From contig NZ_LWLN01000001.1 in NCBI RefSeq assembly GCF_001953745.1, positions 3,038,001 through 3,102,000 of the forward strand: a DNA stretch of 64,000 nucleotides, read 5' to 3'. A model generated the notes under the pieces. That model searched no databases. It was not told the origin of the DNA and saw nothing but the letters and a program-made list of their open reading frames with translations. Every line of letters begins with the position of its first letter. Position 1 is the first letter of the stretch. This document shows positions 1 to 64,000 of the stretch, one piece after another. Both the position numbers and the translations under genes were made by a program. The stretch is from Natrinema saccharevitans (GTDB lineage Archaea > Halobacteriota > Halobacteria > Halobacteriales > Natrialbaceae).

Positions 1-629
1 ATCACGCCGGCCTGGACTACAAGCGCCGCAAGGAGGTCGAGCGCAAGTTCGGCGAGCAGGAACTGTCGGCGGTCGTCACGACCGCCGCGCTCGCGGCCGG
101 GGTCGACTTCCCCGCCTCGCAGGTCGTCTTCGACTCGCTGGCGATGGGCATCGAGTGGCTCTCCGTCCAGGAGTTTCACCAGATGCTCGGGCGGGCGGGC
201 CGACCCGACTACCACGACGAAGGGACGGTGTACGTCCTCGTCGAACCCGACTGCAGCTACCACAACTCCATGGAGATGACCGAGGACGAGGTCGCGTTCA
301 AGCTCCTCAAAGGGGAGATGGAATCGGTGATGACCCACTACGACGAGGCCGCAGCCGTCGAAGAGACCCTCGCGAACGTCACGGTCGGCGGCAAGGCCGC
401 GAAGGCCCTGAACGACCGCATGCTCGGCGAAGTTCCAACGAAACACGCCATCGGGAAACTGCTCGAGTACGACTTCATCGACGGCTTCGAGCCCACGCCG
501 CTCGGGCAGGTCGTCACCGAACACTTCTTAGCGCCCGGGCAGGCGTTTACCCTGCTCGACGGCATCCGGAAGGACGCCCACCCCTACGAACTCGTCGCCG
601 ACCTCGAGTTGCGCGACGCGGAGCTTTAA
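1..629 (+). CDS. Archaeal superfamily II DEAD/DEAH-box helicase, C-terminal part (5' truncated by window)
   Basis: The reading frame is open from base 3 to the TAA at 629, so only the C-terminal 208 residues are present. They start in helicase domain 2: TAALAAGVDFPA matches motif V and QMLGRAGRPDY matches motif VI with the arginine-finger region. An acidic and helical tail follows (EMESVMTHYDEAAAVEETLANV). This order and the tail resemble the archaea-specific superfamily II helicase group (COG1202), which is related to Hel308 and Ski2-like enzymes. ATP-dependent nucleic-acid unwinding is inferred from the family. Walker A and DEAD motifs must lie upstream of the window. The next gene begins 79 bp downstream on the same strand. 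Confidence 0.85.
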   Translation, partial: HAGLDYKRRKEVERKFGEQELSAVVTTAALAAGVDFPASQVVFDSLAMGIEWLSVQEFHQMLGRAGRPDYHDEGTVYVLVEPDCSYHNSMEMTEDEVAFKLLKGEMESVMTHYDEAAAVEETLANVTVGGKAAKALNDRMLGEVPTKHAIGKLLEYDFIDGFEPTPLGQVVTEHFLAPGQAFTLLDGIRKDAHPYELVADLELRDAEL

Positions 630-708
630 CTCCCGCTCGGCGGCCAGAACGATAAAGAGCGAGAGCGCGCAATCGAATGCCAACGCGGGGTACTCCCCGG
701 CCCCTATC

Positions 709-1404
709 ATGGAACCGCTCACGCCAGCCGCGATCGAGCCGCCCGCGAACGTCCTGCTCGTTCATCCCGATCACAACGAGCCCGACGCCTGCGAACAGTT
801 GTGTCACGACAGTGCGGAGACGGCGCGGCTCACGGTGACGTTCGCAGACGAGACACCGGAGCCCCCGGACCCGGACGACGTCGACTGCAAGCGAGGCCTG
901 CTCACGATCGGCAACGTACTGGCCGATTCGAGGGCCGAGTCGTCCCCCGACTTCGGGGCGTCGGTCGTCACCGACTCGGTCACCGATCCGACCGATCTCG
1001 GAGCGATCGGCGTCGCCGTCAGCCGGTTCTGCAAACACTGGTCCGAGGCCGACGAGGACATCGCCGTCTGTTTCGACTCGCTGGACGCGCTGCTCAGACA
1101 CACCTCGACAGAAGAGGTCTTCCAGTTCGCACACGTCCTGACGAACCGGCTGGCGAACGTGGGTGCCTACGCACACTTTCACTTCGATCCGACCCGCCAC
1201 GAGGATCGGGTCGTCTCGACGTTCGGAGCGATCTTCGACGAGGTCGTCGCCGACGACGATACCGACGAGTCGCTCCCGGAAGCCACCGACGAGGAGGTCG
1301 CCGACCTCCTCGCCGAGTGGGACGCGGACGCAAGCGCCGACCTCGAGCCCGCGGCGGACTCGGAGGCCACCGACGAGGAGATCGCGCGGACCCTCGGCCG
1401 ATAG
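709..1404 (+). CDS. DUF7504-like haloarchaeal protein (RecA/KaiC-like fold suspected)
   Basis: This 231-residue acidic protein has the pattern of the haloarchaeal DUF7504 group. An N-terminal strand (NVLLVHPD) is followed by a middle segment ending in hydrophobic DIAVCFDSLDALLRH and QFAHVLTNRLANVGAYAHFHFD. That resembles the core of a RecA/KaiC-like ATPase without an obvious Walker A motif. The last 50 residues are an acidic low-complexity tail with two TDEE(I/V)A repeats. It is probably a degenerate signalling or regulatory ATPase-fold protein, but function is unknown. The stop codon TAG lies at the left end of a palindromic repeat (1399-1486), and the next gene converges from the other side. 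Confidence 0.75.
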   Translation: MEPLTPAAIEPPANVLLVHPDHNEPDACEQLCHDSAETARLTVTFADETPEPPDPDDVDCKRGLLTIGNVLADSRAESSPDFGASVVTDSVTDPTDLGAIGVAVSRFCKHWSEADEDIAVCFDSLDALLRHTSTEEVFQFAHVLTNRLANVGAYAHFHFDPTRHEDRVVSTFGAIFDEVVADDDTDESLPEATDEEVADLLAEWDADASADLEPAADSEATDEEIARTLGR

Positions 1405-1486
1405 CGTCGTCACCGAACCGATCGCCACACTGCTCGCAGCGCGATCATGCGATCGGGTGGGCACTGGCTTTCAGTTGCGACGGTAG
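1399..1486. repeat. Decayed copy (E) of the 86-nt palindromic element
   Basis: This 88-nt stretch aligns with the copies at 6350 and 6656. The right half reads ATGCGATCGGGTGGGC, then CAGTTGCGACGGTAG, against TGCGATCGGGTGTGC and CAGTGGCTACGATAG in the better copies. The left end reads CGATAG and is followed by a weak match to the left arm. It fills the gap between two convergent stop codons: the DUF7504 gene ends in its left arm and the BofA-like gene stops at its right border. Assignment rests on right-arm identity, total length and position. Confidence 0.55.
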
Positions 1487-1738
1487 TCAGACGAACGCGA
1501 TCTCGAGGACCGACAGCACGATCACGACGATCGAGCCGGGAAGACCCCCGAGGGCGACGATGGCGATGACGACCGGCGTGATCGCGATCGTGAGGCCGAA
1601 GACCGCCTGCGCGAGGTACAAGACGACGAGGCCGACGATCGCGTTGACGATGAAGGGGCGGGCCGCTCTGACGAGCTGGGCCGCGACGAGGACGAGTGCG
1701 AGGACCGCCACCAACACCAGAATCTCGAGGCCGGTCAT
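1487..1738 (-). CDS. BofA-like small integral membrane protein
   Basis: The 83-residue product is almost entirely hydrophobic, with about three membrane segments: residues 4-23 (LEILVLVAVLALVLVAAQLV), 30-50 and 55-80. Length and pattern match archaeal members of the BofA family (named for the Bacillus pro-sigma-K processing inhibitor), which are common in haloarchaea although archaea lack sigma-K. The function in archaea is unknown and the bacterial role should not be transferred. It converges with the gene at 709-1404, with only a repeat element between them. Confidence 0.75.
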   Translation of the reverse strand: MTGLEILVLVAVLALVLVAAQLVRAARPFIVNAIVGLVVLYLAQAVFGLTIAITPVVIAIVALGGLPGSIVVIVLSVLEIAFV

Positions 1739-1820
1739 AGCGGCGGTATCACGGCAGCCCTCAAAACCGTTCGGACCGTAACGAAACGCTTTATGACGTT
1801 GGGACGGTAGCGGATGGTAC

Positions 1821-1893
1821 GGGATCGTGGGTTAGCTTGGTATACTTCGGGCCTTGGGTGCCCGTGACCCCGGTTCAAATCCGGGCGATCCCA
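1821..1893 (+). tRNA. tRNA-Pro (anticodon UGG)
   Basis: A 73-nt cloverleaf can be drawn. The acceptor stem GGGATCG pairs with CGATCCC, with discriminator A. The anticodon stem CGGGC/GCCCG encloses loop CTTGGGT, giving anticodon TGG with T33. The T stem CCCGG/CCGGG encloses TTCAAAT. CCA is not encoded. A strong hairpin starts 2 nt downstream, and a near-copy of the last 21 nt occurs at about 1988-2008, so the 3' end was a likely integration or duplication site. Confidence 0.95.
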
Positions 1894-1894
1894 T

Positions 1895-1930
1895 ATTGCT
1901 GCCGCGAACAACTTCGTGAGCGGCAGCAAT
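1895..1930 (+). terminator. Hairpin immediately 3' of tRNA-Pro
   Basis: A perfect 11-bp stem, ATTGCTGCCGC/GCGGCAGCAAT, encloses a 14-nt loop and starts 2 nt after the tRNA. It could be a trailer structure or termination aid. No long T-tract follows, so classic archaeal U-rich termination is not evident. Confidence 0.5.
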
Positions 1931-1937
1931 TGGAACG

Positions 1938-2008
1938 AGCCCGGATTTGAACGAGAGAACGGCGAGCGATAGCGAGCCGTTCGCGTGGTTCAAATCCGAG
2001 CGATCCCT
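1938..2008 (+). repeat. tRNA-derived palindromic cassette ending in a tRNA-Pro 3'-end duplicate
   Basis: An inverted T-arm copy (GCCCGGATTTGAAC) is followed by a core, GAGAGAACGGCGAGCG then ATAGCGAGCCGTTCGCG, and then a direct near-copy of the tRNA-Pro 3' end (GGTTCAAATCCGAGCGATCC; one mismatch). The same core, one base shorter, occurs after tRNA-Arg at 37024-37092. The layout tRNA, about 95 nt, tRNA 3' duplicate resembles a minimal attL/attR pair, but no integrase is present. Confidence 0.75.
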
Positions 2009-2086
2009 CCGGTATCGTGAACGATCGGTAAGCGGTGGCTACAAGATCGGATTCTAAGGTTCTGCGCGGAGCGCAGGTTCTCGAGC

Positions 2087-2353
2087 GTGACTCGAGTTCC
2101 AAGTGAGACTCGAGAAGCGTATGGCCTCGAGTTCGACGAGAACGGTGATCCGCGACAGATGCGGATCGATACGATCCTCTCGCGACTGAAGGCCGACAGC
2201 TTCGAGAACGTCGCGACGATCGCCACCGAGGCCCTCGAGAAGTGGTCGAAGTCGGGGAACGACCCGACCGTCCTCCGCGGTGTCGAGCTGACCTGGAAGA
2301 CTCCGGGCGGCGGGACTGAAACCGGATTCGTCGGCTCGGTTGCGGATCGGTGA
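2087..2353 (+). CDS. Small hypothetical protein downstream of tRNA-Pro
   Basis: This GTG-initiated frame encodes 88 residues. The segment REAYGLEFDENGDPRQMR, followed by a helical stretch (IDTILSRLKADSFENVAT), looks like real protein rather than a shadow frame. An internal ATG at 2159 would give a 64-residue product. I recognise no family. It sits between the tRNA-Pro cassette and the left repeat of the restriction gene, so it may belong to the accessory block or be a remnant of an integrated element. Function unknown. Confidence 0.4.
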   Translation: MTRVPSETREAYGLEFDENGDPRQMRIDTILSRLKADSFENVATIATEALEKWSKSGNDPTVLRGVELTWKTPGGGTETGFVGSVADR

Positions 2354-2483
2354 ACCGGCCCGGGTAGTGGCAACACTCTCGGGACCCCTCTTTTCTGCAA
2401 GTTAGGTTGACTACCACGGTTTCGTCTGCAACTCTGGTTGTAGCCAGTGGCTCGAGGGCGGGGGTCGGCACCGCGATCGCACC

Positions 2484-2588
2484 GCAACGCCGGCGGGGTC
2501 GTTTCGCGCTTCGCGCGAAAGCCCCCTTGGCGGGTGTCCCCAAGGGGACAGTGCCAAAAAATTACACCGCCCCGCCTCTGCCTCCGTA
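2484..2588 (+). repeat. Left flanking direct repeat of the restriction-modification gene
   Basis: About 100 nt here align in the same orientation with 5983-6086, with shared blocks GCCGGCGGG, TTCGCGC, GCGAAAG and GACAGTGCC; identity is roughly 70% by eye. It contains the perfect palindrome GTCCCCAAGGGGAC. The two copies bracket the low-GC gene at 2721-5645. Confidence 0.6.
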
Positions 2589-2720
2589 CGCAGATCTCCA
2601 GTTGAAGCACATGAAATAGGGGTTGGGAATATCAGATATTTCCAAAATAAACCATGTTTAGACTATCTGAATATAGTGGCTTGAGAATGCTATTCGCCTC
2701 TCAAATCGCTCAAGAAGGAG
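2589..2720. other. AT-rich spacer downstream of the restriction gene
   Basis: GC content drops sharply here. Two inverted repeats are visible: GGAATATCAGATATTTCC at about 2637, and CTTGAG/CTCAAG arms between about 2680 and 2714. Either could help end transcription of the minus-strand gene. No gene is seen. Confidence 0.4.
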
Positions 2721-5645
2721 TTATTCGCCCATCTCAGTGAGTTCGATTAGTTCAAGCAACAGCCCTGTGTACAGTTCTTCTAATAATTCGTCCTGTTGCT
2801 CCTCATCGTATCCGACTATATCCAATATTTCCTTATCCAACTCGCGCCGTTCTTGGAACCCTTCGCCAATTTCGTCACGTGCTTCGTAGTGCTGTTCGAC
2901 GCGCCGTTCATCTTCGATACTTAATTTGCTAGGATCTGCAAGCAGAATCATCTGCTTGATAATGCTCGGGCATTCTACATTCTTCCACGCTTCCCACGCC
3001 TCATCAAGTTGGTCTTGATCCGCTTGCGACAACCTGTTGATATCGAATCCGTAGAACCCAGACTGAGAGTAGCGACGATACTTCGTCCATGCCCCTTCAA
3101 CTGGAATACGAGATACGAACAATTGAAGGAGACCAATTGTGCTGTCGAACCACAGCGCCATTCGTCGTGCGTCTTCTCCTGTGATGTTCGTGTGCATCCA
3201 CATGCGGTGCCAAACACGTGACTTTTCAGAATAGTAGACTGGATGACGCGTTCCAGGTGCAGTCAATTTAATTGTCTCTGGGATTGCCATATGAGCGGCA
3301 TTCTCCGTAACGTGTTCTTCCCAGTTTCCAGGTATGTTTTCCTCCTCAGCCAGACTTAGAAATCGATCAATTCCGTTGAATGGACGCACAACGGTGTATT
3401 CTTCGATGTCGGTTACATCAACCTTCGCTCGGTACGGTTTCCGGAGGAAGTATGGCTCAACTGAACTTCGCGGAATTTCAATTTCTTCGTTGATGTGCTT
3501 GTGTGCAACTACTAAGGGGTCGTCATCATCTTTGACTACCCATACGTCGTTCTTTCGCGTATGTGTCTGGGGATCCGCAAGGATCCCACTCGTCCACGGA
3601 TGGCTGCTACCGCCACGGGTCAAACCCGGATCCAAGTCCTTGACCTGACACAACTTCTCGTCGTTATCGACGATTTCGTACCACCGCTTGATTAAGTCAC
3701 GCTCTTTCACTGAGAATGTAGAGAAGAGGTTGTGTTCGTCTAGTTCTTCCAACGGGACTCGCCAGACGGTAGCTTCAGATCCGTTCTGACCAGACACTGT
3801 TTGTGCCTCACCTGGCTCAGCGTTTCGGAGCGAATCAGCTACTGTCCGAATATCATCTGAATCAACGTCAAGCCCATCAAAGGACACACAAGCAACAGAC
3901 TCGCCGTCTTCAGGTTCGCCTTTGCGAGCAATGATCATGACTTCTCGTAGATCAGTATCTTCTGAGAAATTGGATGCATCTTCACGAGCAAACAGGAATT
4001 CGATACTGTACTCGTTTAGGAGCATCTGTCGAATTCCTGAATCACTTGACTTATTAAGTACACTCGCTGGTAGGACGGCTGCAATCCGACCACCTGGTTC
4101 TAAGAACTTGTCAGCAAGAAATAGAAAATATGAACAATAAGACATCTTCCCGTGAATGTGTCCCTTGTTGTCTCGCCGGGAGAACCGGTCACGGAGCCTA
4201 TCTTTGTATCCATCAGCAAATCCAGCTACAGATTCCTGTCGAGTGAACGGCGGATTCATGATCACTGTGTCTACGGTCGTCAGTGTCATTTCCTTCCCTG
4301 CTACTGCATCCATCGCGACACTGCCAGACTCAATAGTTTCCTCACTTACATTAGGGCGTTGACCATCTGAGAACTCAGCAAGACCACGTTGCTCATTCTT
4401 CTGAGGAAGAACGAATGAGAGAGGACTGATGGTGCTTCCCGGACGTAATTTTGTCGAGTCTTCAATACCAATATTCACCTCGTCCGTCTCGTAGATAGGA
4501 GCTTGTAATGCAAGATGGATACAAGATAGGTGAGCCGCGAACGGCATCACGTCGATTCCTGCGATATCATTCTCAACGAATTCCTGATGTTGCTGTTCGC
4601 TGAATCCACTTTCAGTTAGAGAACGTTTCCGGAGATATGATGCTGCAAGTAGAGATCCCGACCCACACGCTGGATCCATTACTTTAGCATCCGAGTTATG
4701 AATTGACAAGTCCGCGAGTATCTGGGCGGGTTTATTCATCGTGTAGTACGCTGCGACCTTCTTCCGTGCTTTATGAGGAATTAGCTCATGGAATACTTTA
4801 CCCAGAACGTCGTGTGTGATGGTTTCTGGCCGAAGAGCATAGATACTCTTAATCGAGTCTCTAAGTGTGTTAAATGCCGTTTGTGGCAGATCATTTGCAA
4901 TTCTGAAACTAAATACCGGAGTATAGTCTACTTCAAGAACGAGATCGAAGTATTCAGCAAGATCACTTGGTGTACTCAGCTTATCTGGATCAATTTCCGG
5001 GAATTGTTGAGATGATGATAGTACTCGGTAGAACGTAATTTGGTTAACGAGCAGAAATCCTGCTGTTTGTCGAGCGGCTTCACGTTCTTCTTCGTCTTCA
5101 GGAGATGCACCGAGAACGTTCCGGAATAAGTTCTCGTCAGGTGCGGTTTCAAGTTCTTCATTCAATCGGTAGGCTGTCTGACGTAAGACGCTAACCACTT
5201 CATCTGGATCTGGCTCGGGGGTTCGCTCGTCCCGGATATGGCTGTTCAGCCAACGCGGAATTTCCTCTAAATCCAGTTTCGCGGTATCTGTCGGGGCATC
5301 ACGCCGTAGGAACGCCACACTGTATTTGTGGCCACTGAGTACGGATTCGGCAGTGTTTGTGAGTCGCGCCTGCCCTCCCTCGTCTTTCAATTGGTCTGGA
5401 TAGCAGATTAGAAAAGTACCGTCAACGCCTGTGATTTGCCCATAGTCGCGCGCTTCTGCAAATCCTTCCCACTTATTGCTCTCCCACTTTGCCTCCCCCA
5501 AAAACCTCCCGTTTGTTGATACTTGAAAGTCTGGCTGTGACCGCGTCCCAGGGGTTGAAATGGAAACCTGTGTTACGGCTTCAACTCCGTTGTCACGGAG
5601 ATAGGATGCCATTAGATCCGTTATTCCGTCTTCGGTTGCAGACAT
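2721..5645 (-). CDS. Single-chain restriction-modification protein: PD-(D/E)XK nuclease fused to N6-adenine methyltransferase (type IIG-like)
   Basis: The product has 974 residues from the chosen ATG at 5645. The N-terminus carries a PD-(D/E)XK nuclease signature (SQPDF with D39, then FLGEAKWE with E51 and K53). The middle holds an N6-adenine methyltransferase: KVAAYYTMNKPA, the SAM motif DPACGSGSLL near residue 324 and the catalytic NPPF near 464. The C-terminal 400 residues probably include the target-recognition region. This matches type IIG or Eco57I-like enzymes that cut and modify with one chain; cleavage is inferred. The start was chosen because TTTATG about 35 nt upstream could serve as a TATA box and the earlier in-frame ATG lies inside it. 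GC and codon use are far below the neighbours, which indicates transfer. No specificity subunit is nearby. Confidence 0.88.
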   Translation of the reverse strand: MSATEDGITDLMASYLRDNGVEAVTQVSISTPGTRSQPDFQVSTNGRFLGEAKWESNKWEGFAEARDYGQITGVDGTFLICYPDQLKDEGGQARLTNTAESVLSGHKYSVAFLRRDAPTDTAKLDLEEIPRWLNSHIRDERTPEPDPDEVVSVLRQTAYRLNEELETAPDENLFRNVLGASPEDEEEREAARQTAGFLLVNQITFYRVLSSSQQFPEIDPDKLSTPSDLAEYFDLVLEVDYTPVFSFRIANDLPQTAFNTLRDSIKSIYALRPETITHDVLGKVFHELIPHKARKKVAAYYTMNKPAQILADLSIHNSDAKVMDPACGSGSLLAASYLRKRSLTESGFSEQQHQEFVENDIAGIDVMPFAAHLSCIHLALQAPIYETDEVNIGIEDSTKLRPGSTISPLSFVLPQKNEQRGLAEFSDGQRPNVSEETIESGSVAMDAVAGKEMTLTTVDTVIMNPPFTRQESVAGFADGYKDRLRDRFSRRDNKGHIHGKMSYCSYFLFLADKFLEPGGRIAAVLPASVLNKSSDSGIRQMLLNEYSIEFLFAREDASNFSEDTDLREVMIIARKGEPEDGESVACVSFDGLDVDSDDIRTVADSLRNAEPGEAQTVSGQNGSEATVWRVPLEELDEHNLFSTFSVKERDLIKRWYEIVDNDEKLCQVKDLDPGLTRGGSSHPWTSGILADPQTHTRKNDVWVVKDDDDPLVVAHKHINEEIEIPRSSVEPYFLRKPYRAKVDVTDIEEYTVVRPFNGIDRFLSLAEEENIPGNWEEHVTENAAHMAIPETIKLTAPGTRHPVYYSEKSRVWHRMWMHTNITGEDARRMALWFDSTIGLLQLFVSRIPVEGAWTKYRRYSQSGFYGFDINRLSQADQDQLDEAWEAWKNVECPSIIKQMILLADPSKLSIEDERRVEQHYEARDEIGEGFQERRELDKEILDIVGYDEEQQDELLEELYTGLLLELIELTEMGE

Positions 5646-5769
5646 GTATTGATGTTCAGCATAATGTGACACCTCGCACATAAACCCTGCCTGTTCTATA
5701 CTTCCAAGACTTGCAGGATAGGACGTATCCAGATACCGTGAGACCACCTATCTCTCTGGCTCCCTGAAG

Positions 5770-5876
5770 TTGTACGTCGACAGAATCCGATCTCCGAATA
5801 TGCACACGAGCCGCGACACCTCGTGTGCATCTCTCGAGTCGAGCCATCACTCGAGACGCGATTCTGTACGACTGGA
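5770..5876. repeat. Nested imperfect inverted repeat upstream of the restriction gene
   Basis: The inner arms ATGCACACGAG (5800-5810) and CTCGTGTGCAT (5820-5830) pair perfectly over 11 bp. Outer arms GTCGACAGAATC and GATTCTGTACGAC extend the palindrome to about 100 nt. It lies about 150 nt upstream of the restriction-modification start and could be a regulatory structure or a decayed element. No gene is seen between 5646 and 6171. Confidence 0.5.
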
Positions 5877-5982
5877 CCACGAGGGCCCGTCGTTGTTGGG
5901 CCGAAATGGGCGGTTCAGTGAGTCGAAAGAACGCTGATTTCGGGGGCGTGCGTACGAGTCTGTGAATCCGAATCAATGGCGA

Positions 5983-6086
5983 CGGCAAGCCGGCGGGACC
6001 GGTTCGCGCCTCGGGCGAAAGGCCCTTGCTGGGAGTCTCGAGGCCGACAGTGCCGAAAGATCCAGCACCCGGTCCGCGTCCGCTGC
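5983..6086 (+). repeat. Right flanking direct repeat of the restriction-modification gene
   Basis: This is the diverged second copy of the repeat at 2484-2588: GCAAGCCGGCGGG, TTCGCGCCTCGGGCGAAAG and CGACAGTGCC appear in the same order and orientation. It sits about 340 bp upstream of the restriction gene start. Confidence 0.6.
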
Positions 6087-6171
6087 GTCCCAGTCGCGTC
6101 GGACGACCCGGAGGCGATCCCGGAAACGGATCAACACCACGTTTTTGTCGAAGAGTCGCTGATCGAGTCGT

Positions 6172-6312
6172 ATGGACTCCGAGAGTCTAACCTACATCGT
6201 GTCTCTCGCCGTGCTGTTCCTCCTGCTTTGTGCGGCCGTGATCCTGGCGGTAGCGTACGGGGCGGTCGATGTCGTCACCGACTACTACGGGTTGGTGTCG
6301 CTCGAGTTCTGA
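6172..6312 (+). CDS. Small single-pass membrane protein (46 aa)
   Basis: The frame begins MDSESLTYIVSLAVLFLLLC and continues as a hydrophobic helix to about residue 33, ending DYYGLVSLEF. One transmembrane segment with an acidic N-terminus and short polar C-terminus is predicted. Haloarchaeal genomes carry many such microproteins, but I recognise no family. Amino-acid composition is unlike the Arg-rich shadow frames around it. The gene is followed by palindromic repeat copies A and B. Confidence 0.5.
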   Translation: MDSESLTYIVSLAVLFLLLCAAVILAVAYGAVDVVTDYYGLVSLEF

Positions 6313-6349
6313 TTCTTCGACCGGGAACAGCCGGTTGGAGATCGACCAG

Positions 6350-6435
6350 CTATAGTACCAACTGAAACGATTTACAGACCGATCGCACAGCCGTCGTGCG
6401 ATCGGGTGTGCAATGACGGTCAGTGGCTACGATAG
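6350..6435. repeat. 86-nt palindromic element, copy A
   Basis: The element starts CTATAGTACC and ends GGCTACGATAG. The centre CGATCGCAC-AGCCGTC-GTGCGATCG forms a strong hairpin, and the outer arms pair imperfectly, so the whole unit is one long palindrome. It is closest to copy B at 6656-6740 and related to copies C and D at 38320 and 59032. Confidence 0.75.
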
Positions 6436-6655
6436 TGCGCCGAAAAGCGAGGGTCGTGTGACTGAGACCGCAAATCGAAACCGCCGACACGTATCGACAG
6501 GAGACCAGTACCCGCGCGGGGACGAATCGGCCGCCCGGCAGTAAATGAGAGGGGTTTTGTAGGAACCATTGCAAGATTCGCGTGATCTGCCCCGATTTGG
6601 TACCCACTACGATGGAACCAATCACTCTTGTCCAGAGGTGGGGCAGATCGCCGTA

Positions 6656-6740
6656 CTATAGTAACGACTGGAAGGTTTACACACCGATCGCACAGCCGTC
6701 GTCCGATCGGGTGTGCAATGACGGTCGGTGGCTACGATAG
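6656..6740. repeat. 85-nt palindromic element, copy B
   Basis: It shares with copy A the internal strings CCGATCGCACAGCCGTCGT and CGATCGGGTGTGCAATGACGG, and the GGCTACGATAG end. It lies 220 nt from copy A in the same orientation. Confidence 0.75.
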
Positions 6741-7256
6741 CGATCACGATACCGAACCGCTCGAGCTGGCCGGTAGCGATCGAACGCTCGAGACGGGACC
6801 ACCTCGCGATTTCGAGAGCGACGGCGGCCGACGATCACCGTAAGAACAGGCGATTCCGATAGCAGGCGCTTCGACGGGACGGACGAAAGCGCGGACGGGT
6901 GAAACGAACGCGGGTGGCGACGTTCCACGCCGGGAACAAGCGGCGTCCAGTGTTATCCCACGAGGGGTGTATGGACAAGCGGTCACAATGGCCACAGTGG
7001 GCGGGTCGGTGCTGCATGGATCGCGTCTGTGTTCGTTGTCATCACCTCACGCAACTGTACCGCTCGTTCAATAATAAAGGTATCTACTAGCGCAATAGAT
7101 GCAATCTATGCGAGAAAGAGAAACGAATGTCCACACAAAACGACTCATTACGACACTGTTCGATTTCTGGGACCCGGACACTGGTGTTTGTGACCGACTA
7201 ACGCTCGAGGACAGGGGACGGCGACCGACTGCTACGGAACCGACCGAAAGACTGGA
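6741..7256. other. Intergenic stretch without a recognisable gene
   Basis: Open frames here are Arg-rich or short shadow frames with no protein-like pattern. AT-richer sequence around 7070-7130 may include promoter-like elements. No RNA gene or clear repeat is seen. Confidence 0.4.
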
Positions 7257-7453
7257 TCAGTGCGTGGCCGTCGCGGGCCGCTCGAGTCGAACAAAGCTCC
7301 CGTCGCCGCAGACGCAGTCCTTCTGGTGCCGAGCGGGCGGATCGAGTCGTCGCCCGTGATTTCGGCGACGAGGATGACGCCACAGCCCTCACAGTGGACC
7401 GTCCGCGAGAGCGGTCGATTCGAACCGGCGACCGCGGCCGAGCGTCGATCCAC
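7257..7453 (-). pseudogene. Small zinc-ribbon protein, apparently frameshifted
   Basis: From a GTG at 7453 the frame reads toward TVHCEGCGVILVAEITGDD. The protein-like sequence then continues in another frame as HQKDCVCGDGSFVRLERP and stops at 7257. The two halves give paired CxxC and CxC motifs, as in a roughly 65-residue zinc-ribbon protein. A one-base shift between about 7316 and 7350 separates them; the 197-bp span is not a multiple of three. This may be a real inactivating mutation or a sequencing error. Function unknown. Confidence 0.4.
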
Positions 7454-7481
7454 GGAACCGGGGTCCTCGCCGACTATACGC

Positions 7482-8204
7482 GTGACTGCGGGGAACGCAC
7501 TCCAACCGGGATCGGCCCGCGCTCGGTCCGCCCACAAACCCAACGGTTTCGGAGTCACCGCGAGTGCCAGAACAGATGGCGCTCCCGCCTCGAGCGTCAA
7601 ACGACTGTTCCTCAACGGGGTCGTCATCACCATTCCGCTGGTCGCGACGCTGCTGGTCGTCTCGGTCGTCCTCGGGATTCTCTCGCCGGTGATCGCGGGG
7701 ATCACCTACGTCTGGTCCGACCAGCCCCCGGTGTCGGTGATTCAGGTCGCGACGCTCACGTCGGTGGTCGGCGTCTTCCTGCTGATCGGACTGGTCGCCG
7801 AATACACCCCCGGGACCTACCTCTCCAAGCAGGTCTACGCGACGATGGAGACGATTCCCGGCGTCAGCACCGTCTACGAGAGCGTCCGCCGAGCAGGCAA
7901 ACTGCTCGTCGAGGACGACTCCGTCCAGGACGTGAAACTCGTCGAGTTCCCCCACGAGGGCGCGTACATGCTCGGCTTTCTCACGGCTGCGACACCCCCC
8001 GTGGTCGAGACCAGCGCGGACGAGGACGAGATGGTGTCGCTGATAGTGCCGCTCGCGCCCAACCCCGCCACGAACGGTTACGTGATGCACATGCCCGCGG
8101 AGAAAGTCCACGAGGTGGACCTGACCGTCGAGGAGGCGTTCCGGTCGATCGCGACCCTCGGCGTGGCCGCCGATAGCCTCGGTCAGGCCGAGCACGGCGA
8201 CTGA
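7482..8204 (+). CDS. DUF502 family membrane protein
   Basis: The core starts RLFLNGVVITIPLVATLLVV (first membrane segment), followed by a second membrane segment (VATLTSVVGVFLLIGLVAEY), and then the typical soluble DUF502 region with ETIPGVSTVYESVRRAGKLL. Function is unknown; the family is found in bacteria, archaea and plants. The start is uncertain. No ATG lies in frame near the expected N-terminus; GTG at 7482 gives 240 residues with a 40-residue basic leader, whereas ATG at 7260 would overlap the minus-strand zinc-ribbon remnant. It is followed by mcm 86 bp downstream. Confidence 0.8.
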   Translation: MTAGNALQPGSARARSAHKPNGFGVTASARTDGAPASSVKRLFLNGVVITIPLVATLLVVSVVLGILSPVIAGITYVWSDQPPVSVIQVATLTSVVGVFLLIGLVAEYTPGTYLSKQVYATMETIPGVSTVYESVRRAGKLLVEDDSVQDVKLVEFPHEGAYMLGFLTAATPPVVETSADEDEMVSLIVPLAPNPATNGYVMHMPAEKVHEVDLTVEEAFRSIATLGVAADSLGQAEHGD

Positions 8205-8258
8205 GACGCGTGGGGCGACGTGATCACACGAAATCAGGTTCGCCCCGGTATACGACCA

Positions 8259-8265
8259 TTTATAC
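8259..8265 (+). promoter_or_regulatory. TATA-like box of mcm
   Basis: TTTATAC lies about 29 nt upstream of the mcm ATG, the spacing expected for a leaderless or very short 5' leader in haloarchaea. Confidence 0.6.
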
Positions 8266-8290
8266 CCGATGGCGGCCCTAGGAGCGTGCA

Positions 8291-10393
8291 ATGGCGCAAG
8301 CGGGAAACTCCGAACTCGTCGACTCTTTCGAGCAGTTCTTCCGGAACTACTACGACAACGAGATCAAGCAGCTTGCCCAGCAGTACCCCAACGAGCAGCG
8401 GTCGCTGCACGTCGACTGGCAGGACCTCTACCGGTTCGACCCCGACCTTGCCGACGACTTCATCAACCAGCCCGAACAGCTGCAACGGTACGCCGAGGAG
8501 GCCCTGCGGCTGTACGACCTCCCGATCGACGTGAGCCTCGGCCAGGCTCACGTCCGAGTGCGGAACCTTCCGGAGACGGAGTCGCCCGAGATTCGGGAGA
8601 TCCGCGCCCGCGACATGAACTCCCTCGTGCAAGTTCACGGCATCGTCCGCAAGGCCACCGACGTCCGCCCGAAGATCGAGGAAGCCGCCTTCGAGTGCCA
8701 GCTCTGTGGCACCCTCACGCGGGTCCCCCAGTCCAGCGGCGACTTCCAGGAACCCCACGAGTGTCAGGGCTGTGAACGACAGGGCCCCTTCCGCGTGAAC
8801 TTCGACCAGTCCGAGTTCGTCGACTCCCAGAAGCTCCGCGTGCAGGAGAGCCCCGAGGGGCTCCGCGGCGGGGAGACCCCGCAAGCGCTGGACGTCAACA
8901 TCGAAGACGACATCACCGGTGAGGTCACCCCCGGCGACCACGTCTCCGCGACCGGCGTCCTCCGCCTCGAGCAACAGGGCGACCAACAGGAGAAGTCGCC
9001 CGTCTTCGATTTCTACATGGAGGGCATGTCCGTCGAGATCGACGAAGAGCAGTTCGAGGACATGGACATCACCGGCGAGGACAAAGAGGAGATCGTCCGG
9101 CTCTCGAGTTCCGAGGACATCTACGAGAAGATGGTCGCCTCCATCGCTCCCTCGATCTACGGCTACGACCAGGAGAAGCTCTCGATGATCCTCCAGCTGT
9201 TCTCCGGCGTCACGAAGCAGTTGCCCGACGGCTCGCGAATCCGGGGCGACCTGCACATGCTTCTCATCGGTGATCCGGGTACCGGGAAGAGCCAGATGCT
9301 GGCATACATCGAGAACATCGCGCCCCGGGCCGTCTACACCTCCGGGAAAGGGTCGTCCTCGGCCGGTCTCACCGCCGCAGCCGTTCGCGACGACTTCGGC
9401 GACGGCCAGCAGTGGAGCCTCGAGGCCGGCGCGCTCGTCCTCGCCGATCAGGGGATCGCGGCCATCGACGAACTCGACAAGATGCGACCGGAAGACCGGT
9501 CGGCAATGCACGAGGCCTTAGAGCAACAGAAGATCTCCGTCTCGAAGGCCGGCATCAACGCCACGCTGAAGTCCCGGTGTTCGCTGCTCGGCGCGGCAAA
9601 CCCAAAGTACGGCCGATTCGACCAGTACGAACCGATCAGCGAGCAGATCGACCTCGAGCCGGCCCTGATCTCGCGGTTCGACCTGATCTTTACCGTGACG
9701 GACACGCCCGACGAGGAGAAAGACCGCAACCTCGCGGAACACATCATCACGACCAACTACGCGGGGGAGTTGACCACCCAGCGCGAGGAGATGAACCAAC
9801 TCGAGGTCAGCACCGACGAGATCGACGAGATGACCGACCAGGTCGATCCGGAGATCGACGCCGAACTCCTGCGCAAGTACGTCGCCTACGCCAAACAGAA
9901 CTGTCACCCGCGGATGACCGAGGCCGCCCGCAACGCGATCCGGGATTTCTACGTCGATCTGCGCTCGAAGGGGACCGACGAGGACGCCGCGGTGCCGGTC
10001 ACGGCCCGAAAGCTCGAGGCGCTCGTGCGGCTCTCGGAGGCCAGCGCCCGCGTGCGGCTCTCGGACACGGTCGAACAGGCGGACGCCGAACGGGTCATCG
10101 AGATCGTCCGCTCGTGTCTGCAGGATGTCGGCGTCGACCCCGAAACCGGCGAGTTCGACGCGGACATCGTCGAAGCCGGGACCTCGAAGTCCCAGCGCGA
10201 CCGGATCAAGAACCTCAAGCAGCTCATCGGGGACATCGAGGAAGAGTACGACGACGGCGCGCCGGTCGACATCGTCATGGAGCGGGCCGAGGAGATCGGC
10301 ATGGACCAGTCCAAAGCCGAACACGAGATCGACAAACTCAAACAGAAAGGCGAGGTCTACGAACCGAGTACGAATACGCTCCGGACGACGTGA
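8291..10393 (+). CDS. mcm: Minichromosome maintenance replicative DNA helicase
   Basis: The 700-residue protein is the hexameric replicative helicase that unwinds DNA ahead of the fork. The N-terminal domain has a zinc-binding pair CQLCGT and CQGCER at about residues 137 and 158. The AAA+ core carries Walker A GDPGTGKS near 327, Walker B AAIDELDKM and the arginine-finger region SRFDLIF. The C-terminal 60 residues form the winged-helix region. Length fits haloarchaeal MCM without an intein, which is common at this locus in other haloarchaea. It converges with tfb, with 86 bp between the stops. Confidence 0.97.
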   Translation: MAQAGNSELVDSFEQFFRNYYDNEIKQLAQQYPNEQRSLHVDWQDLYRFDPDLADDFINQPEQLQRYAEEALRLYDLPIDVSLGQAHVRVRNLPETESPEIREIRARDMNSLVQVHGIVRKATDVRPKIEEAAFECQLCGTLTRVPQSSGDFQEPHECQGCERQGPFRVNFDQSEFVDSQKLRVQESPEGLRGGETPQALDVNIEDDITGEVTPGDHVSATGVLRLEQQGDQQEKSPVFDFYMEGMSVEIDEEQFEDMDITGEDKEEIVRLSSSEDIYEKMVASIAPSIYGYDQEKLSMILQLFSGVTKQLPDGSRIRGDLHMLLIGDPGTGKSQMLAYIENIAPRAVYTSGKGSSSAGLTAAAVRDDFGDGQQWSLEAGALVLADQGIAAIDELDKMRPEDRSAMHEALEQQKISVSKAGINATLKSRCSLLGAANPKYGRFDQYEPISEQIDLEPALISRFDLIFTVTDTPDEEKDRNLAEHIITTNYAGELTTQREEMNQLEVSTDEIDEMTDQVDPEIDAELLRKYVAYAKQNCHPRMTEAARNAIRDFYVDLRSKGTDEDAAVPVTARKLEALVRLSEASARVRLSDTVEQADAERVIEIVRSCLQDVGVDPETGEFDADIVEAGTSKSQRDRIKNLKQLIGDIEEEYDDGAPVDIVMERAEEIGMDQSKAEHEIDKLKQKGEVYEPSTNTLRTT

Positions 10394-10479
10394 TCGAGAG
10401 GGGCCGCTGAACGGGACAAGACGCGTTTTTAGGCGTTCGAACGAGGTATCACTCGGAACCCAAAAACTGTTGCTGCCGG

Positions 10480-11406
10480 TCAGTCCGACGAAGCGGATAC
10501 CAGTTCGGCCGATCCGAGCTCCCTGAGATCGACGACGGTCGACCGGATCGTCACCGGCGCGACGTCGGCGACCTCGGCCGCAGTGGCCTGAGTGAGCGTG
10601 GGCCAATCCTCGCGTTCCCCGGCGGCTTTGTAGAGACAGGCCGCCGCGACGCCGCTTGGGTTTCGACCGCCGATCAGTCCCGCCTCGAGCAGGGTTTCGA
10701 CGTGGTCGCGGGCGCGTTGCTCGACGGCCGTTCCGACCTCGAGTTTCGAGGCGTATCGCGGCAGGTACTCGGCGGGGTCGATCGGCCCGGTCGGGAGCCC
10801 GAGTTCGCGGTTCAGCGCGTCGTAGGCGACGGAGAGTTCGTCGCCGTCGGCGCGGGCCGTATCGGCGATCTCGTCGGTCGTCCGGGCGATCGACCGGGTC
10901 CGGCAGGTCGCGTAGATGGCGGCGGCCGCGAACCCCTCGAGCGAGCGGCCCTGAAAGAGTCCCTCGGACTGTGCGGACTCGAAAAGGGCACAGGCCTGCT
11001 CCCTGGCCGACTCCGGCAAGGAGAGCGAGGCGGTAATCCGTCTGATTTCGGCGAACCCGTAGACCTGATTCCGTTCGACTTTCGAGGAGATTCGGGCGCG
11101 GTTGTGTTCCCTGCGGAGGCGAGCGATCTGTCGGCGCTTCCGGCCGGTCAGCCGGGAGCTGTATCCCGAATCGGATCCGGAGCCGTAGCCGATCTCCGTG
11201 GACAGTCCGCGATCGTGTCTCGAGCGGGTGAGCGGTGCGCCGGTCCGTCGTCGATCGGTGTCGTCGTCCTCGAAGGAGCGCCATTCCGGGCCGCGATCGA
11301 TCGAATCCTCGCCGGAGACGAGTCCGCAGTCTTCACACACGATTTCGGTACCTCTCTGCCGTAATCTGCCATCGCATTCGGGACAGACTGCAGCCGTATC
11401 TGCCAT
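10480..11406 (-). CDS. tfb: Transcription initiation factor IIB (TFB)
   Basis: This 308-residue protein recruits RNA polymerase to TBP-bound promoters. The N-terminal zinc ribbon is CPECDG and CEDCGL (about residues 8-30). The B-reader/linker region (GPEWRSFEDDD to GLSTEIGYG) follows, then two cyclin-like repeats, the first around residues 110-200 (ISRITASLSLP-like, here IRRITASLSLP) and the second around 210-300. Haloarchaea encode several TFBs with partly specialised promoters; which paralogue this is cannot be told here. The upstream region is AT-rich, with a TATA-like box about 45 nt from the ATG. Confidence 0.95.
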   Translation of the reverse strand: MADTAAVCPECDGRLRQRGTEIVCEDCGLVSGEDSIDRGPEWRSFEDDDTDRRRTGAPLTRSRHDRGLSTEIGYGSGSDSGYSSRLTGRKRRQIARLRREHNRARISSKVERNQVYGFAEIRRITASLSLPESAREQACALFESAQSEGLFQGRSLEGFAAAAIYATCRTRSIARTTDEIADTARADGDELSVAYDALNRELGLPTGPIDPAEYLPRYASKLEVGTAVEQRARDHVETLLEAGLIGGRNPSGVAAACLYKAAGEREDWPTLTQATAAEVADVAPVTIRSTVVDLRELGSAELVSASSD

Positions 11407-11446
11407 CGGTTATTTGTTCTCCCTACAACAGATTGACCACCCCTGA

Positions 11447-11456
11447 TATTTAAAAT
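11447..11456 (-). promoter_or_regulatory. TATA-like box of tfb
   Basis: On the minus strand, TTTTAAATATC lies about 45 nt upstream of the tfb ATG in a locally AT-rich stretch (11407-11480), implying a leader of about 15-20 nt. Confidence 0.5.
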
Positions 11457-11487
11457 GTAGGAACAGATAAATTAAAACAGGATCGAA

Positions 11488-11829
11488 TTAGAGCGTGGGT
11501 AACTTGGCCAGCAACGATGACGACGAAGCTGAATCGTCCTGGACCGAATTATTCCGGTCCGCCAGCAACCGTTCGTACTGGTCGATGACGGCCTGACGAC
11601 GGGTTTCGTTCATCGCAACGAGTCGCTCGAGCGCGGCGATCCGAACTCGGAGTCGGGTTCGTTCGATCCGAGCGGAGAGTGGCACGTCGTGGGGATCGGA
11701 ACGGGCCACGGACCCGTTCGGAGGACCGGACTGTCGGGGGTGGTGTCGGGCGGTCGGGGTAGGGTTAGTGAGACGAGTCCGTTCGTCGGCAGGGGCGACC
11801 GGAGTGAGGCCTCGTTGGTCGGCGGACAT
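11488..11829 (-). CDS. Hypothetical coiled-coil protein
   Basis: The C-terminal half, from IERTRLRVRIAALERLVAM through RQAVIDQYERLLADR, is a convincing amphipathic coiled coil; the first 45 residues are Pro/Thr/Arg-rich and may be untranslated. A shorter start is possible. It lies just upstream of tfb on the same strand, with an AT-rich promoter region between them, so it is probably a separate unit. No family is recognised. Confidence 0.55.
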   Translation of the reverse strand: MSADQRGLTPVAPADERTRLTNPTPTARHHPRQSGPPNGSVARSDPHDVPLSARIERTRLRVRIAALERLVAMNETRRQAVIDQYERLLADRNNSVQDDSASSSSLLAKLPTL

Positions 11830-11919
11830 GGCTCGCCTACGGGTTCGACGCTGGACCGGAGAAAGGTCAGTCAGTCGGCCGTCAGACGCGTCCGACGCCG
11901 GTCGTGCGTTCGGCCGACG

Positions 11920-13179
11920 TTACTCCTGAAGATGGTCGAGGACCCCCTCGGTGTCGGCCGGAACCGGTTCGGGTTCGCTCCCCGCTGCAGCGGCGGCGTC
12001 GGGGTCTTTGAGCAGGTGGCCGGTGGTCAGACAGGCGACGCGCTCGTCGTCGGAGACGACCCCCTCGTCGCGGAGCTTTCGCAGGCCGGCGACGGAGGCC
12101 GCGGAGGCCGGCTCGACGCCGATCCCTTCGGCGGCGATGTCCCGCTGGGCCTCGGTGATCTCCTCGTCGGAGACCGCGACCCCGGTCCCGCCGGTCTCCC
12201 GGATGCCGGGCAGTGCCTTCGGCGCGTTGACCGGGTTCCCGATCCGGATCGCGGTCGCGCGGGTCTCGACATCTTCCCAGCGGCGGATCTCGTCGGCCCC
12301 GTTCTCGATCGCTTCGACCATCGGCGCGGCCCCTTCAGCCTGCACGCCGGTCAGTTTCGGCACGTCGTCCTCGTCGAGCGCGCCCGCTTGGACGAGTTCG
12401 CGGAAGGCCTTGTACAGCGCCGACGTGTTGCCGGCGTTGCCGACCGGGAGGACGATCCGATCCGGGACGGTATCGTAGTCGGCGAGAAAGCCCTCGAGGA
12501 TCTCGAGGCCGATCGTCTTCTGGCCCTCGAGTCGGAAGGGGTTCAGCGAGTTCAGCAGGTAGGCCTCGCCCTGTCCCGCGAGTTCCTGGACGATGTCGAG
12601 ACAGGCGTCGAAGTTGCCGTCGACCTCGAGAATGCGGGCCCCGTGGAGACTTGCCTGTGCGATCTTGCCGGCCGCGACCTTGCCCGCGGGTAGCAGAACG
12701 AGCGTCTGCATCCCGCCGCGGGAGCCGTAGGCGGCCAGGGCGGCGCTGGTATTACCCGTCGAAGCACAGGCCAGTCGGCCGACGTCGAGTTCTTTCGCGA
12801 CCCGAACGCCGACGGTCATTCCGCGGTCCTTGAACGAGCCCGTGGGATTCATCCCCTCGTGTTTGATCCGCAGGGCCTCGATCCCGACGTCCCCCTCGAG
12901 GCGGGGGACCTCGTACAGCGGCGTCGCGCCCTCCTGGATCGAGACGCCGGCCTCGAACGGCAGGGCGTCGGCGTAGCGCCAGACCCCCTGTCCCTCGAAG
13001 TCGTCGAACGTCGGCAGATCGGCGTACCGAACCTCGAGGAGGCCGTCACAGTCGTCACAGGTGTAGCGAACGTCGTCGAACGGAGCGAAGGTTTCGCCGC
13101 ACTCGATGCACTCGAGCCAGACGCCGTCGTCGGCGTCGGCGGGCTGGTCGGGCTGCTCGGCCGAGAGACTGAGACTCAT
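11920..13179 (-). CDS. thrC: Threonine synthase
   Basis: It converts O-phosphohomoserine to threonine with pyridoxal phosphate. The N-terminus has a zinc-ribbon-like pair (CIECGE, CDDC) seen in archaeal ThrC. The PLP lysine lies in NPTGSFKDRGMT, the phosphate-binding loop in ACASTGNTSAALAAYG and a glycine-rich stretch in VGNAGNTSALYK. The ATG at 13179 (MSLSLSAEQ) was chosen over an upstream ATG because the 23-residue extension does not look like protein. Its 419 residues fit the family. A TrmB-like regulator lies 55 bp upstream on the same strand and may be cotranscribed. Confidence 0.95.
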   Translation of the reverse strand: MSLSLSAEQPDQPADADDGVWLECIECGETFAPFDDVRYTCDDCDGLLEVRYADLPTFDDFEGQGVWRYADALPFEAGVSIQEGATPLYEVPRLEGDVGIEALRIKHEGMNPTGSFKDRGMTVGVRVAKELDVGRLACASTGNTSAALAAYGSRGGMQTLVLLPAGKVAAGKIAQASLHGARILEVDGNFDACLDIVQELAGQGEAYLLNSLNPFRLEGQKTIGLEILEGFLADYDTVPDRIVLPVGNAGNTSALYKAFRELVQAGALDEDDVPKLTGVQAEGAAPMVEAIENGADEIRRWEDVETRATAIRIGNPVNAPKALPGIRETGGTGVAVSDEEITEAQRDIAAEGIGVEPASAASVAGLRKLRDEGVVSDDERVACLTTGHLLKDPDAAAAAGSEPEPVPADTEGVLDHLQE

Positions 13180-13234
13180 TGTCGGAGGGGAGGGCCGCAG
13201 GGGCAAAAAGTGGGTGGATTCCGCAGTGGGCAGC

Positions 13235-13618
13235 TCAGTCGGTCCCATCGTCGAACTCGTCGATCACGTCGTGGACCGTGGCGGTCCACGCGTCCAGCGC
13301 CTCGTGGAGCATCTCCTTGGCCTCGGGAAGCGACGTGGCCGTATACTGGTATATGTCGCCGCCACCGTCGAGCAGCCGCCGGTCCCGGCGCACGAGCCCG
13401 CGGTCCCGGAGCGTCGACAGCGACCGGTTGACCGTACTCCGGTCGCGCTCGAGGGACGCGGCCAGTTCCTCGATCGTACTCCCGGGTTGCTCACGCAGGA
13501 CGAGATACGCCCGCGTCTCGTGGTCTTCGATCCCGAATACGCAACTCATCACCTCCTCGAACGGCGGGTTCGATCGCTCCATCAGTTCCCCGAGACGGTG
13601 CTGTGGGGCGTCGGTCAT
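13235..13618 (-). CDS. TrmB-like winged helix-turn-helix transcriptional regulator
   Basis: The 127-residue protein starting MTDAPQHRLGELMER contains an N-terminal helical region, a winged helix (TRAYLVLREQPGSTIEELAA, then RDRSTVNRSLSTLRDRGLVRR) and a short C-terminal helix (PEAKEMLHEALDAWTATVHD). This is the short TrmB/ArsR-like form common in haloarchaea, without the sugar-binding domain. The start at 13618 is supported by the conserved-looking N-terminus; the upstream frame is Arg/Thr-rich filler. It is probably a DNA-binding regulator; its ligand and targets are unknown. Confidence 0.85.
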   Translation of the reverse strand: MTDAPQHRLGELMERSNPPFEEVMSCVFGIEDHETRAYLVLREQPGSTIEELAASLERDRSTVNRSLSTLRDRGLVRRDRRLLDGGGDIYQYTATSLPEAKEMLHEALDAWTATVHDVIDEFDDGTD

Positions 13619-13694
13619 ACGGCTTCGTACGGTCGAGAGCTTGAAAATACCGCCGGCAGCGTCCGGCGTCGACAGCCCGTCGTTGCCGGTCACG

Positions 13695-13940
13695 TCACGC
13701 GTCCGCTGCGTCCGCTGCGTACCCCATCTTCCGGATACAGGCCCGCATCTCCCGTTCGCTCTCGTGGCGGTGGAGTCGCGTCGGGGTATCGCAGTAGTAC
13801 ACCGAGCCGTCATAGCGCAGCGTCACCTCGTACTCGGTCTGTCCCGTCGTCGTGATCACGACCCGTCGTCCGTCTTCGATCGCGGCCATGATCGCGTCCG
13901 TCTCGAGTTCGCCTGCCGAGATTCGAAGCGGGGTCGACAT
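13695..13940 (-). CDS. Conserved small haloarchaeal protein
   Basis: From MSTPLRISAGELETDAIM the 81-residue product contains a compact alpha/beta pattern: EDGRRVVITTTGQTEYEVTL, VYYCDTPTRLHRH and EREMRACIRKMGY. The C-terminus AADAADA is encoded by a short tandem repeat (GCGTCCGCT units), which may vary between strains by slippage. No function can be assigned. Confidence 0.7.
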   Translation of the reverse strand: MSTPLRISAGELETDAIMAAIEDGRRVVITTTGQTEYEVTLRYDGSVYYCDTPTRLHRHESEREMRACIRKMGYAADAADA

Positions 13941-14051
13941 CGGCCTCTTCTGGGACGCCCGAGTCAATGAACCTTCGCGTCGCCGGGCGACTGTGCGCGA
14001 CCGGTGCCAGACCGAGATACCGCTACGTGTACCCTGTACGTATGATATTAC

Positions 14052-14519
14052 ATGGCATCAGAGATCGCCACCCGAACGGTCGACCGAACCGAAACGAGAC
14101 TCGAACCCTGGCAAGCCGGCACCGTCGGCGGTATCGCTGGCGCGATCGTCTTCGGCGCGATGATGGCGATGCAGACGCCCGGCGTTCTCGAGGGCGCAAT
14201 CCCAGCGCTGTACGGCCTCGAGGGCGGCCTCGCGGGGACGATTCTGCACGTCGCACACGGGGCCGTCCTCGGCGTCGCCTTCGCCGCCCTACTGGTCGCG
14301 ACGGGGCGATCCGACCCGGGACTCACGACCGGTGGCACCCTCGGACTCGGCTACGGCCTCGTCGTCTGGGCAGTCCTCGCGGTCGTCGTCATGCCGATCT
14401 GGCTCTCGACGGTCGGCTTCGCGATGGCACCCCCCGCCCCGAACGTCGCGGTCGAGAGCCTCGTCGGTCACGCCGCGTACGGGCTCGTCCTCGGCGTCGC
14501 GTACGCGCTGCTCGAGTGA
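14052..14519 (+). CDS. Multi-pass haloarchaeal membrane protein
   Basis: The 155-residue protein has a short polar N-terminus, then about four hydrophobic helices: AGTVGGIAGAIVFGAMMAM, GTILHVAHGAVLGVAFAALL, LGYGLVVWAVLAVVV and LVGHAAYGLVLGVAYALL. The repeated GxxxG-like and HxAxG motifs suggest tightly packed helices. It resembles uncharacterised haloarchaeal membrane proteins. Function unknown. A putative microprotein lies head-on downstream. Confidence 0.75.
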   Translation: MASEIATRTVDRTETRLEPWQAGTVGGIAGAIVFGAMMAMQTPGVLEGAIPALYGLEGGLAGTILHVAHGAVLGVAFAALLVATGRSDPGLTTGGTLGLGYGLVVWAVLAVVVMPIWLSTVGFAMAPPAPNVAVESLVGHAAYGLVLGVAYALLE

Positions 14520-14574
14520 GCGAGTCGCGAGAGAGGAGCGACTCCGCCTCCGGTCGGTCGCCGATACCCTCTCG

Positions 14575-14652
14575 CTACAACACGACCAGCGCGATCAGGG
14601 CCGCGGGCCCCGACAGCATGAGCAGCACCGCAAGCAGCAGTCTGAACGACAT
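14575..14652 (-). CDS. Putative 25-residue membrane microprotein
   Basis: The frame encodes MSFRLLLAVLLMLSGPAALI plus five further hydrophobic residues, a single short membrane helix. A TATA-like GTTATACC is centred about 29 nt upstream of the ATG, the usual haloarchaeal spacing. It is too short to assign to a family; the promoter spacing and clean hydrophobic pattern argue against chance. Confidence 0.35.
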   Translation of the reverse strand: MSFRLLLAVLLMLSGPAALIALVVL

Positions 14653-14802
14653 TGGTCGTTCCCCACGTCGATGAATTCTGGTATAACTGCTCCGGACTGT
14701 TCAGAAATAGGGAGTCTCTAGTGCAGTCGCTAACACGAAATTGGCCGAAGAAACGACGTGTTTCCTCGCCGCCAGCGGCCCGATCGAAGCGACAGGAGTC
14801 GC

Positions 14803-14850
14803 TGTTCGAGCAGCCAACTCAACAGCGCCTTCGTGGCCACCGTCTCCCGC
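14803..14850 (-). pseudogene. Decayed copy of the argF 3' end
   Basis: Read on the minus strand, this stretch encodes ATKALLSWLLEQ, matching the argF C-terminus AQKALLSWLLE, and the DNA is about 80% identical over 27 nt. It lies about 100 nt downstream of the intact argF stop. It has no start of its own and may be the remnant of a partial duplication or former insertion. The rest of 14653-14926 shows no gene. Confidence 0.4.
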
Positions 14851-14926
14851 TCGGTCAGCCACGCTGACCACTCGCACAAAAGTCCGGACCAAAAACCGAT
14901 CACTCACTCCGTTCGTGATCGATCGC

Positions 14927-15856
14927 CTACTCGAGCAGCCAGCTCAACAACGCTTTCTGTGCGTGCAGCCGGTTCTCGGCCTGGTCGAAGACGACCGAAC
15001 GACCGCCCTCGATGACATCGTCGGTGATCTCCTCGCCGCGGTGGGCGGGGAGACAGTGCATGACCGAGGCGTCGGGGGCGTTCTCGAGCAGGTCCGCGTT
15101 GACCTGGAAGCCCTCGAAGTCGTTCATCCGGACGTCGCGTTCGTCCTCCTGGCCCATCGAGATCCAGACGTCCGTGTAGATGACGTCGGCGTCGGTGGCG
15201 GCCTCGACGGGGTCGGTCGTGACCGTCGGCTCGCCGCCCAGCTCGCGGGCCCGCTCGAGGACGCCGTCGTCGACCTCGTATCCCTCGGGCGTCGCGATCG
15301 TCAGGTCCATGTCGGTCAGTGCGGCACCGAGCGCGAACGACTGGGCGACGTTGTTGCCGTCGCCGATCCAGGCCGCCGAGACGCCCTCGAAGCCGTCCTC
15401 GTGTTCGCGGATCGTCAATAGGTCCGCGAGCGTCTGGCAGGGGTGGGCGTCGTCGGTGAGGCCGTTGACGATCGGCACGGAGGAGTACTCCGCGAGCACC
15501 TCGACGTTCTCGTGTTTGAAGACGCGGGCCATCACGGCGTCGACGTACCGCGAGAGCGCACGCGAGGTGTCTTTCAGCGGTTCGCCGCGGCCGAGTTGGA
15601 TGTCGTCTTCCCCGAGGAAGATCGCGTGCCCGCCGAGTTGGGTCATGCCCGTCTCGAAGGAGACGCGGGTGCGGGTACTCGCCTTCTGGAAGAGCATCCC
15701 CAGCGTCTGTCCGGACAGGTCGGCGTGGTCGTCGCCGTCGTCGACGGCGCGTTTGTACTCGTCGGCCCTGTCTAGCACTGCGAGCAGTTCCGCCTCGGAG
15801 AGGTCGTCGACGTCGAGGAAGTGTCTCGGCTCCGTCTCGTTCGTTGCTGTTGTCAT
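14927..15856 (-). CDS. argF: Ornithine carbamoyltransferase
   Basis: It carbamoylates ornithine to citrulline. Visible signatures are the carbamoyl-phosphate loop FQKASTRTRVSFE, HPCQTLADLLTI in the second half of the catalytic core, the ornithine-loop segment SMGQEDERD, and MHCLPAHRGEEI with the catalytic cysteine. The 309 residues match the family. It is the last gene of the minus-strand arg cluster, 24 bp after argE. A short argF-like 3' fragment lies downstream. Confidence 0.97.
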   Translation of the reverse strand: MTTATNETEPRHFLDVDDLSEAELLAVLDRADEYKRAVDDGDDHADLSGQTLGMLFQKASTRTRVSFETGMTQLGGHAIFLGEDDIQLGRGEPLKDTSRALSRYVDAVMARVFKHENVEVLAEYSSVPIVNGLTDDAHPCQTLADLLTIREHEDGFEGVSAAWIGDGNNVAQSFALGAALTDMDLTIATPEGYEVDDGVLERARELGGEPTVTTDPVEAATDADVIYTDVWISMGQEDERDVRMNDFEGFQVNADLLENAPDASVMHCLPAHRGEEITDDVIEGGRSVVFDQAENRLHAQKALLSWLLE

Positions 15857-15880
15857 GGTATGATAGCTCGTCTGAAAATA

Positions 15881-16951
15881 CTATTGCTCACTGAGTGTCC
15901 GTGCGACGCGCTCGAGGACCGACACCGACCGGTCGAACTCCGACAGCGACAGTCGCTCGTCGGGCGCGTGATCGAGGTCCGAGTTGCCGGGCCCGTAGGT
16001 GACCATCGGACAGTCCCAGGCCCCGGCGTAGATGTTCATGTCGCTCGTGCCGGTCTTTCGCACCAGGCGCGGATCGTCGCCCTCCTTGCGGATGGCGACG
16101 CGAAACGCGCGTGCGACCGGCGTCCGCGGGCTCATCATCACCGGCGGGACCTTGTCCTTCCAGGTCACGGTCCCGACCTCGAGTTCGGCCTCCGCGGCCT
16201 CGCGGACGGTCCCGACGTCGAGCGCCGGCGGCACGCGCAACTGGACGTCCATCGTCGCCTCGACGGAGAGGCCGTCGTCGCTGACGCCGCCCTCGATGTC
16301 GACCGGCTTGGTCGTCACCTGCTCGAAGATCGGTTCGTACTCGTCGCCCTCGAAGTACTCCTCGACGGCCGACCACCAGCGGACGGCGTGTTGGATCGCG
16401 TTCGGGTCCGGCCGGGAGGTGTGGCCGGACTCGCTGGTCGCGACGTACGTCCCGGCGATCAGTCCGCGATACCCCAGCGTGATCCCGTCGGCACCGGACG
16501 GCTCGCCGTTGACGACGGCCGCCGGCGGCTCGTCGCGGTCGTCGACCAGGTAGCGCGAGCCCTTCGAGTCGATCTCCTCGCCGACGACGCCGACGAAGGA
16601 GACGCCGGTGCGGACGGCGGCGGCCGCCATCGCGGCGAGCGGCCCCGTCGCGTCGACGCTGCCGCGGCCCCAGAGGATCTCGTCGTCGCCGGTCTCCTCG
16701 ACCTCGACGGGGATGTCCCCCGGCACGGTGTCGATGTGTGAGGTCAACAACACGGAGTCGTCCGCCGGCGCGCGGACGTTCCCGACCGCGTCGATCCAGA
16801 CCTCGCGGTCGTGGGCCTCGAAGAAGTCCACGAGGCGTTTGGCCGCCTCGCGTTCCTCGCGAGTCGGCGAGGGAATCGAGACGAGATCGACGAGCAACTC
16901 GCGGGCTTCGGCGGCCGACACGTCGCTCGAGGGGGCTGCGTTCGCGCTCAT
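15881..16951 (-). CDS. argE: [LysW]-ornithine/lysine hydrolase (M20 family)
   Basis: This M20-type zinc amidohydrolase is inferred to release ornithine (or lysine) from the LysW-type carrier. Metal-ligand motifs are visible: LLTSHIDTVPG, GRGSVDATGPLAAM, VGEEIDSKGSRY, and the C-terminal GTSDMN, with GNSDLDHAPDERLS near the end. The ATG at 16951 overlaps the argD stop by 4 bp, indicating translational coupling. The 356 residues match LysK/ArgE-type enzymes. Its position beside argX and argW supports the ornithine role. Confidence 0.93.
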   Translation of the reverse strand: MSANAAPSSDVSAAEARELLVDLVSIPSPTREEREAAKRLVDFFEAHDREVWIDAVGNVRAPADDSVLLTSHIDTVPGDIPVEVEETGDDEILWGRGSVDATGPLAAMAAAAVRTGVSFVGVVGEEIDSKGSRYLVDDRDEPPAAVVNGEPSGADGITLGYRGLIAGTYVATSESGHTSRPDPNAIQHAVRWWSAVEEYFEGDEYEPIFEQVTTKPVDIEGGVSDDGLSVEATMDVQLRVPPALDVGTVREAAEAELEVGTVTWKDKVPPVMMSPRTPVARAFRVAIRKEGDDPRLVRKTGTSDMNIYAGAWDCPMVTYGPGNSDLDHAPDERLSLSEFDRSVSVLERVARTLSEQ

Positions 16952-18096
16952 GAGTCGTCGGTCGGTCCGAGGACGTCGGCGATCGCGTCGACGACTCGAT
17001 CGGCCTCGACCCGCTCGAGGACAAGCGGCGGGAGCAGTCGGAGGACGGTTCGGCCGGCCGGCAGCGCCAGCACCTGCTCGTTCATCGCCAGGTCGCGGGC
17101 GACGCGGTTCGCACCGCGTTTCAACTCGACGCCGACGAGCAGGCCCTGACCGCGGACCTCGCGCACCGAATCGCCGAGCGCCGCCTCGAGTTCGGTGACG
17201 AGGTAGTCGCCGATCTCGGCTGCGTGGGCGGGGTACTCCTCCTCGACCAGCGTCGAGATCGTCGCGCGGACGGCCGCGGTGACGACCGGGCCGCCGCTGA
17301 ACGTGGCGTTGTGCGAGGCCGCGCCGTCGGCGATCCAGTCCCGGACCGCGACCGCGCCGACGGGCAGGCCGTTGCCCAGGCCCTTCGCCGTCGTCAACAC
17401 GTCGGGCGTGACGCCCGCGTTCTGGCAGGCCCACATCGAACCCGTCCGGCCCATACCGGTCTGGACCTCGTCGAGGACGAGCGCCGCGCCGGCCTCGTCG
17501 GTGGCCTCGCGGGCGGTCTCGAGGTAGCCCGCGGGCGGGACGTTGATCCCGCCCTCGCCCTGAATCGGCTCGAGGATGACGGCCGCGGTCTCGTCGTCCA
17601 CGGCGGCCGCGAGTTCCTCGCCGTCGCCGTAGGGGACGAACTCCACGTCGCCAGCCAGCGGCTCGAAGGGTTTCTTGTACTTGTCCTTCCAGGTGGCCGC
17701 GAGCGCGCCCATCGTCCGCCCGTGGAAGCTCCGGGTCGCGGCGACGATCTTCGACTCGCCGGTCGCCGAGCGGGCGAACTTCAGCGCGGCCTCGTTGGCC
17801 TCGGTCCCGGAGTTGCAGAACCACGCCTGATCCAGACCTGCCGGCGTCGACGCCACGAGCGCCGCGTAGGCGTCCTCGCGCGACTGGACGGGGTAGGAGG
17901 AGTCGACGAACGTCAGATCGGCGACCTGCTCCTGGACCGCGTCGACGACCGCGGGGTGAGAGTGGCCGAGCGGCGTACAGGCGTAGCTCGCGCCGACGTC
18001 GAGATACTCCGTGCCGTCCGTTCCGTAGAGGAACGGTCCCTCGCCGCGTTCGATGCCGATCGGCTTGCCGCCGGAAACGAAGTCGTGATCGCTCAT
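16948..18096 (-). CDS. argD: Acetylornithine/[LysW]-aminoadipate semialdehyde-type aminotransferase
   Basis: This class-III PLP aminotransferase of 382 residues converts the carrier-bound semialdehyde to the amine. Signatures: FCNSGTEANEAALK, the hinge SFHGRTMGALAATWK, the PLP aspartate in LVLDEVQTGMGRTG and the Schiff-base lysine in LTTAKGLGNGLPVGA. It overlaps argB and argE by 4 bp each. Such enzymes often serve both arginine and lysine routes; the arg-only neighbours favour arginine. Confidence 0.95.
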   Translation of the reverse strand: MSDHDFVSGGKPIGIERGEGPFLYGTDGTEYLDVGASYACTPLGHSHPAVVDAVQEQVADLTFVDSSYPVQSREDAYAALVASTPAGLDQAWFCNSGTEANEAALKFARSATGESKIVAATRSFHGRTMGALAATWKDKYKKPFEPLAGDVEFVPYGDGEELAAAVDDETAAVILEPIQGEGGINVPPAGYLETAREATDEAGAALVLDEVQTGMGRTGSMWACQNAGVTPDVLTTAKGLGNGLPVGAVAVRDWIADGAASHNATFSGGPVVTAAVRATISTLVEEEYPAHAAEIGDYLVTELEAALGDSVREVRGQGLLVGVELKRGANRVARDLAMNEQVLALPAGRTVLRLLPPLVLERVEADRVVDAIADVLGPTDDS

Positions 18097-19010
18097 TCTG
18101 TGGCCTCCTGTGTCGTCTCGTCGTCCGCGATGACCCCCGGCTCGAGGGTCGTCCCCTCGCCGGCTAACGCGGCCGTGATCGGTTCGTCGGCGTTGGCGGT
18201 CGCAACGGTGACGCTCGCAGCGCCGCCCTCGAGGGCCTCCTCGGCGGCCATGACCTTCTTCGTCATGAACCCCTCCGCGGCGTCCTTGACGGCCGCGAAC
18301 TCCTCGGGGGTCGAGGCCGAGTCAATGCGCGTCGACTCGTCGTCTGGGTCCTCGTAGATCCCCGAGACGTCAGTCAGCACCACGAGGTCGGCCTCGAGCG
18401 CGCCCGCGATTGCCGCGGCCGCGCGGTCGGCGTCGGCGTTGACGGCGGTGTAGCCGCCCGACTTCTCCTTGCCCAGCATGGGAACGGACACGACGGGCGT
18501 GTAGCCGCCCGCCAGCGTCGTCTCGAGCAGGTCGGCGTTGACCGACTCGATCTTCCCGGAGTGGTCGCCGCGCTTGATCTTCTTCTTGCCGTCCTCTGTG
18601 ACGCGGACGGCGGACTTGCGTTTCCCCTCGAGCAGCTTGCCGTCGGTGCCCGAGAGCCCGACCGCGTCGACGCCCTCGTTGTGCAGGCTCTCCACGAGGT
18701 CCGTGTTGAGCTTGCCGGGCATCACCATCTTGAAGACGTCCATCGTCTCCTCGTCGGTGAAGCGCCCGACGACGCCGCCGGGCGTTTCGACGTAGGTGGG
18801 CTCCTTCCCGAGGTCCTCGAGCGTCTCGTCGACGGCCGTCGAGCCGCCGTGGACGAGGACGACGTCTTCAGGCGGCTCAACGCCGCCTGAACGGCCAGCG
18901 GAACTCTGTTCCGCGCTGTCCTCGCCGTCCGCGACGAGCGAAGCCACGTCGGAAAGCGCGCCTTCGGGATCGACGGCGCGTGCGCCGCCGATCTTGACGA
19001 CGACCGTCAT
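18093..19010 (-). CDS. argB: [LysW]-glutamate/acetylglutamate kinase with an in-frame linker insertion
   Basis: It phosphorylates the carrier-bound glutamate. The amino-acid-kinase fold begins MTVVVKIGGARAVDP; VLVHGGSTAVDETLE and NADADRAAAAIAGALEADLV are further core motifs, and DVSGIYEDPDD follows. Between residues about 26 and 48 a Ser/Glu-rich stretch (GEDSAEQSSAGRSGGVEPPE) interrupts the usual link between the first strand and VLVHGG. It is encoded by two palindromes (18867-18891 and 18898-18914). A related insertion occurs in argH. The gene abuts argC exactly. Confidence 0.94.
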   Translation of the reverse strand: MTVVVKIGGARAVDPEGALSDVASLVADGEDSAEQSSAGRSGGVEPPEDVVLVHGGSTAVDETLEDLGKEPTYVETPGGVVGRFTDEETMDVFKMVMPGKLNTDLVESLHNEGVDAVGLSGTDGKLLEGKRKSAVRVTEDGKKKIKRGDHSGKIESVNADLLETTLAGGYTPVVSVPMLGKEKSGGYTAVNADADRAAAAIAGALEADLVVLTDVSGIYEDPDDESTRIDSASTPEEFAAVKDAAEGFMTKKVMAAEEALEGGAASVTVATANADEPITAALAGEGTTLEPGVIADDETTQEATE

Positions 19011-20087
19011 TTACGGTGCCCCCACGGGGTGCAGTCCCGTGAACTCGAGTCCGGCCGTCTCCTCGAGGCCGAGCGCGACGTTGGCGGCGTGGACCGCCTG
19101 CCCGGCCGAGCCCTTCATCATGTTGTCGATCGCCGAGAAGACGACGATCCGTTTGTTCGACGGGTCGAGTTCGAACCCGACCTCGGCGAGGTTGGTCCCG
19201 GCGACCGCCTTCGGTTCGGGGTAGCGGTAGACGCCGGAGCCGCCGGCGGCCATGCGGACGAACGGCTCGTCCTCGTAACAGCCGCGGTAGGCCTGCCAGA
19301 GTTCGCCCTTCGAAACGGGCGAACTCGGGAAGACGTGATTCGTCGCGCTCGCGCCGCGGGTCATATCCACGGCGTGACAGGAGAAGGCGACCGAGGTGTC
19401 GAGGAACTGCTCGATCTCGGCCTCGTGGCGGTGGCCCGTCGGCGCGTACGGACGGACGACGCCCGAGCGTTCTGGGTGGCTCGAGGCCTCGCCGCCGCCG
19501 GCCCCGCCTTCGGAGGAGCCGACCTTCACGTCGACGACGATCTGCTCGCCGCCCTCGAGGATCCCGTGTTCGAAGAGCGGATACAGACCCAGAATGGTCG
19601 CGGTGGCGTTACAGCCGCCGCCCGCGATGAGGTCCGCGCCCGCGAGGTTCTCGCGGTTGATCTCGGGCAGGGCGTACTCCGCCGTCTCGAGATACTCGGG
19701 GGCCTCGTGGCCGTCGTACCACTCGTCGTACTGGGCCTCGGTCTCGAGGCGGAAGTCCGCCGAGAGGTCGACGACGGTGTCGGCGATCTCGAAGAAGTCG
19801 TCGATCTGTCCCATCGAGACGCCGTGGGGCGTCGCGGCGAACAGCACGTCGACCGACTCGAGGTCGTCGGGTTCGGTAAAGCGCAGGTCCGACCCGCGAA
19901 GCGGCGGGTGGACGGAGCCGACGCTCTTGCCGGCCTTCGACCGGCTCGTGACTTCGACGAGTTCGAAGTTGGGATGGCCGGCGAGCAGTCGCAGGAGTTC
20001 GCCGCCGGTAAAGCCGCTGCCGCCGACGACGGTCGCGGTGACCGTCTCGGCGTCCGGCGCGGCACCGACATCGCTGCCCACCGTCAT
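19011..20087 (-). CDS. argC: N-acetyl-gamma-glutamyl-phosphate/[LysW]-glutamyl-phosphate reductase
   Basis: It reduces the acyl phosphate to semialdehyde with NADPH. The Rossmann motif VVGGSGFTGGELLRLL is near residue 21 and the catalytic cysteine lies in IAGGGCNATATILGL; FSCHAVDMTRGA and a C-terminal NMMKGSAGQAVHAAN are family hallmarks. The insert KVGSSEGGAGGGEASSHPERSG is typical of the LysY/ArgC subgroup. The 358 residues fit. It overlaps argX by 4 bp. Confidence 0.95.
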   Translation of the reverse strand: MTVGSDVGAAPDAETVTATVVGGSGFTGGELLRLLAGHPNFELVEVTSRSKAGKSVGSVHPPLRGSDLRFTEPDDLESVDVLFAATPHGVSMGQIDDFFEIADTVVDLSADFRLETEAQYDEWYDGHEAPEYLETAEYALPEINRENLAGADLIAGGGCNATATILGLYPLFEHGILEGGEQIVVDVKVGSSEGGAGGGEASSHPERSGVVRPYAPTGHRHEAEIEQFLDTSVAFSCHAVDMTRGASATNHVFPSSPVSKGELWQAYRGCYEDEPFVRMAAGGSGVYRYPEPKAVAGTNLAEVGFELDPSNKRIVVFSAIDNMMKGSAGQAVHAANVALGLEETAGLEFTGLHPVGAP

Positions 20088-20971
20088 TGGGCGGACACCT
20101 CGAGTTCCGGATCGGCGGCCTGTGCTTTGGCCTCGAGCCAGTCGACGACGGTGCCGGCGACGTCGGTCTCGACGGCTTCGTCGAGGGCCTTGAACTCGAC
20201 CGTGTGGTTGACCTCGTGGACCGTATATCCGTCCGCAGTCTCCATCAGGTCGATCCCGAGCAGCCCGTCGCCGACGGCGTCGCTGGCTCGTTCGACGAGA
20301 TCCAGCGCCTCGTCGTCGATCTCGAAGACGTCGGTCTCCGCACCCTTCGCGGCGTTGGTGATCCAGTGGTCCGAGGATCGGACCATCCCGGCGATAGGCT
20401 CGCCGTCGATGGCGAGGACGCGGATGTCACGGCCGGGCTTCTCGACGAACTCCTGAACGTAGAACACCTTGTGTTCGTAGTGGCCGAGCGTCGCCTTGTG
20501 TTCGAGGATCGCTTCGGCGGCCGACTCGGAGTCGATCTTGGCCATCAGGCGACCCCACGAGCCGACGACCGGCTTGAGGACGCAGGGGTAGCCAAACGAC
20601 TCGATGGCCTCCATCGCGGTCTCTTTGGTGAACGCGACTTTGGTCGCGGGCGTGGGAACGCCCGCATCCTCGAGCGCGAGGCTGTTCTTTACCTTGTCCG
20701 CACAGACGTCGGCCGTCTCGTGACTGTTGACCACGGGGATGCCGTACGACTCGAAGAACTGCGTGGCGTACAGGCTCCGGCTCGTGGCGAGACAGCGATC
20801 GACGACGATGTCGAGGTCGTCGAACGCCGCGGGCGCGTCCGAGATGTCGAAGGTCTGCTTGCGGACGTCGATCTTCGTGACCTCGTGATCGCGCTCGCGA
20901 AGCTCGTTGAGCAGGATTTTCTCGTCTTTGCGGATCCGTGAGTAGAGTATGCCGACGTTCACGCGAGCCAC
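20084..20971 (-). CDS. argX: Glutamate--LysW-type carrier ligase (ATP-grasp)
   Basis: This RimK/LysX-type ATP-grasp enzyme is inferred to attach glutamate to the C-terminal glutamate of ArgW. Visible features are the start VNVGILYSRIRKDEKILL, PVVNSHETADVCADK, ATP-grasp segments YPCVLKPVVGSWGRLM and KVFYVQEFVEKPGRDIRVLA, and LGIDLMETADGYTVHEVNHT with the metal-binding Glu/Asn. The 295 residues match. The pairing with argW and the arg genes favours glutamate over alpha-aminoadipate. Confidence 0.93.
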   Translation of the reverse strand: MARVNVGILYSRIRKDEKILLNELRERDHEVTKIDVRKQTFDISDAPAAFDDLDIVVDRCLATSRSLYATQFFESYGIPVVNSHETADVCADKVKNSLALEDAGVPTPATKVAFTKETAMEAIESFGYPCVLKPVVGSWGRLMAKIDSESAAEAILEHKATLGHYEHKVFYVQEFVEKPGRDIRVLAIDGEPIAGMVRSSDHWITNAAKGAETDVFEIDDEALDLVERASDAVGDGLLGIDLMETADGYTVHEVNHTVEFKALDEAVETDVAGTVVDWLEAKAQAADPELEVSAQ

Positions 20972-21050
20972 CTCTGATTGAGGGCCGCGGCGCTACGCGC
21001 CCCGCGAACCGTCGCGGCGGAGGACGGCAGTTTCCCAGCCGTCTGCAAGG

Positions 21051-21215
21051 TCACTCACCCCAGTCCTCTTCCAGCTCGGGGGCCTGTTCGAGGACTGGCG
21101 GCTCGGTATCGACGACTTCCAGCTCGGCACCGCAGGTCGTACAGTCAACGATCTCTCCCACTTCCAGATCGTCGTGCAGGGACACTTCTGCCCCACACTC
21201 GACGCATTCGGTCAT
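21051..21215 (-). CDS. argW: Amino-group carrier protein (LysW-like)
   Basis: The 54-residue acidic protein carries a zinc-ribbon pair, CVECGAE and CTTCGAE, and ends in ELEEDWGE, the EDWGE tail that defines LysW/ArgW carriers. The terminal glutamate gamma-carboxyl is the expected attachment point for glutamate during ornithine synthesis. It is the first gene of the argW-X-C-B-D-E-F run. A TATA-like box lies about 30 nt upstream, consistent with a leaderless transcript. Confidence 0.95.
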   Translation of the reverse strand: MTECVECGAEVSLHDDLEVGEIVDCTTCGAELEVVDTEPPVLEQAPELEEDWGE

Positions 21216-21242
21216 TGTACCCGAACGTGGGTGCCGGGATCC

Positions 21243-21248
21243 CTTAAA
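21243..21248 (-). promoter_or_regulatory. TATA-like box of the argW-argF operon
   Basis: CTTTAAGG on the minus strand is centred about 30 nt before the argW ATG, within an AT-rich stretch that runs to 21355. It probably drives the seven-gene operon. Confidence 0.55.
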
Positions 21249-21437
21249 GCCTTCGAACTTAACAGCAAAATTACACTATCCGCACGCCACGCTAACGGCC
21301 CGTATGGCCTACGTTACGGCAGGTCTACTTCGACATATCATGTAGTATATAATTGATCCCCTCGCGGGGATCGTCGTCGAACCGGTCGGTCGGCACGCGG
21401 CGAGTGCGACCGGCGTCCCGCCGACGACGTGACAAAC

Positions 21438-23030
21438 TCAGACATAGCCGTTCACCTCCGAGCGCAACCGCTCGTGGGCGGCCTCGAGTGCGTCGGTCCG
21501 ACCCTCGAGATCGGCGGTGTCGGCCGAGAGCGACTCCCGCGCGGTCTCTATCTGAGGTGCGACCGCCTCGGGTGCGGGCCCGCCCTGCGAGTCGCGGCTC
21601 GCGACGCTCTCGACCGGGTCGAGGGCCGCTTCGACTGCCTCGCGTTCGACGTGGGCCGAAAGCGACTCGCCGAGGACCTCCCGAGCCGCGGCCTCGAGGG
21701 CGTCGTAGTCCGCGCCGTTCGCTCGCGGTTCGTCACCGCTCGCGTTCTCCGCGGAACTGCGTTCCGCGCTATTCTCAGCGGCGATGGCAACCAGTTCGTG
21801 GGCCGTCCTGAACGGCAACCCGTTGGCCGCCAGCAGGTCCGCGACGCCGGTCGCCGTCGAGAAGCCCTCGCCGGCTTCCGCTGCCAGGGTCTCCTCGTTC
21901 CAGTCGGCCGTCGCCACCGCGCCCGCTGCGACCTCGCTGGCCTCGGTTACCGCGTCGACGGTCTCCCAGGCGTGGGTCGTCGCCCGCTGGAGGTCGCGGT
22001 TGTACGCGCGGGGCAGCCCCTTCAACGTCGTCGTCAGCCCCTGAACGCTGCCGGCCGCATCGCCCGCGACCGCGCGGACGAGCTCCAGCGTGTCCGGGTT
22101 CTTCTTCTGGGGCATGATCGACGACGTCGACGAGTAGTCGTCGGCCAGATCGACGAAACCGCGGTTCGCGAAGATGATCACGTCCTCCGCCAGCCCCGAC
22201 AGCGTCGTCGCGTGGGTCGACAGCGCCTGCGTCGTCTCGACCAGGAAATCGCGGCTCGAGGAGGCGTCCATCGAGTTTTCGACGACGCCCTCGAACCCCA
22301 GCAGGTCGGCGGTGCGCTCGCGGTCGATATCGAAGGTCGTGCCCGCGAAGGCGGCGCCACCGAGCGGCGACTCGTTGATGCGGTCGTAGGCCGCGAGCAG
22401 CCGTTCGGTGTCACGGCGAACCGCGCCCTCGTAGGCCAGCACCCAGTGGGCCACGGTGGTCGGCTGGGCGGGCTGGAGGTGGGTGTAGCCGGGCATGATC
22501 GTCTCGCGGTGGTCGTCGGCGACGTCGACGAGCGACTCGCGCAGCGCGAGCGTCGTCTCGATCGCCGCGAGGACGCCCTCGCGCAGGCGATACCGGATGC
22601 AGGCCGCGACTTCGTCGTTGCGCGACCGGGCGGTGTGCATCTTCCCGCCGTCCGCGCCGACGCGCTCGATCACGGCCGTCTCGATTGCCTCGTGGACGTC
22701 CTCGCCGTCGGGCAGGGAGCCGTGGCCGTCGACCTCGATGGCGTCCAGCGCGGTCAGGATCTCGCCGGCCACGTCCGCCCCGATAATTTCCTGCTCGGCG
22801 AGCATGACGGTGTGGGCGCGGTCGACCTCGAGATCGGCCTCGAAGATGCGCCGATCAGCCGCGAGCGAGGAGAGGAAGCTCCGGGCGGGGCCGCCGCCGA
22901 AACGGTCCCGGCGGACGACGCCGTCGGATCGCGATCCGGAGGATCGCTCACCGCCCTCGTCGTCGCCGCCGTCCGTGAGTGCCGAACCGCGCTCGGAATC
23001 GCCGCCGTGGGGAGCGCTCTCCTCGGTCAT
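21438..23030 (-). CDS. argH: Argininosuccinate lyase with two low-complexity insertions
   Basis: It splits argininosuccinate into arginine and fumarate. Family motifs: KMHTARSRNDEV, MPGYTHLQPAQPTTVAHW and the catalytic-serine loop STSSIMPQKKNPD. The 530 residues exceed the usual length of about 460-490 because of a Gly/Ser/Asp-rich stretch at residues about 6-36 and a segment near residue 415 (ENSAERSSAENASGDEPRAN) encoded partly by the palindrome GCGGAACTGCGTTCCGC. The latter is related to the argB insertion. The gene follows argG by 2 bp. Confidence 0.95.
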   Translation of the reverse strand: MTEESAPHGGDSERGSALTDGGDDEGGERSSGSRSDGVVRRDRFGGGPARSFLSSLAADRRIFEADLEVDRAHTVMLAEQEIIGADVAGEILTALDAIEVDGHGSLPDGEDVHEAIETAVIERVGADGGKMHTARSRNDEVAACIRYRLREGVLAAIETTLALRESLVDVADDHRETIMPGYTHLQPAQPTTVAHWVLAYEGAVRRDTERLLAAYDRINESPLGGAAFAGTTFDIDRERTADLLGFEGVVENSMDASSSRDFLVETTQALSTHATTLSGLAEDVIIFANRGFVDLADDYSSTSSIMPQKKNPDTLELVRAVAGDAAGSVQGLTTTLKGLPRAYNRDLQRATTHAWETVDAVTEASEVAAGAVATADWNEETLAAEAGEGFSTATGVADLLAANGLPFRTAHELVAIAAENSAERSSAENASGDEPRANGADYDALEAAAREVLGESLSAHVEREAVEAALDPVESVASRDSQGGPAPEAVAPQIETARESLSADTADLEGRTDALEAAHERLRSEVNGYV

Positions 23031-23032
23031 GC

Positions 23033-24235
23033 TTACTCGTCGTCCTCGTCGGCCGCGTTCGCGGCGATGGCTTCGTTCGCGAGACGGCGCTGGAAGCCGT
23101 GGTACTTCGCGACGCCGGTCGCGTCCTCCTGTTTGATCTTCCCGACCGTCTCGGTGTCGAAGGAGGCGTGTTCGGCCGAGTAGGCCGCGTACGTGCTGTC
23201 GCGTGCGACCGGACGCGCCTGGCCGCCCTCGAAGCGGATCGTGACCGTCCCGGTCACACGCTGTTGGGTCTCGTCGATGAAGCCCTCGAGCGCGCTGACA
23301 AGCGGTGCGTCGATCAGCCCCTCGTAGGCCTTCTGGGACCACTGCTGGTCGATCTGCTGCTTGAACTGGCGTTCCTCCTGGGTCAGAACGAGCCCCTCGA
23401 GGGCCTCGTGGGCGGAAAGCAGCGTCGTCGCGCCGGGGTGTTCGTAGTTCTCGCGGACCTTCAGCCCGAGCATGCGGTCTTCCATCATGTCGGTGCGGCC
23501 GACGCCGTAACTGCCGGCGAGGTCGTTGAGGTGTTCGACGAGTTCGACCGGCTCGTACTGCTGGCCGTCGACGGCGACGGGGTAGCCGTTCTCGAAGGCG
23601 ATCTCGATCTCCTCGGTCTCGGTGCCGGGCTCGTCGGTCCACTCGTAGATGTCACGCGGCGGGACGTAGTTGGGGTCCTCGAGGTCGTCGCCCTCGACCG
23701 AGCGGCTCCAGATGTTGGTGTCGATCGACCAGTCGCCGCCGCTGCCGCCCTCGACGGGGAGGTCGCGCTCGGCGGCGTACTCCTGTTCCCACTCGCGGGT
23801 GAGGCCGAGTTCGCGAACGGGAGCGATCACTTCGAGATCGGAGCTGCGCCAGACGGCCTCGAAGCGCAATTGGTCGTTGCCCTTGCCCGTACAGCCGTGG
23901 GCGATGCCGGTACAGTCCTGTTCCTCGGCGACCTCCAGGATCGCTTCCGCGATCACCGGGCGGGCCAGGGCCGTTCCCAGCGGGTAGCCCTGATAGGTCG
24001 CGTTCGCGCGAACGCTCTCGAGACAGAGTTGAGCGAATTCCGCTCGCGCGTCGACGACGTAGTGGTCGAGGCCAAGCGCCTCGGCAGTTTCCTCGGCTTC
24101 GTCGAACTCTTCGGCCGGCTGGCCGACGTCGACGGTGACGCCGATCACGTCGTCGTATCCGTATTCCTCCTCGAGCAGCGGGACACAAACGGTCGTGTCC
24201 AGGCCGCCCGAGAACGCGAGTGCAACGCGGGTCAT
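23033..24235 (-). CDS. argG: Argininosuccinate synthase
   Basis: It joins citrulline and aspartate with ATP. The PP-loop is in ALAFSGGLDTTV; GCTGKGNDQLRFE and the anion-binding YPLGTALARPVIAE are further family motifs. I chose ATG at 24235 (MTRVALAFSGG); an in-frame ATG at 24253 would add MSFEYD. AT-rich sequence containing ATCAATTATT and CTTAAG lies 30-65 nt upstream and could be the proximal promoter. A distal promoter with an Arg-rich mini-ORF is described separately. It heads the argG-argH pair. Confidence 0.96.
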   Translation of the reverse strand: MTRVALAFSGGLDTTVCVPLLEEEYGYDDVIGVTVDVGQPAEEFDEAEETAEALGLDHYVVDARAEFAQLCLESVRANATYQGYPLGTALARPVIAEAILEVAEEQDCTGIAHGCTGKGNDQLRFEAVWRSSDLEVIAPVRELGLTREWEQEYAAERDLPVEGGSGGDWSIDTNIWSRSVEGDDLEDPNYVPPRDIYEWTDEPGTETEEIEIAFENGYPVAVDGQQYEPVELVEHLNDLAGSYGVGRTDMMEDRMLGLKVRENYEHPGATTLLSAHEALEGLVLTQEERQFKQQIDQQWSQKAYEGLIDAPLVSALEGFIDETQQRVTGTVTIRFEGGQARPVARDSTYAAYSAEHASFDTETVGKIKQEDATGVAKYHGFQRRLANEAIAANAADEDDE

Positions 24236-24375
24236 GTCGTACTCGAACGACACCAGCGGACGGTCTTAAGCCCGTTGATTCTATCCTCGAAAATAATTGA
24301 TAGAGCCTCTGCTAACCGAAAATTCTGCATTTCTGGGATCGGTGGAACGAAGCGGAGACGTGGAGTGGAAGAGTA

Positions 24376-24396
24376 GACGGGCTCAAAAGGCCCGTC
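24376..24396 (-). promoter_or_regulatory. Hairpin spanning the stop codon of the Arg-rich leader ORF
   Basis: GACGGGC-CTTTTGA-GCCCGTC forms a perfect 7-bp stem with a 7-nt loop that contains the leader stop codon TGA. A second hairpin, CGTCGCC-CGGC-GGCGACG (24402-24419), covers the Arg codons. The arrangement resembles an attenuator, but a U-tract is lacking. Confidence 0.4.
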
Positions 24397-24469
24397 GAGG
24401 TCGTCGCCGCCGGGCGACGGTCCCGTCGGTACCGAGAACGGTGAGCGCAGTGCCGACGGAGTGGCTCAT
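24383..24469 (-). CDS. Putative Arg-rich leader peptide upstream of argG (28 aa)
   Basis: The frame begins MSHSVGTALTVLGTDGTVA and ends ARRRRPRRAF, giving six Arg in seven positions just before the stop. The minus-strand sequence GTTTTAATACT is a good TATA box centred about 27 nt before the ATG, so a leaderless transcript would start at or near it. The stop lies about 150 nt upstream of argG. A regulatory leader sensing arginine or Arg-tRNA is inference. Arg-rich frames arise easily in GC-rich DNA, so chance is a real alternative. Confidence 0.35.
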   Translation of the reverse strand: MSHSVGTALTVLGTDGTVARRRRPRRAF

Positions 24470-24490
24470 TGGGAGCAGATGGGGAATCAG

Positions 24491-24500
24491 AGTATTAAAA
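24491..24500 (-). promoter_or_regulatory. TATA-like box upstream of the Arg-rich leader
   Basis: TTTTAATACT on the minus strand lies about 27 nt from the ATG of the 28-codon leader. No other gene start in either direction is well placed for it. Confidence 0.5.
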
Positions 24501-24580
24501 CCTTTCCGAGTTCGATTCGGCGACGACCGCGGTCGCGGGCTGTCCCACGCCAAACGACGGCTCCGTCGGTGTGGCGCCGG

Positions 24581-25696
24581 CTACTCCTCGTCCTCCGCTG
24601 ACAGGGCCAGCACGTTCTCCCGGCCGATCCGGAAGACTTCGATCTCGTCGGCCTCGCGCAGGTCACCGACGACCTGACTCGTCTTGGCTTCGGTCCAACC
24701 CAGTTCCGAGACCACCGCCTGCTGTTTGATCCGCCCGCCGCGTTCCTCGAGCAGGCGGAGGACGCGTTCCTCGTTGCTGAGCAGTTCCGGTGGCGGGCCG
24801 TCGACGGCGTTCGGTGTCGGACCGGCCGATCCGTCGGGCTGTGCCGGCCGGCCGTCCTCACGATCGCCCCCGTTGCCGGCGATCCGTTCGCGGCCGAGCA
24901 GCCACCCGCCGACGCCGACGGCGGCGAGCAGGGCCAGCGCCAGAACGACGATCGTCCACGGCATTGGCGGCCCTTCGTTCGAGGGCGTCGCGGTCGCGTT
25001 CGAGCCGCCGTCCTCGATCAGGACGACCCACGGCTGCTCCGCGGAGAAGTCGACCTCGCTACCCCGCCAGATGACCATGTCGTCGGTGCGATTGCTCGGC
25101 GACGGATCGATCTGGGGCTTGCCGTCACTCTCGTAGATGGAATAGCCCGCCGGCCAGCGGAACTGCAGTCGCGTGTCGTCGTCCAGCGTGAACCCGGAGA
25201 GTGCGGGCCCCGCCGTGAGCCGGTTGATCTCGACGGACGCGAACGACTCCCACCTGAAGGAAACCTCGACGTGGCCGATCCCCTGCGGTGCGGTCTCGTT
25301 TTCCGTCGCGACCGAGAGGTTCGACAGCGACATGTTCTGCTCGGTCTCGTTCGCCCCGTCGGCGACGGACTCGTTCCACTTGGTCCGCTCCGCGTCGGCG
25401 TAGACCTCGGTGTCGGACTCGACGTCCGTCCGCAGCCGTTCCCACGCCGCCTCAGAGGTGTCGTCCTCGCCGTAGCGGAACTGGTAATCGACGGTGACCA
25501 GCGCCGAGCCGTTTTCCGCGATGAAAGCGTCCACGACGATCCGATCGGCGTCCTCGAGGGCCAGTTCGTCCTCCGCTTGCAGCGCCGCTGGTCGGCTCCC
25601 CGGGTCGGCCGCGGTCCCGACCGGAGCCGCGGCGACGACGACCGAACAGACCACCACCAGCACGATACTCAGGGCTCGCAGCCCCCTCGAGTCCAT
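24581..25696 (-). CDS. Exported single-pass membrane protein with cytoplasmic winged-helix domain
   Basis: The protein starts with a signal segment (LSIVLVVVCSVVVAAAP), followed by about 210 residues of predicted extracellular beta-rich domain with several N-glycosylation sequons. A membrane helix (WTIVVLALALLAAVGVGGWLL) and a C-terminal winged helix (ERVLRLLEERGGRIKQQAVV, then LGWTEAKTSQVVGDLRE) complete it. This DUF7345/DUF7343-like architecture is common in haloarchaea and suggests a membrane-tethered sensor and DNA-binding protein. The start could also be ATG 25711, which would add MACPI. Ligand and target are unknown. Confidence 0.8.
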   Translation of the reverse strand: MDSRGLRALSIVLVVVCSVVVAAAPVGTAADPGSRPAALQAEDELALEDADRIVVDAFIAENGSALVTVDYQFRYGEDDTSEAAWERLRTDVESDTEVYADAERTKWNESVADGANETEQNMSLSNLSVATENETAPQGIGHVEVSFRWESFASVEINRLTAGPALSGFTLDDDTRLQFRWPAGYSIYESDGKPQIDPSPSNRTDDMVIWRGSEVDFSAEQPWVVLIEDGGSNATATPSNEGPPMPWTIVVLALALLAAVGVGGWLLGRERIAGNGGDREDGRPAQPDGSAGPTPNAVDGPPPELLSNEERVLRLLEERGGRIKQQAVVSELGWTEAKTSQVVGDLREADEIEVFRIGRENVLALSAEDEE

Positions 25697-25780
25697 TATC
25701 GGACATGCCATAGCCCTCCAGATAGGTTTTCCGACGAACGCGTCGGTGCGTTTTTGAGACAGTCACACCTACCGAACGGT

Positions 25781-25966
25781 ATGCTCGACACGCGCGGCGA
25801 ACTCGAGGTCGAAACGCTGCTGAAGATCGTCCTCGGACTGCTCGCCGTTTTGCTCGTCATCGAAGTTCTCGAGGCGATCGTCGGGACCATCATCGGTCTG
25901 TTGGGGCCGCTGATCGCGCTGGCGATCGCCGCCCTGATCGTCCTCTGGCTGCTCGACCGGCTCTGA
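25781..25966 (+). CDS. DUF7554-like small membrane protein
   Basis: The 61-residue product begins MLDTRGELEVETLLKIVLGL and then forms two hydrophobic helices (VLLVIEVLEAIVGTIIGLLG and LIALAIAALIVLWLL). The N-terminal ELEVETLLKI signature matches a small membrane protein widespread in haloarchaea (DUF7554 as I recall). Function unknown. It is divergent from the membrane wHTH gene. Confidence 0.75.
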   Translation: MLDTRGELEVETLLKIVLGLLAVLLVIEVLEAIVGTIIGLLGPLIALAIAALIVLWLLDRL

Positions 25967-26012
25967 GAGAGACCACCAGACTGATAGCCGTCTCGTCCCA
26001 ATATCGGGCGAA

Positions 26013-26513
26013 GTGTACAGCGTCAACGTCCCCGTCCCCGGTCGCGTCCGGCAACTGGCGAACCGGCTCCACCCCGACCTGATCGGGTTCGAGACCGTCC
26101 GCGAGGACCACTCCTGTCTGCTCAAGCGACTCGGCGAGGCCGACCACGTCGCACAGCTCCAGCACCGAGCCCACCGCGCGCTCGAGGGTTCGCCCGCCGT
26201 CGAGGCCGCGGTGACCGGCGTCGACTACTTCGCGGACCCGCCGCTTGGCTCCGCGCCCGTCGTCTACCTGGCCGTCGAGAGCCCCGGCCTCGAGCGGATC
26301 CACGCCGACCTCACCGACACCTTCGACGCCGTCGAGGGGCTCGAGGGCAGCGATTACGTCCCCCACGTGACCCTCGCACGCGGCGGCGACCGCGAGACTG
26401 CACAGCGGTTGGCCGACCGGGAGATCGAGCCCGTCCGCTGGACGGTGAGCGAACTCGAGTTCTGGGACGGGACCCACAAGCTGCCGGTCAGCAGCGTCTC
26501 GCTGCCGTCCTGA
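26013..26513 (+). CDS. 2'-5' RNA ligase/LigT-like 2H phosphoesterase family protein
   Basis: The 166-residue protein starts at GTG (MYSVNVPVPGRVRQLA). The second 2H-type motif is clear (YVPHVTLARG). The first site reads EDHSCLLKR rather than the canonical HxTL, so the catalytic pair may be altered. It is related to ThpR, which occurs separately at 60523-61080. Activity on 2',3'-cyclic or 2'-5' RNA linkages is only a family-level guess. It converges with the XPD-like helicase, leaving 4 bp between the stops. Confidence 0.8.
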   Translation: MYSVNVPVPGRVRQLANRLHPDLIGFETVREDHSCLLKRLGEADHVAQLQHRAHRALEGSPAVEAAVTGVDYFADPPLGSAPVVYLAVESPGLERIHADLTDTFDAVEGLEGSDYVPHVTLARGGDRETAQRLADREIEPVRWTVSELEFWDGTHKLPVSSVSLPS

Positions 26514-26517
26514 CGGG

Positions 26518-28686
26518 TCAGGGCGTCGGCGGCTCGCCGTCGTAGGCGTCGTGGCCGCCGTAGAAGTTGAGCATCGCGAACTTGAGTTTTGCCGGATCGA
26601 TGTCGATCAGTTCCTCCCGTTCCTCGTGGGGAAAGATGCCGTTGACGCTGTACTTGCCCAGGTCGGGCTTCGCCTGCCGCGAGTAGCGCCGGTCGAGGAG
26701 GGCGCGAACTCCGATCTCCTCCGGCGACCGGATGACCCGACCGAGCGCCTGTCTGGTCTTGCGGATCGTCGGGAACTCGACGGCGTAGCGCCAGCCCGTG
26801 TCGGTGCCGTCGAAGGCCGCGTCGTAGGCCTCCTGAACCGCCTCGGCCCGGTCGTCGAGATGGGGGTAGGGGACGCCGACGACCAACACCGTGTGGGCGT
26901 CGTCGCCGTCGAAGCTCACCCCCTCCGCGAGGGTGCCCCACAGCGAGGTACACAGCACCGCCCCGTCGTCGGCGACGAACTGCTTGCGGAGGTCTTCGGC
27001 GGACTGGCCCGGCTCGTCCACGTATACCGTCCGGTCGGTCCGACCGACGAGTCGGTCGGCGTACCGACTCGCCTCGCCGTAGTTGGGGAAAAAGGCCAGC
27101 GTGTTACCGGGCGTCATCCGCACGGCGTCGTGGATCGTCTCGGTCACGTCCGCCTGAACCGCGGGGTCGTCGCGATCCGAGGAGAAAAGCGGCGGCGTCT
27201 CGACGGCGAAGGTCCGGCGATTTTCCTCGGGGAACTGGAGGCCGTAGGCCATCGACACCGCGTCCTCGAGACCCAGCACGTCCTCGGTGACCTCGAACGG
27301 CTGCAGCGTCGCGCTCATCAGGACGGTCGCGTGGATCTCGTCGAAGAGCTGGCCGGTCACCTGCCGGGGCAGACAGGAGTACAGCTCCACGCGGCCGTAG
27401 ATTTCGTCCGTGCCGGCGTCGCGGGTGACGGCGACGACCGGATAGAGCCCCTCCTTCGAGCCCTCGGTCATCCACGCGCTGACGAAGGCCGCGGCCTGTA
27501 AGGTCTGACACTCCGTCCGCGTGGCCGTCTCGCCCTCGCGGTAGGCCTCCTCGTACTCCTCGTCCAACTCCCGGCCCAGCTTCATCGCGGCCTCCAGATC
27601 GTCGTCGATTCCCCGCCCCGAGTAGCGCTGGAGGAACTCGAGGGTGAGGTCGTCCTTCCGGTCGTCGTTGGCGATGGGGACGTCCGTCCAGCCGTCGCCG
27701 ACGGCCTCGCGGTCGCCGAAGCCGAACGACTCCTCGTAGCTCTCGACGAGCGCGCGGTGGAAGGCCGAGAGGACGTTCGCGGCGTCCTCGGCCCGCGGGT
27801 CGTCGCTGTCGGCCAACTCCTCGAGCGCCGACTCGAACGTCCGCTCGGAGCAGGTCCGGGTCGCGTGTTCGCGGGCGGCGTCCTCGACGTTGTGAGCCTC
27901 GTCGAAGACGGCGATCACGTCCTCGGGATCGCGACCCAGCCACCGGAAGAACTGTTCTCGAATGGTCGAGTCCAGCAGGTGGTGGTAGTTACAGACGACC
28001 AGATCGACGCCCTCGATCCCCTCCTTGAGGAGTTCGTACCCGCAGAGTTCCTGTCGCTCGGCGTACTCGTAGATCTCGTCGGGCGTGCGGACGTCCTCGA
28101 AGAGCCAGCCGAAGAAGTCGTCCGTATCCTGGGTCAGATTGTTGCGGTAGTAGTCACAGACGTTCTGGTCTTCGAGGTCCTCGAGGCGCTCTTCGATGTC
28201 CGCGAGTTCGTCCATCACCGCCGAGCGGGCGTCGGCCGCCGAGCCGTCGCCGTCCTGGCTCTCGGCGAGCAGTTCGCGCTGGCGGCGCTCGAGTCGCTCG
28301 CGGTCCTGCTCGGCGTCGACGACGGCGCGGGTGTTGTCCCGGAGCGTCTGGCACTCCTCGTAGCCCACGTCGATGTGACACATCGAGCCTTTCCCCTTGA
28401 AGACGACCGCCCGGATCGACTCCTCGCGGGTGATCGCGCGGGCCTCGGCGACGAACTGGCGCATCTGCTGGTGGACGTTGGTCGTGATGACGACCGTCTT
28501 GTCCTGCTCGCGGGCCACCTCGAGGGCGGGGACCAGCGACGAGAGGGTCTTGCCGGTCCCGCAGGCTCCCTCGAAGAGGACGTCCTGTCCCCGGTGGAGG
28601 GCGTTGTGGATGCGGTCCATCGCCTCGCGCTGGTTCTCGTACGGCCGGTCGTACGGGAAAAAGCGCACATACCCGGTCTCGGACAC
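26518..28686 (-). CDS. XPD/Rad3-type ATP-dependent DNA helicase (Fe-S)
   Basis: The 722-residue superfamily II helicase carries Walker A EGACGTGKTLSS, four cysteines spaced as in the XPD Fe-S domain (SMCHIDVGYEEC, QNVCDYY, LCGYELL), VVCNYHHLLD and the DEAH box FDEAHNVED. Domain 2 has VLMSATLQPF and motif VI RKTRQALGRVIRSPEE. It is probably a 5'-3' helicase in repair or replication restart. A TTTTATC box centred about 28 nt upstream of the ATG supports a leaderless start at 28686. Confidence 0.93.
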   Translation of the reverse strand: MSETGYVRFFPYDRPYENQREAMDRIHNALHRGQDVLFEGACGTGKTLSSLVPALEVAREQDKTVVITTNVHQQMRQFVAEARAITREESIRAVVFKGKGSMCHIDVGYEECQTLRDNTRAVVDAEQDRERLERRQRELLAESQDGDGSAADARSAVMDELADIEERLEDLEDQNVCDYYRNNLTQDTDDFFGWLFEDVRTPDEIYEYAERQELCGYELLKEGIEGVDLVVCNYHHLLDSTIREQFFRWLGRDPEDVIAVFDEAHNVEDAAREHATRTCSERTFESALEELADSDDPRAEDAANVLSAFHRALVESYEESFGFGDREAVGDGWTDVPIANDDRKDDLTLEFLQRYSGRGIDDDLEAAMKLGRELDEEYEEAYREGETATRTECQTLQAAAFVSAWMTEGSKEGLYPVVAVTRDAGTDEIYGRVELYSCLPRQVTGQLFDEIHATVLMSATLQPFEVTEDVLGLEDAVSMAYGLQFPEENRRTFAVETPPLFSSDRDDPAVQADVTETIHDAVRMTPGNTLAFFPNYGEASRYADRLVGRTDRTVYVDEPGQSAEDLRKQFVADDGAVLCTSLWGTLAEGVSFDGDDAHTVLVVGVPYPHLDDRAEAVQEAYDAAFDGTDTGWRYAVEFPTIRKTRQALGRVIRSPEEIGVRALLDRRYSRQAKPDLGKYSVNGIFPHEEREELIDIDPAKLKFAMLNFYGGHDAYDGEPPTP

Positions 28687-28769
28687 ACGAGTGGATAGGT
28701 TCGCGCTCCGATAAAAGGATTCGTCTCGATTCGGTCCGGTCGTTTAAACGCCGGTTCGCCGACCGCTCG

Positions 28770-29249
28770 ATGGCCGTCCGGCCCCCGGCCGGCGAACGCG
28801 CGCTACAGGGCCATATGGTTCGAGTCCCTGCCACCGATATGGCAATTCCCGGATACGAGTCCAGTAACGTCGCCGAATACACCCTCGAGCAGGTGGGGGC
28901 CCGCGTCGACCTCGTGGCCGGCGTCGTCCCCGACGCGTTCGGCCTCCGAAAGAGCGGGACCGAACCGCCGGTCGACGGGCTGGCCGACCCCGTCGACCTC
29001 GTGGCGCTCGAGGACCTGAAGGCGATCGAGGCCGTCCGAATCGCGCTCGTCTACGACCCCGCCGAGCTGCCGGCCGGCGCGAGTCCGACCGACGTGGCGG
29101 ACGCCGTCGAAACGGACGACGGATGGGAACCGCTCGAGTCGACGGTCGATCTCGAGGAGACGACGGTGACGGCGGTGTTGAACGACCGGCCGCCGGGATC
29201 GACGGTCGTGGCTGGCTACGACGATACGGACGAGGAACGAACCGAGTAA
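28770..29249 (+). CDS. Conserved haloarchaeal hypothetical protein
   Basis: The conserved-looking core runs from YESSNVAEYTLEQVGARVDL through LEDLKAIEAVRIALVYDPAE and ends STVVAGYDD, an alpha/beta or beta-sandwich pattern. A TATA-like GTTTAAAC about 24 nt upstream supports the ATG at 28770. Later ATGs at 28815 or 28839 (MAIPGYESSN) are possible and would remove a proline/arginine-rich leader. The name and function are unknown. It is divergent from the helicase and convergent with the CDF transporter. Confidence 0.65.
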   Translation: MAVRPPAGERALQGHMVRVPATDMAIPGYESSNVAEYTLEQVGARVDLVAGVVPDAFGLRKSGTEPPVDGLADPVDLVALEDLKAIEAVRIALVYDPAELPAGASPTDVADAVETDDGWEPLESTVDLEETTVTAVLNDRPPGSTVVAGYDDTDEERTE

Positions 29250-29256
29250 CTGCGGG

Positions 29257-30201
29257 CTACGTTTCGATCTCGATGTAGACCTTCTCGATCTGGTCGTCGT
29301 GGTCCATCAGCGCGAGTTCGATCTCGGTGATCCGGTCGGTGATCGCCGCGGCCTCGAGGTCGGGGTCGAATGCGACGTCGGCGGTGACGAGCAGCTGTTC
29401 GGCACCGAAGTAGACGGTCCGGAGGTCGACGAGTTCGGTGACGCCGTCCCAGTCGGCGACGATCGCCCGGAGTTCGTCCTCGTCGTCTTTGGGCAGGCTC
29501 TCACCGAGGATGAGTCGCTTGTTCTGCCAGGCGAGCGCGAGGGCAAAGCCCATCAGCATGAGTCCGATCAGGAGGGCTGAGCCGGCGTCGTACATCGGGT
29601 TCCCGGTGGTCCGGGTGAGGTACACGCCGAAGAGGGCGATCCCAGCGCCGGCCAGCGCGATGGTGTCCTCGGTGAGCGCGGTCAGCGTCGTCACGTCGCT
29701 GGTCTTCTCGAAGGCCTCGCGGAGGGTCGTCCAGCCGTACTCGTCCATCTGTCGGCTGATCCCCTGATAGGCCTTCCAGAGCGCGTAGGACTCGAAGCCG
29801 ATCGCCCCGAGCAAGACGGCGTAGTTGACGTAGACCGGATCGAAGGTCTGGCCCAGCAGGGTGACGTCGTCGGCGGCGCGGTGAACGCCGCCCTCCCGTA
29901 ACGCGCTGAGCCCGTGACGGGCGCTCTCCCAGCCGGCGATGCCGAAGAGCATGACGCTGACGAGCAGGCTGTAGAAGAACTGGGCCTTCCCGTGGCCGAA
30001 CGGGTGTTCGCGGGTCGCCTCCTGCGCGCCGTACTTGATCCCGACGAGGAGGAAGACCTGATTGCCCGTGTCCGAGATCGAGTGATACGTCTCCGACAGC
30101 ATCGCCGGACTCCCGGTCAACAGATACCCGCCGAACTTGAGAACCGCGATCGCGCCGTTCGCGAACAGGGCGGCGAGGACGACGGAGGTGCTACTGGCCA
30201 T
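29257..30201 (-). CDS. Cation diffusion facilitator (CDF) family transporter
   Basis: The 314-residue protein has about six membrane helices. The first begins TSVVLAALFANGAIAVLKFG; HSISDTGNQVFLLVG contains the metal-site His/Asp pair, and HPFGHGKAQFFYSLL is the loop motif of CDF proteins. A soluble C-terminal domain follows (ELRAIVADWDGVTELVDLRT). Export of divalent metal such as zinc, manganese or iron by proton exchange is inferred from the family; the specific ion is not evident. Confidence 0.92.
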   Translation of the reverse strand: MASSTSVVLAALFANGAIAVLKFGGYLLTGSPAMLSETYHSISDTGNQVFLLVGIKYGAQEATREHPFGHGKAQFFYSLLVSVMLFGIAGWESARHGLSALREGGVHRAADDVTLLGQTFDPVYVNYAVLLGAIGFESYALWKAYQGISRQMDEYGWTTLREAFEKTSDVTTLTALTEDTIALAGAGIALFGVYLTRTTGNPMYDAGSALLIGLMLMGFALALAWQNKRLILGESLPKDDEDELRAIVADWDGVTELVDLRTVYFGAEQLLVTADVAFDPDLEAAAITDRITEIELALMDHDDQIEKVYIEIET

Positions 30202-30347
30202 CGACGGAGACTACGAAGGGCCGTTCCTAAAATGTAAGGCGTTCTAGAGCTGCGTTCGGCGGGCTCGAGGTCGCGAGTCGAGTCGTGACCGGCCCGCACG
30301 TCGGCCGCGTCCGAAAGCCACCTGTCGCCGCCGGTCGAAGGCCGCCC

Positions 30348-30863
30348 ATGATCGCGATCTTTTCGGACACGCACAGCAGCGCGGGCCACGAACTCGAGGG
30401 GGCGGCCCTGACCGCCGCGCGCGAGGCGGACGTCGTGGTCCACGCGGGCGATTTCACCAGCAACGCGGCGCTCGAGGCGTTTCGCGAGGAGTGTAACCGC
30501 CTGTTCGCGGTCCACGGCAACGCCGACGGCGCGGGGGTCCGGGACCGACTGCCGACGGCGCGGGTCGTCGAGGCGGGCGGCGTGCGGATCGCGGTGACCC
30601 ACCGACGGGACGGCGGCGAGACGGGGCTCGCGATGTTCGGCCGGTCGCGAGGGGCCGACCTCGTCGTCTTCGGACACAGCCACCGGCCGACGGTCGTCGA
30701 AACCGACGACGTCGTCCTGCTGAACCCGGGGAGCCACGCCGATCCGCGGGGGAACCGGCCCGGGTTCGCCGTCCTCGAGGAGCGCGCCGACGGCGGACTC
30801 GAGGGCGAGATCCGCGAGCCCGACGGGACGGTCCTCGAGTCGGTTCGACTCACGGGTGACTGA
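30348..30863 (+). CDS. YfcE/MJ0936-type metallophosphoesterase
   Basis: The 171-residue protein begins MIAIFSDTHSS, giving the DxH metal motif. VVVHAGDFTS (GDxxS), FAVHGNADG (GNxD) and VFGHSHRPTV (GHTH-like) follow, all typical of small archaeal phosphodiesterases. It probably hydrolyses small phosphodiesters with manganese; the natural substrate is unknown. I chose the ATG at 30348 because the upstream extension is proline/arginine-rich and not protein-like. Confidence 0.92.
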   Translation: MIAIFSDTHSSAGHELEGAALTAAREADVVVHAGDFTSNAALEAFREECNRLFAVHGNADGAGVRDRLPTARVVEAGGVRIAVTHRRDGGETGLAMFGRSRGADLVVFGHSHRPTVVETDDVVLLNPGSHADPRGNRPGFAVLEERADGGLEGEIREPDGTVLESVRLTGD

Positions 30864-31283
30864 GCGCCGTCACGGTCGCGTGAGAACTCGCGGGCAATGA
30901 AGGGCGCGGACGCAACGAACCGGCCAGTGGGAGGCGTGCGAGCGTCAGGGGGATTCGGGGGCGGAACCGGGAACGGCCGTCAGAGGGACCGGCCGCGTAG
31001 CGGGAAGCGACCGTCCGCGGTGCCGGGCTGTCGAACGGAGCGGGCCGCGGGCGGTCGGGGATGATCGGAACGGATGTCGGGGGAAGCTGGCCTCGATCTC
31101 GAGCCGGCCCGAACGGGCGTGGAGGGCGGCGGGCCGGCGACCGAGGCGCATTCGGGGCTACGCGCCGGCCCACGTTATAGTCGGCGCAAGCTGAAACTCG
31201 GATTTTAGTTAGGGACGTGGCCGCACGAACGCGACCGGCCGAGGTCGAAACGATTAACCACGCTGACAGTGTACCGCCCGCGT
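30864..31283. other. Intergenic stretch: no gene, promoter for the downstream microprotein
   Basis: GC-rich sequence without a protein-like frame. The last 120 bp turn AT-richer (CACGTTATAGTCGG, GGATTTTAGTTAGGG, ACGATTAACC); GATTAA is centred about 28 nt before the ATG at 31284 and is the best TATA candidate. Confidence 0.45.
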
Positions 31284-31430
31284 ATGCTGGACACCCTGAC
31301 CGGTCTCGTCTCCGACGATCCCGTCGTCATCGCGGTCGTCGTCATCCTCCTGTCGCTGGTCTTCTTCTCGTATCTCCTCCTGCGACGGACCGTCCTGGAG
31401 TTCCGGGACGGGATGCGCGGCGAGCGCTAA
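31284..31430 (+). CDS. Small single-pass membrane protein (48 aa)
   Basis: The product starts MLDTLTGLVSDDPVVIAVVV, continues as one hydrophobic helix (VILLSLVFFSYLLL) and ends in a basic/amphipathic tail (RRTVLEFRDGMRGER). A TATA-like GATTAA is correctly spaced upstream. Similar tiny membrane proteins are widespread in haloarchaea; function unknown. It converges with the threonine aldolase gene. Confidence 0.7.
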   Translation: MLDTLTGLVSDDPVVIAVVVILLSLVFFSYLLLRRTVLEFRDGMRGER

Positions 31431-31451
31431 CCCGCGACGGCGCGGCCGCGA

Positions 31452-32468
31452 TCAGGCGAACTCGCCGCCGATCCGCTCGAGCGCCCGCTCTGTGTCCCCG
31501 CGGGAGAGGTCGCGGTGCGTACAGAACCGGACCGTCGTCGGACCGAACGGCGTCGCCAGCACGTCTCGCTCGCCGAGGCGTTCGACGACGGTCGACGCGT
31601 CCGTGCCCGTCCCCGAGACGTCCGCGAGGACGATGTTCGTCTCCGGGTCCCGAACGTCGAACCCCTCACGGCCGGCCAGCCCCTCGGCCAACAGCCGCGC
31701 GTTCTCGTGATCCCGCTCGAGGTCGGCGACGTTCTCGAGCGCCTCGAGGGCCGGCCCGGCGACGATCCCGGCCTGTCGCATCCCGCCGCCGAACAGTTTC
31801 CGCGTCCGGCGGGCCCGTTCGACGAACTCGTCGCAGCCGGCGAGCATCGAGCCGACGGGCGCGCCCAGTCCCTTCGAGAGCGAGACCATGACGGAGTCGA
31901 CCGGCGCCGCGAGTTCGGCGACGGGGACGTCGAGCGCCGTCGCGGCGTTGAACAGCCGCGCGCCGTCGAGATGGACTGACACGCCGCGCTCGCGGGCGGC
32001 CGTGGCCGCCGCGGCGATCGCCCCGGGTTCGATCGCGAGCCCGCCGCGGGCGTTGTGCGTGTTCTCGAGACAGCACAGGCCGGTGCCGGGGCGGTGCAGG
32101 TCCTCGTCGACGATCGCCGCGTCGACCCGCGAGGGCGAGGGAACCCCGCGGTCGGCGTCGAGCGTCCGGAGCTGGAGCCCGGAGTGCTGTGCCAGTCCGC
32201 CGAGTTCGTATTTGACGACGTGGCTCTTCCGGTCGGCGATCACCTCCTGCCCGGGCTCGGTGTGGACGTGGGCAGCGGCCTGGTTCGCCATCGTCCCGGT
32301 CGGGAAGTACAGCGCCGCCTCGGTGCCGAGCCGGTCGGCGACGCGGGCCTCGAGTTCGTTCACCGTCGGATCTTCGCCGTAGACGTCGTCGCCGACCGCG
32401 GCGGTGGCGGCGGCCTCGCGCATCGCCTCGTCGGGGGTCGTAACGGTATCACTTCGGAAGTCGAGCAT
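31452..32468 (-). CDS. Low-specificity threonine aldolase (beta-eliminating lyase family)
   Basis: The 338-residue PLP enzyme starts MLDFRSDTVTTPDEAM, the hallmark RSDTVT motif. FPTGTMANQAAAHVH, CLENTHNARGG and the Schiff-base lysine segment VMVSLSKGLGAPVGSML follow. It probably cleaves L-threonine or L-allo-threonine to glycine and acetaldehyde; stereospecificity cannot be told. It is divergent from the M29 aminopeptidase gene. Confidence 0.93.
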   Translation of the reverse strand: MLDFRSDTVTTPDEAMREAAATAAVGDDVYGEDPTVNELEARVADRLGTEAALYFPTGTMANQAAAHVHTEPGQEVIADRKSHVVKYELGGLAQHSGLQLRTLDADRGVPSPSRVDAAIVDEDLHRPGTGLCCLENTHNARGGLAIEPGAIAAAATAARERGVSVHLDGARLFNAATALDVPVAELAAPVDSVMVSLSKGLGAPVGSMLAGCDEFVERARRTRKLFGGGMRQAGIVAGPALEALENVADLERDHENARLLAEGLAGREGFDVRDPETNIVLADVSGTGTDASTVVERLGERDVLATPFGPTTVRFCTHRDLSRGDTERALERIGGEFA

Positions 32469-32594
32469 GGCTATCGATACCGGGAGGAGGGTAAAATACG
32501 TCCTCTTCGCGGTTGATCACCCCGAACGACGGACGGGCGGGGTACGGGTTCCCCATTACGAACCGTTTTTTTCCCCCGCTGGTAATGACGAGAC

Positions 32595-33689
32595 ATGGAC
32601 CCGCGCATTCGCGAACACGCCGAGATCATCGCCAACCATTCGGTCGATCTGGAGGAAGGCGACAACGTCGTCGTCGACGCCCATCCCGTCGCCGAGGACC
32701 TGGTCGTCGCGCTGCACGAAGTGATCGGTGAGATGGGTGCGAACCCGGTCACGACGAGCCAGCGAACCGGAAAACGACAGCAGCGTGCGTATCTACGATC
32801 GTCCGATGGCGACTTCGAGACGCCCGACCACGAACTCGCGCTCCTCGAGAACACCGACGTCTACATCGCCATCCGCGCGACGGACAACGTCACCCAGACC
32901 AGTGACGTCGCCCCCGAGACGCAGGCGGCCCACCAGCAGGCACACCGCCCCATCCTCGAGGAGCGACTCTCCAAGCGCTGGTGTCTCACGCAGTTCCCCG
33001 CGCCCGCCAACGCCCAGCTGGCCGAGATGAGTACCGAGGGCTACGAGAACTTCGTCTGGGACGCCGTCAACAAGGACTGGGACGCCCAGCGCGACCACCA
33101 GGCGAACATGGTCGAGATCATGGATCCCGCCGAGGAGGTCCGGATCGTCAGCGGCGATACCACGGACGTGACGATGTCGATCGACGGCAACCCGACGCTG
33201 AACGACCACGGCGAACACAACCTGCCCGGCGGCGAGGTCTTCACCGCGCCACAGCCCGACAGCGTCGAGGGCGAGGTGCTGTTCGACATGCCGCTCTATC
33301 ACCAGGGCCGGGAGATCACGGACGTCTACCTCGAGTTCGAGGGCGGCGAAGTCGTCTCCCACTCGGCAGAGAAAAACGAGGAGATCCTCACCGAGGTCCT
33401 GAACACCGACGACGGCGCGCGCCGGCTGGGCGAACTGGGTATCGGGATGAACCGCGATATCGACCAGTTCACCTACAACATGCTGTTCGACGAGAAGATG
33501 GGCGATACGGTCCACATGGCCGTCGGCCGGGCCTACGACGACACCGTCGGCGAGGGCAACGAGGCCAACGATTCGGCGGTCCACGTCGACATGATCGTCG
33601 ACATGAGCGAGGATTCGTTCATCGAAGTGGACGGTGAAGTCGTCCAGCGAAACGGCACCTTCCGGTTCGAAGACCAATTCGAGGAGTAG
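32595..33689 (+). CDS. M29-family aminopeptidase
   Basis: The 364-residue metallopeptidase shows the M29 pattern: an N-terminal domain DPRIREHAEIIANHSVDL and a C-terminal metal site with LPGGEVFTAPQPDSVEGE, HVDMIVDMSED and several conserved Glu/His residues. It is thought to remove N-terminal residues from peptides in the cytoplasm. A T-rich stretch (CCGTTTTTTTCC) lies 30 nt upstream of the ATG. Confidence 0.93.
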   Translation: MDPRIREHAEIIANHSVDLEEGDNVVVDAHPVAEDLVVALHEVIGEMGANPVTTSQRTGKRQQRAYLRSSDGDFETPDHELALLENTDVYIAIRATDNVTQTSDVAPETQAAHQQAHRPILEERLSKRWCLTQFPAPANAQLAEMSTEGYENFVWDAVNKDWDAQRDHQANMVEIMDPAEEVRIVSGDTTDVTMSIDGNPTLNDHGEHNLPGGEVFTAPQPDSVEGEVLFDMPLYHQGREITDVYLEFEGGEVVSHSAEKNEEILTEVLNTDDGARRLGELGIGMNRDIDQFTYNMLFDEKMGDTVHMAVGRAYDDTVGEGNEANDSAVHVDMIVDMSEDSFIEVDGEVVQRNGTFRFEDQFEE

Positions 33690-33867
33690 CGAGCGGCTTT
33701 TTTCATCGAAGTTTTTGCGCGAGTGGTCGCGGAGCGACCCGAGCGAAAACGGTTCGTTCGAAGCGCCGGGACCGGTCGCTCGAGTCCCCGGCTTCCGGAC
33801 GGCCACGCGGGAATCCCCGTGCGGACCCGGCGTCCGGCCGTGTCTCGAGCGGGAACGACCGACCGGG

Positions 33868-33874
33868 TTTATAG
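33868..33874 (+). promoter_or_regulatory. TATA-like box of the UspA gene
   Basis: TTTATAG lies about 26 nt upstream of the ATG at 33897, the standard spacing for a leaderless haloarchaeal transcript. Confidence 0.6.
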
Positions 33875-33896
33875 TCCTGAAAGACAGACCACAAGT

Positions 33897-34316
33897 ATGG
33901 CAGTACTCGTCGCCTACGACGGTTCCGAGCCGGCACAGGACGCTGTCGAACACGCGTTTACGACCTATCCGGACGAGGAGATCGTCCTCCTGCGCGTCGT
34001 CGAAGCGGCGGAGGGGTCGACGGGGGCCGGGATCAAGCTCGCACAGGAGATGTTTCGGGAGCGCGAGGAGAAGGTCTCCAAGGAACTGCCGAGGGAGATC
34101 ACGGAACTGATCGGCGACCCCGACAGGGAGTTCCGGTCCGAGACCGCCGTCGGCGACCCCGCCCGCGAAATCGTCTCGTTCGCGGACGAGAACGACGAGA
34201 TCGATCACGTCGTCATCGGCAGCCACGGCCGGGACGGAATCTCGCGCATCCTGCTCGGGAGCGTCGCGGAAAAGATCGTCCGCCGATCGCCGGTCCCCGT
34301 GACCGTCATCCGCTGA
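33897..34316 (+). CDS. Universal stress protein (UspA family)
   Basis: The 139-residue protein begins MAVLVAYDGSEPAQDAVEHA and ends with the nucleotide-binding loop VVIGSHGRDGISRILLGSVA followed by EKIVRRSPVPVTVIR. The G-2x-G-9x-G(S/T) pattern is present, so it probably binds ATP. The ATG is supported by the TATA spacing and the MAVLVAYDGS start. Haloarchaea have many Usp paralogues; the stress connection here is unknown. Confidence 0.95.
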   Translation: MAVLVAYDGSEPAQDAVEHAFTTYPDEEIVLLRVVEAAEGSTGAGIKLAQEMFREREEKVSKELPREITELIGDPDREFRSETAVGDPAREIVSFADENDEIDHVVIGSHGRDGISRILLGSVAEKIVRRSPVPVTVIR

Positions 34317-34347
34317 CGCGACCGAACCGGGGCTCGAGCCCGCCGGC

Positions 34348-34998
34348 TCAGTCGACCAGTTCGGCGACCATCCCGGCGACGACCTCGAGTTCGTCCTCGT
34401 TGACGCCGTGGCCCATCCTCTCGTAGAGGCGTGTGGTCACGTCGGCGTTCATCGACTTGAGGACGGCGGCCGTATCGTGAACCCGCTCCTCGGGAATGTG
34501 GGGGTCGGCGTCGCTACAGCCGAGGAAAACCGGGGTTCCCTCGAGGTCGCCGGGGTACTCGTCGTCCAGTTCCTCGCCGATGAGGCCGCCGCTCAGGGCG
34601 GCCAGTCCGCCGTGGCGACGCGGGTTGCGCGCGACGTACTCGCTGGCGAGACAGCCACCCTGCGAGAAGCCGACCAGCACGATCCGCTCGGTGGGGACGC
34701 CGGCGTCGGTGGCCTCGCCGATGGCGTCGCGGATCGCCTGCAGGCCCGAGCTGCGGCCGGGCTCGTTGCGCTCGACCGGCACCAGAAACGAGTTCGGATA
34801 CCAGGTCTTGCCGGCCGCCTGCGGCGCGAGGAAGGCGACGCCCTCGCGGCGGACCTCGTCGGCCAACTGGAGCATGCCCTGCGCGGTCGCCCCGCGGCCG
34901 TGGGTCAAGACGACGGCGGCCTCGGCGTCGGCGAGGTCGGTGCCGCCGGTCACGAGCGGCTGGCCCTGATGGAGGCCGTCGACGCCGTCGGCGCTCAT
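34348..34998 (-). CDS. Alpha/beta-hydrolase, carboxylesterase/phospholipase family
   Basis: The 216-residue enzyme has the nucleophile elbow VLVGFSQGGCLASEY (GxSxG), the oxyanion region LTHGRGATAQGML, an acid residue in FLGCSDADPHIPEE and a late histidine in ERMGHGVNEDE, forming a full Ser-Asp-His triad. It belongs to the family of bacterial MhqD and YpfH esterases. It overlaps the preceding VOC gene by 1 bp and ends a three-gene operon. Confidence 0.92.
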   Translation of the reverse strand: MSADGVDGLHQGQPLVTGGTDLADAEAAVVLTHGRGATAQGMLQLADEVRREGVAFLAPQAAGKTWYPNSFLVPVERNEPGRSSGLQAIRDAIGEATDAGVPTERIVLVGFSQGGCLASEYVARNPRRHGGLAALSGGLIGEELDDEYPGDLEGTPVFLGCSDADPHIPEERVHDTAAVLKSMNADVTTRLYERMGHGVNEDELEVVAGMVAELVD

Positions 34999-35624
34999 TA
35001 CAGGCCACCGACGCCCGAACTGGCCTCGGGCAGGTCGTGTTCGATCAACTCGAGGCCCAGCGCCTCGATCGCACCGCGGAGGTGTTCGTCCTTGGCGTAG
35101 TCGGCACCGTCGTCCTCGCGGAGTTGCTGTGCCTTCGCCAGCACGTCGCCGCGGCGGTCGTCGGGGATCTCGTACTTGTCCGTCGAGAGTTCGATCACCA
35201 GGCCGTTGTTGTCGGTGGTGTAGATCGAGTGGAAGATGCCCCGATCGAAGACGTTGTACTGGTGGCCGGCGTCTTCGAGGGCCTGCATCGTCTCCTCGTA
35301 CTCGTCTGGATCGACGCTGAAACAGAGGTGGTGGACGGCACCGACGCCGCCGCGCTGACCGTCGGCGGAGGGGCGGTCGTCGCTGACGAAGAAGGTCAGG
35401 ATCCGCCCGTCGCCCGTATCGAAGAACAGGTGCGTCTGGGAGGGGTCGTCGAGGTTCGGCTGGCGAAGCACCAGCGGCATCCCGAGGACGTCCTGGTAGA
35501 ACTCGACGGTCTCCTGCTCGTTGCTCCCCCAGATGGTGACGTGGTCGGTCCCCGTCGTGTGGACGGGACTATCGGGCAGTTCGGACGTGACCGGGCGCTG
35601 TGAATCGTTGGCCACGAGAGTCAC
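34998..35624 (-). CDS. VOC superfamily ring-cleaving-dioxygenase-like protein
   Basis: The 208-residue protein has paired VOC modules: TTGTDHVTIWGSNEQETVEF with LFFDTGDGRILTFFV, and GAVHHLCFSVDPDEYEETMQ with IYTTDNNGLVIELSTD. The His and Glu metal ligands are in the expected places. Similar proteins (MhqO/MhqA type) act on hydroquinones in bacteria. It overlaps the upstream oxidoreductase by 4 bp and the downstream esterase by 1 bp. Quinone or glyoxal chemistry is inference. Confidence 0.85.
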   Translation of the reverse strand: MTLVANDSQRPVTSELPDSPVHTTGTDHVTIWGSNEQETVEFYQDVLGMPLVLRQPNLDDPSQTHLFFDTGDGRILTFFVSDDRPSADGQRGGVGAVHHLCFSVDPDEYEETMQALEDAGHQYNVFDRGIFHSIYTTDNNGLVIELSTDKYEIPDDRRGDVLAKAQQLREDDGADYAKDEHLRGAIEALGLELIEHDLPEASSGVGGL

Positions 35625-36229
35625 TCCGCGAGTTCCTCGCCGAAGAGGCGCTCGGCGTCGGCGGGGACGTCGAAGTCGTGGTAGTGTTCACCCTTGACCG
35701 CCGAGAGGATGTTCAGTCCCGCGGCGGCGCCGTCGCCGACGGCGATGGCGGCCTGCCACTCCTCGGCCCGAACCATCGCGCCGGTCGCGTAGACGCCCTC
35801 GAGGCTGGTCTCCATCTCGACGCCGACGTCGACGGTGCCGTCCTCGTCGAAGTCGACGCCGAGGTCCTCGGCGATATCGCGGTTCGCGCCGGTCGCGAGG
35901 ACCACGAAGTCGGCCTCGTACTCGCCTGCAGCTGTCTCGACGACGAAGTCGTCGCCGGCCTCGCTCACGGCGGTCACTTCCTCGCCCTGCCGGCGGTCGG
36001 CGCCGAAGTCTTCGACCTGCTGGCGGGCCGTCGCCATGAACTCGCTGCCGCCGACCGAGCCGATTCCCAGGTAGTTGAACAGGTGGGCCTTGTGCATCCA
36101 GGTCTCGTCGGTGTCGAACACCGTCGTCTCGAGGCCGTTCTTCGCGGTGAAGAGGGCTGCACTCAGTCCGGCGGGGCCGCCGCCGACTACGATCACGGAC
36201 GCGTCGTCTACGGTCGCTTCGTCGCTCAT
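35621..36229 (-). CDS. FAD-dependent thioredoxin-reductase-like oxidoreductase (single domain)
   Basis: The 202-residue protein has the FAD-binding GGGPAGLSAALFTAKNG and the second FAD motif GVYATGAMVRAEEWQAAIAVG. The NADPH domain and CxxC redox pair of thioredoxin reductase are absent; the chain is about two-thirds the usual length. Haloarchaea carry several such short forms. A TATA box (TTTATATG) about 26 nt upstream supports the ATG at 36229. It is the first gene of a three-gene operon. Confidence 0.88.
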   Translation of the reverse strand: MSDEATVDDASVIVVGGGPAGLSAALFTAKNGLETTVFDTDETWMHKAHLFNYLGIGSVGGSEFMATARQQVEDFGADRRQGEEVTAVSEAGDDFVVETAAGEYEADFVVLATGANRDIAEDLGVDFDEDGTVDVGVEMETSLEGVYATGAMVRAEEWQAAIAVGDGAAAGLNILSAVKGEHYHDFDVPADAERLFGEELAE

Positions 36230-36250
36230 GTAGTCACATTGTGTTACCAG

Positions 36251-36260
36251 ACATATAAAC
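36251..36260 (-). promoter_or_regulatory. TATA-like box of the oxidoreductase-VOC-esterase operon
   Basis: GTTTATATGT on the minus strand is centred about 26 nt from the ATG at 36229, implying a leaderless transcript. Confidence 0.6.
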
Positions 36261-36470
36261 CCAGCAGCAACCCGCGAGCCACCACGTAACACCGATGTCA
36301 GTAGGGACGGACGAAGCCAGAGAGGGGCGGTACCACCTCATACGACCTGCAGTCGCAGGCTCAATCCCTTCGCATCGATCGGGCGTGCCAACGTCTCGAC
36401 AGGAGACGACGGGGTAACGGCCGGCCGACCCGGGTCCGCACGAAACTCGGCGGCCGATCGTCCCCGACCA

Positions 36471-36836
36471 GTGTGGCCCAGTGACGGGTCGCTCGAGGGC
36501 CATTCGAACGCGGCCGACGAGCCCCTCCGGCTCCCCGCGTTCGACGCCGCCATCCGCGACGGCCTCGAGGGGGCGGGCGTCCGCCGGTACCTGCGCGGGC
36601 TCGGGTTCACCCCCGCCGACTACGACCCGCTGGCCGATCGCATGCCCGACGGGCGGCTCATCGATCGGGAGGCAAAGCACCTGCGACTTCGGGCCGCCGG
36701 CCGGCTCGAGGCCGACCTCGAGCGGCGGCGGGCTCGGCCTGGATCGGGTCAACAGCACGCATCACGAGCGACGGCGGTCGCTGGCGAGCTATCGTCGTGT
36801 ATCGAAAGGGTGTACACAGTCGGCAGTGGGGAGTGA
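36471..36836 (+). CDS. Hypothetical protein
   Basis: The GTG-initiated frame gives 121 residues. The stretch LRLPAFDAAIRDGLEGAGVR, then RRYLRGLGFTPADYDPLADR and EAKHLRLRAAGRLEADLERR, is helical and protein-like; the last 40 residues look less so. No family is recognised. An overlapping minus-strand frame (36234-36758) is less protein-like. The gene may be a remnant. Confidence 0.4.
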   Translation: MWPSDGSLEGHSNAADEPLRLPAFDAAIRDGLEGAGVRRYLRGLGFTPADYDPLADRMPDGRLIDREAKHLRLRAAGRLEADLERRRARPGSGQQHASRATAVAGELSSCIERVYTVGSGE

Positions 36837-36903
36837 TCGTCGTGTGGCGATGATCCGTGTCCCCCGTATCCCCTGAGATGCTATTCGGCCGACGCTGCCG
36901 ACA

Positions 36904-36917
36904 CGATATATAATATT
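36904..36917. promoter_or_regulatory. Strong AT-rich promoter-like sequence without an obvious gene
   Basis: CGATATATAATATT stands out in the GC-rich context. On the plus strand the only nearby frame is a 19-codon ORF at 36953-37012 (MAHDRQSRTRRLVFARAHA); on the minus strand no start is well placed. A small RNA or the 19-codon peptide are possibilities. Confidence 0.4.
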
Positions 36918-37023
36918 GGTGGCCGACATTAGTGTATCGGAACCAATCAGAAATGGCACACGACCGACAGAGTAGGACCCGGAGACTCGTTTTCGCTCGA
37001 GCGCACGCCTGACGGGGAAACGG

Positions 37024-37092
37024 CGGGCGCGATGGGATTTGAACAACGCGAACGGCTCGCTACGCTCGCCGTTCTCTCGTTCAAATCCCACG
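37024..37092 (-). repeat. tRNA-derived palindromic cassette ending in a tRNA-Arg 3'-end duplicate
   Basis: Read in tRNA orientation (minus strand), TGGGATTTGAAC is followed by GAGAGAACGGCGAGCG, TAGCGAGCCGTTCGCG and then an exact copy of the tRNA-Arg 3' end (GTTCAAATCCCATCGCGCCC). The core is identical to the cassette after tRNA-Pro at 1938-2008 apart from one extra A there. The duplicate lies 103 nt from the tRNA 3' end. Confidence 0.75.
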
Positions 37093-37126
37093 TGCCGGTT
37101 CGCTCGTCACTACGTTCCTCGCTGCA

Positions 37127-37201
37127 CGGGCGCGATGGGATTTGAACCCACGACCGTCGGATTAGAAGTCCGACGCTCTTTCCGGACTGAGCTACGCGCC
37201 C
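37127..37201 (-). tRNA. tRNA-Arg (anticodon UCU)
   Basis: On the minus strand a 75-nt cloverleaf forms. Acceptor GGGCGCG pairs with CGCGCCC, with discriminator G. The anticodon stem TCGGA/TCCGA encloses CTTCTAA, giving TCT. The T arm is GTGGG-TTCAAAT-CCCAT. CCA is not encoded. A shared palindromic cassette follows 35 nt downstream. Confidence 0.95.
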
Positions 37202-37334
37202 TCGAGTGCGATTCCACGACGAAACGGTATAAGCGGTGGGGATTTCCGTCACGCGAGGTCGCCTGCGGGGAGCGCTCGCCGGACTCGAGCGACGAACACA
37301 GCGTTTATGCCCGTCTCGCCGGTACGTGGGGTCG

Positions 37335-37913
37335 ATGCACGTCATCGGAACGGTGGGACTCCCCGGAAGCGGCAAGGGCGAGGCGGCCACCGTCGCACGC
37401 GAGGACGGGATTCCCGTAGTGACGATGGGCGATGTCGTCCGCCAGGAGACGGCCGACCGCGGGCTCGACCCCGCGAAAGACCACGGAACCGTCGCGCAGG
37501 CGCTGCGCGAGGAGAACGGCCCGGCCGCCATCGCCGAGCGGTCGCTGCCGATGATCGAGGACCGCCTCGAGACTCACGAGACGGTGCTGGTCGACGGCAT
37601 CCGCTCGGGGACCGAGGTCGACGTCTTCGAGGCGGCGTTCGGCGACGCGTTCACGCTGGTCAGCATCGAGGCACCCTTCGAGGTCCGGGCCGAGCGGATC
37701 GACGAGCGCGGCCGGGACGCAGACGAGGCCGACGGCGGCGAGAGCCTCGCGGCCCGCGACGAACGCGAGCGCGGCTTCGGGATGGACGACGCGATGGATC
37801 GGGCCGACGTCGTCGTCGAGAACACCGACTCGCTGGCGGCCTTTCACGAACGGATCCGGTCGGTGATCCGAACCGACGACGGGAAACCTGCCGAGGCCGA
37901 AGCCGACCCATGA
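37335..37913 (+). CDS. UPF0200-type nucleotide kinase-like protein (dephospho-CoA kinase-related)
   Basis: The 192-residue P-loop protein begins MHVIGTVGLPGSGKGEAATV with Walker A GLPGSGKG. VVTMGDVVRQETADRGL, VLVDGIRSGTEVDVF and RADVVVENTDSL match the archaeal UPF0200 family related to adenylate and dephospho-CoA kinases. The substrate is unproven. It overlaps the next gene by 4 bp (ATGA), a pairing (UPF0200-UPF0201) conserved in archaea. Confidence 0.92.
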   Translation: MHVIGTVGLPGSGKGEAATVAREDGIPVVTMGDVVRQETADRGLDPAKDHGTVAQALREENGPAAIAERSLPMIEDRLETHETVLVDGIRSGTEVDVFEAAFGDAFTLVSIEAPFEVRAERIDERGRDADEADGGESLAARDERERGFGMDDAMDRADVVVENTDSLAAFHERIRSVIRTDDGKPAEAEADP

Positions 37914-38335
37914 GCCAACTCTACCGCGTCGACGTCGAGATCACGGCACCGATATACGACACCGAAGTCACGGACCGGGTTGTCGACGCCGTGGCCAACA
38001 TCTTCCCCAGCGCCAACTTAGAGGAGGAGTTCGGCGAAGTGCGCGGCGAGGCCCACTCGCTCGATCACTTCTCGGACCTGCTCCACCAGCAGGAGATCCT
38101 CGACACCGCCCGCGGCGAGTTCTTCGCCAACCGTGAGGGCGACACCTTCAGCTTCGCGCTGAAAAAGCAGGCGGCCTTCGAGGACTACGTCAACTTCTCC
38201 GTGGGCAAACCGGACGAACTCGGCGAGATCAGCGTCCGCGTCCGGGTCGAGGAACCGAGCCTCGAGGAGTACGTCGATCACGTCGCGCCGCCGACCGAGG
38301 ACGGCCGTCCGGTCGACGCCTATAGTAGCTCCTGA
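37910..38335 (+). CDS. UPF0201 (DUF54) protein, possible RNA-binding
   Basis: The 141-residue protein starts MSQLYRVDVEITAPIYDTEV and contains FPSANLEEEFGEV, DTARGEFFANREGDTFSFAL and KKQAAFEDYVNFSVG, typical of the archaeal UPF0201 family; some members are described as RNA-binding. It is translationally coupled to the UPF0200 gene. Its last codons TAT AGT AGC TCC TGA come from the left end of a palindromic element, so its natural C-terminus has been replaced by YSSS. Confidence 0.9.
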   Translation: MSQLYRVDVEITAPIYDTEVTDRVVDAVANIFPSANLEEEFGEVRGEAHSLDHFSDLLHQQEILDTARGEFFANREGDTFSFALKKQAAFEDYVNFSVGKPDELGEISVRVRVEEPSLEEYVDHVAPPTEDGRPVDAYSSS

Positions 38336-38405
38336 AAGTCAATGCACACCCGATCGCAGGACAGCGTTGTGATCGGTGTGTAACTCGTTTCAAGAGCTAC
38401 TATAG
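38320..38405. repeat. 86-nt palindromic element, copy C
   Basis: It starts CTATAGTAGCTCCTGAAAG and ends GTTTCAAGAGCTACTATAG, with 17 of 18 terminal bases pairing. It differs from copy D (59032-59117) at only 2 of 86 positions. It overlaps the stop codons of both convergent neighbours. No obvious target-site duplication is seen. Confidence 0.9.
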
Positions 38406-39397
38406 TTCGTACAGTTGCCGACATCGTCGAGCGCCGCCTCGCCCTCCGCTCGCTCGTCCCTCGCGGTTCGGTATCGGCCCGCTCCCGCGGCCGCTGCCGC
38501 GTCGGCGAGGTGTCCCGACGCCGCCGTGAGATGCTCGTTTCGACAAACCGCCGTCTCGAAGTACTCGACGAGTCCGTCCGGCGCGTTCTCGGTCCCGTCC
38601 GCGAGCCGCTCGAGCGCGTCACCGAACGTCGTTTCCGCGGTTTCGAAGGACTCGCGTGCTGCGCCGAACTCCTCGTTCTCGAAGTGGGTCCGGCCGTCCT
38701 CGAGCGCACCGTATCCCGTCTCGAGATCGAGCATCGAATCGTAGGACCCGACCAGCGTCTCGAGCGACGCCACCACGTCTCCGAGGGTCGTCACGCCGTC
38801 CTCGAGATCGGCGATCTCGGTGCCGGCGAGCGCGGCGAGCCGCTTGCCGTCGATCGACTGCACGGTCTCTCGAACCTGCGCGTGTCGATCGGCGGCCGAA
38901 ACGACCGTCCGGTGGCGATCGTCGACCGTCTCGTTCGCGCCCTCGATGTCCCCGTCGTCTTCGATCGCCGCGGTGACCGCGTCGATGTCGTCCTCGATCG
39001 TGTCGTCCGTGACGGTCACCGTCACGGAGACGAGTCCCTCTACGACGTCCGCGTACGAGCGAAGCGTCTCGAGGTCGGCTGACCGATCGTCGCCCAGTTC
39101 GGACGCGGCGGTCTCGAGGTACTCCCGCGCGTTCGAGAGGTACTCCCGCGCTTCCGCCGCGTCGAACTCGACGGTTTCGGGGTCCTCGAGCCCCTCGACT
39201 TCGTCCAGTTGCTGTGCCGCCCTGTTCAGGTTCCCGGCGGCCCGATCGAGCGCGCGCTGCCCGGTCCGGTCTTCGGCCTCGATATCGGACTCGTCCGACG
39301 ATCCCTCGATGGCGTCGAGACAGCCGGCCAGCGCCGTCACGGTTCCGAGGGTCGCACCGGCCGCGCCGGTCCGAGCGAGATACTGCCGACGATTCAT
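38390..39397 (-). CDS. Secreted Tat/lipobox protein, helical
   Basis: The 335-residue protein starts MNRRQYLARTGAAGATLG and has the lipobox TALAGC at about residues 21-26, with an RR pair near the N-terminus suggesting a Tat lipoprotein. The mature part is helical and Glu/Asp-rich (AREYLSNAREYLETAASELG), with repeated heptad-like segments. The last codons TAT AGT AGC TCT TGA are provided by the palindromic element. Function unknown; it is probably anchored outside the membrane. Confidence 0.8.
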   Translation of the reverse strand: MNRRQYLARTGAAGATLGTVTALAGCLDAIEGSSDESDIEAEDRTGQRALDRAAGNLNRAAQQLDEVEGLEDPETVEFDAAEAREYLSNAREYLETAASELGDDRSADLETLRSYADVVEGLVSVTVTVTDDTIEDDIDAVTAAIEDDGDIEGANETVDDRHRTVVSAADRHAQVRETVQSIDGKRLAALAGTEIADLEDGVTTLGDVVASLETLVGSYDSMLDLETGYGALEDGRTHFENEEFGAARESFETAETTFGDALERLADGTENAPDGLVEYFETAVCRNEHLTAASGHLADAAAAAGAGRYRTARDERAEGEAALDDVGNCTNYSSS

Positions 39398-39528
39398 TCC
39401 TACTCGAGGGTTCGTCTAGAAGAGCATTAACGTAGTGGCAGTGAGAGTGTCACTGGACCCGTAACGTTCGGATTCGAACCGTATTGCGGCGGCGAATCGA
39501 GCGGCGAGCGAGCCGGCGGTCGACGGCG

Positions 39529-40923
39529 TTATCCGAACGGCCCCATGCCGCCCATCCCGCCGCCACCGCCACCGCCGCCCTGTTGCATCTGTTGCATCAT
39601 GCGCTGCATCTCCTTCTCCGAGCCCATGCCCTGGAACTGCTTGATGGTGCGTTCCATCATCTTGTACTGCTGGAGCAGTTCCCGGACCTCCTCCTCGCTG
39701 GTGCCCGAGCCGCGGGCGATGCGCTGGATCTGGCTCGCGCCGATGGCCTTCGGATACTCCTTTTCGGCGTCGGTCATCGAGTCCATGATCACGCTGAAGG
39801 TGCGCATCCGCTCCTGAGTGACGTCCATCGCGTCGTCGGGGAGCTGGTCCTTGATCCCGCCGCCGAGTCCGGGGATCATGTCCATGACCTGATCGAGGGG
39901 GCCCATGTTGTTCATCGCCTCCATCTGCTTTTGCATGTCGTTTAAGGTGAACTGGCCCTGGAGCATGTCCTCGGGGTCCCAGTCGTCTTCCTCCATCTCG
40001 GTCTGCTCCATCGCGCGCTCGACGCGCTCGGCCAGCTGGGAGAGGTCGCCCATCCCGAGCAGCCGCGAGATGAAGCCGTCGGGCTCGAAGCGTTCGATGT
40101 CCTGGACCTCCTCGCCGGTCCCGAGGAAGGCGATCGAGGAGTCGGTCTGGTCGACGGCGGTCAACGCGCCGCCACCCTTCGCGGTCCCGTCCAGTTTCGT
40201 GATGACGACGCCGTCGATACCGATCGACTCGTCGAACTGCTGGGCCTGCTCTTTCGCGCCCTGTCCGATCGCGGCGTCTAACACGAGCAGGGAGGTGTCG
40301 GGCTCGACGACGCCCTCGATCTGCTCGATCTCGTCGATCAGATCGTCTTCCAGGGCGTGACGACCGGCCGTGTCCACGATGTGAACGTCGACCTCGCTCG
40401 TCTCCTCGAGGCCCTCGCGGGCGATCTCGACGGGGTCCTCGCTGTCGGGATCGCCGTAGAACTCGACCTCCGCGCGCTCGGCCATCTCCTCGGCCTGGTC
40501 GTACGCGCCGGGCCGGAAAGTGTCGGTCTGGATCACGGCGGGTCGCAGGCCCTTCGTCGAGAACCACCAGGCCATCTTCGCCGCGGACGTCGTTTTACCG
40601 GAGCCCTGCAGCCCCGCCAGGAGGATCGTCTGTTCCTCGAGGGGCAGCTCGGTCGAGTCGCCGATGAGATCGACCAGTTCCTCGTAGACGATCCGGAGGA
40701 CGAAGTCCCGCGCGGGGGTGCCGGCGGGCGGTTCCTCCTCCAAGGCGCGTTCCTTGATGTTGTCCGACAGCTCCATCACGAGCGAGACGTCGACGTCGGC
40801 GGAGAGCAGCGAGCGCTGGATCTCCTTGACGATCTCCTCGATGTCTTCCTCGCTGAGTCGCGACTTCCCGCGGAGCTTGTCGAGGGTGCCCCGCAGAGAA
40901 CTCCCGAGATCGTCGAGTACCAT
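39529..40923 (-). CDS. srp54: Signal recognition particle GTPase SRP54
   Basis: The 464-residue protein delivers nascent membrane and secreted proteins to FtsY. The N domain begins [19 protein letters not shown]; the G domain carries [28 protein letters not shown] and [17 protein letters not shown]; the methionine-rich M domain follows ([20 protein letters not shown]). The chain ends in a glycine run and [11 protein letters not shown] 40923 gives the standard N-terminus. It is 15 kb from ftsY, although these genes are usually close in haloarchaea, as far as I recall. Confidence 0.97.
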
Positions 40924-41060
40924 TTGCTGGGTGTACGAGGCGATAGCGTTAAAGGCTTTTTCTACAGCCGACGCGACCATCTCCGCGACACCGACCGGCG
41001 ACACTGCGGTGCTCGAGCGGCGTCGATGCGTATTTCAGCCGACCGCACCAACGCTTACCC

Positions 41061-41282
41061 ATGAGTTCCGACGCGGACATCGACCCCTCGGAGTACGAGG
41101 CCCTCGAGGACGCGGACGTGACGATGCGAAAGAACGAGCACGGGCTCCACATCGCCGATGACGAGGTGACCGGCGTCTCGAGCCAGGGCCAGACCCCCGA
41201 GGAGGCGCTGGCGAACCTCGCAGCGGCGGTCGAGTCCCACCGGGAGGCGTCGTCGGACGAGACGGGCGACGACTGGCTGTAA
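41061..41282 (+). CDS. HicB-like small protein
   Basis: The 73-residue acidic protein contains a partial HicB fold: VTMRKNEHGLHIADDEVTGV, then SSQGQTPEEALANLAAAVES. HicB proteins are antitoxins paired with HicA toxins, but no HicA frame is visible on either side and the C-terminal DNA-binding domain is absent. It is probably a stand-alone HicB-type protein, common in haloarchaea. It diverges from srp54. Confidence 0.75.
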   Translation: MSSDADIDPSEYEALEDADVTMRKNEHGLHIADDEVTGVSSQGQTPEEALANLAAAVESHREASSDETGDDWL

Positions 41283-41358
41283 GACGGTCCCCTGAACGTA
41301 TTTTCTACTACCGAACCAGAGTAATTATCCATCCGTGAGGCGAACGAAAGCGTGTCGT

Positions 41359-41865
41359 ATGAACGATTCACGACAGACGTCGACGGAACGAACCGCTCCC
41401 TCGACCGCTCGCCGACGCGTCCTTCGAGCGGGTGCGGCGCTGACGACCACGGGTCTCGGAATCGCAACGCTCGGCGGCCAGGCGGCCGCGCACTTCCCGT
41501 CGGAGCTCGAGATCGAGATCAGGCCGGGCAGCGAGACGGCACCGATCAACCCCGACAGCTGCGGGATGATCCCCGTCGCCGTCCTGCAGACCGACGAATT
41601 CGATCCGACGAGCGAGGCCGTTCGGTACCGGTTCGGCGCGCCCGACGTCGTCGACGACGGCGGCGGTGCGCGGCCGGTCCACGATGCGGTCGCTGACGTG
41701 ACCGGCGACGATCGGGATGACCGTCTCCTGCTCTTCCGGACCGACGAGACGGGGTTCGACGGCGACGAATCGACGGGACGGCTCGAGTGGGAGCGCAGCG
41801 ACGAGGGGGACCACGGATACGCCGGCACCGCGCCCGTGACCATCGTCGGCCGACGAAACGGGTAA
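41359..41865 (+). CDS. Tat-exported hypothetical protein
   Basis: The 168-residue product starts with a Tat signal (ARRRVLRAGAALTTTGLGIA) and AAAHFPSELEIEI after cleavage. The mature region contains IRPGSETAPINPDSCGMIPV and AVADVTGDDRDDRLLLFRTD, an acidic beta-rich pattern reminiscent of calcium-binding or lectin-like surface proteins. No exact family is identified. I chose ATG 41359 over an upstream GTG. Confidence 0.75.
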   Translation: MNDSRQTSTERTAPSTARRRVLRAGAALTTTGLGIATLGGQAAAHFPSELEIEIRPGSETAPINPDSCGMIPVAVLQTDEFDPTSEAVRYRFGAPDVVDDGGGARPVHDAVADVTGDDRDDRLLLFRTDETGFDGDESTGRLEWERSDEGDHGYAGTAPVTIVGRRNG

Positions 41866-41958
41866 CGCGCCCGTCGCCGGCACCGATGCCGGGCGGACCG
41901 ACGGCGCTCGCGCATCGCAGGCGCTCGTTTTAGGCGTGCGTCCGTGGTCGACGGGGAC

Positions 41959-43332
41959 ATGGAAACGTACGATATCGTCGTGCTCGGCGGCGGCTCGGGC
42001 AGTCAAGTCGCAACCGCGGCGGCCGAGCGGGGGCTCGAGGCCGCGGTCGTCGAGCCCGGCCCGCTGGGCGGCGCGTGTATCACCCGCGGGTGCGTTCCCT
42101 CGAAGGCGCTCATCCACCGCGCCGACGTGATCGAGGCGGTCCGCGGGGCCGAGGCGTTCGGCGTCGACGCGCAGTTGAACGGCGTCGACTACGACGGGAT
42201 CACGGACGCGATTCACGAGACGGTCTTCGCGAAGGCCGACGGTCAGGAGGCGAGCATGCGGGACGCGGCGAACGTCACGCTCTACCGTGGCGAGGGCCGG
42301 TTCGTCGACGACCGGACGGTAGCGGTCGAACCCACCGACGGAGGCGGGATCGAAGAAATCACCGGTGAAACGATCGTCATCGCCGTCGGCGGCCGACCGA
42401 TGGTCCCCCCGATCGACGGCCTCGAGGACGTCGCGTTCCGCACCAGCGACGACGCGCTGTTTCTCGATGACCGGCCCGACGAACTCGTGATCGTCGGCGG
42501 CGGCTACATCGGGGCCGAACTGGGCTACTTCTTCGGCGCGCTGGGGACGGCCGTCTCGATCGTCGGTCGCAGCGAGCGGCTGGTGCCCCGCGAGGACGAC
42601 GACGTCAGCGCGGCCGTGACCGACTCGCTCGAGGACCACTGCGACGTCTACACCGGCTACGAGGCGGCCGAAGTGGAGCCAGCGGACGAGAGGCGAGACG
42701 GGGAGGGAATCGTCGTTACCGCGGAGCCGAGCGACGACGGTACCGCCGAGGCGGCGGTCGAACTCGCCGCCGACGATCTCCTGCTCGCGACCGGTCGCCG
42801 ACCCAACACCGATACGCTCGCCCTCGAGGAAACCGCCGTCGAGACCGACGACGAGGGGTACGTCGAGACCGACGGCCGACTCGAGACCGGCGTCGACGGC
42901 GTCTGGGCGCTGGGCGACGTCATCGGCCGACAGCCGTACAAGCACGCGGCCGATTACGAGGCGCGAGTCGTCACGTGGAACGTCCTCGACGACGCGGACC
43001 GGACGGTCGACTACGGGGCGATGCCCCACGCGATCTTCACCGAACCGCGGGTCGCCAGCGTGGGGCGAACGGAGGCCGACCTCGCGGACGCCGGCCGGGA
43101 GTACGAGGTCGCGACGGTGTCCTACGACGTCGCGCCGCTGGGGATGATCCTCGAGGCCGGCGACGGGTTCGTCAAGGCCCTCGCGGGGCCGGACGGCGAG
43201 ATCCTGGGCTGTCACATCGTCGGCCCGCAGGCAGCGACGCTGCTCCACGAGGTCGTCTACGCGGCGTTCGACGAACTGTCCGCTCGGGCGTACTCCACGG
43301 CCCCGGACTGGCGGGACGTCGGCGACGGATGA
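41959..43332 (+). CDS. FAD pyridine nucleotide-disulfide oxidoreductase (dihydrolipoyl dehydrogenase/mercuric reductase-like)
   Basis: The 457-residue class-I flavoprotein has FAD-binding VVLGGGSGSQVATAAAERG, the redox-active disulfide in CITRGCVPSKALIH, the NADH/NADPH site VIVGGGYIGAELGYFFG and the second FAD site GVDGVWALGDVIG. The C-terminal dimerisation domain begins NVLDDADRTVDYGAMPHAIF. There is no HPxxxE-type active-site pair in the last helix, unlike classical lipoamide dehydrogenase, so the substrate is uncertain. Confidence 0.9.
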   Translation: METYDIVVLGGGSGSQVATAAAERGLEAAVVEPGPLGGACITRGCVPSKALIHRADVIEAVRGAEAFGVDAQLNGVDYDGITDAIHETVFAKADGQEASMRDAANVTLYRGEGRFVDDRTVAVEPTDGGGIEEITGETIVIAVGGRPMVPPIDGLEDVAFRTSDDALFLDDRPDELVIVGGGYIGAELGYFFGALGTAVSIVGRSERLVPREDDDVSAAVTDSLEDHCDVYTGYEAAEVEPADERRDGEGIVVTAEPSDDGTAEAAVELAADDLLLATGRRPNTDTLALEETAVETDDEGYVETDGRLETGVDGVWALGDVIGRQPYKHAADYEARVVTWNVLDDADRTVDYGAMPHAIFTEPRVASVGRTEADLADAGREYEVATVSYDVAPLGMILEAGDGFVKALAGPDGEILGCHIVGPQAATLLHEVVYAAFDELSARAYSTAPDWRDVGDG

Positions 43333-43391
43333 GCGCCGCTCGCGGGGCGAGCCGCAGTGAGGCTTAACAGCAGGGAGCGCCAACCGTCGCT

Positions 43392-44069
43392 ATGACTTCG
43401 ATCGCGGAGTTCACCCTCGCGCCAGCCGACTTTCCCCTCGGACGGGTCTTCGAGGAACGGCCCGAGGTGGCGCTGGACCTCGACCGCGTCGTTCCCAGCG
43501 GCGACACGGTCATGCCCTACTTTTGGGTCCAAGACCCCGACGAGGAATTAGCGGCGATTCGCCGACTCTTCGACGGACTCCCCGAACTGCGGTCGGCGGT
43601 TCTCATGGAGGATCTGGGTGATCGGGGACTCTACCGCGCCGAGTGGAAGCCGGAGTACATGGGGATCATGCGGGCGATCGCGGAGACCGGCGTCACGGTC
43701 GTCTCGGCGACCGGGACCAGAACGGGCTGGGTGTTCGAACTCCGCGCGGGGTCGGTCGATCGGTTCTCGGCGTTCCAGCAGTACTGTACTGACCACGACA
43801 TCGAGGTGACGCTCACGCGGCTCAATCGACTCTCGGAGATGACCGCCGGGGCTGAGTACGGCCTCACGCCGGACCAGCGCGAGGCGCTGTTGCTGGCCTA
43901 CAACCGGGGGTACTACAGCGACGCGCGCGAGACCGATCAGGCGACCCTCGCCGACGAACTCGGAATCTCGAGACAGGCGTTCTCGTCCCGGCTCAGGCGG
44001 GGGTATCGGAACCTCATCGAGGGAACGATCGTCGGGGACCCGCGGAGCAGCGACCAGCCGTATAAATAG
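43392..44069 (+). CDS. Bacterio-opsin-activator-type HTH regulator
   Basis: The 225-residue protein has an N-terminal sensor-like region and a C-terminal HTH_10 domain (LTPDQREALLLAYNRGYYSD, then LADELGISRQAFSSRLRRGY). This architecture matches the haloarchaeal Bat-like regulators. The target genes are unknown; HalOD1 lies 49 bp downstream on the same strand and may be cotranscribed. Confidence 0.92.
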   Translation: MTSIAEFTLAPADFPLGRVFEERPEVALDLDRVVPSGDTVMPYFWVQDPDEELAAIRRLFDGLPELRSAVLMEDLGDRGLYRAEWKPEYMGIMRAIAETGVTVVSATGTRTGWVFELRAGSVDRFSAFQQYCTDHDIEVTLTRLNRLSEMTAGAEYGLTPDQREALLLAYNRGYYSDARETDQATLADELGISRQAFSSRLRRGYRNLIEGTIVGDPRSSDQPYK

Positions 44070-44118
44070 GCGACATACGTAAGACGGTGACTCACCAGTC
44101 CGCCCGGAGTATCCCCAC

Positions 44119-44460
44119 GTGATGGAACGGAGCGACCAGCGACGGGGGGAAACGACCACGGTGTACGAGCTTGCGGACGGCGAATCGGTCAGTTCGGGGG
44201 TCGTGACGGCGATCGCTGCCGTCTCTGACGCCGACGCGGTTCCGACCGCCGACACCGCCCGAGGGACGGCAGTACTCGAGCCGCTGTACGCCGCCGTCGA
44301 CCCGGAAGCGCTCGACGACCTGTTCGGTGACGGTTCCGGGACGGCCGGAACGCCCGACCGAGTGACGTTCACCTACCACGGGTACGAGGTCACGGTCACC
44401 GGAGACCGGCGGATCGGTCTCGAGCGACTCGAGCGAGCGGCCGGCGAACGGGCCGAGTAA
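44119..44460 (+). CDS. HalOD1 output-domain protein
   Basis: The 113-residue protein contains the haloarchaeal output domain 1 pattern: SSGVVTAIAAVSDADAVPTA, then VLEPLYAAVDPEALDDLFGD and VTFTYHGYEVTVTGDRRIGL. HalOD1 domains occur in haloarchaeal signalling proteins; the molecular role is unknown. It converges with the sulfurtransferase gene at 44489. Confidence 0.9.
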   Translation: MMERSDQRRGETTTVYELADGESVSSGVVTAIAAVSDADAVPTADTARGTAVLEPLYAAVDPEALDDLFGDGSGTAGTPDRVTFTYHGYEVTVTGDRRIGLERLERAAGERAE

Positions 44461-44488
44461 CGGAGACAGCGGCGGCGAGACCGATCGA

Positions 44489-45292
44489 TCACTCGGCAGA
44501 CGCCGGTCCGCTTTCGGTCTCGCCGTCGTTGGCCAGCCACTCGGAGAGGCTTCCTTCGTAGAACGCGACGTCCTCGTAGCCCAGTGCTTTGAGGACGACG
44601 TAGGTGTGGCTGATCCGCCGTGCGGTGTTACAGTAGAGGACGATCTCGCGGTCCGGGGTGATCCCGCGGTCGGCGAGCAGTGCCTCGAGTTCGGCCTCGG
44701 GCTTCAGCCGGCGCGTCTCGTCGTCGATGACGCCGCGCCAGTCGAACCGCACGGCACCCGGCAGGCGGGTCTCCTCGAACTCCTCGCGCTCGCGGGTGTC
44801 GACGAGGACGGCGTCGCGCTCGAGGGCCGCCTCGACGGCGTCGTAGCCGACCAGCGGGCTCTCGTCGGGCTCGAGCGGGTCGGCCTCGTAGTCGACCGGT
44901 TCGGTCTCCGGCGTCTCGCTCGTCGTCTCGTGTTCCTGATTCCAGGCGCTGTAGTCGCCGTCCAACAGCCGGACGTCGTCGTGGCCGTACTCGATGGCGG
45001 TGAGGACGAACCGGGCCGCGAAGACGCCGTGGGTGTCGTCGTAGGCGACGATCGTGTCGTCGGGCGAGATCCCGGCGTCGCCGAGCAGGGTCGCGAAGGC
45101 ATCGGCCCCGGGCAGGGTCCCGCGGTCGACGTCGCTCTCGTCGCGGTAGCTGTCGAACGGGATACTGACCGCGCCCGGAACGTGTCCGATCCCGTCGAAC
45201 TCCCAGGCGTCCCTGACGTCGACGATGCACACGGCGGGGTCGTCGAGACGCGATGCGAGCCAGTCGGGGGAGACGACGACGGATTCGTCCAT
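44489..45292 (-). CDS. Two-domain sulfurtransferase (rhodanese)
   Basis: The 267-residue protein has two rhodanese domains. The N-terminal one contains CIVDVRDAWEFDGIGHVPGA and VAYDDTHGVFAARF, lacking an active-site cysteine. The C-terminal one has LVDTREREEFEETRLPGAVR and the active loop IVLYCNTARRISHTYV with the catalytic Cys. It probably transfers sulfur from thiosulfate or 3-mercaptopyruvate; the true donor is unknown. ATG 45292 gives MDESVVVSPDWLA. It is divergent from a second sulfurtransferase at 45572. Confidence 0.93.
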   Translation of the reverse strand: MDESVVVSPDWLASRLDDPAVCIVDVRDAWEFDGIGHVPGAVSIPFDSYRDESDVDRGTLPGADAFATLLGDAGISPDDTIVAYDDTHGVFAARFVLTAIEYGHDDVRLLDGDYSAWNQEHETTSETPETEPVDYEADPLEPDESPLVGYDAVEAALERDAVLVDTREREEFEETRLPGAVRFDWRGVIDDETRRLKPEAELEALLADRGITPDREIVLYCNTARRISHTYVVLKALGYEDVAFYEGSLSEWLANDGETESGPASAE

Positions 45293-45571
45293 CGAACCGG
45301 CGTAGGAAACCCAGCCCCGAGTACGCACCGATTTCGTCGCGAGCGGCGGATACCGGGACAGTGGCAACTCTTGCCCCTGTTTTGGGAGGGCGGTGGCCTA
45401 TAAAGACGGGTATCCGTCGAGAGCGGCGTCTGAGCGCCGAACGCGTCGCGCTTCGGGAGCGCGAGCCGAATCGCGTCGGAAAGACGCGGCAAAATTTTCC
45501 CCCACGGTCGACCGGTGTCCGAATTGACCGGTTAAGAAGTCCCTTTGTGTGTCGCCGTCGTACGAACGCGT

Positions 45572-46429
45572 ATGGCAGACGACTACGCCAAAGACGTACT
45601 CGTTTCGGCTGACTGGGTCGAGGACCGACTCGACCAGTTCCAGGACGACGACTCCGACCTCCGACTCGTCGAGGTCGACGTCGACACGGAAGCCTACGAG
45701 GAAGAACACGCGCCCGGCGCGATCGGGTTCAACTGGGAGACCCAGCTCCAGGACCAGACCCAGCGGGACATCCTCGAGAAGGAGGACTTCGAGGACCTGC
45801 TCGGTAGTCACGGCATCGGCGAGGACGACACCGTCGTCCTCTACGGCGACAACTCCAACTGGTTCGCCGCCTACGCCTACTGGCAGTTCAAGTACTACGG
45901 CCACGACGACGCGAAACTCCTCGACGGCGGCCGCGAGTACTGGCTCGAGAACGACTACCCGACCACCGACGAGGAGCCCGACTTCTCCGAGACCGAGTAC
46001 GACGCCGCCGGCCCGCGCGAGAGCATCCGCGCCTACCGCGACGACGTCGAGAAGGCCATCGAGCGCGGCGTTCCGCTCGTCGACGTTCGCTCGCCCGAGG
46101 AGTACTCCGGCGAGGTCCTCGCACCCCCGGGACTCCAGGAGACCGCCCAGCGCGGCGGCCACATCCCCGGCGCGAAGAACATCTCGTGGGCCGCCGTGAC
46201 CAACGACGACGGCACTTTCAAAGCCCCCGACGAACTCGAGGACCTCTACGCCGAGGAGGACATCGACGGCGACGAGACGACCGTCGCCTACTGCCGCATC
46301 GGCGAGCGCTCCTCGGTCGCCTGGTTCGCCCTGCACGAACTGCTGGGCTACGAGGACACCGTCAACTACGACGGTTCCTGGACCGAGTGGGGCAACCTCG
46401 TCAACGCGCCGATCGAGACGGGCGAGTAA
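45572..46429 (+). CDS. Two-domain sulfurtransferase (rhodanese, TssA-like)
   Basis: The 285-residue protein starts MADDYAKDVLVSADWVEDRL. Its N-terminal domain is catalytically silent (VVLYGDNSNWFAAYAYWQFK); the C-terminal domain has LVDVRSPEEYSGEVLAPPGL and the active loop VAYCRIGERSSVAWFAL. CRxGxRs-type loops are typical of thiosulfate sulfurtransferases. It shares a 280-bp divergent promoter region with the other rhodanese. Confidence 0.94.
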   Translation: MADDYAKDVLVSADWVEDRLDQFQDDDSDLRLVEVDVDTEAYEEEHAPGAIGFNWETQLQDQTQRDILEKEDFEDLLGSHGIGEDDTVVLYGDNSNWFAAYAYWQFKYYGHDDAKLLDGGREYWLENDYPTTDEEPDFSETEYDAAGPRESIRAYRDDVEKAIERGVPLVDVRSPEEYSGEVLAPPGLQETAQRGGHIPGAKNISWAAVTNDDGTFKAPDELEDLYAEEDIDGDETTVAYCRIGERSSVAWFALHELLGYEDTVNYDGSWTEWGNLVNAPIETGE

Positions 46430-46599
46430 GCGACCCGCTCGAGGCGTCGATCGCGAGCGGGCGTACCCGCAACTATCCGAGACGGTCGGTCACCGCTCTC
46501 GTTTTACCGACCACCGTCCCCGGTCAGCGACTCGCTTGCGCGGCCCGGCCGTTGGCCAGTGACGACAAACCTAACTCCCGGCCTCCCGAACTCCGCGCT

Positions 46600-47232
46600 A
46601 TGACCGATCCGGACGAATTCGTCGAAACCGTCAGCGACGACAACCAGACCGCGCTCTCGCGACTCGGCTCCTCGAAGTCGCTGTACGCCGACACCGGCGG
46701 CGAGATCGACACCGAACCCGTCCTCGAGGCGACGGCGGACGCCGAGTACGCGGCCTGGCAAACCTTCCTCGAGTGGGCCGACGACGAGGCCGACGACGAG
46801 GCGCGAGCGGCCTTCGAGCAGACGGCCGAGGAAGAGCAGGACCACTACGAGACCGTCGACGGGAAACTCGACGGCGAGTACGAACCGACCGAGACCCCAC
46901 AGCTCCACGCGTACCTGCGCGACCGCGAGGACACCGTCGAACGCGTCGGCGCGCTCGTCGGCCGCATCCTCGCGAGCCAGCGCTCGAAGGACCAGGTCGT
47001 CGGCTACTTCGTCGGCGACGCCGACCCCCAGACCGCCAGCCTGTTCCGCGGCTTCGGCGAGGATCTGGACGACCAACTCGAGCGCGCGACGGACCTCCTC
47101 GGCGAGGTCTGCGAGGCCGACGACGACTGGGAGCGCGCCGAGGAGGCCGCAAGCGGCGCGATCCAGGCCGCCTACGACGAGTACGTCGAGACGCTCGAGG
47201 GGATGGGCGCGAACCCGAAGCCGGTCTGTTAG
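46600..47232 (+). CDS. Rubrerythrin-like ferritin-fold protein
   Basis: The 210-residue helical protein has rubrerythrin-like features: TADAEYAAWQTFLEWADDEA, FEQTAEEEQDHYETVDGKLD with an ExxH-like metal motif, and a C-terminal four-helix continuation (RGFGEDLDDQLERATDLLGE). Some haloarchaeal homologues are labelled transcription antitermination proteins, but nothing here supports that. It is probably a diiron or degenerate ferritin-fold protein. The role is unknown. Confidence 0.7.
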   Translation: MTDPDEFVETVSDDNQTALSRLGSSKSLYADTGGEIDTEPVLEATADAEYAAWQTFLEWADDEADDEARAAFEQTAEEEQDHYETVDGKLDGEYEPTETPQLHAYLRDREDTVERVGALVGRILASQRSKDQVVGYFVGDADPQTASLFRGFGEDLDDQLERATDLLGEVCEADDDWERAEEAASGAIQAAYDEYVETLEGMGANPKPVC

Positions 47233-47503
47233 CGAGTTCTTACAGATCGTCCAACCGCCGTGCGGTGGCGCACGCTGTCGGCCGGCCGAACGACGAGTGA
47301 GGGCGGCCGATAATGCCGTGCGAGGGATGAGCGAGGGAACGGAGTGACCGAGCGAATCGGTTGGGGAGGGCGTGGCCACTCCCTGTTGACACGGTAGCAG
47401 GATACGTCCCGGTATACGGATCCGTAAAAGGCAGTCCGGTCACGATACCAAGTCGGCCAGCGGCCGTTCGGTCGATCGCCGAAGAAAACCGATCCCCGAA
47501 CCG
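47233..47503. other. Intergenic stretch between convergent genes
   Basis: This holds low-complexity words typical of haloarchaeal spacers (GCGAGGGATGAGCGAGGG, GGAACGGAGTGACCGAGCG). No gene, tRNA-like structure or copy of the 86-nt element is seen. Confidence 0.4.
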
Positions 47504-47776
47504 CTACACGCCCTCGACCGTCTCGCGGAACGCGCTGATCGACTCGAGCGCGTCCGCGAGCTTCGACGCGACGTCGCCGCCTTCCTCGTCGGCGATGTCG
47601 TTTAAAATGTGTTCGTGGCGAGCGAGCTGGCCGTGGTCCGGCCCGCGGTCGGCCCCCGCGTACGCTTCGAACGTCGACGCCTGATTCTCGAGTCGGTCCC
47701 GTGCCTCGTCGTCCGACGCGGCCGCTGCCGCCGCCTCGATCGAGTCGGCCGCGTTCTCGAGTTCGTCTCGAGCCAT
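47504..47776 (-). CDS. DUF7553-like small helical protein
   Basis: The 90-residue protein is a two- or three-helix bundle: RDELENAADSIEAAAAAASD, DRLENQASTFEAYAGADRGP and ARHEHILNDIADEEGGDVAS. The DRGPDHGxLARHxxxLxDI signature matches a small haloarchaeal family (DUF7553 as I recall). Function unknown. It precedes thiM on the same strand by transcription order on the other side, with no obvious operon link. Confidence 0.8.
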   Translation of the reverse strand: MARDELENAADSIEAAAAAASDDEARDRLENQASTFEAYAGADRGPDHGQLARHEHILNDIADEEGGDVASKLADALESISAFRETVEGV

Positions 47777-47864
47777 GCGAACGGGTTCGCCCGGCGGGAC
47801 TAAAATCGTTTCAGTACGTTCCGGAAACCGGGAATACCGGTCGAGCCGACGCGTTCGCGTCGCT

Positions 47865-48695
47865 TTACAGCGCCGGTTCGATCCGGTCTGTGAGTTCGGA
47901 CGACTCGAGGTCGTCGCCGGTCACGCCGGAGACGGCGTCCTGGAAGTTCGTTCGGTAACTGCCCGGACCGGCGTAGTCCATCGCGGCCGCGCGCTCGCCG
48001 GCGAGACCGAACGCGAGCGTGCCGTGGACGGCGGCCTCGCGGGTGTCCTCGAGCGCGCCGGCGAAGGTGCCGACGGTCGCGCCGAGCATGCAACCGGTGC
48101 CGACGACGTCGCCGAGCATCTCGTGGCCGGCCGACAGGCGGACCGCGCCGTCGGCGTCGGCGACGACGTCCTCGACGCCCGAGGCGACGACGACCGCGCC
48201 GGTCGAGTCGGCGACCGACTGGGCGGTCTCCTCGATCGCCTCGTAGTCGCCGACGGACTCGACGCCCTCGACGTTCGCTTCGACCCCGGCCAGGGCGCTG
48301 ATCTCGCCGTAGTTGCCCTTGATCGCGGCGAACTCGACCGCCTCGAGGAGGCTCTCGGTGACCGCCTCGCGAGAGGGGGTCGAGCCGAGGCCGACGGGGT
48401 CGAGGACGACCGGCACGTCGCGCTCGTTGGCCTTCCGACCGGCCTCGTGCATGGCCTCGACGCGGTCGTCGGGGATCTGCCCGATGTTGATGACGAGGGC
48501 GCGCGCGGCCGCGGTCATCTCGCCGGCGTCGCCGAAGGAGTCGGCCATCACCGGCAGTCCGCCCCAGTGCAGCGTCAGGTTCGCCACGTCGTTGATCGTC
48601 ACCGTGTTGGTCACGTGCTGGACGAGCGGCTCCGTCTCCCGAACGGTCCGAACCGAGTCGGCGAGGTCGGCCGCGGCGATGTCGGTAACGCTCAT
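47865..48695 (-). CDS. thiM: Hydroxyethylthiazole kinase
   Basis: It phosphorylates the thiamin thiazole moiety for salvage. Ribokinase-like signatures are LVQHVTNTVTINDVANLTLH at the N-terminus, NIGQIPDDRVEAM, VVLDPVGLGSTPSREAVTES and the catalytic GDVVGTGCMLGATVGTFAGA with the Cys/Gly anion hole. The 276 residues fit. It overlaps thiE by 4 bp, so the two are translationally coupled. Confidence 0.96.
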   Translation of the reverse strand: MSVTDIAAADLADSVRTVRETEPLVQHVTNTVTINDVANLTLHWGGLPVMADSFGDAGEMTAAARALVINIGQIPDDRVEAMHEAGRKANERDVPVVLDPVGLGSTPSREAVTESLLEAVEFAAIKGNYGEISALAGVEANVEGVESVGDYEAIEETAQSVADSTGAVVVASGVEDVVADADGAVRLSAGHEMLGDVVGTGCMLGATVGTFAGALEDTREAAVHGTLAFGLAGERAAAMDYAGPGSYRTNFQDAVSGVTGDDLESSELTDRIEPAL

Positions 48696-49357
48696 TCGCC
48701 TCGACCTCCGTCGGCGACTCCCTTCGAGGTTTCGACGGCCTCGGCAAGCGCCTCGGTCGCCGCCGCCGGGGCGGCGGCCGTCGCGATCTCGCTGATGACG
48801 GCCACGCCGGCCGCGCCCGCCTCGACCACCGGACCGGCGTTGTCGGCCGTGATGCCGCCGATCCCAACGACAGGGATCGAGACGGCGTCGACGATCTCGG
48901 CGATCCGTTCCGGGCCGATCCCGTCTTTCCCGTCCTCGACGTCCTTCGAGGAGGTGCCGTAGACCGCCCCGACGCCGAGGTAGTCCGCGCCCTCGCGTTC
49001 GGCCTCGCGGGCCTCGGCGACCGTCGACGTCGAACAGCCGACGATCGCGTCCGGCCCGAACAGGTCGCGGGCGACCCCGACCGACAGGTCGGACTGGCCG
49101 ACGTGGACGCCGTCGGCGTCGATCGCCTCGGCGATGTCGACCCGGTCGTTGACGAGCAGGTCGACGCCCGCGTCGGCCGTCAGCTCGCGCAACTCGAGGC
49201 CCAGTTCGTACCGCGAGCGGGCGCTCGCGTCCTTCTCGCGCAGCTGGACGGCGTCGACGCCGCCGTCGATGGCCGCACGGACGATCTCGGGCGTCGACCG
49301 GCCGTCGGAGATCGACGCCTGCGTGACGAGGTAGGTCCGCCAGTTCGAGGGATTCAC
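48692..49357 (-). CDS. thiE: Thiamine-phosphate synthase
   Basis: It couples HMP-pyrophosphate with thiazole phosphate. The TIM-barrel motifs are YLVTQASISDGRSTPEIVRA, VQLREKDASARSRYELGLEL, VHVGQSDLSVGVARDLFGPD, VGCSTSTVAEAREAEREGAD and VVGIGGITADNAGPVVEAGA. The 221 residues match. It is first in the thiE-thiM pair. I looked for a TPP riboswitch upstream (49358-49434) and saw none. Confidence 0.96.
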   Translation of the reverse strand: MNPSNWRTYLVTQASISDGRSTPEIVRAAIDGGVDAVQLREKDASARSRYELGLELRELTADAGVDLLVNDRVDIAEAIDADGVHVGQSDLSVGVARDLFGPDAIVGCSTSTVAEAREAEREGADYLGVGAVYGTSSKDVEDGKDGIGPERIAEIVDAVSIPVVGIGGITADNAGPVVEAGAAGVAVISEIATAAAPAAATEALAEAVETSKGVADGGRGE

Positions 49358-49434
49358 GGGCGGTACCAGTCGGTAGTGCCACTAAGCAGTGTCGGTCGGA
49401 CCCGGTCGCGACCGACCATCGCGGCGGCCGAGCG

Positions 49435-50043
49435 CTACGGCGACGGCTCGAGGGCGTCTTCGCCGGTCCGGACGAGCGCCTCCCAGTCGTCGTCCTCGCG
49501 GACGGCCGGAAACGGTCGCGGCCGGTCGGGCGCGTCGGACTTCTCGGCCAGCGGTCGCCGCCACCACGCTACGTCCTGCCACTCGTCTTGCGTGTAGCCG
49601 ATCGCCGGGAAGTCGACCAGCCGCTCGAACCCCATCGACTCGTGGAACCGCTCCGTCTCGGGATTGGGAACCGTCGTCACGGCGTAGGCGTCGCGGATCC
49701 CCTGGCGCTCGAGGACGGCGAACAGCGACTCGTAGAGCGCGCGACCGACGCTCGACCCGCGGGCCGACGCGGCGACGTAGACCGACAGTTCGACGACCCA
49801 CTCGTAGGCGCGGCGCTTCCGAAGCGGGCCGGCGTAGGCGTAGCCGACGACCGCGCCGTCGCGTTCACAGACGAGCCACGGATGTCGCTCGAGGGTCGAC
49901 TCGATCCGGTCGGCCAGCTCGCGTTCGGTCGGTGGGGTCTCTTCGAAGGTGACCGCCGTCGACTCGCAGAAGGGCGCGTAGATGTCGCGCGCGGCGGCCG
50001 AGTCGGTCGGCGTCGCGACGCGGATCCGAGCGTCGGAAGGCAT
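49435..50043 (-). CDS. GNAT-family N-acetyltransferase (phosphinothricin-acetyltransferase-like)
   Basis: The 202-residue protein has IRVATPTDSAAARDIYAPFC, the typical PPTERELADRIESTLERHPW segment, acetyl-CoA motif A (LSVYVAASARGSSVGRALYE) and motif B (TTVPNPETERFHESMGFERL). The closest pattern is the Pat/MddA group, which acetylates methionine analogues and similar amino acids; haloarchaeal members also have a C-terminal tail rich in Asp/Arg. The native substrate is unknown. Confidence 0.92.
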   Translation of the reverse strand: MPSDARIRVATPTDSAAARDIYAPFCESTAVTFEETPPTERELADRIESTLERHPWLVCERDGAVVGYAYAGPLRKRRAYEWVVELSVYVAASARGSSVGRALYESLFAVLERQGIRDAYAVTTVPNPETERFHESMGFERLVDFPAIGYTQDEWQDVAWWRRPLAEKSDAPDRPRPFPAVREDDDWEALVRTGEDALEPSP

Positions 50044-50418
50044 GGTCGTGGCTCCCGTGCGGTCGCGAATAAGTCCGCCGAACGACGCCGACGACGCGGC
50101 CGGGCGTTCCGGCGACGACCGGGACGCGTCGCTGGCCGGTAGAGACTGCCTCGAGAAGGAACCGTTCTCCCGTCGTATCTACACCTTGTGACCAGAACCA
50201 CTTAAAGAACGAGCGCCGCCGCTCGAGAGGGGCGGCGAGGGCGAACCGAACGGGAGCGTCGGTGCGGCCGGTTCCATCGGCCGGCATCGAACCGCGACGT
50301 CATCGCAAGTTCCATACCCGGCGTGGCGAGTAGCTGACCGCGAATGCAGCGAGCGACCGTCCGCCGATCGACACATCCCGCGAGCGATGACTCGCGACGC
50401 GAGGGGGCGCGCTGACCG
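50044..50418. other. Intergenic region between divergent acetyltransferase and AEC transporter genes
   Basis: GC-rich with no protein-like frame. A TATA-like ACTTAAAG at about 50199-50206 could be used in either direction, but both gene starts lie more than 100 nt away, implying leaders or unmarked promoters. A GCCGCC/GGCGGC hairpin occurs at about 50215-50237. Confidence 0.4.
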
Positions 50419-51378
50419 ATGGCCGACCTGCTCGCCATCTTCGGCTCGGCGATCGGACCGATCGTCGCCATCGCGGCGGTGGGCTACGTGCTGGCCACCG
50501 TCAAGGCGGTCGATCCCGAGCCACTGAACACCGCCGTCGTCTACGTCCTCGCGCCCGCCCTGGTCTTTCACAGCCTCGCCACCACCGAACTCGAGGCGGC
50601 GACGCTGGTGCGCGTGACGGTCGGAATCGGCGTCTTCACGGCCGCGATGTGGGCGGTCGCGGAACTGGCCGGCCGCGCCGTCGGCGAACGGGAGCCGGCG
50701 CTGAGTGGGCTGGTACTCGTCGCGATCTTCACCAACTCCGGCAACCTCGGGATCCCGGTCTCGGACTTCGCGTTCGGCCCGGTCGGCCGCCAGACGGCCG
50801 TCCTCTTCCTCTCGGTCCAGTCCGTGCTGATGTACACTGTCGGCGTCTACGTCGCCTCCCGGAGCAGCGGCTCGGCCGGCCTCGAGGGCGTCCGCCGGGT
50901 GTTCTACATCCCGCTGGTCTACGCCGTCGCCGCCGCGCTGGGCGCGCGGGCGCTGGGCGTCGTCCCACCGGCGGACACCGCGGCGATGGAGACCCTGCGA
51001 CTCGTCGGCGACGCCTCGATCCCGCTGATGTTGCTCATCCTCGGGATCCAGCTCGCGCGGGCCGACACCGCCTCGGCGATTTCCCGGGCCTGGCCCGCGA
51101 CCGCGCTCAAGACGGTCGTCGCGCCGGTGGTCGGACTCGGCGTCGCCGTGCTGATCGGCTTCGAGAACCCGACCGTCGCGCGCGTGTTCGTCCTCGAGAC
51201 GGCCATGCCCGCCGCGGTGACGCCGCTGGTGTTGGTCATCGAGTTCGCGGACGGCGCGCGAACGGAGGGGATTCTCGTCTCGGAGTACGTCTCGACCTGC
51301 GTCCTCCTGACGACGCTGCTTTCGGTGCCGATACTGACCGGGCTGATCGCACTCCTGCAGTCGGGCGTGGTGATCTGA
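50419..51378 (+). CDS. AEC family (auxin efflux carrier-like) transporter
   Basis: The 319-residue protein has about ten hydrophobic helices, starting LLAIFGSAIGPIVAIAAVGY, with characteristic AEC segments TNSGNLGIPVSDFAFGPVGR and LRLVGDASIPLMLLILGIQL, and the C-terminal TAMPAAVTPLVLVIEF-like motif. AEC proteins move small organic anions or amino-acid derivatives; the substrate is unknown. Start ATG 50419 gives MADLLAIFGS. Confidence 0.93.
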   Translation: MADLLAIFGSAIGPIVAIAAVGYVLATVKAVDPEPLNTAVVYVLAPALVFHSLATTELEAATLVRVTVGIGVFTAAMWAVAELAGRAVGEREPALSGLVLVAIFTNSGNLGIPVSDFAFGPVGRQTAVLFLSVQSVLMYTVGVYVASRSSGSAGLEGVRRVFYIPLVYAVAAALGARALGVVPPADTAAMETLRLVGDASIPLMLLILGIQLARADTASAISRAWPATALKTVVAPVVGLGVAVLIGFENPTVARVFVLETAMPAAVTPLVLVIEFADGARTEGILVSEYVSTCVLLTTLLSVPILTGLIALLQSGVVI

Positions 51379-51685
51379 ACGCGACAAGCGGGCAACGACT
51401 CGAGATCGCGTGCCTGCGCGCCGTCCATGCATAGGTCGGGCCAAGGACTATGCGTCTCGTTCCCACAGTTAACAACGATCCGCGTCCGGGACTGACACTG
51501 ATCCGGAGGTGGATCACGCCGACCGATCCGACACCGCGAGCGCCACGATTGGGACGTTGGGGGCGGCGAACCCGGGGCTCACACCCCCTTTTGACTCGAG
51601 CGGCCGAACACAGCTCACGGCGACGGCACTCGGGAGCGACGCGAACCCGAGTACGACGGCGGAAAACGAGACGGATCGGAACCCG
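51379..51685. other. Intergenic stretch between convergent genes
   Basis: No protein-like frame is supported. Arms GCATAG/CTATGC around 51430-51452 could form a weak hairpin after the transporter gene, and a CCCCCTTTT run lies near 51590. No copy of the 86-nt element is seen. Confidence 0.4.
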
Positions 51686-53368
51686 CTAGTGGGCCTGATC
51701 GTGGGGGTTCAGCGCCGTGCCGTAGTTCTCGGCGTGATCGGAGTACTCGATGAACCGCGGCGCGTCGGGGTCGAAGGGCCGCTCCAAGCTCTCGAAGGCC
51801 TTCTTTTTGTCCCAGCCCTGTAGTTTGCCGACCGCCGACTTGTCCTCCAAGTCGTGGTAGTCGAGTTTCGGCTCGGTCAGCTCCCAGGCGTTCATCCCCT
51901 GCTCGGTGCGGACGATGACGCTCGAGTACTCGTCGCTCGAGCCGACGGAGCCGACGGTGATGTCCGAACAGAACCCGGTGAAGTCGGCACACTCGTCACA
52001 GCCCTTGAGCGCGGCGTCGTGGAAGTTCTCGATGTCCTCCTCGACGATCATCTCGCCGTCGTGGTCGTAGACCATCATCTTCCCGTCGAGGACGTCCATC
52101 TTGCCGATCTCTTCGGGTGAGATGCCGCGTTGCTCCTCGAGTTGCTCGCCCATGAGGCTGTGGTAGTTGAAGTTCTTCGTACACATCAGCGCGATCGTGT
52201 AATCGACCGCGCGGATGCCCTCGTTCTGGGCCTGGTAGTCCCACTCGAAGTCCTGCAGGGCGCGGATGCCCTCGATCTCACAGGGCGTGCCGACGATGGC
52301 CAGCGAGAGGTCCTCCCAGTCCTTGTCGGGGAGTTTGTGTTCCCACTGCTCGAGATCGAGGTTGCCAAGCGCCAGCGTCTGGTTGTAGACGGTGCCGGCG
52401 TTTTCGATGAGTTCCTCGGTCGTGGTGGCGAGGTAACTCTCGGCCTTCCAGGCCTCCTCGTCGCTCTCGGTCGCGACGAGCGCGCCGTCGATCTCGCCTT
52501 CCTCGAGCAGCGTCGCGAGGACGCCGGTGACGACGCCGCCGTCCTGGGCCCCGTCGGTCCAGTCGTCCTCGACCCTCGCCGAGAACTCCGTGATCGGGTC
52601 GCCCGCGCCTTTGACGTTGTCCTCGCCGCCGGTGATCTTCCACTGGCGCTCGTAGCGCATGCCGCCGCGGGGACAGAAGTCCCAACACATCGAACAGCCG
52701 GTACACATCTTGACCAGTTCCGGCAGGCCGTCGTCGCCGACCCCGATCGAGTCCGACGGACAGGCGGCGACGCAGGTCCCACACTGGATACAGCGGCCCT
52801 CGTCGATGACCGCCTCGTCCAGTTCCATGAACCAGGTCTTCTCGTCCGGCGTCTCGATGTCGTTCATCCGCGAGCGGATCGAGTACTCCGGCGTGTCCAG
52901 ATCGACGCCCTCGGGAACCCCGACGCGCGTATCGGGGGCGTCGTCGTAGACGTCCTGACTGGCGTCCTCGGCGGGCTCGGTGAACTCGAGGTCGCCGAGT
53001 TCGCCCATCTCGTCGACGTTGGCGACGCCGGCACCGTCCGTGGCGACGGGCTGCGTTTCCGGTTCGGCATCGGCAGCGGTCTGCTCGCCGCAGGTACAGG
53101 AATCGGGCGAGCAGCTGTCACCCTCTGCGCTCGCACCGCCGTCGGTCGCGATGGCGCCCTCTCGAGCGTGGTCGGTGTTCTCCCGGGAGCGGGACGCGCC
53201 GCCCGCGGCGTCGGGGACGACGACGGCGTCGTCATCGTCGTCCGAGTCGGGAACGTGGGGGAAAGGGGGTTCGTCCTCGCTTCGCTCGGCCTCGCGGCTC
53301 GCGTGTCGCTCCGCTCCCGCTCGCTTCTTCGAGGACTCGCTGCGTTCGTCCTCGCGGTCAGTCCCCAT
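51686..53368 (-). CDS. FrhB-like coenzyme F420-type hydrogenase/dehydrogenase beta-subunit protein with ferredoxin domain
   Basis: The 560-residue protein has a long acidic, low-complexity N-terminus (about 150 residues), then two 4Fe-4S motifs (CIQCGTCVAACP and CTGCSMCWDFCP), followed by an FrhB-type domain containing VGTPCEIEGIRALQ and KGCDECADFTGFCSDITVGS. FrhB domains bind FAD and oxidise or reduce F420. It overlaps the nirA stop by 11 bp, so the two are coupled. It could feed electrons to NirA, but the donor is inference. Confidence 0.9.
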   Translation of the reverse strand: MGTDREDERSESSKKRAGAERHASREAERSEDEPPFPHVPDSDDDDDAVVVPDAAGGASRSRENTDHAREGAIATDGGASAEGDSCSPDSCTCGEQTAADAEPETQPVATDGAGVANVDEMGELGDLEFTEPAEDASQDVYDDAPDTRVGVPEGVDLDTPEYSIRSRMNDIETPDEKTWFMELDEAVIDEGRCIQCGTCVAACPSDSIGVGDDGLPELVKMCTGCSMCWDFCPRGGMRYERQWKITGGEDNVKGAGDPITEFSARVEDDWTDGAQDGGVVTGVLATLLEEGEIDGALVATESDEEAWKAESYLATTTEELIENAGTVYNQTLALGNLDLEQWEHKLPDKDWEDLSLAIVGTPCEIEGIRALQDFEWDYQAQNEGIRAVDYTIALMCTKNFNYHSLMGEQLEEQRGISPEEIGKMDVLDGKMMVYDHDGEMIVEEDIENFHDAALKGCDECADFTGFCSDITVGSVGSSDEYSSVIVRTEQGMNAWELTEPKLDYHDLEDKSAVGKLQGWDKKKAFESLERPFDPDAPRFIEYSDHAENYGTALNPHDQAH

Positions 53369-55076
53369 GAGCGACACCTCGTACAACCGGTGCGTCCGCG
53401 TCCTGCATGATCGACCGAAGCTGCCCGTTGTCGACGCCGCGACACCACTCGTAGAACTGCTCGCCCTCGTCGCGATCCTCGCTGTAGGCCTCGAACAGCT
53501 GCTCGAGGGCTGGGATCACGGAGTCGGCGGGCACGGCGCTCTCGACCCAGTCGAGGAACTCGTTGTCGGCACCCAGCGAACCGCCGAGACCGAAGTCCAT
53601 TCCCTCGACGATGTCGTCACCGTCCTCGTCCTCGAGCTTGACCGTCTCGCCGCGGAAGCCGATGTCGGCGATCTGGGGCTGGGCACACGAGGCCGAGCAG
53701 CCGGACATGTGCATCCGGATGGACTCGATGTCGTCGGGCACGTCGATGCGGTCGTCGAGTTCGCGGGCCCAGCGCTTGGTCCGCTTTTTCGTCTCGATGA
53801 TGGCGTAGTTACAGAACTCGTTGCCCGTACAGCCGACCGCGCCGCGGGAGAACGGCCCCGGATCGGGGCTGTACTCCCGGGCGAACGGCTCCGCCAGCAG
53901 GTCGTCGACGTTCTCGTCGGGGATGTGCGTGATGAGGAAGTTCTGGTCGGTCGCGAGGCGGACGGAGGCGTCCTCGGTCCCGTACGTCTCGGCGGCGCGG
54001 GCGGCTTCCGCGAACTCGTCGCCGCCCATGCGGCCGGCGATCACGTTGAAGCCGACGTAGTTGAGGCCGTCCTGTTTCTGCTCGTGGACGCCGACGTGAT
54101 CGCCCTGATAGCCGACGGTGAGGTTCTGGCCGCCGGTCGGCAGGTCGACGGTACAGCGGTCGCGGACGGCCTCCTCGAACTTCTCGGCCCCCATCTGCTC
54201 GACGAGATACCGCATGCGACAGACGCCGCGGTTGTTCCGGTCGCCCAGTTCCTTGAACGTCTGGGCGACGGCACGACAGAACTCGACGGCGTCCTCGGGC
54301 CTGATGAAGGCGTCGAGTTCGGAACTCATCCGCGGGCCGTCGGAGAGGCCGCCGCCGACGCGGGCGTGGAAGCCGTAGAGGTACTCGCCACCGTCGGACG
54401 AGCCTCCGGCTTCGGCGGAGACGCCGATCTCCTTTTTCGCGGGGACGAGCCCGACGTCGTTGATCTGGGACTGGGCGCAGTCGTGGGCACAGCCCGTGAT
54501 CGTCATCTTGAACTTCCGGGGGAGGTTAGCGTACTCGCGGTTCTCGGTGAAGAAGTCCGAGACGGCCTCGATGACCGGTTGGGCGTTGAAACACTCGTGG
54601 TCGTCGAGACCGGCCGCGGGGCAGCCGAGGACGTTCCGGGCCGAGTCACCACAGCCCTGGACCGTCGTCAGACCGACCTCGTCGTAGCGGTCCCACATCT
54701 CGGGCACGTCCTCGACGCGGATCCAGTGTTTCTGGATGTCCTGTCGGGTCGTGATGTCGAGGTAGGCGTCGCCCCAGAGTTCGTTCTGCTCCTCGCCGCC
54801 GTACTCCTCGGGGGCGACCGCGAGGTCGTCGGTGACCTCGCCGATGACCTCAGCCTGTTCCGGCGTGAGCTTCCCGCCGGGGACCTTGGTCCGGATCATG
54901 AAGTAGCCCTCCTGCTTCTGGGCGTACATGCCGGCCCACTTCAGGCGCTCCCACTCGCCGCCGCCGGCGCGTGCTTCGATCTCCTCGAAGGAGAGTTCCT
55001 CGTCGGCGTAGTCGTAGACGTCGTCGATGACGTCGAGGGGATGTTTCTCCTGTTTGTGCTGCTCGACCGTATTCAT
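53358..55076 (-). CDS. nirA: Ferredoxin-nitrite/sulfite reductase (siroheme, 4Fe-4S)
   Basis: The 572-residue protein has the duplicated NiR/SiR fold. TVQGCGDSARNVLGCPAAGL and ITGCAHDCAQSQINDVGLVP are typical of the first half; the siroheme/4Fe-4S cysteines are in VGCTGNEFCNYAIIE and MSGCSASCAQPQIADIGFRG. CTGNxFC favours nitrite reductase over sulfite reductase. The ATG at 55076 (MNTVEQ) is chosen; an ATG at 55085 would add MVP. It is first in a two-gene operon with the FrhB-like gene. Confidence 0.92.
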   Translation of the reverse strand: MNTVEQHKQEKHPLDVIDDVYDYADEELSFEEIEARAGGGEWERLKWAGMYAQKQEGYFMIRTKVPGGKLTPEQAEVIGEVTDDLAVAPEEYGGEEQNELWGDAYLDITTRQDIQKHWIRVEDVPEMWDRYDEVGLTTVQGCGDSARNVLGCPAAGLDDHECFNAQPVIEAVSDFFTENREYANLPRKFKMTITGCAHDCAQSQINDVGLVPAKKEIGVSAEAGGSSDGGEYLYGFHARVGGGLSDGPRMSSELDAFIRPEDAVEFCRAVAQTFKELGDRNNRGVCRMRYLVEQMGAEKFEEAVRDRCTVDLPTGGQNLTVGYQGDHVGVHEQKQDGLNYVGFNVIAGRMGGDEFAEAARAAETYGTEDASVRLATDQNFLITHIPDENVDDLLAEPFAREYSPDPGPFSRGAVGCTGNEFCNYAIIETKKRTKRWARELDDRIDVPDDIESIRMHMSGCSASCAQPQIADIGFRGETVKLEDEDGDDIVEGMDFGLGGSLGADNEFLDWVESAVPADSVIPALEQLFEAYSEDRDEGEQFYEWCRGVDNGQLRSIMQDADAPVVRGVAHGD

Positions 55077-55388
55077 CGGGACCACCGCCGGTCGGCAGCC
55101 GCTCGAGCGGTCGCACTGTGTTCAAAGACCATTGTTTAGCGGGTAATGCGACCCCGTTCGTATACACCCCCGCAACTCGGCGAATCATGACGTGGGTCGC
55201 CCCCACCAGTAAATATTGCCCCGACGTAGTGCCATCGACGAGGGGGACTGACCGAAACCGTCGGGAGGGCAGCGAAACGAGCGGGTTCGAGTCGACGCCG
55301 GGACGCCCCGCGTCGTCAGTAGCGGTAACGGTTTCCGACACCGGACGCTGCCGGCGACGCCGGGGCCGGAAGCGAGACCGGTCGCCGG
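55077..55388 (-). promoter_or_regulatory. nirA upstream region
   Basis: Two TATA-like sites are visible on the minus strand: GCAATATTTACTGG at about 55205-55218 and GTGTATACGAACG at about 55158-55170. Both imply a leader of more than 60 nt before nirA, unusual for haloarchaea and consistent with regulated transcription. No operator is recognised. Confidence 0.4.
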
Positions 55389-55973
55389 TCAGGCGAAACA
55401 GGCGACGAGTTCGCCCTGCGTTCGGGGATCGGGCTCGAAGCGCAACTCCTCGGCGACTCCGTGGTACCGGGCCCGAAGGACGGCGTTCTCGTCGACGTAG
55501 TAGACGACGCGGATGTCCCACCTGTCGCGCGGTTCGACGCTCGACCCGCCGGTCCCGGTCGTCAGGTCGTACCGGATCGCGACCATGACCGCGTCCGGGT
55601 CCGTCGACGATCCGACCGATTCCACGCGACCGTCGGTCCGGCGGAGGGCGACGGTCCGTGCTGCAGCACCGTACTGACCGAGGAACGCGTTGTGTCGATA
55701 CGCCCGCTCGAACGCCGTGACGTACTCGACCATGTCATCGTCCAGCGACGACGGCGACGACGGATACGTCCGCGACTCGAGCGTGCCGCCGTCCGGCGGC
55801 TCGGGATCCGGACGGCTGACTTCGTCACACTCGAACCAGTCCGCCGGGACGGTTCCGGAATCCAGCGGCGGGCCGGTCGGCCCGCCGGAGGTATACTCGA
55901 AACCGCCCGTCGTGACCGCGACGGTCGTGACGACCGACGCGAGGAGCCCGCGGCGAGAGCAAGGACGGTTCAT
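55389..55973 (-). CDS. Secreted hypothetical protein with Tat-like signal
   Basis: The 194-residue product starts MNRPCSRRGLLASVVTTVAV, an RR-containing signal segment. The mature part has DDMVEYVTAFERAYRHNAFL and VMVAIRYDLTTG, ending WDIRVVYYVDENAVLRARYH and a cysteine near the C-terminus. No family is recognised. It may be a surface or periplasm-side protein; it lies upstream of nirA in transcription direction, but no operon link is evident. Confidence 0.7.
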   Translation of the reverse strand: MNRPCSRRGLLASVVTTVAVTTGGFEYTSGGPTGPPLDSGTVPADWFECDEVSRPDPEPPDGGTLESRTYPSSPSSLDDDMVEYVTAFERAYRHNAFLGQYGAAARTVALRRTDGRVESVGSSTDPDAVMVAIRYDLTTGTGGSSVEPRDRWDIRVVYYVDENAVLRARYHGVAEELRFEPDPRTQGELVACFA

Positions 55974-56050
55974 ACGCTAAACCCTCAAACAAACAATAAG
56001 TATCTTCTGAAAGAACAACCCACCGGTAGGGGCGACGAGTCGCGGCACCA

Positions 56051-56168
56051 CTCCTCGAGCGGTCGATCAAGCACTTCGCCGGGATCGAACCGCTCTGAAT
56101 CGCCGCCCCTATCGACGACGAGGAACGGGATCGGTTCCCGGTGGCGTGGGCGATCGATATCGCCGCGG
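56051..56168 (-). pseudogene. Decayed duplicate of the ftsY 3' end
   Basis: About 110 nt align with the ftsY 3' end (56219-56343). Shared strings include GGGATCGAACCGCTCT, GAGGAACGGGATCGG and GTGGGCGATCGA; identity is around 80-85% by eye, with small indels. On the minus strand it would read ISIAHATGN, as in FtsY ISIAHVTGK, then break by frameshifts and stops. It lies within 170 nt downstream of the intact ftsY stop. It has no start codon and is not a gene. Confidence 0.7.
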
Positions 56169-56214
56169 GAGATCGGTTTCGAGAGCCAAGCGGCGGCGAA
56201 GACGTGACTCGACG

Positions 56215-57798
56215 TTACTCCTCGTCACCAAGGAGACGGTCGAGCATCTGGTCGGGATCGAACCGCTCTAAATCGTCGTATCCCTGCCCGACGCCGAGGA
56301 ACAGGATCGGCTTCCCGGTGACGTGGGCGATCGAGATCGCCGCGCCGCCGTTGGAGTCGGCGTCCGCTTTCGTCAGGATCGCGCCGTCGATCTCGGCGGC
56401 GTCGTTGAACTCCCTGGCACGGTTGACGGCGTCCTGTCCCGCGACCGCTTCGTCGACGAACAGCGTCATATCCGGGCCGACGACGCGATCGATCTTCTCG
56501 AGTTGGTCCATCAGGCCCTCGTCGGTGTGGAGCCGACCGGCGGTATCGCCCAGCACGACGTCGACGCCGTTGGCCTCGGCGTACTCGACGGCGTCGTACA
56601 GCACCGCGGCGGGGTCGCCGCCCTGTTCGTGACTGATGCATTTCGTATCGAGCGCGTCGGCGTGTTCCTGGATCTGCTCGTTGGCACCGGCGCGGTAGGT
56701 GTCGCCGTTTGCCATCACCGTCGAGTAGCCCCGCTCCTCGAAGTAGCGGCTCAACTTGGCGATCGAGGTCGTCTTCCCGACGCCGTTGACGCCGGTGAAG
56801 ACGATGGTAACCGGCTTGTCGGCCTCGGCGATTCGCTCGTCGAAGTCGAACTGGCCGACGCTGATCACGTCATAGATTGCGTTGTGCAGCGCCTCCTCGA
56901 CGACCTCACCGGTCGAGGTCGTGAAGGTCCGGGTCTCCCCGACCAGTTCGTCGCGGATGTTGTCGAGGATCTCCTCGGCGACGCCCATCTCGACGTCGCT
57001 GGAGAGCAGGGCCATCTCGAGTTCGTGTAACGGGCCCTCGAGGTCTTCCTCCTCGATGACGAACTTCCCCTTGACGAGGGACTTGGCCTTCGCACCGAAG
57101 CCGGTCCCGCCGTTGTCGGCGGTCGCATCGTCCTCGTCGGCGTCGGCCTCATCCGCGGTCTCGTCGGCGTCCCCGGCGACTGGCCCCTCGTCGACCGCCG
57201 TTTCGGCGGCCGGGTCGTCGGCCGCTGGCGTCTCGGCCGACGCCTCGTCCGGCGTCGCGGCGTCGGCCGGATCGTCGTCGGAGCCGGTTTCGTCGGCATC
57301 GGATTCGGAATCGTCGGACGACCCCGAAAAGAGCGAGCGGGCTCTGGCGCCGAGCCCGGTCCGGCCGCCGTCGTCGTCTTCGTCGTCCGCCGTGGCCTCC
57401 TCATCGACGGCCGATTCCTCGTCCGGGGCCGAACCGGCGTCGTCGGCCTCGCGGTCGGGATCGGTTGCCGGCTCCTGGCCCGCGGATTCGGCCGCGTCCG
57501 CAGCGGCGGCCTCGGTCGTCGCCTCCGGTGCCGACCCGGAGGTGACCGCCGCGTCCGGCTCGACCTCGGCGGCCGCCGGGGCCGCCGTCTCGGCGTCGGC
57601 GGTAGTATCGGTGGCTTCCGCGTCCGCCGAACTCGCCGGTTCCGGGTCGTCCGGCTCCGGCGGTTCGGTATCGGCGTCGTCGGCGGCGAGTTCGTCCGCT
57701 TCGAGGTCGGCCTCGTCGACTCCCTCGACGTTCTCCTCGGCGGCTTCTTCGGCGTCGTCGCGGAAGCTTCCGAGCTTGTCCTTCAGGTTATCGAACAT
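56215..57798 (-). CDS. ftsY: Signal recognition particle receptor FtsY
   Basis: The 527-residue SRP receptor docks SRP54-ribosome complexes at the membrane. The N-terminal 230 residues are an acidic Ala/Asp/Glu/Thr-rich region punctuated by three short basic amphipathic motifs (FDNLKDKLGSF, GLGARARSLFSG, GFGAKAKSLVKGKF). The NG domain follows, with IVFTGVNGVGKTTSIAKLSR, VVLGDTAGRLHTDEGLMDQL, and AILTKADADSNGGAAISIAH. Membrane binding by the amphipathic motifs is inferred. It is downstream of pfdA; a partial 3' duplicate lies just beyond its stop. Confidence 0.97.
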   Translation of the reverse strand: MFDNLKDKLGSFRDDAEEAAEENVEGVDEADLEADELAADDADTEPPEPDDPEPASSADAEATDTTADAETAAPAAAEVEPDAAVTSGSAPEATTEAAAADAAESAGQEPATDPDREADDAGSAPDEESAVDEEATADDEDDDGGRTGLGARARSLFSGSSDDSESDADETGSDDDPADAATPDEASAETPAADDPAAETAVDEGPVAGDADETADEADADEDDATADNGGTGFGAKAKSLVKGKFVIEEEDLEGPLHELEMALLSSDVEMGVAEEILDNIRDELVGETRTFTTSTGEVVEEALHNAIYDVISVGQFDFDERIAEADKPVTIVFTGVNGVGKTTSIAKLSRYFEERGYSTVMANGDTYRAGANEQIQEHADALDTKCISHEQGGDPAAVLYDAVEYAEANGVDVVLGDTAGRLHTDEGLMDQLEKIDRVVGPDMTLFVDEAVAGQDAVNRAREFNDAAEIDGAILTKADADSNGGAAISIAHVTGKPILFLGVGQGYDDLERFDPDQMLDRLLGDEE

Positions 57799-57825
57799 GG
57801 ATGGCGATAAACGTGCTCCGCCGCG

Positions 57826-58272
57826 TTACTCGTCGGGCTGGCCCTGGCCCATCCCCTGCATCTGCTGTTGCATCGCCTGCTGCTGGAGCTGCTGGGCCTG
57901 CTGCTCGAGTTCGTCGCTCTCGGTCTCGAGTTCCGTGATCTCCTCGTTGAGTTCGTCGATCTGGTCGTCGAGGTGATCTTTCTTGTTCTCGAGGGCGTCG
58001 ACGGCGTCGTCCTCCTCGAACTCCGCGGCGTAATCGGCGCCGAGGTCGACGATGACTTCGTCGATGTTCTCGATCGTCGTTCGCAGGTAGGCGCCGCCGC
58101 CAAGCGGCATCTGGACGGTCGAGCCGGTCTCGAGGGTCTCGATCGCTTCGATGGCCTCGTCGACCTCGGTCTGTTCCTGTCGCAGGGCTTCGACGTTCGC
58201 CTGCAGGCCCTCGATCTGTTCTTCGATCTCCTGAAGCTCCTGGGACAGCTGCTGGAGTTGCTGCTGACCCAT
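57826..58272 (-). CDS. pfdA: Prefoldin subunit alpha
   Basis: The 148-residue co-chaperone subunit has two long coiled coils (QLQQLSQELQEIEEQIEGLQ and KDHLDDQIDELNEEITELET) joined by the beta-hairpin VQMPLGGGAYLRTTIENIDE, followed by GADYAAEFEEDDAVDAL. It forms a hexamer with beta subunits and delivers unfolded proteins to the thermosome. Its ATG overlaps the rpl18a stop by one base. A C-terminal Gln/Met-rich tail is present. Confidence 0.96.
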   Translation of the reverse strand: MGQQQLQQLSQELQEIEEQIEGLQANVEALRQEQTEVDEAIEAIETLETGSTVQMPLGGGAYLRTTIENIDEVIVDLGADYAAEFEEDDAVDALENKKDHLDDQIDELNEEITELETESDELEQQAQQLQQQAMQQQMQGMGQGQPDE

Positions 58273-58445
58273 TATTGGGATACCTCCTCGAGTTCGATCT
58301 CGGTGCGTTTGAGCCCGTGCTGGCTTCCGAGCTGGGTGTAGGCGTGTTCACGAGCGACGTTCTCGTTCTCGGCGTCGATGGTCGTCTCGAACTCCGCGAA
58401 CCCGTCGCGGCTCTTGAATCGACCACTGACCGTAAATTGACTCAT
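58272..58445 (-). CDS. rpl18a: 50S ribosomal protein L18Ae (LX)
   Basis: The 57-residue protein starts MSQFTVSGRFKSRDGFAEFE and ends QHGLKRTEIELEEVSQ, matching archaeal L18Ae/LX. It belongs to the large ribosomal subunit. It is the first gene of the rpl18a-pfdA-ftsY run, which is normally joined to eif6 upstream; here an ASCH gene and a palindromic element intervene. Confidence 0.94.
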   Translation of the reverse strand: MSQFTVSGRFKSRDGFAEFETTIDAENENVAREHAYTQLGSQHGLKRTEIELEEVSQ

Positions 58446-58596
58446 GCCTATCCCTCCGGCAGGCAGTCGGAAGAATCTTCCCTTCCCATTCGACGGCCGG
58501 CGGCCGACGCGAGGTGTCGGAACGAGGGTCCCGTCCCCGACGTTCCCCACGAGCGAAGGGTCAAGCGTTTTCCGACGGGCGATCGAACCCGACCCC

Positions 58597-58908
58597 ATGA
58601 GCGAACTCGATCCCGGCGAGTTGCTGCCCAGCGAGCGAATGCGAGAACAGGCCCTCGAGGGCAGGGTCACCCAGATCCACCGCGGCCAGCAGTACGCCGA
58701 CGAAGGAGACACGTTCGCGATCGACGACACGACTTTCGAGGTGACCGCGGTTCGAGAGCGCACGCTCGGGGAGCTGACCGACGAGGACGCCCGAGCCGAG
58801 GGAATGGACGACCTCGAGGGGTACCGACGCATGCTCGAACGCGCCCACGAGAACTTCGAGTGGGACGACGACAGCGAGGTCGTCCTCCATCGATTCGAAC
58901 GGCGATAG
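58597..58908 (+). CDS. ASCH-domain protein
   Basis: The 103-residue protein starts MSELDPGELLPSERMREQAL and contains GRVTQIHRGQQYADEGDTFA, then FEVTAVRERTLGELTDEDAR and MDDLEGYRRMLERAHENFEW, the ASCH/PUA-like fold thought to bind RNA or modified nucleotides. It is oriented opposite to the ribosomal genes and sits between rpl18a and eif6, apparently inserted there. Function unknown. Confidence 0.88.
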   Translation: MSELDPGELLPSERMREQALEGRVTQIHRGQQYADEGDTFAIDDTTFEVTAVRERTLGELTDEDARAEGMDDLEGYRRMLERAHENFEWDDDSEVVLHRFERR

Positions 58909-59031
58909 GTCGTCGTCCTCCGGTCGCCGACGGCGACCGATACGCCGCGAGTAGAGACCACAGTACCCGGCCGCGAGCAGGCCGACCGAGAGCAAACTAC
59001 CGGCCATGAAGACGAGATCCTGCCGGAACAG

Positions 59032-59117
59032 CTATAGTAGCTCTTGAAAGTCAATGCACACCCGATCGCAGGACAGCGTTGTGATCGGTGTGTAAATCGT
59101 TTCAAGAGCTACTATAG
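59032..59117. repeat. 86-nt palindromic element, copy D
   Basis: It starts CTATAGTAGCTCTTGAAAG and ends GTTTCAAGAGCTACTATAG; the outer 18 bp are a perfect inverted repeat. The inner part (CAATGCACACCCGATCGCAG / TTGTGATCGGTGTGTAA) pairs imperfectly. It differs from copy C at 2 of 86 positions, indicating recent spread. It lies between the convergent ASCH and eif6 genes. The rest of 58909-59245 has no clear gene. Confidence 0.9.
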
Positions 59118-59245
59118 AGTACTCGCTATCGAGTGAACAGACACATCGATCGGAGCGGTCTCGAGAAGACGGAATGCCGACCCGGGCGGCGTCGATCGCG
59201 GCCGCTCGAGAAGAACTGAGAACCGAAATGGGTCGCGGCCGACCG

Positions 59246-59911
59246 TCAGTCGAGATAGCCCAGCGCGTCCTCGATCCGGCCGAGTTCGGGGCCGGTCGTG
59301 TCCTCGCCGACGACGTAGCCGGCCTCGTTGGCGATCAGGCCGGAGCCGACCAGCGGCGCGCCGTAGTTGACCGTGCCGACGTCGGCCCGAACGTCTAACG
59401 CCTCCTCGAGCCCGTCGAGTTCCGCGTCGGTGGCCTTCGGGTGACAGAGGACGCCGGTGTTGGTCGCCACCGCGGCGGTCCCGACGGTCCGGACCCCGGC
59501 GAGGTCGCCGCGTTCGACGGGGACCTCGAGGGTGTCCTCGACGATCTGAATCGCCTCGCGGGGCAGGTCCGGATGGACGTACGCCCCGTAATCGTTCGCG
59601 AGGACGACGTTGCCGGCGGCGTTGATATTGCCGGGCAGTTCGGCGACGGGCAGGTCGATCTCGTCCTCGAGGGTCTCGCGTTCGTACTCGAGAACCCGGG
59701 AACTGACGAGCAGCCCGTTCTCGTTACCCGTCGCTAGGGCGCCGACCGTCGAGGAGCCGCCGACGGTCGTCCGGACGGCGGGGACCTCGAGTTCGTCGGA
59801 CAGGTCGGCGACGACGTCGTCGTCGACGTCGTGGCGAACGAGTACGCACGAGTCGGTCGCGCGGGCGAAGACGCCGACGTAGGCCGACCCGGCGAAGGCG
59901 AGGCGCTGCAA
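59246..59911 (-). CDS. eif6: Translation initiation factor 6 (eIF6/aIF6)
   Basis: The 221-residue anti-association factor binds the large ribosomal subunit and keeps subunits apart. The pentein-like repeats include [55 protein letters not shown] and [20 protein letters not shown]. The start is TTG at 59911 (in place of Met in [13 protein letters not shown]), 2 nt after the rpl31e stop; no in-frame ATG or GTG fits. It belongs to the rpl39e-rpl31e-eif6 cluster. Confidence 0.95.
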
Positions 59912-59913
59912 GT

Positions 59914-60192
59914 TTAGTCGGCGACCTCGGCTTCGACGACGGCTTCACCCTCCTCGTCGAAGCGGGCCGCGCGGACGCGAAGCTTTCGCGGCGGGTTCGA
60001 GCGCCCGTTCGACCAGACTTCCTCGTTGATCGAGGGGTCCAGTCGGATGGCGTCTTCCTCGACCGCGAAGTGTTTCGCGAGGTGTTCGCGGACCAGTCGC
60101 ATCGCGTAGTCGGCGGCCTCGTGGTTCGCGCCCTTCTTGACGTCTCGCAGGGGAACGGTGACGACGCGTTCCTCGAAATCACTTGCACTCAT
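59914..60192 (-). CDS. rpl31e: 50S ribosomal protein L31e
   Basis: The 92-residue protein starts [20 protein letters not shown] and contains [20 protein letters not shown] and the conserved [20 protein letters not shown]. It is a large-subunit protein near the exit tunnel. It is 2 bp after rpl39e and 2 bp before eif6 (minus strand), so a tight operon. Confidence 0.97.
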
Positions 60193-60194
60193 CG

Positions 60195-60347
60195 TTACTC
60201 GTCAGTGTCGTTGCGCCGCCAGTTGCGTCGCTTGGGGTTGCGCTGGACTTCCATGTCCGTCTTCATCATGACCCAGGCCGGCACGCGGCTGTTCTGGTTC
60301 TCGAGTTTGGCAAGTCGCTTCTTCTTGCCCTTCGATTTCTTACCCAT
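60195..60347 (-). CDS. rpl39e: 50S ribosomal protein L39e
   Basis: The 50-residue basic protein reads [20 protein letters not shown] and then [20 protein letters not shown], ending [11 protein letters not shown]. It matches L39e, which lines the exit tunnel. It is first in the rpl39e-rpl31e-eif6 operon. GGCTTAAAATC lies about 20-30 nt upstream (minus strand CATGGG side) and may include the promoter. Confidence 0.97.
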
Positions 60348-60522
60348 AGTGGCCGGACGTAGCCCGCGGTGGCTTAAAATCTTGTCCATCTGGTGGGGCC
60401 GGCCGGTCGGCCCTCGAACGGGCACGAGACCGCGCGAACCGTCCCGAAGACGGGGGTTCGGTTCTCGAACCGCCGCCCGAGAAAGGGCGTCACGCACGGC
60501 GAGGTCGGTCCGTCCCCGACAG

Positions 60523-61080
60523 TCACTCGAGCGGGAACGATGCCGCGGTCGAGTAGACCGGTCCCTCGTCGGTGAGGGTGCTCTCGGTGAGTCGGAGCTC
60601 GTCGACGCGGGCCTCGCCGATCGTCGGGTCGCGCTCGCGGACGAGGTCCTGGACCAGGTCCTTCCCGCCGGCGTGGGTCATCCGGGCGAGCGTGACGTGC
60701 GGCGTGAACTCGTGGTCCTCGGGGTCGAACCCCATCGCCGTCGTCCGGTCCTCGATGGCCTCGTGCAGCCGGGTCAGCTCCTCGCCGCCGTCCGCGACGC
60801 CCAGCCAGACGACGCTGATGTACTCGAGGCTCGGGAAGACGCCGAGCCCGCCGTAGCGGACCGTGAAGGGGTCGACGCCGCTCTCCTCGACCGCCGCCTC
60901 GAGTTCTCGCTCGAGGGCTGGCAGCCGATCCTCGTCCACGTCGCCGAGGAACTTCATCGTGACGTGAGCCTGTTCGGGATCGGTGACATCGAGGCCGCTG
61001 GCGTCGTCGAACGCGGCCTGCAGGTCGGCGACCGGTGCCGCGAGGTCGTCGGGGAGGTCGACGCTGGCGAACAGTCGCAT
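60523..61080 (-). CDS. thpR: RNA 2',3'-cyclic phosphodiesterase (2H family)
   Basis: The 185-residue protein starts [20 protein letters not shown] and carries the two 2H motifs [13 protein letters not shown] and [14 protein letters not shown]. It hydrolyses 2',3'-cyclic phosphates at RNA ends; a tRNA-related role is inferred from the family. It lies upstream of rpl39e with a 175-bp gap. A separate, less canonical 2H protein is at 26013-26513. Confidence 0.94.
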
Positions 61081-61199
61081 ACGCGGAGCCTCGTCGGCGG
61101 GCCACTCAAGCGTGACGGGTGCCCGAACCGGCGGCGTCCGCCCCGGGCGGTTCGTAGTTAGGGAGTCGCGTTATGACGGCTGGGGCCCCAGAGAGGGTA

Positions 61200-62828
61200 A
61201 TGACCGACGTAGCCGTCCTCGGCGGCGGGATCGGCGGCCTCACCGCGGCCCACGAACTCGCCGAGCGGGGACTCGAGGTGACCGTCTTCGAGGCCAACGA
61301 CCGCTTCGGGGGCAAAGCGCGCTCGATGCCGATCGACGACGACCCGAACGCGCTCCAGGGCGAACACGGCTTTCGGTTCTTCCCGGCGTTCTACCGGCAC
61401 GTCGTCGAGACGATGGAACGGATCCCCGACGGCGACGGGGTCGTCGCGGACAACCTCGTCGAGACCGAGGCGACGCTGATCGCCAGTACCGACGGCCGGG
61501 AACGGATCGCCGAGACGAAGACGCCCGACTCGGTGCGTGGCTGGCTCGAGGCGCTGCGCCCGGCCTTCGCCGAGGACCTGCCCCGCGAGGACGTCCGGTA
61601 CCTCCTCGAGCGACTGCTGTACCTGCTGACGGCCTGCCGGAAGCGACGCGAGGAGGAACTCGACGACGTCTCGTGGTGGGAGTTCATCGACGCCGAGAAC
61701 CGCTCGCCGGAGTTTCGGGACCGGCTCGCCTACGCCACGCAGTCGCTGGTCGCGCTCCGGCCGCAGGTCGGCAGCGCCCGGACCGTCGGCACGATCTACC
61801 TGCAGTTGCTGTTCGGTCAGCTCGATCCCACCGCGCCGACCGAGCGGATCCTGAACGCGCCGACGAACGAGGCCTGGATCGATCCCTGGATCCGTCACCT
61901 CGAGTCGCTGGGCGTCGAGTTTCGGCCGGGGACGCCCGTACGGGCCCTCGAGTTCGACGGCCGGCGGATCACGGGGGCCACGCTGGCCGACGGAGAGCGG
62001 GTCGCGGCCGACGACTACGTGCTGGCGGTGCCGGTCGAAGTCGCCCCCGAGTTCGTCACGCCCCGGCTGCGCCGGGCCGCGCCGGAACTGGGCCGGATCG
62101 AGCGCCTCGAGACGGCCTGGATGAACGGGATCCAGTTCTACCTCACCGAGGACGTCGAACTGACGCGTGGCCACCAGGTCTACGCGGACGCCCCGTGGGC
62201 GCTGACCTCGATCTCCCAGCGGCAGTTCTGGACCGACGACGCCCTCGCGGGGCGCGGCCCCGACGGGGTCGAGGGCGTCCTCTCGGTGATCGCCTCCGAC
62301 TGGGACACGCCGGGAATCGTCCACGAGAAGCCCGCGAGGGAGTGTACCCGCGAGGAGATCGCCGCGGAGGTCTGGGCGCAGCTGAAAGCGCACCTGAACG
62401 GCCCCGACGAGCGGCTGCGGGACGACCACCTCGTCGACTGGTTCCTCGATCCCTCGATCGTCGAAACGGAAGAGGGGGTGGAGAACCGGTCGCCGCTCCT
62501 TATCAACACCGTCGGCTCGCTCCGGAACCGGCCGCCGGCCGACGTCGGCGTCCGAAACCTCGCGCTGGCCAGCGACTACGTGCGGACGAACTCGGATCTG
62601 GCCTCGATGGAGTCGGCCAACGAGGCCGGCCGACGGGCGGCAAACGCCGTCCTCGACCGACGCGGTGCCCGCTGCTCGCGGGCGCAGGTCTGGGACCTCG
62701 AGGAGCCGGGCGTGTTCGAACCGTTCAAGCGACAGGACCGGGTCCGGTACCGGCTCGGGCTCCCCCACCCGGCCGCGGTGACCCAGTCGCTACGGGGTGT
62801 GACCAGGCGGCTCGGCGAGCGAATCTGA
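61200..62828 (+). CDS. FAD-dependent desaturase/hydroxysqualene-dehydroxylase-like flavoprotein
   Basis: The 542-residue protein begins MTDVAVLGGGIGGLTAAHEL with the Rossmann FAD motif, then VFEANDRFGGKARSMPIDDD and GEHGFRFFPAFYRHVVETME, typical of carotenoid and squalene-processing amine-oxidase-like flavoproteins. The C-terminal FAD motif is LALASDYVRTNSDLASMESA. Substrate unknown; carotenoid or terpenoid is likely in a haloarchaeon. An alternate ATG at 61173 adds MTAGAPERV. The gene before it is divergent. Confidence 0.88.
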   Translation: MTDVAVLGGGIGGLTAAHELAERGLEVTVFEANDRFGGKARSMPIDDDPNALQGEHGFRFFPAFYRHVVETMERIPDGDGVVADNLVETEATLIASTDGRERIAETKTPDSVRGWLEALRPAFAEDLPREDVRYLLERLLYLLTACRKRREEELDDVSWWEFIDAENRSPEFRDRLAYATQSLVALRPQVGSARTVGTIYLQLLFGQLDPTAPTERILNAPTNEAWIDPWIRHLESLGVEFRPGTPVRALEFDGRRITGATLADGERVAADDYVLAVPVEVAPEFVTPRLRRAAPELGRIERLETAWMNGIQFYLTEDVELTRGHQVYADAPWALTSISQRQFWTDDALAGRGPDGVEGVLSVIASDWDTPGIVHEKPARECTREEIAAEVWAQLKAHLNGPDERLRDDHLVDWFLDPSIVETEEGVENRSPLLINTVGSLRNRPPADVGVRNLALASDYVRTNSDLASMESANEAGRRAANAVLDRRGARCSRAQVWDLEEPGVFEPFKRQDRVRYRLGLPHPAAVTQSLRGVTRRLGERI

Positions 62829-62892
62829 CGTCTCGAGCCCCGTCGCTATCCGGGTCGCAGCCCTTAACAGTCGCCGTCGCCAATTCCTGACA

Positions 62893-63822
62893 ATGACTGA
62901 CCGAGACGACGATCGCGACCATCAGTTCTCCGAGGGCGAGGGCTTCGGCGATCCCTACGAGGAGTTCGATCTGGATCCGCCGGAACTCGGCGTCGATCCC
63001 TCGAAGGTCGACCCCGTCGACTCCCGCGTCGTCACCGATACGCTGGACGAACACAACATCGATTCGGACGACGTCGACGCCACCGAACTGCTCGACGTCG
63101 GACTGAACTACATGCAGATCAACCGCTACGAGCAGGCCACCGAGGCCTTCGAGCGGACCGCTCGCTACGCCGAGGACGACCGTCTCGAGCAGGAGGCCTG
63201 GGTCAACAAGGGCGTCGCCCACGCCGAACTCGAGGAGTACGACGAGGCGATCGGGGCCCACCGCGAGGCGCTGCGGATCGACGACGAGAGCGAACACGCC
63301 GCCACCGCGGAGACGAACCTCGCCTACGCGCTCTGGGAGTTCGGCGAGACCACCGAGGCGCTCGAACACGCCGAACGCGCCATCGAGATCGACGAACGCT
63401 TCGCCGCCGGCTGGTTCAACCGCGCGTTCTTCCTCTCGGAGCGCGGCCTCTCCGAGGAGGCGCTGCACTGCATCGACAACGCGATCCGGCTGGGCCTGCG
63501 CAACGCGAAGGTCTTAGAGGAGAAAGCGGAGATTCTCGAGGAACTCGGCGAGTTCGATCAGGCCGAGGAGATCGCCGAGGAGGCGAACGAGATGCGCGAG
63601 CGGGCCGAACAGGAGATGATGGACGACCGCAAGGAAACCCTCGGCGGGGGCCAGGGCGGCCCCGGCGGCATGGGTGCCGGACCGGGAGCCGGCGGCCAGC
63701 CCGGACTCGGAACCGGCCGGCAGTCGCGACCCCAGCAGGGCGACTTCGGCCTCGAGGGCCTGGGACTCGGTGACCTCGGCACCGACGACGAGGACGAGGA
63801 CCGCGAGTGGGAACTCGAGTGA
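62893..63822 (+). CDS. Tetratricopeptide-repeat protein
   Basis: The 309-residue acidic protein has at least four TPR-like units: NYMQINRYEQATEAFERTAR, VNKGVAHAELEEYDEAIGAH, TNLAYALWEFGETTEALEHA and FNRAFFLSERGLSEEALHCI, in residues about 70-235. A Gly/Gln-rich tail (GGGQGGPGGMGAGPGAGGQP) and an acidic end follow. It is probably a scaffold for protein-protein contacts; its partner is unknown. It is 4 bp upstream of the DUF424 gene. Confidence 0.9.
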   Translation: MTDRDDDRDHQFSEGEGFGDPYEEFDLDPPELGVDPSKVDPVDSRVVTDTLDEHNIDSDDVDATELLDVGLNYMQINRYEQATEAFERTARYAEDDRLEQEAWVNKGVAHAELEEYDEAIGAHREALRIDDESEHAATAETNLAYALWEFGETTEALEHAERAIEIDERFAAGWFNRAFFLSERGLSEEALHCIDNAIRLGLRNAKVLEEKAEILEELGEFDQAEEIAEEANEMRERAEQEMMDDRKETLGGGQGGPGGMGAGPGAGGQPGLGTGRQSRPQQGDFGLEGLGLGDLGTDDEDEDREWELE

Positions 63823-63826
63823 TCGG

Positions 63827-64000
63827 ATGATCGTCAACGAACGACAGACCCAGGAGGGGCTGCTGGTGGCCGTCTGTGACGAGGACGTTCTGGGCGAGAC
63901 CTTCGAGGAGGGCGATCTCTCGCTGACCGTCACCGAGGAGTTCTACGGCGGCGACGTAGTCGAGGAGCGCGCGGTCGTCGAGAGCCTCGCGCAGGCCGAC
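63827..64000 (+). CDS. DUF424-family protein, N-terminal part (truncated by window end)
   Basis: The first 58 residues are present: MIVNERQTQEGLLVAVCDED, then LGETFEEGDLSLTVTEEFYG, then VVEERAVVESLAQAD. The start MIVNERxTxEGLLVAVCD is typical of the archaeal DUF424 family, which is suspected to act in translation. It begins 4 bp after the TPR gene stop, so the two are probably cotranscribed. Confidence 0.85.
   Translation, partial: MIVNERQTQEGLLVAVCDEDVLGETFEEGDLSLTVTEEFYGGDVVEERAVVESLAQAD

Follow-up and report, generated by a model that had tools for sequence, protein, structure and literature searches.

What kind of element lies directly behind the tRNA-Arg(TCT) gene of Natrinema saccharevitans, and how can its flanks match the tRNA that hosts it while its centre is common to a different tRNA gene? 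The question arises from a 64,000-nt stretch of this genome (GCF_001953745.1, NZ_LWLN01000001.1, positions 3,038,001-3,102,000 of the forward strand; hereafter the window), for which a first-pass annotation had described one palindromic core behind both tRNA-Arg and tRNA-Pro, each time with a duplicate of the host tRNA 3′ end and with arms that follow the host. All of this is borne out at both loci (Table 1): the core halves are exact in the two places, and the arms fit their own tRNA at every position (Arg) or with one mismatch each (Pro). The feature proper comprises 37024-37126 together with tRNA-Arg, 36990-37023 being ordinary flank. It is a 103-bp unit directly 3′ of the tRNA, and on the minus strand it consists, in this order, of a hairpin (hairpin A), an inverted T-arm copy (INV), the core hairpin and another direct copy of the tRNA 3′ part (F2), the first such copy (F1) lying within the tRNA itself. 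The order of parts is identical in the tRNA-Pro unit, which has the same core and a different hairpin A and arms. Homologues of the tRNA-Arg(TCT) hairpin A are found at tRNA-Arg(CCT), tRNA-Arg(CCG) and tRNA-Lys. The Arg and Pro units each fold better than 200 of 200 shuffles (z -4.9 and -8.3).

Table 1 Parts of the units behind tRNA-Arg(TCT) and tRNA-Pro(TGG), in coordinates of the window.
Feature	Position	Strand	Basis or match
tRNA-Arg(TCT), intact host gene	37127..37201	-	ARAGORN; Rfam RF00005, 72.5 bits
F1, tRNA 3′ part G53-N73, GTTCAAATCCCATCGCGCCCG, first direct copy, within tRNA-Arg	37127..37147	-	
Hairpin A and linker, TGCAGCGAGGAACGTAGTGACGAGCGAACCGGCACG, tRNA-Arg unit	37091..37126	-	
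INV, inverted T-arm copy TGGGATTTGAAC, tRNA-Arg unit	37079..37090	-	12/12, 100% complementary
Core hairpin GAGAGAACGGCGAGCGTAGCGAGCCGTTCGCGTT, type A, tRNA-Arg unit	37045..37078	-	exact core halves (37063-37078 and 37047-37062); fold
F2, second direct copy of tRNA-Arg 3′ end, GTTCAAATCCCATCGCGCCCG	37024..37044	-	21/21 vs 37127-37147
tRNA-Pro(TGG), host of the window's second cassette	1821..1893	+	ARAGORN
Hairpin A and linker, tRNA-Pro cassette	1894..1938	+	own sequence, unlike Arg hairpin A; fold
INV, inverted T-arm copy GCCCGGATTTGAAC, tRNA-Pro cassette	1939..1952	+	13/14
Core hairpin, type A, tRNA-Pro cassette	1953..1987	+	exact core halves (1953-1968 and 1970-1985); one base longer than Arg core (extra A)
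F2, second direct copy of tRNA-Pro 3′ end	1988..2007	+	one substitution, 20/21

The surroundings of tRNA-Pro have features of their own. Just 3′ of the cassette, window positions 2000-6000 have a GC content of ~0.50 (~0.66-0.70 nearby) and contain the gene for a 1008-aa protein whose domains are N6_Mtase and Eco57I; this is probably a restriction-modification island at tRNA-Pro. On the 5′ side, positions ~1410-1485 (query 313-390) match dozens of places in genomes of the genus, and hence represent a dispersed repeat, in or near a coding region. A sequence of the form TACxGTATAAAAGTxAAGCGGGCG..TTTTTGCCGC occurs in many species 3′ of tRNA-Pro, or of the copy of the cassette in genome G004 (L103, L105, L106, L107, L121, L123), and possibly represents one terminus of a common integrated element.

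Units of this kind are frequent in the genome. Rfam identifies 47 tRNA genes, and 18 of the 45 that were examined for downstream copies (~40%) have their own 3′ end repeated (at least 15/20) within 300 nt downstream, ten of these copies being 20/20. The 18 belong to Arg, Pro and many further tRNA types, and some loci have older, decayed second units beyond the first. Because T-loops are all alike, the null for a 15/20 match is loose (28/119), and a best-own-match test was used in its place: each of the 18 copies best matches the adjacent tRNA when compared with every tRNA tail in the genome, and the single exact tie involves two tRNA genes whose tails are identical. The host match of the copies is not chance. 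Scanning the units against Rfam returned no family above threshold except tRNA itself.

The attachment of the core to tRNA 3′ ends extends to other genomes, and the check proposed in the first-pass annotation was passed. A query built from nothing but the core, without arm sequence, gave 21 matches in the genomes of 149 relatives, all of them tRNA-linked, and zero with the core reversed. Nineteen lie on the strand of a tRNA gene, 45-257 nt 3′ of its end, including one (L324) in which the type A core hairpin serves as hairpin A of a tRNA-Ser unit; the remaining two (L319, L320) retain tRNA arms and 3′-end remnants. L320 is the same site as L028 (1-1445, G006:C31), where an integrated element separates the core unit from its tRNA: it lies between tRNA-Pro and the cassette, has ~14 nt in common with the tRNA end and carries a tyrosine integrase gene (Pfam Phage_int_SAM_1, with Phage_integrase just below the cut-off).

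A structural pattern, GATTYGAAYNAGA-N16-46-GCGTNGTTCRAATC, was searched in GTDB species genomes and returned at least 120 stretches, which span more than 12 tRNA types. Among the 82 matches in the first 80 of these at least 120 loci, 77 lie 21-284 nt 3′ of a same-strand tRNA whose end they copy, mostly at 17-20/20; three others have a flipped core behind an opposite-strand tRNA (L170, L171, L207), and in the last two the tRNA is cut off at the edge of the locus. The fit between arms and adjacent tRNA seen in the window holds for these 77 of the 82. Exact matches occur in 94 of the 292 genomes of the class (reversed control, 0), and a looser signature that omits the core motif occurs in 16 of 19 Halobacteria vs 0 of 101 other Halobacteriota genomes. 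The structure is real and widespread in Halobacteria. As the first-pass annotation had supposed, we found no description of an element so built in the open-access literature, and to our knowledge it is undescribed.

Similar units are present on an AT-rich Methanomassiliicoccales chromosome, to which one match of the structural pattern belongs (L135). In this genome, G334, searched with no core pattern, ~10 of the 28 tRNA genes have direct copies, some of them weak matches at the 16/20 cut used, and several of these copies are accompanied by inverted tRNA-end copies and a different core motif. Unbiased counts of tRNA genes with units are therefore available for three genomes: 18/45 in Natrinema saccharevitans, 10/30 in G094 and 10/28 in G334; the share of 107/119 in the pattern-drawn sample is biased, since that sample was drawn by a pattern with the core motif (plus the units of the window's own genome). 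The units of G334 (L257, L268, L269, L273, L276) follow the same plan in another sequence dialect: the copy reads GCTCAAACACCC or GCTTGAACACCC in place of GTTCAAATCCC, and the cores are bounded by TTAT and TTCTTAA or the like.

The general anatomy was derived from 186 units, mostly pattern-selected and including those of the own genome. They measure ~100-170 bp and are filled by hairpins, with neither integrase nor other genes inside, and their direct repeats flank ~80-180 bp. Many begin with a T-rich stretch that resembles a carried tRNA terminator. The direct repeat starts at G53|T54: G53 is universal, agreement at position 52 is about that expected from composition, and identity fades past base 73. 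The T-loop sequence GTTCRAATC, which is the only long sequence common to nearly all unit-bearing tRNA genes, occurs three times per unit, in F1 (within the tRNA), inverted in INV and forward again in F2. INV matches the tRNA at 8/10 positions or better in 169 of the 186 units, as against 1 of 186 shuffled units.

INV follows the host tRNA beyond the conserved loop. At the variable T-loop base, an A in the tRNA is accompanied by T in INV in 58 of 64 cases and a G by C in 12 of 13, and at T-stem positions 62-65 INV agrees with its own tRNA at 2.37 of 4 positions vs 1.42 of 4 with other tRNAs (p = 5e-20). The match through the acceptor is slight in haloarchaea (p = 0.014), and a control stretch showed nothing. 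Where F2 differs from the tRNA, INV sides 27 times with the tRNA and three times with F2, which rules out structural selection on the pairing of the arms. Changes confined to INV number 119 and those confined to F2 27, with the identical change in both at just 3 sites: the arms are thus not kept complementary after insertion, and look like independent, drifting copies of the tRNA.

In 120 of 178 good units the core is bounded by NAGA and GCGTN, giving an unequal AGA/GCGT internal loop, and its stem covaries: four positions are paired in 89-97% of cases vs 32-55% expected, as A-T, C-G and G-C types. This covariation indicates that single-strand folding matters, or mattered when the cores formed. 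At the tips of both hairpin A and core, most units read GARC-GNA-GYGA or GARC-AAnnnC-GYGA; these tips contain tandem G-A mismatches, and the two loop-adjacent pairs alternate between A-T and G-C. A further peculiarity belongs to distal or older copies at tRNA-Arg(TCT), which have one extra base in the T-loop, giving TTCATAATC or TTCACAATC (L081, L086, L087, L088, L089), and an acceptor part that matches the local GCG or GTG allele.

Cores and hairpins A are distributed differently among tRNAs. Clustering of both at a 90% identity level gives three core clusters, with 29, 29 and 17 units, each of which occurs at no fewer than eight tRNA species. Of the core clusters with several members, 10 of 16 include units with different acceptor tails, vs 2 of 23 for hairpin A, so that hairpin A is bound to its isoacceptor; it is shared more loosely among tRNAs with similar 3′ ends, such as Arg and Lys. 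At tRNA-Pro of this genus, related hairpins A (likeness 0.80-0.98 in four species, 0.60-0.74 for Natrinema saccharevitans) are combined with four unlike cores. The tRNA-Arg(TCT) units of Natrinema saccharevitans and G004 have similar hairpins A and different cores, the two genomes being 96% identical over this tRNA and the neighbouring gene, and tRNA-Lys units with similar hairpins A (L155, L195, L213) have arms that match differing T-stem alleles. The mobile cassette proposed in the first-pass annotation is partly supported: only the core crosses tRNA types, and the whole cassette seems not to hop, as hairpin A and arms keep to one isoacceptor. Of the two origins it had offered, copying or capture of the T arm is not proven, and a recombination product between T-arm sequences is the better fit.

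Units also form arrays, of up to five (L239). Different cassettes lie between copies that match at 19-20/20, and cassettes are reused at non-adjacent positions (L239, L160, L176). Tandem units can be identical or nearly so (L134, L238, G004); units within one array usually differ, and simple tandem duplication is thereby ruled out. The copy belonging to the tRNA-proximal unit is better in 23 arrays, equal in 21 and worse in 6. Core flips are rare and are clear in the three loci with an opposite-strand tRNA, where the arms are kept. A 114-bp unit at tRNA-Pro is present in G004 and absent in G006 with base-exact boundaries, a difference that could be a gain or a loss. Two loci (L134, L176) each contain a pair of tRNA genes of the same amino-acid specificity, both followed by arrays with cassettes in common.

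Comparison with known systems places the units apart from each of them. As in integrons, cassettes are arrayed between repeated sites, the youngest unit tends to be proximal, exchange would fall next to GTT, and an imperfect hairpin has an unequal internal loop and a covarying stem, a likeness that held when tested. Integron cassettes, however, usually have one open reading frame, whereas the units here are gene-free and 100-170 bp long; attC reads GTTRRRY / RYYYAAC, whereas the arms here read GTTCRAATC / GATTYGAAY, with C and not a purine as fourth base; the 3′ end of a host tRNA serves as the site, which differs per tRNA; cores are exchanged apart from the cassette body; and the units have no integrase gene. 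The SMR and PATE elements of Haloquadratum are likewise non-coding, palindromic and haloarchaeal, SMRs being ~80-110 bp and SMR-A inserting into palindromes (PMC3119063). They are reported to cause no target duplication and to insert not into tRNA genes but into other mobile elements (PMC3119063), whereas our units are flanked by ~21-nt direct copies, typically 17-20/20; and the terminal sequences of SMR, MITE and PATE are constant and independent of site, whereas the arms here follow each host tRNA. The units thus lack defining features of SMR/PATE, and we rejected that identity. Sites at which tyrosine integrases of the T-loop class (SNJ2 type) attach likewise leave the tRNA intact and have a direct repeat of its 3′ part starting in the T-loop, which in the units runs from G53|T54 to base 73, but the units are ~100 bp long without genes, contain an inverted T-arm and occupy many tRNAs per genome. 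The likeness to casposons and CRISPR lies in the duplication of a target at each insertion and in repeat arrays; the units contain an inverted copy of the repeat, and they are gene-free, unlike the Methanosarcina mazei casposon with its 14-nt duplication, terminal inverted repeats and Cas1 genes. The units therefore fail at least one defining feature of integron arrays, SMR/PATE and integrase att remnants, and are set apart from casposons and CRISPR by anatomy only.

The best explanation, which we put forward tentatively and by analogy, is a T-loop-directed, integron-like recombination of gene-free cassettes by a putative recombinase. Strand exchange would occur at or near G53|T54 of T-loop sites. 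Exchange between F1 and F2 would add or remove whole units and build arrays beside the tRNA, and exchange between INV and F2 would flip the core or swap it for that of a different unit; recognition would fall on INV-core-F2 folded into a hairpin with its conserved AGA/GCGT loop, as it does on attC in integrons. Arms could track the host while the core is common because exchange would fall within the T-loop, common to almost all of these tRNAs, and sequence outside it would remain with its tRNA. The start at G53|T54, the crossing of cores between tRNAs, the four cores at tRNA-Pro, the flips, the arrays, the quality of the proximal copy, the covariation and the boundaries of the 114-bp unit all speak for this model. 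Some tyrosine integrases are known to have their crossover in tRNA T-loops, and an altered attP core retargets one of them between different tRNA-Ala T-loops (PMC1762012); integron integrases work on folded attC hairpins with extrahelical bases (PMC3053210), and weak binding of the archaeal XerA to stem-loop att sites has been reported (PMC8371274).

Several observations weigh against T-loop exchange. No enzyme was found, and a search of IMG/VR gave no viral contig with the pattern. INV and F2 do not co-evolve (27 to 3), T-loop exchange alone leaves the match of INV to the host T-stem unexplained, the exact absence in G006 could be a deletion between direct repeats, and in polyploid haloarchaea repeats of 12-21 bp might need no dedicated enzyme to recombine. 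Gene conversion over short homology may account for core exchange equally well, and a dedicated enzyme might not exist. Anatomy, tRNA linkage, host match, arrays, the spread of cores over tRNA types, flips, stem covariation and the exact presence or absence of a unit are observed; what we infer in this model is the action of a recombinase, its identity and the origin of the first inverted copy. SNJ2 integrases are confined to Halobacteria (PMC8371274), and similar units in Methanomassiliicoccales would accordingly suggest a more general enzyme, or no enzyme at all.

Two serious rivals are less likely, each to a similar degree. The first is a short transposable element (hairpin A, INV and core, ~80-140 bp) inserted at tRNA 3′ ends with a ~21-nt staggered cut, the forward copies being its target-site duplication. 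Hairpins at both ends would recall palindrome-associated elements and the duplication Cas1-type integration; the exact boundary between the empty site of G006 and the filled site of G004, the T-rich start of many units and the way both forward copies follow the local allele despite T-stem variation (tRNA-Lys; L155, L195, L213) all agree with it. Insertion does not account for a host-specific inverted copy or for cores that move separately from hairpin A, and 21 nt exceeds the 14-nt duplication of the M. mazei casposon (PMC10359463). The second dispenses with a dedicated enzyme: fold-back template switching at tRNA-adjacent palindromes would create forward-inverted-forward copies, an order typical of double switching, and unequal exchange with gene conversion in polyploid cells would build arrays and spread cores. 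It suits the resemblance of INV and F2 to independent tRNA copies and the near-identical tandem units, but a simple double switch predicts that the start of hairpin A is repeated after F2, which is mostly absent; the AGA/GCGT loop conserved across genera requires a reason, and the sharp taxonomic limit (16/19 vs 0/101) is unexpected for a general replication error.

That the units act as RNA, as a structured tRNA trailer (terminator, 3′-processing or antisense) whose INV strand could pair with the T-arm of the tRNA or its copy, is improbable. Strong predicted RNA folds, the position of hairpin A directly 3′ of the tRNA with its T-rich start, and an INV that follows the tRNA T-stem are as such a trailer would have them; more than half of the tRNA genes have no unit, units are decayed or absent in close relatives, the complementarity of the arms is not maintained, and Rfam recognises just the tRNA. 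Least probable of all are scars of tRNA-integrating elements (attL/attR remnants of an SNJ2-type or other tyrosine integrase): such integrases do use tRNA T-loops (PMC1762012) and integrase elements occupy the same sites (L028), but an SNJ2-type attachment site is rejected because those elements share just ~13-14 nt of the tRNA end and sit between tRNA and intact cassette (L028, L207); at the end that is visible they lack INV and core, and one regular anatomy with shared cores would not be expected of scars.

Returning to T-loop exchange, its general form is a possibility we hold with more reserve than the model itself: haloarchaea, and Methanomassiliicoccales in another dialect, may possess gene-free cassette recombination with T-loops as attachment sites and folded hairpins as cassettes, a tRNA-anchored archaeal counterpart of the integron that perhaps uses a general chromosomal recombinase. 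In practical terms, some 40% of the tRNA genes of this genome carry a structure for which we found no description in the open-access literature, and the partial tRNA copies in the units can mislead tRNA finders and island finders. Because integrating elements adjoin the units, the way in which tRNA 3′ ends turn into hot spots of gene exchange in archaea becomes testable. If the cassettes move via the T-loop, this would explain how short non-coding DNA spreads harmlessly to dissimilar tRNA genes, and would mean that arrays of hairpin cassettes exist beyond bacterial integrons.
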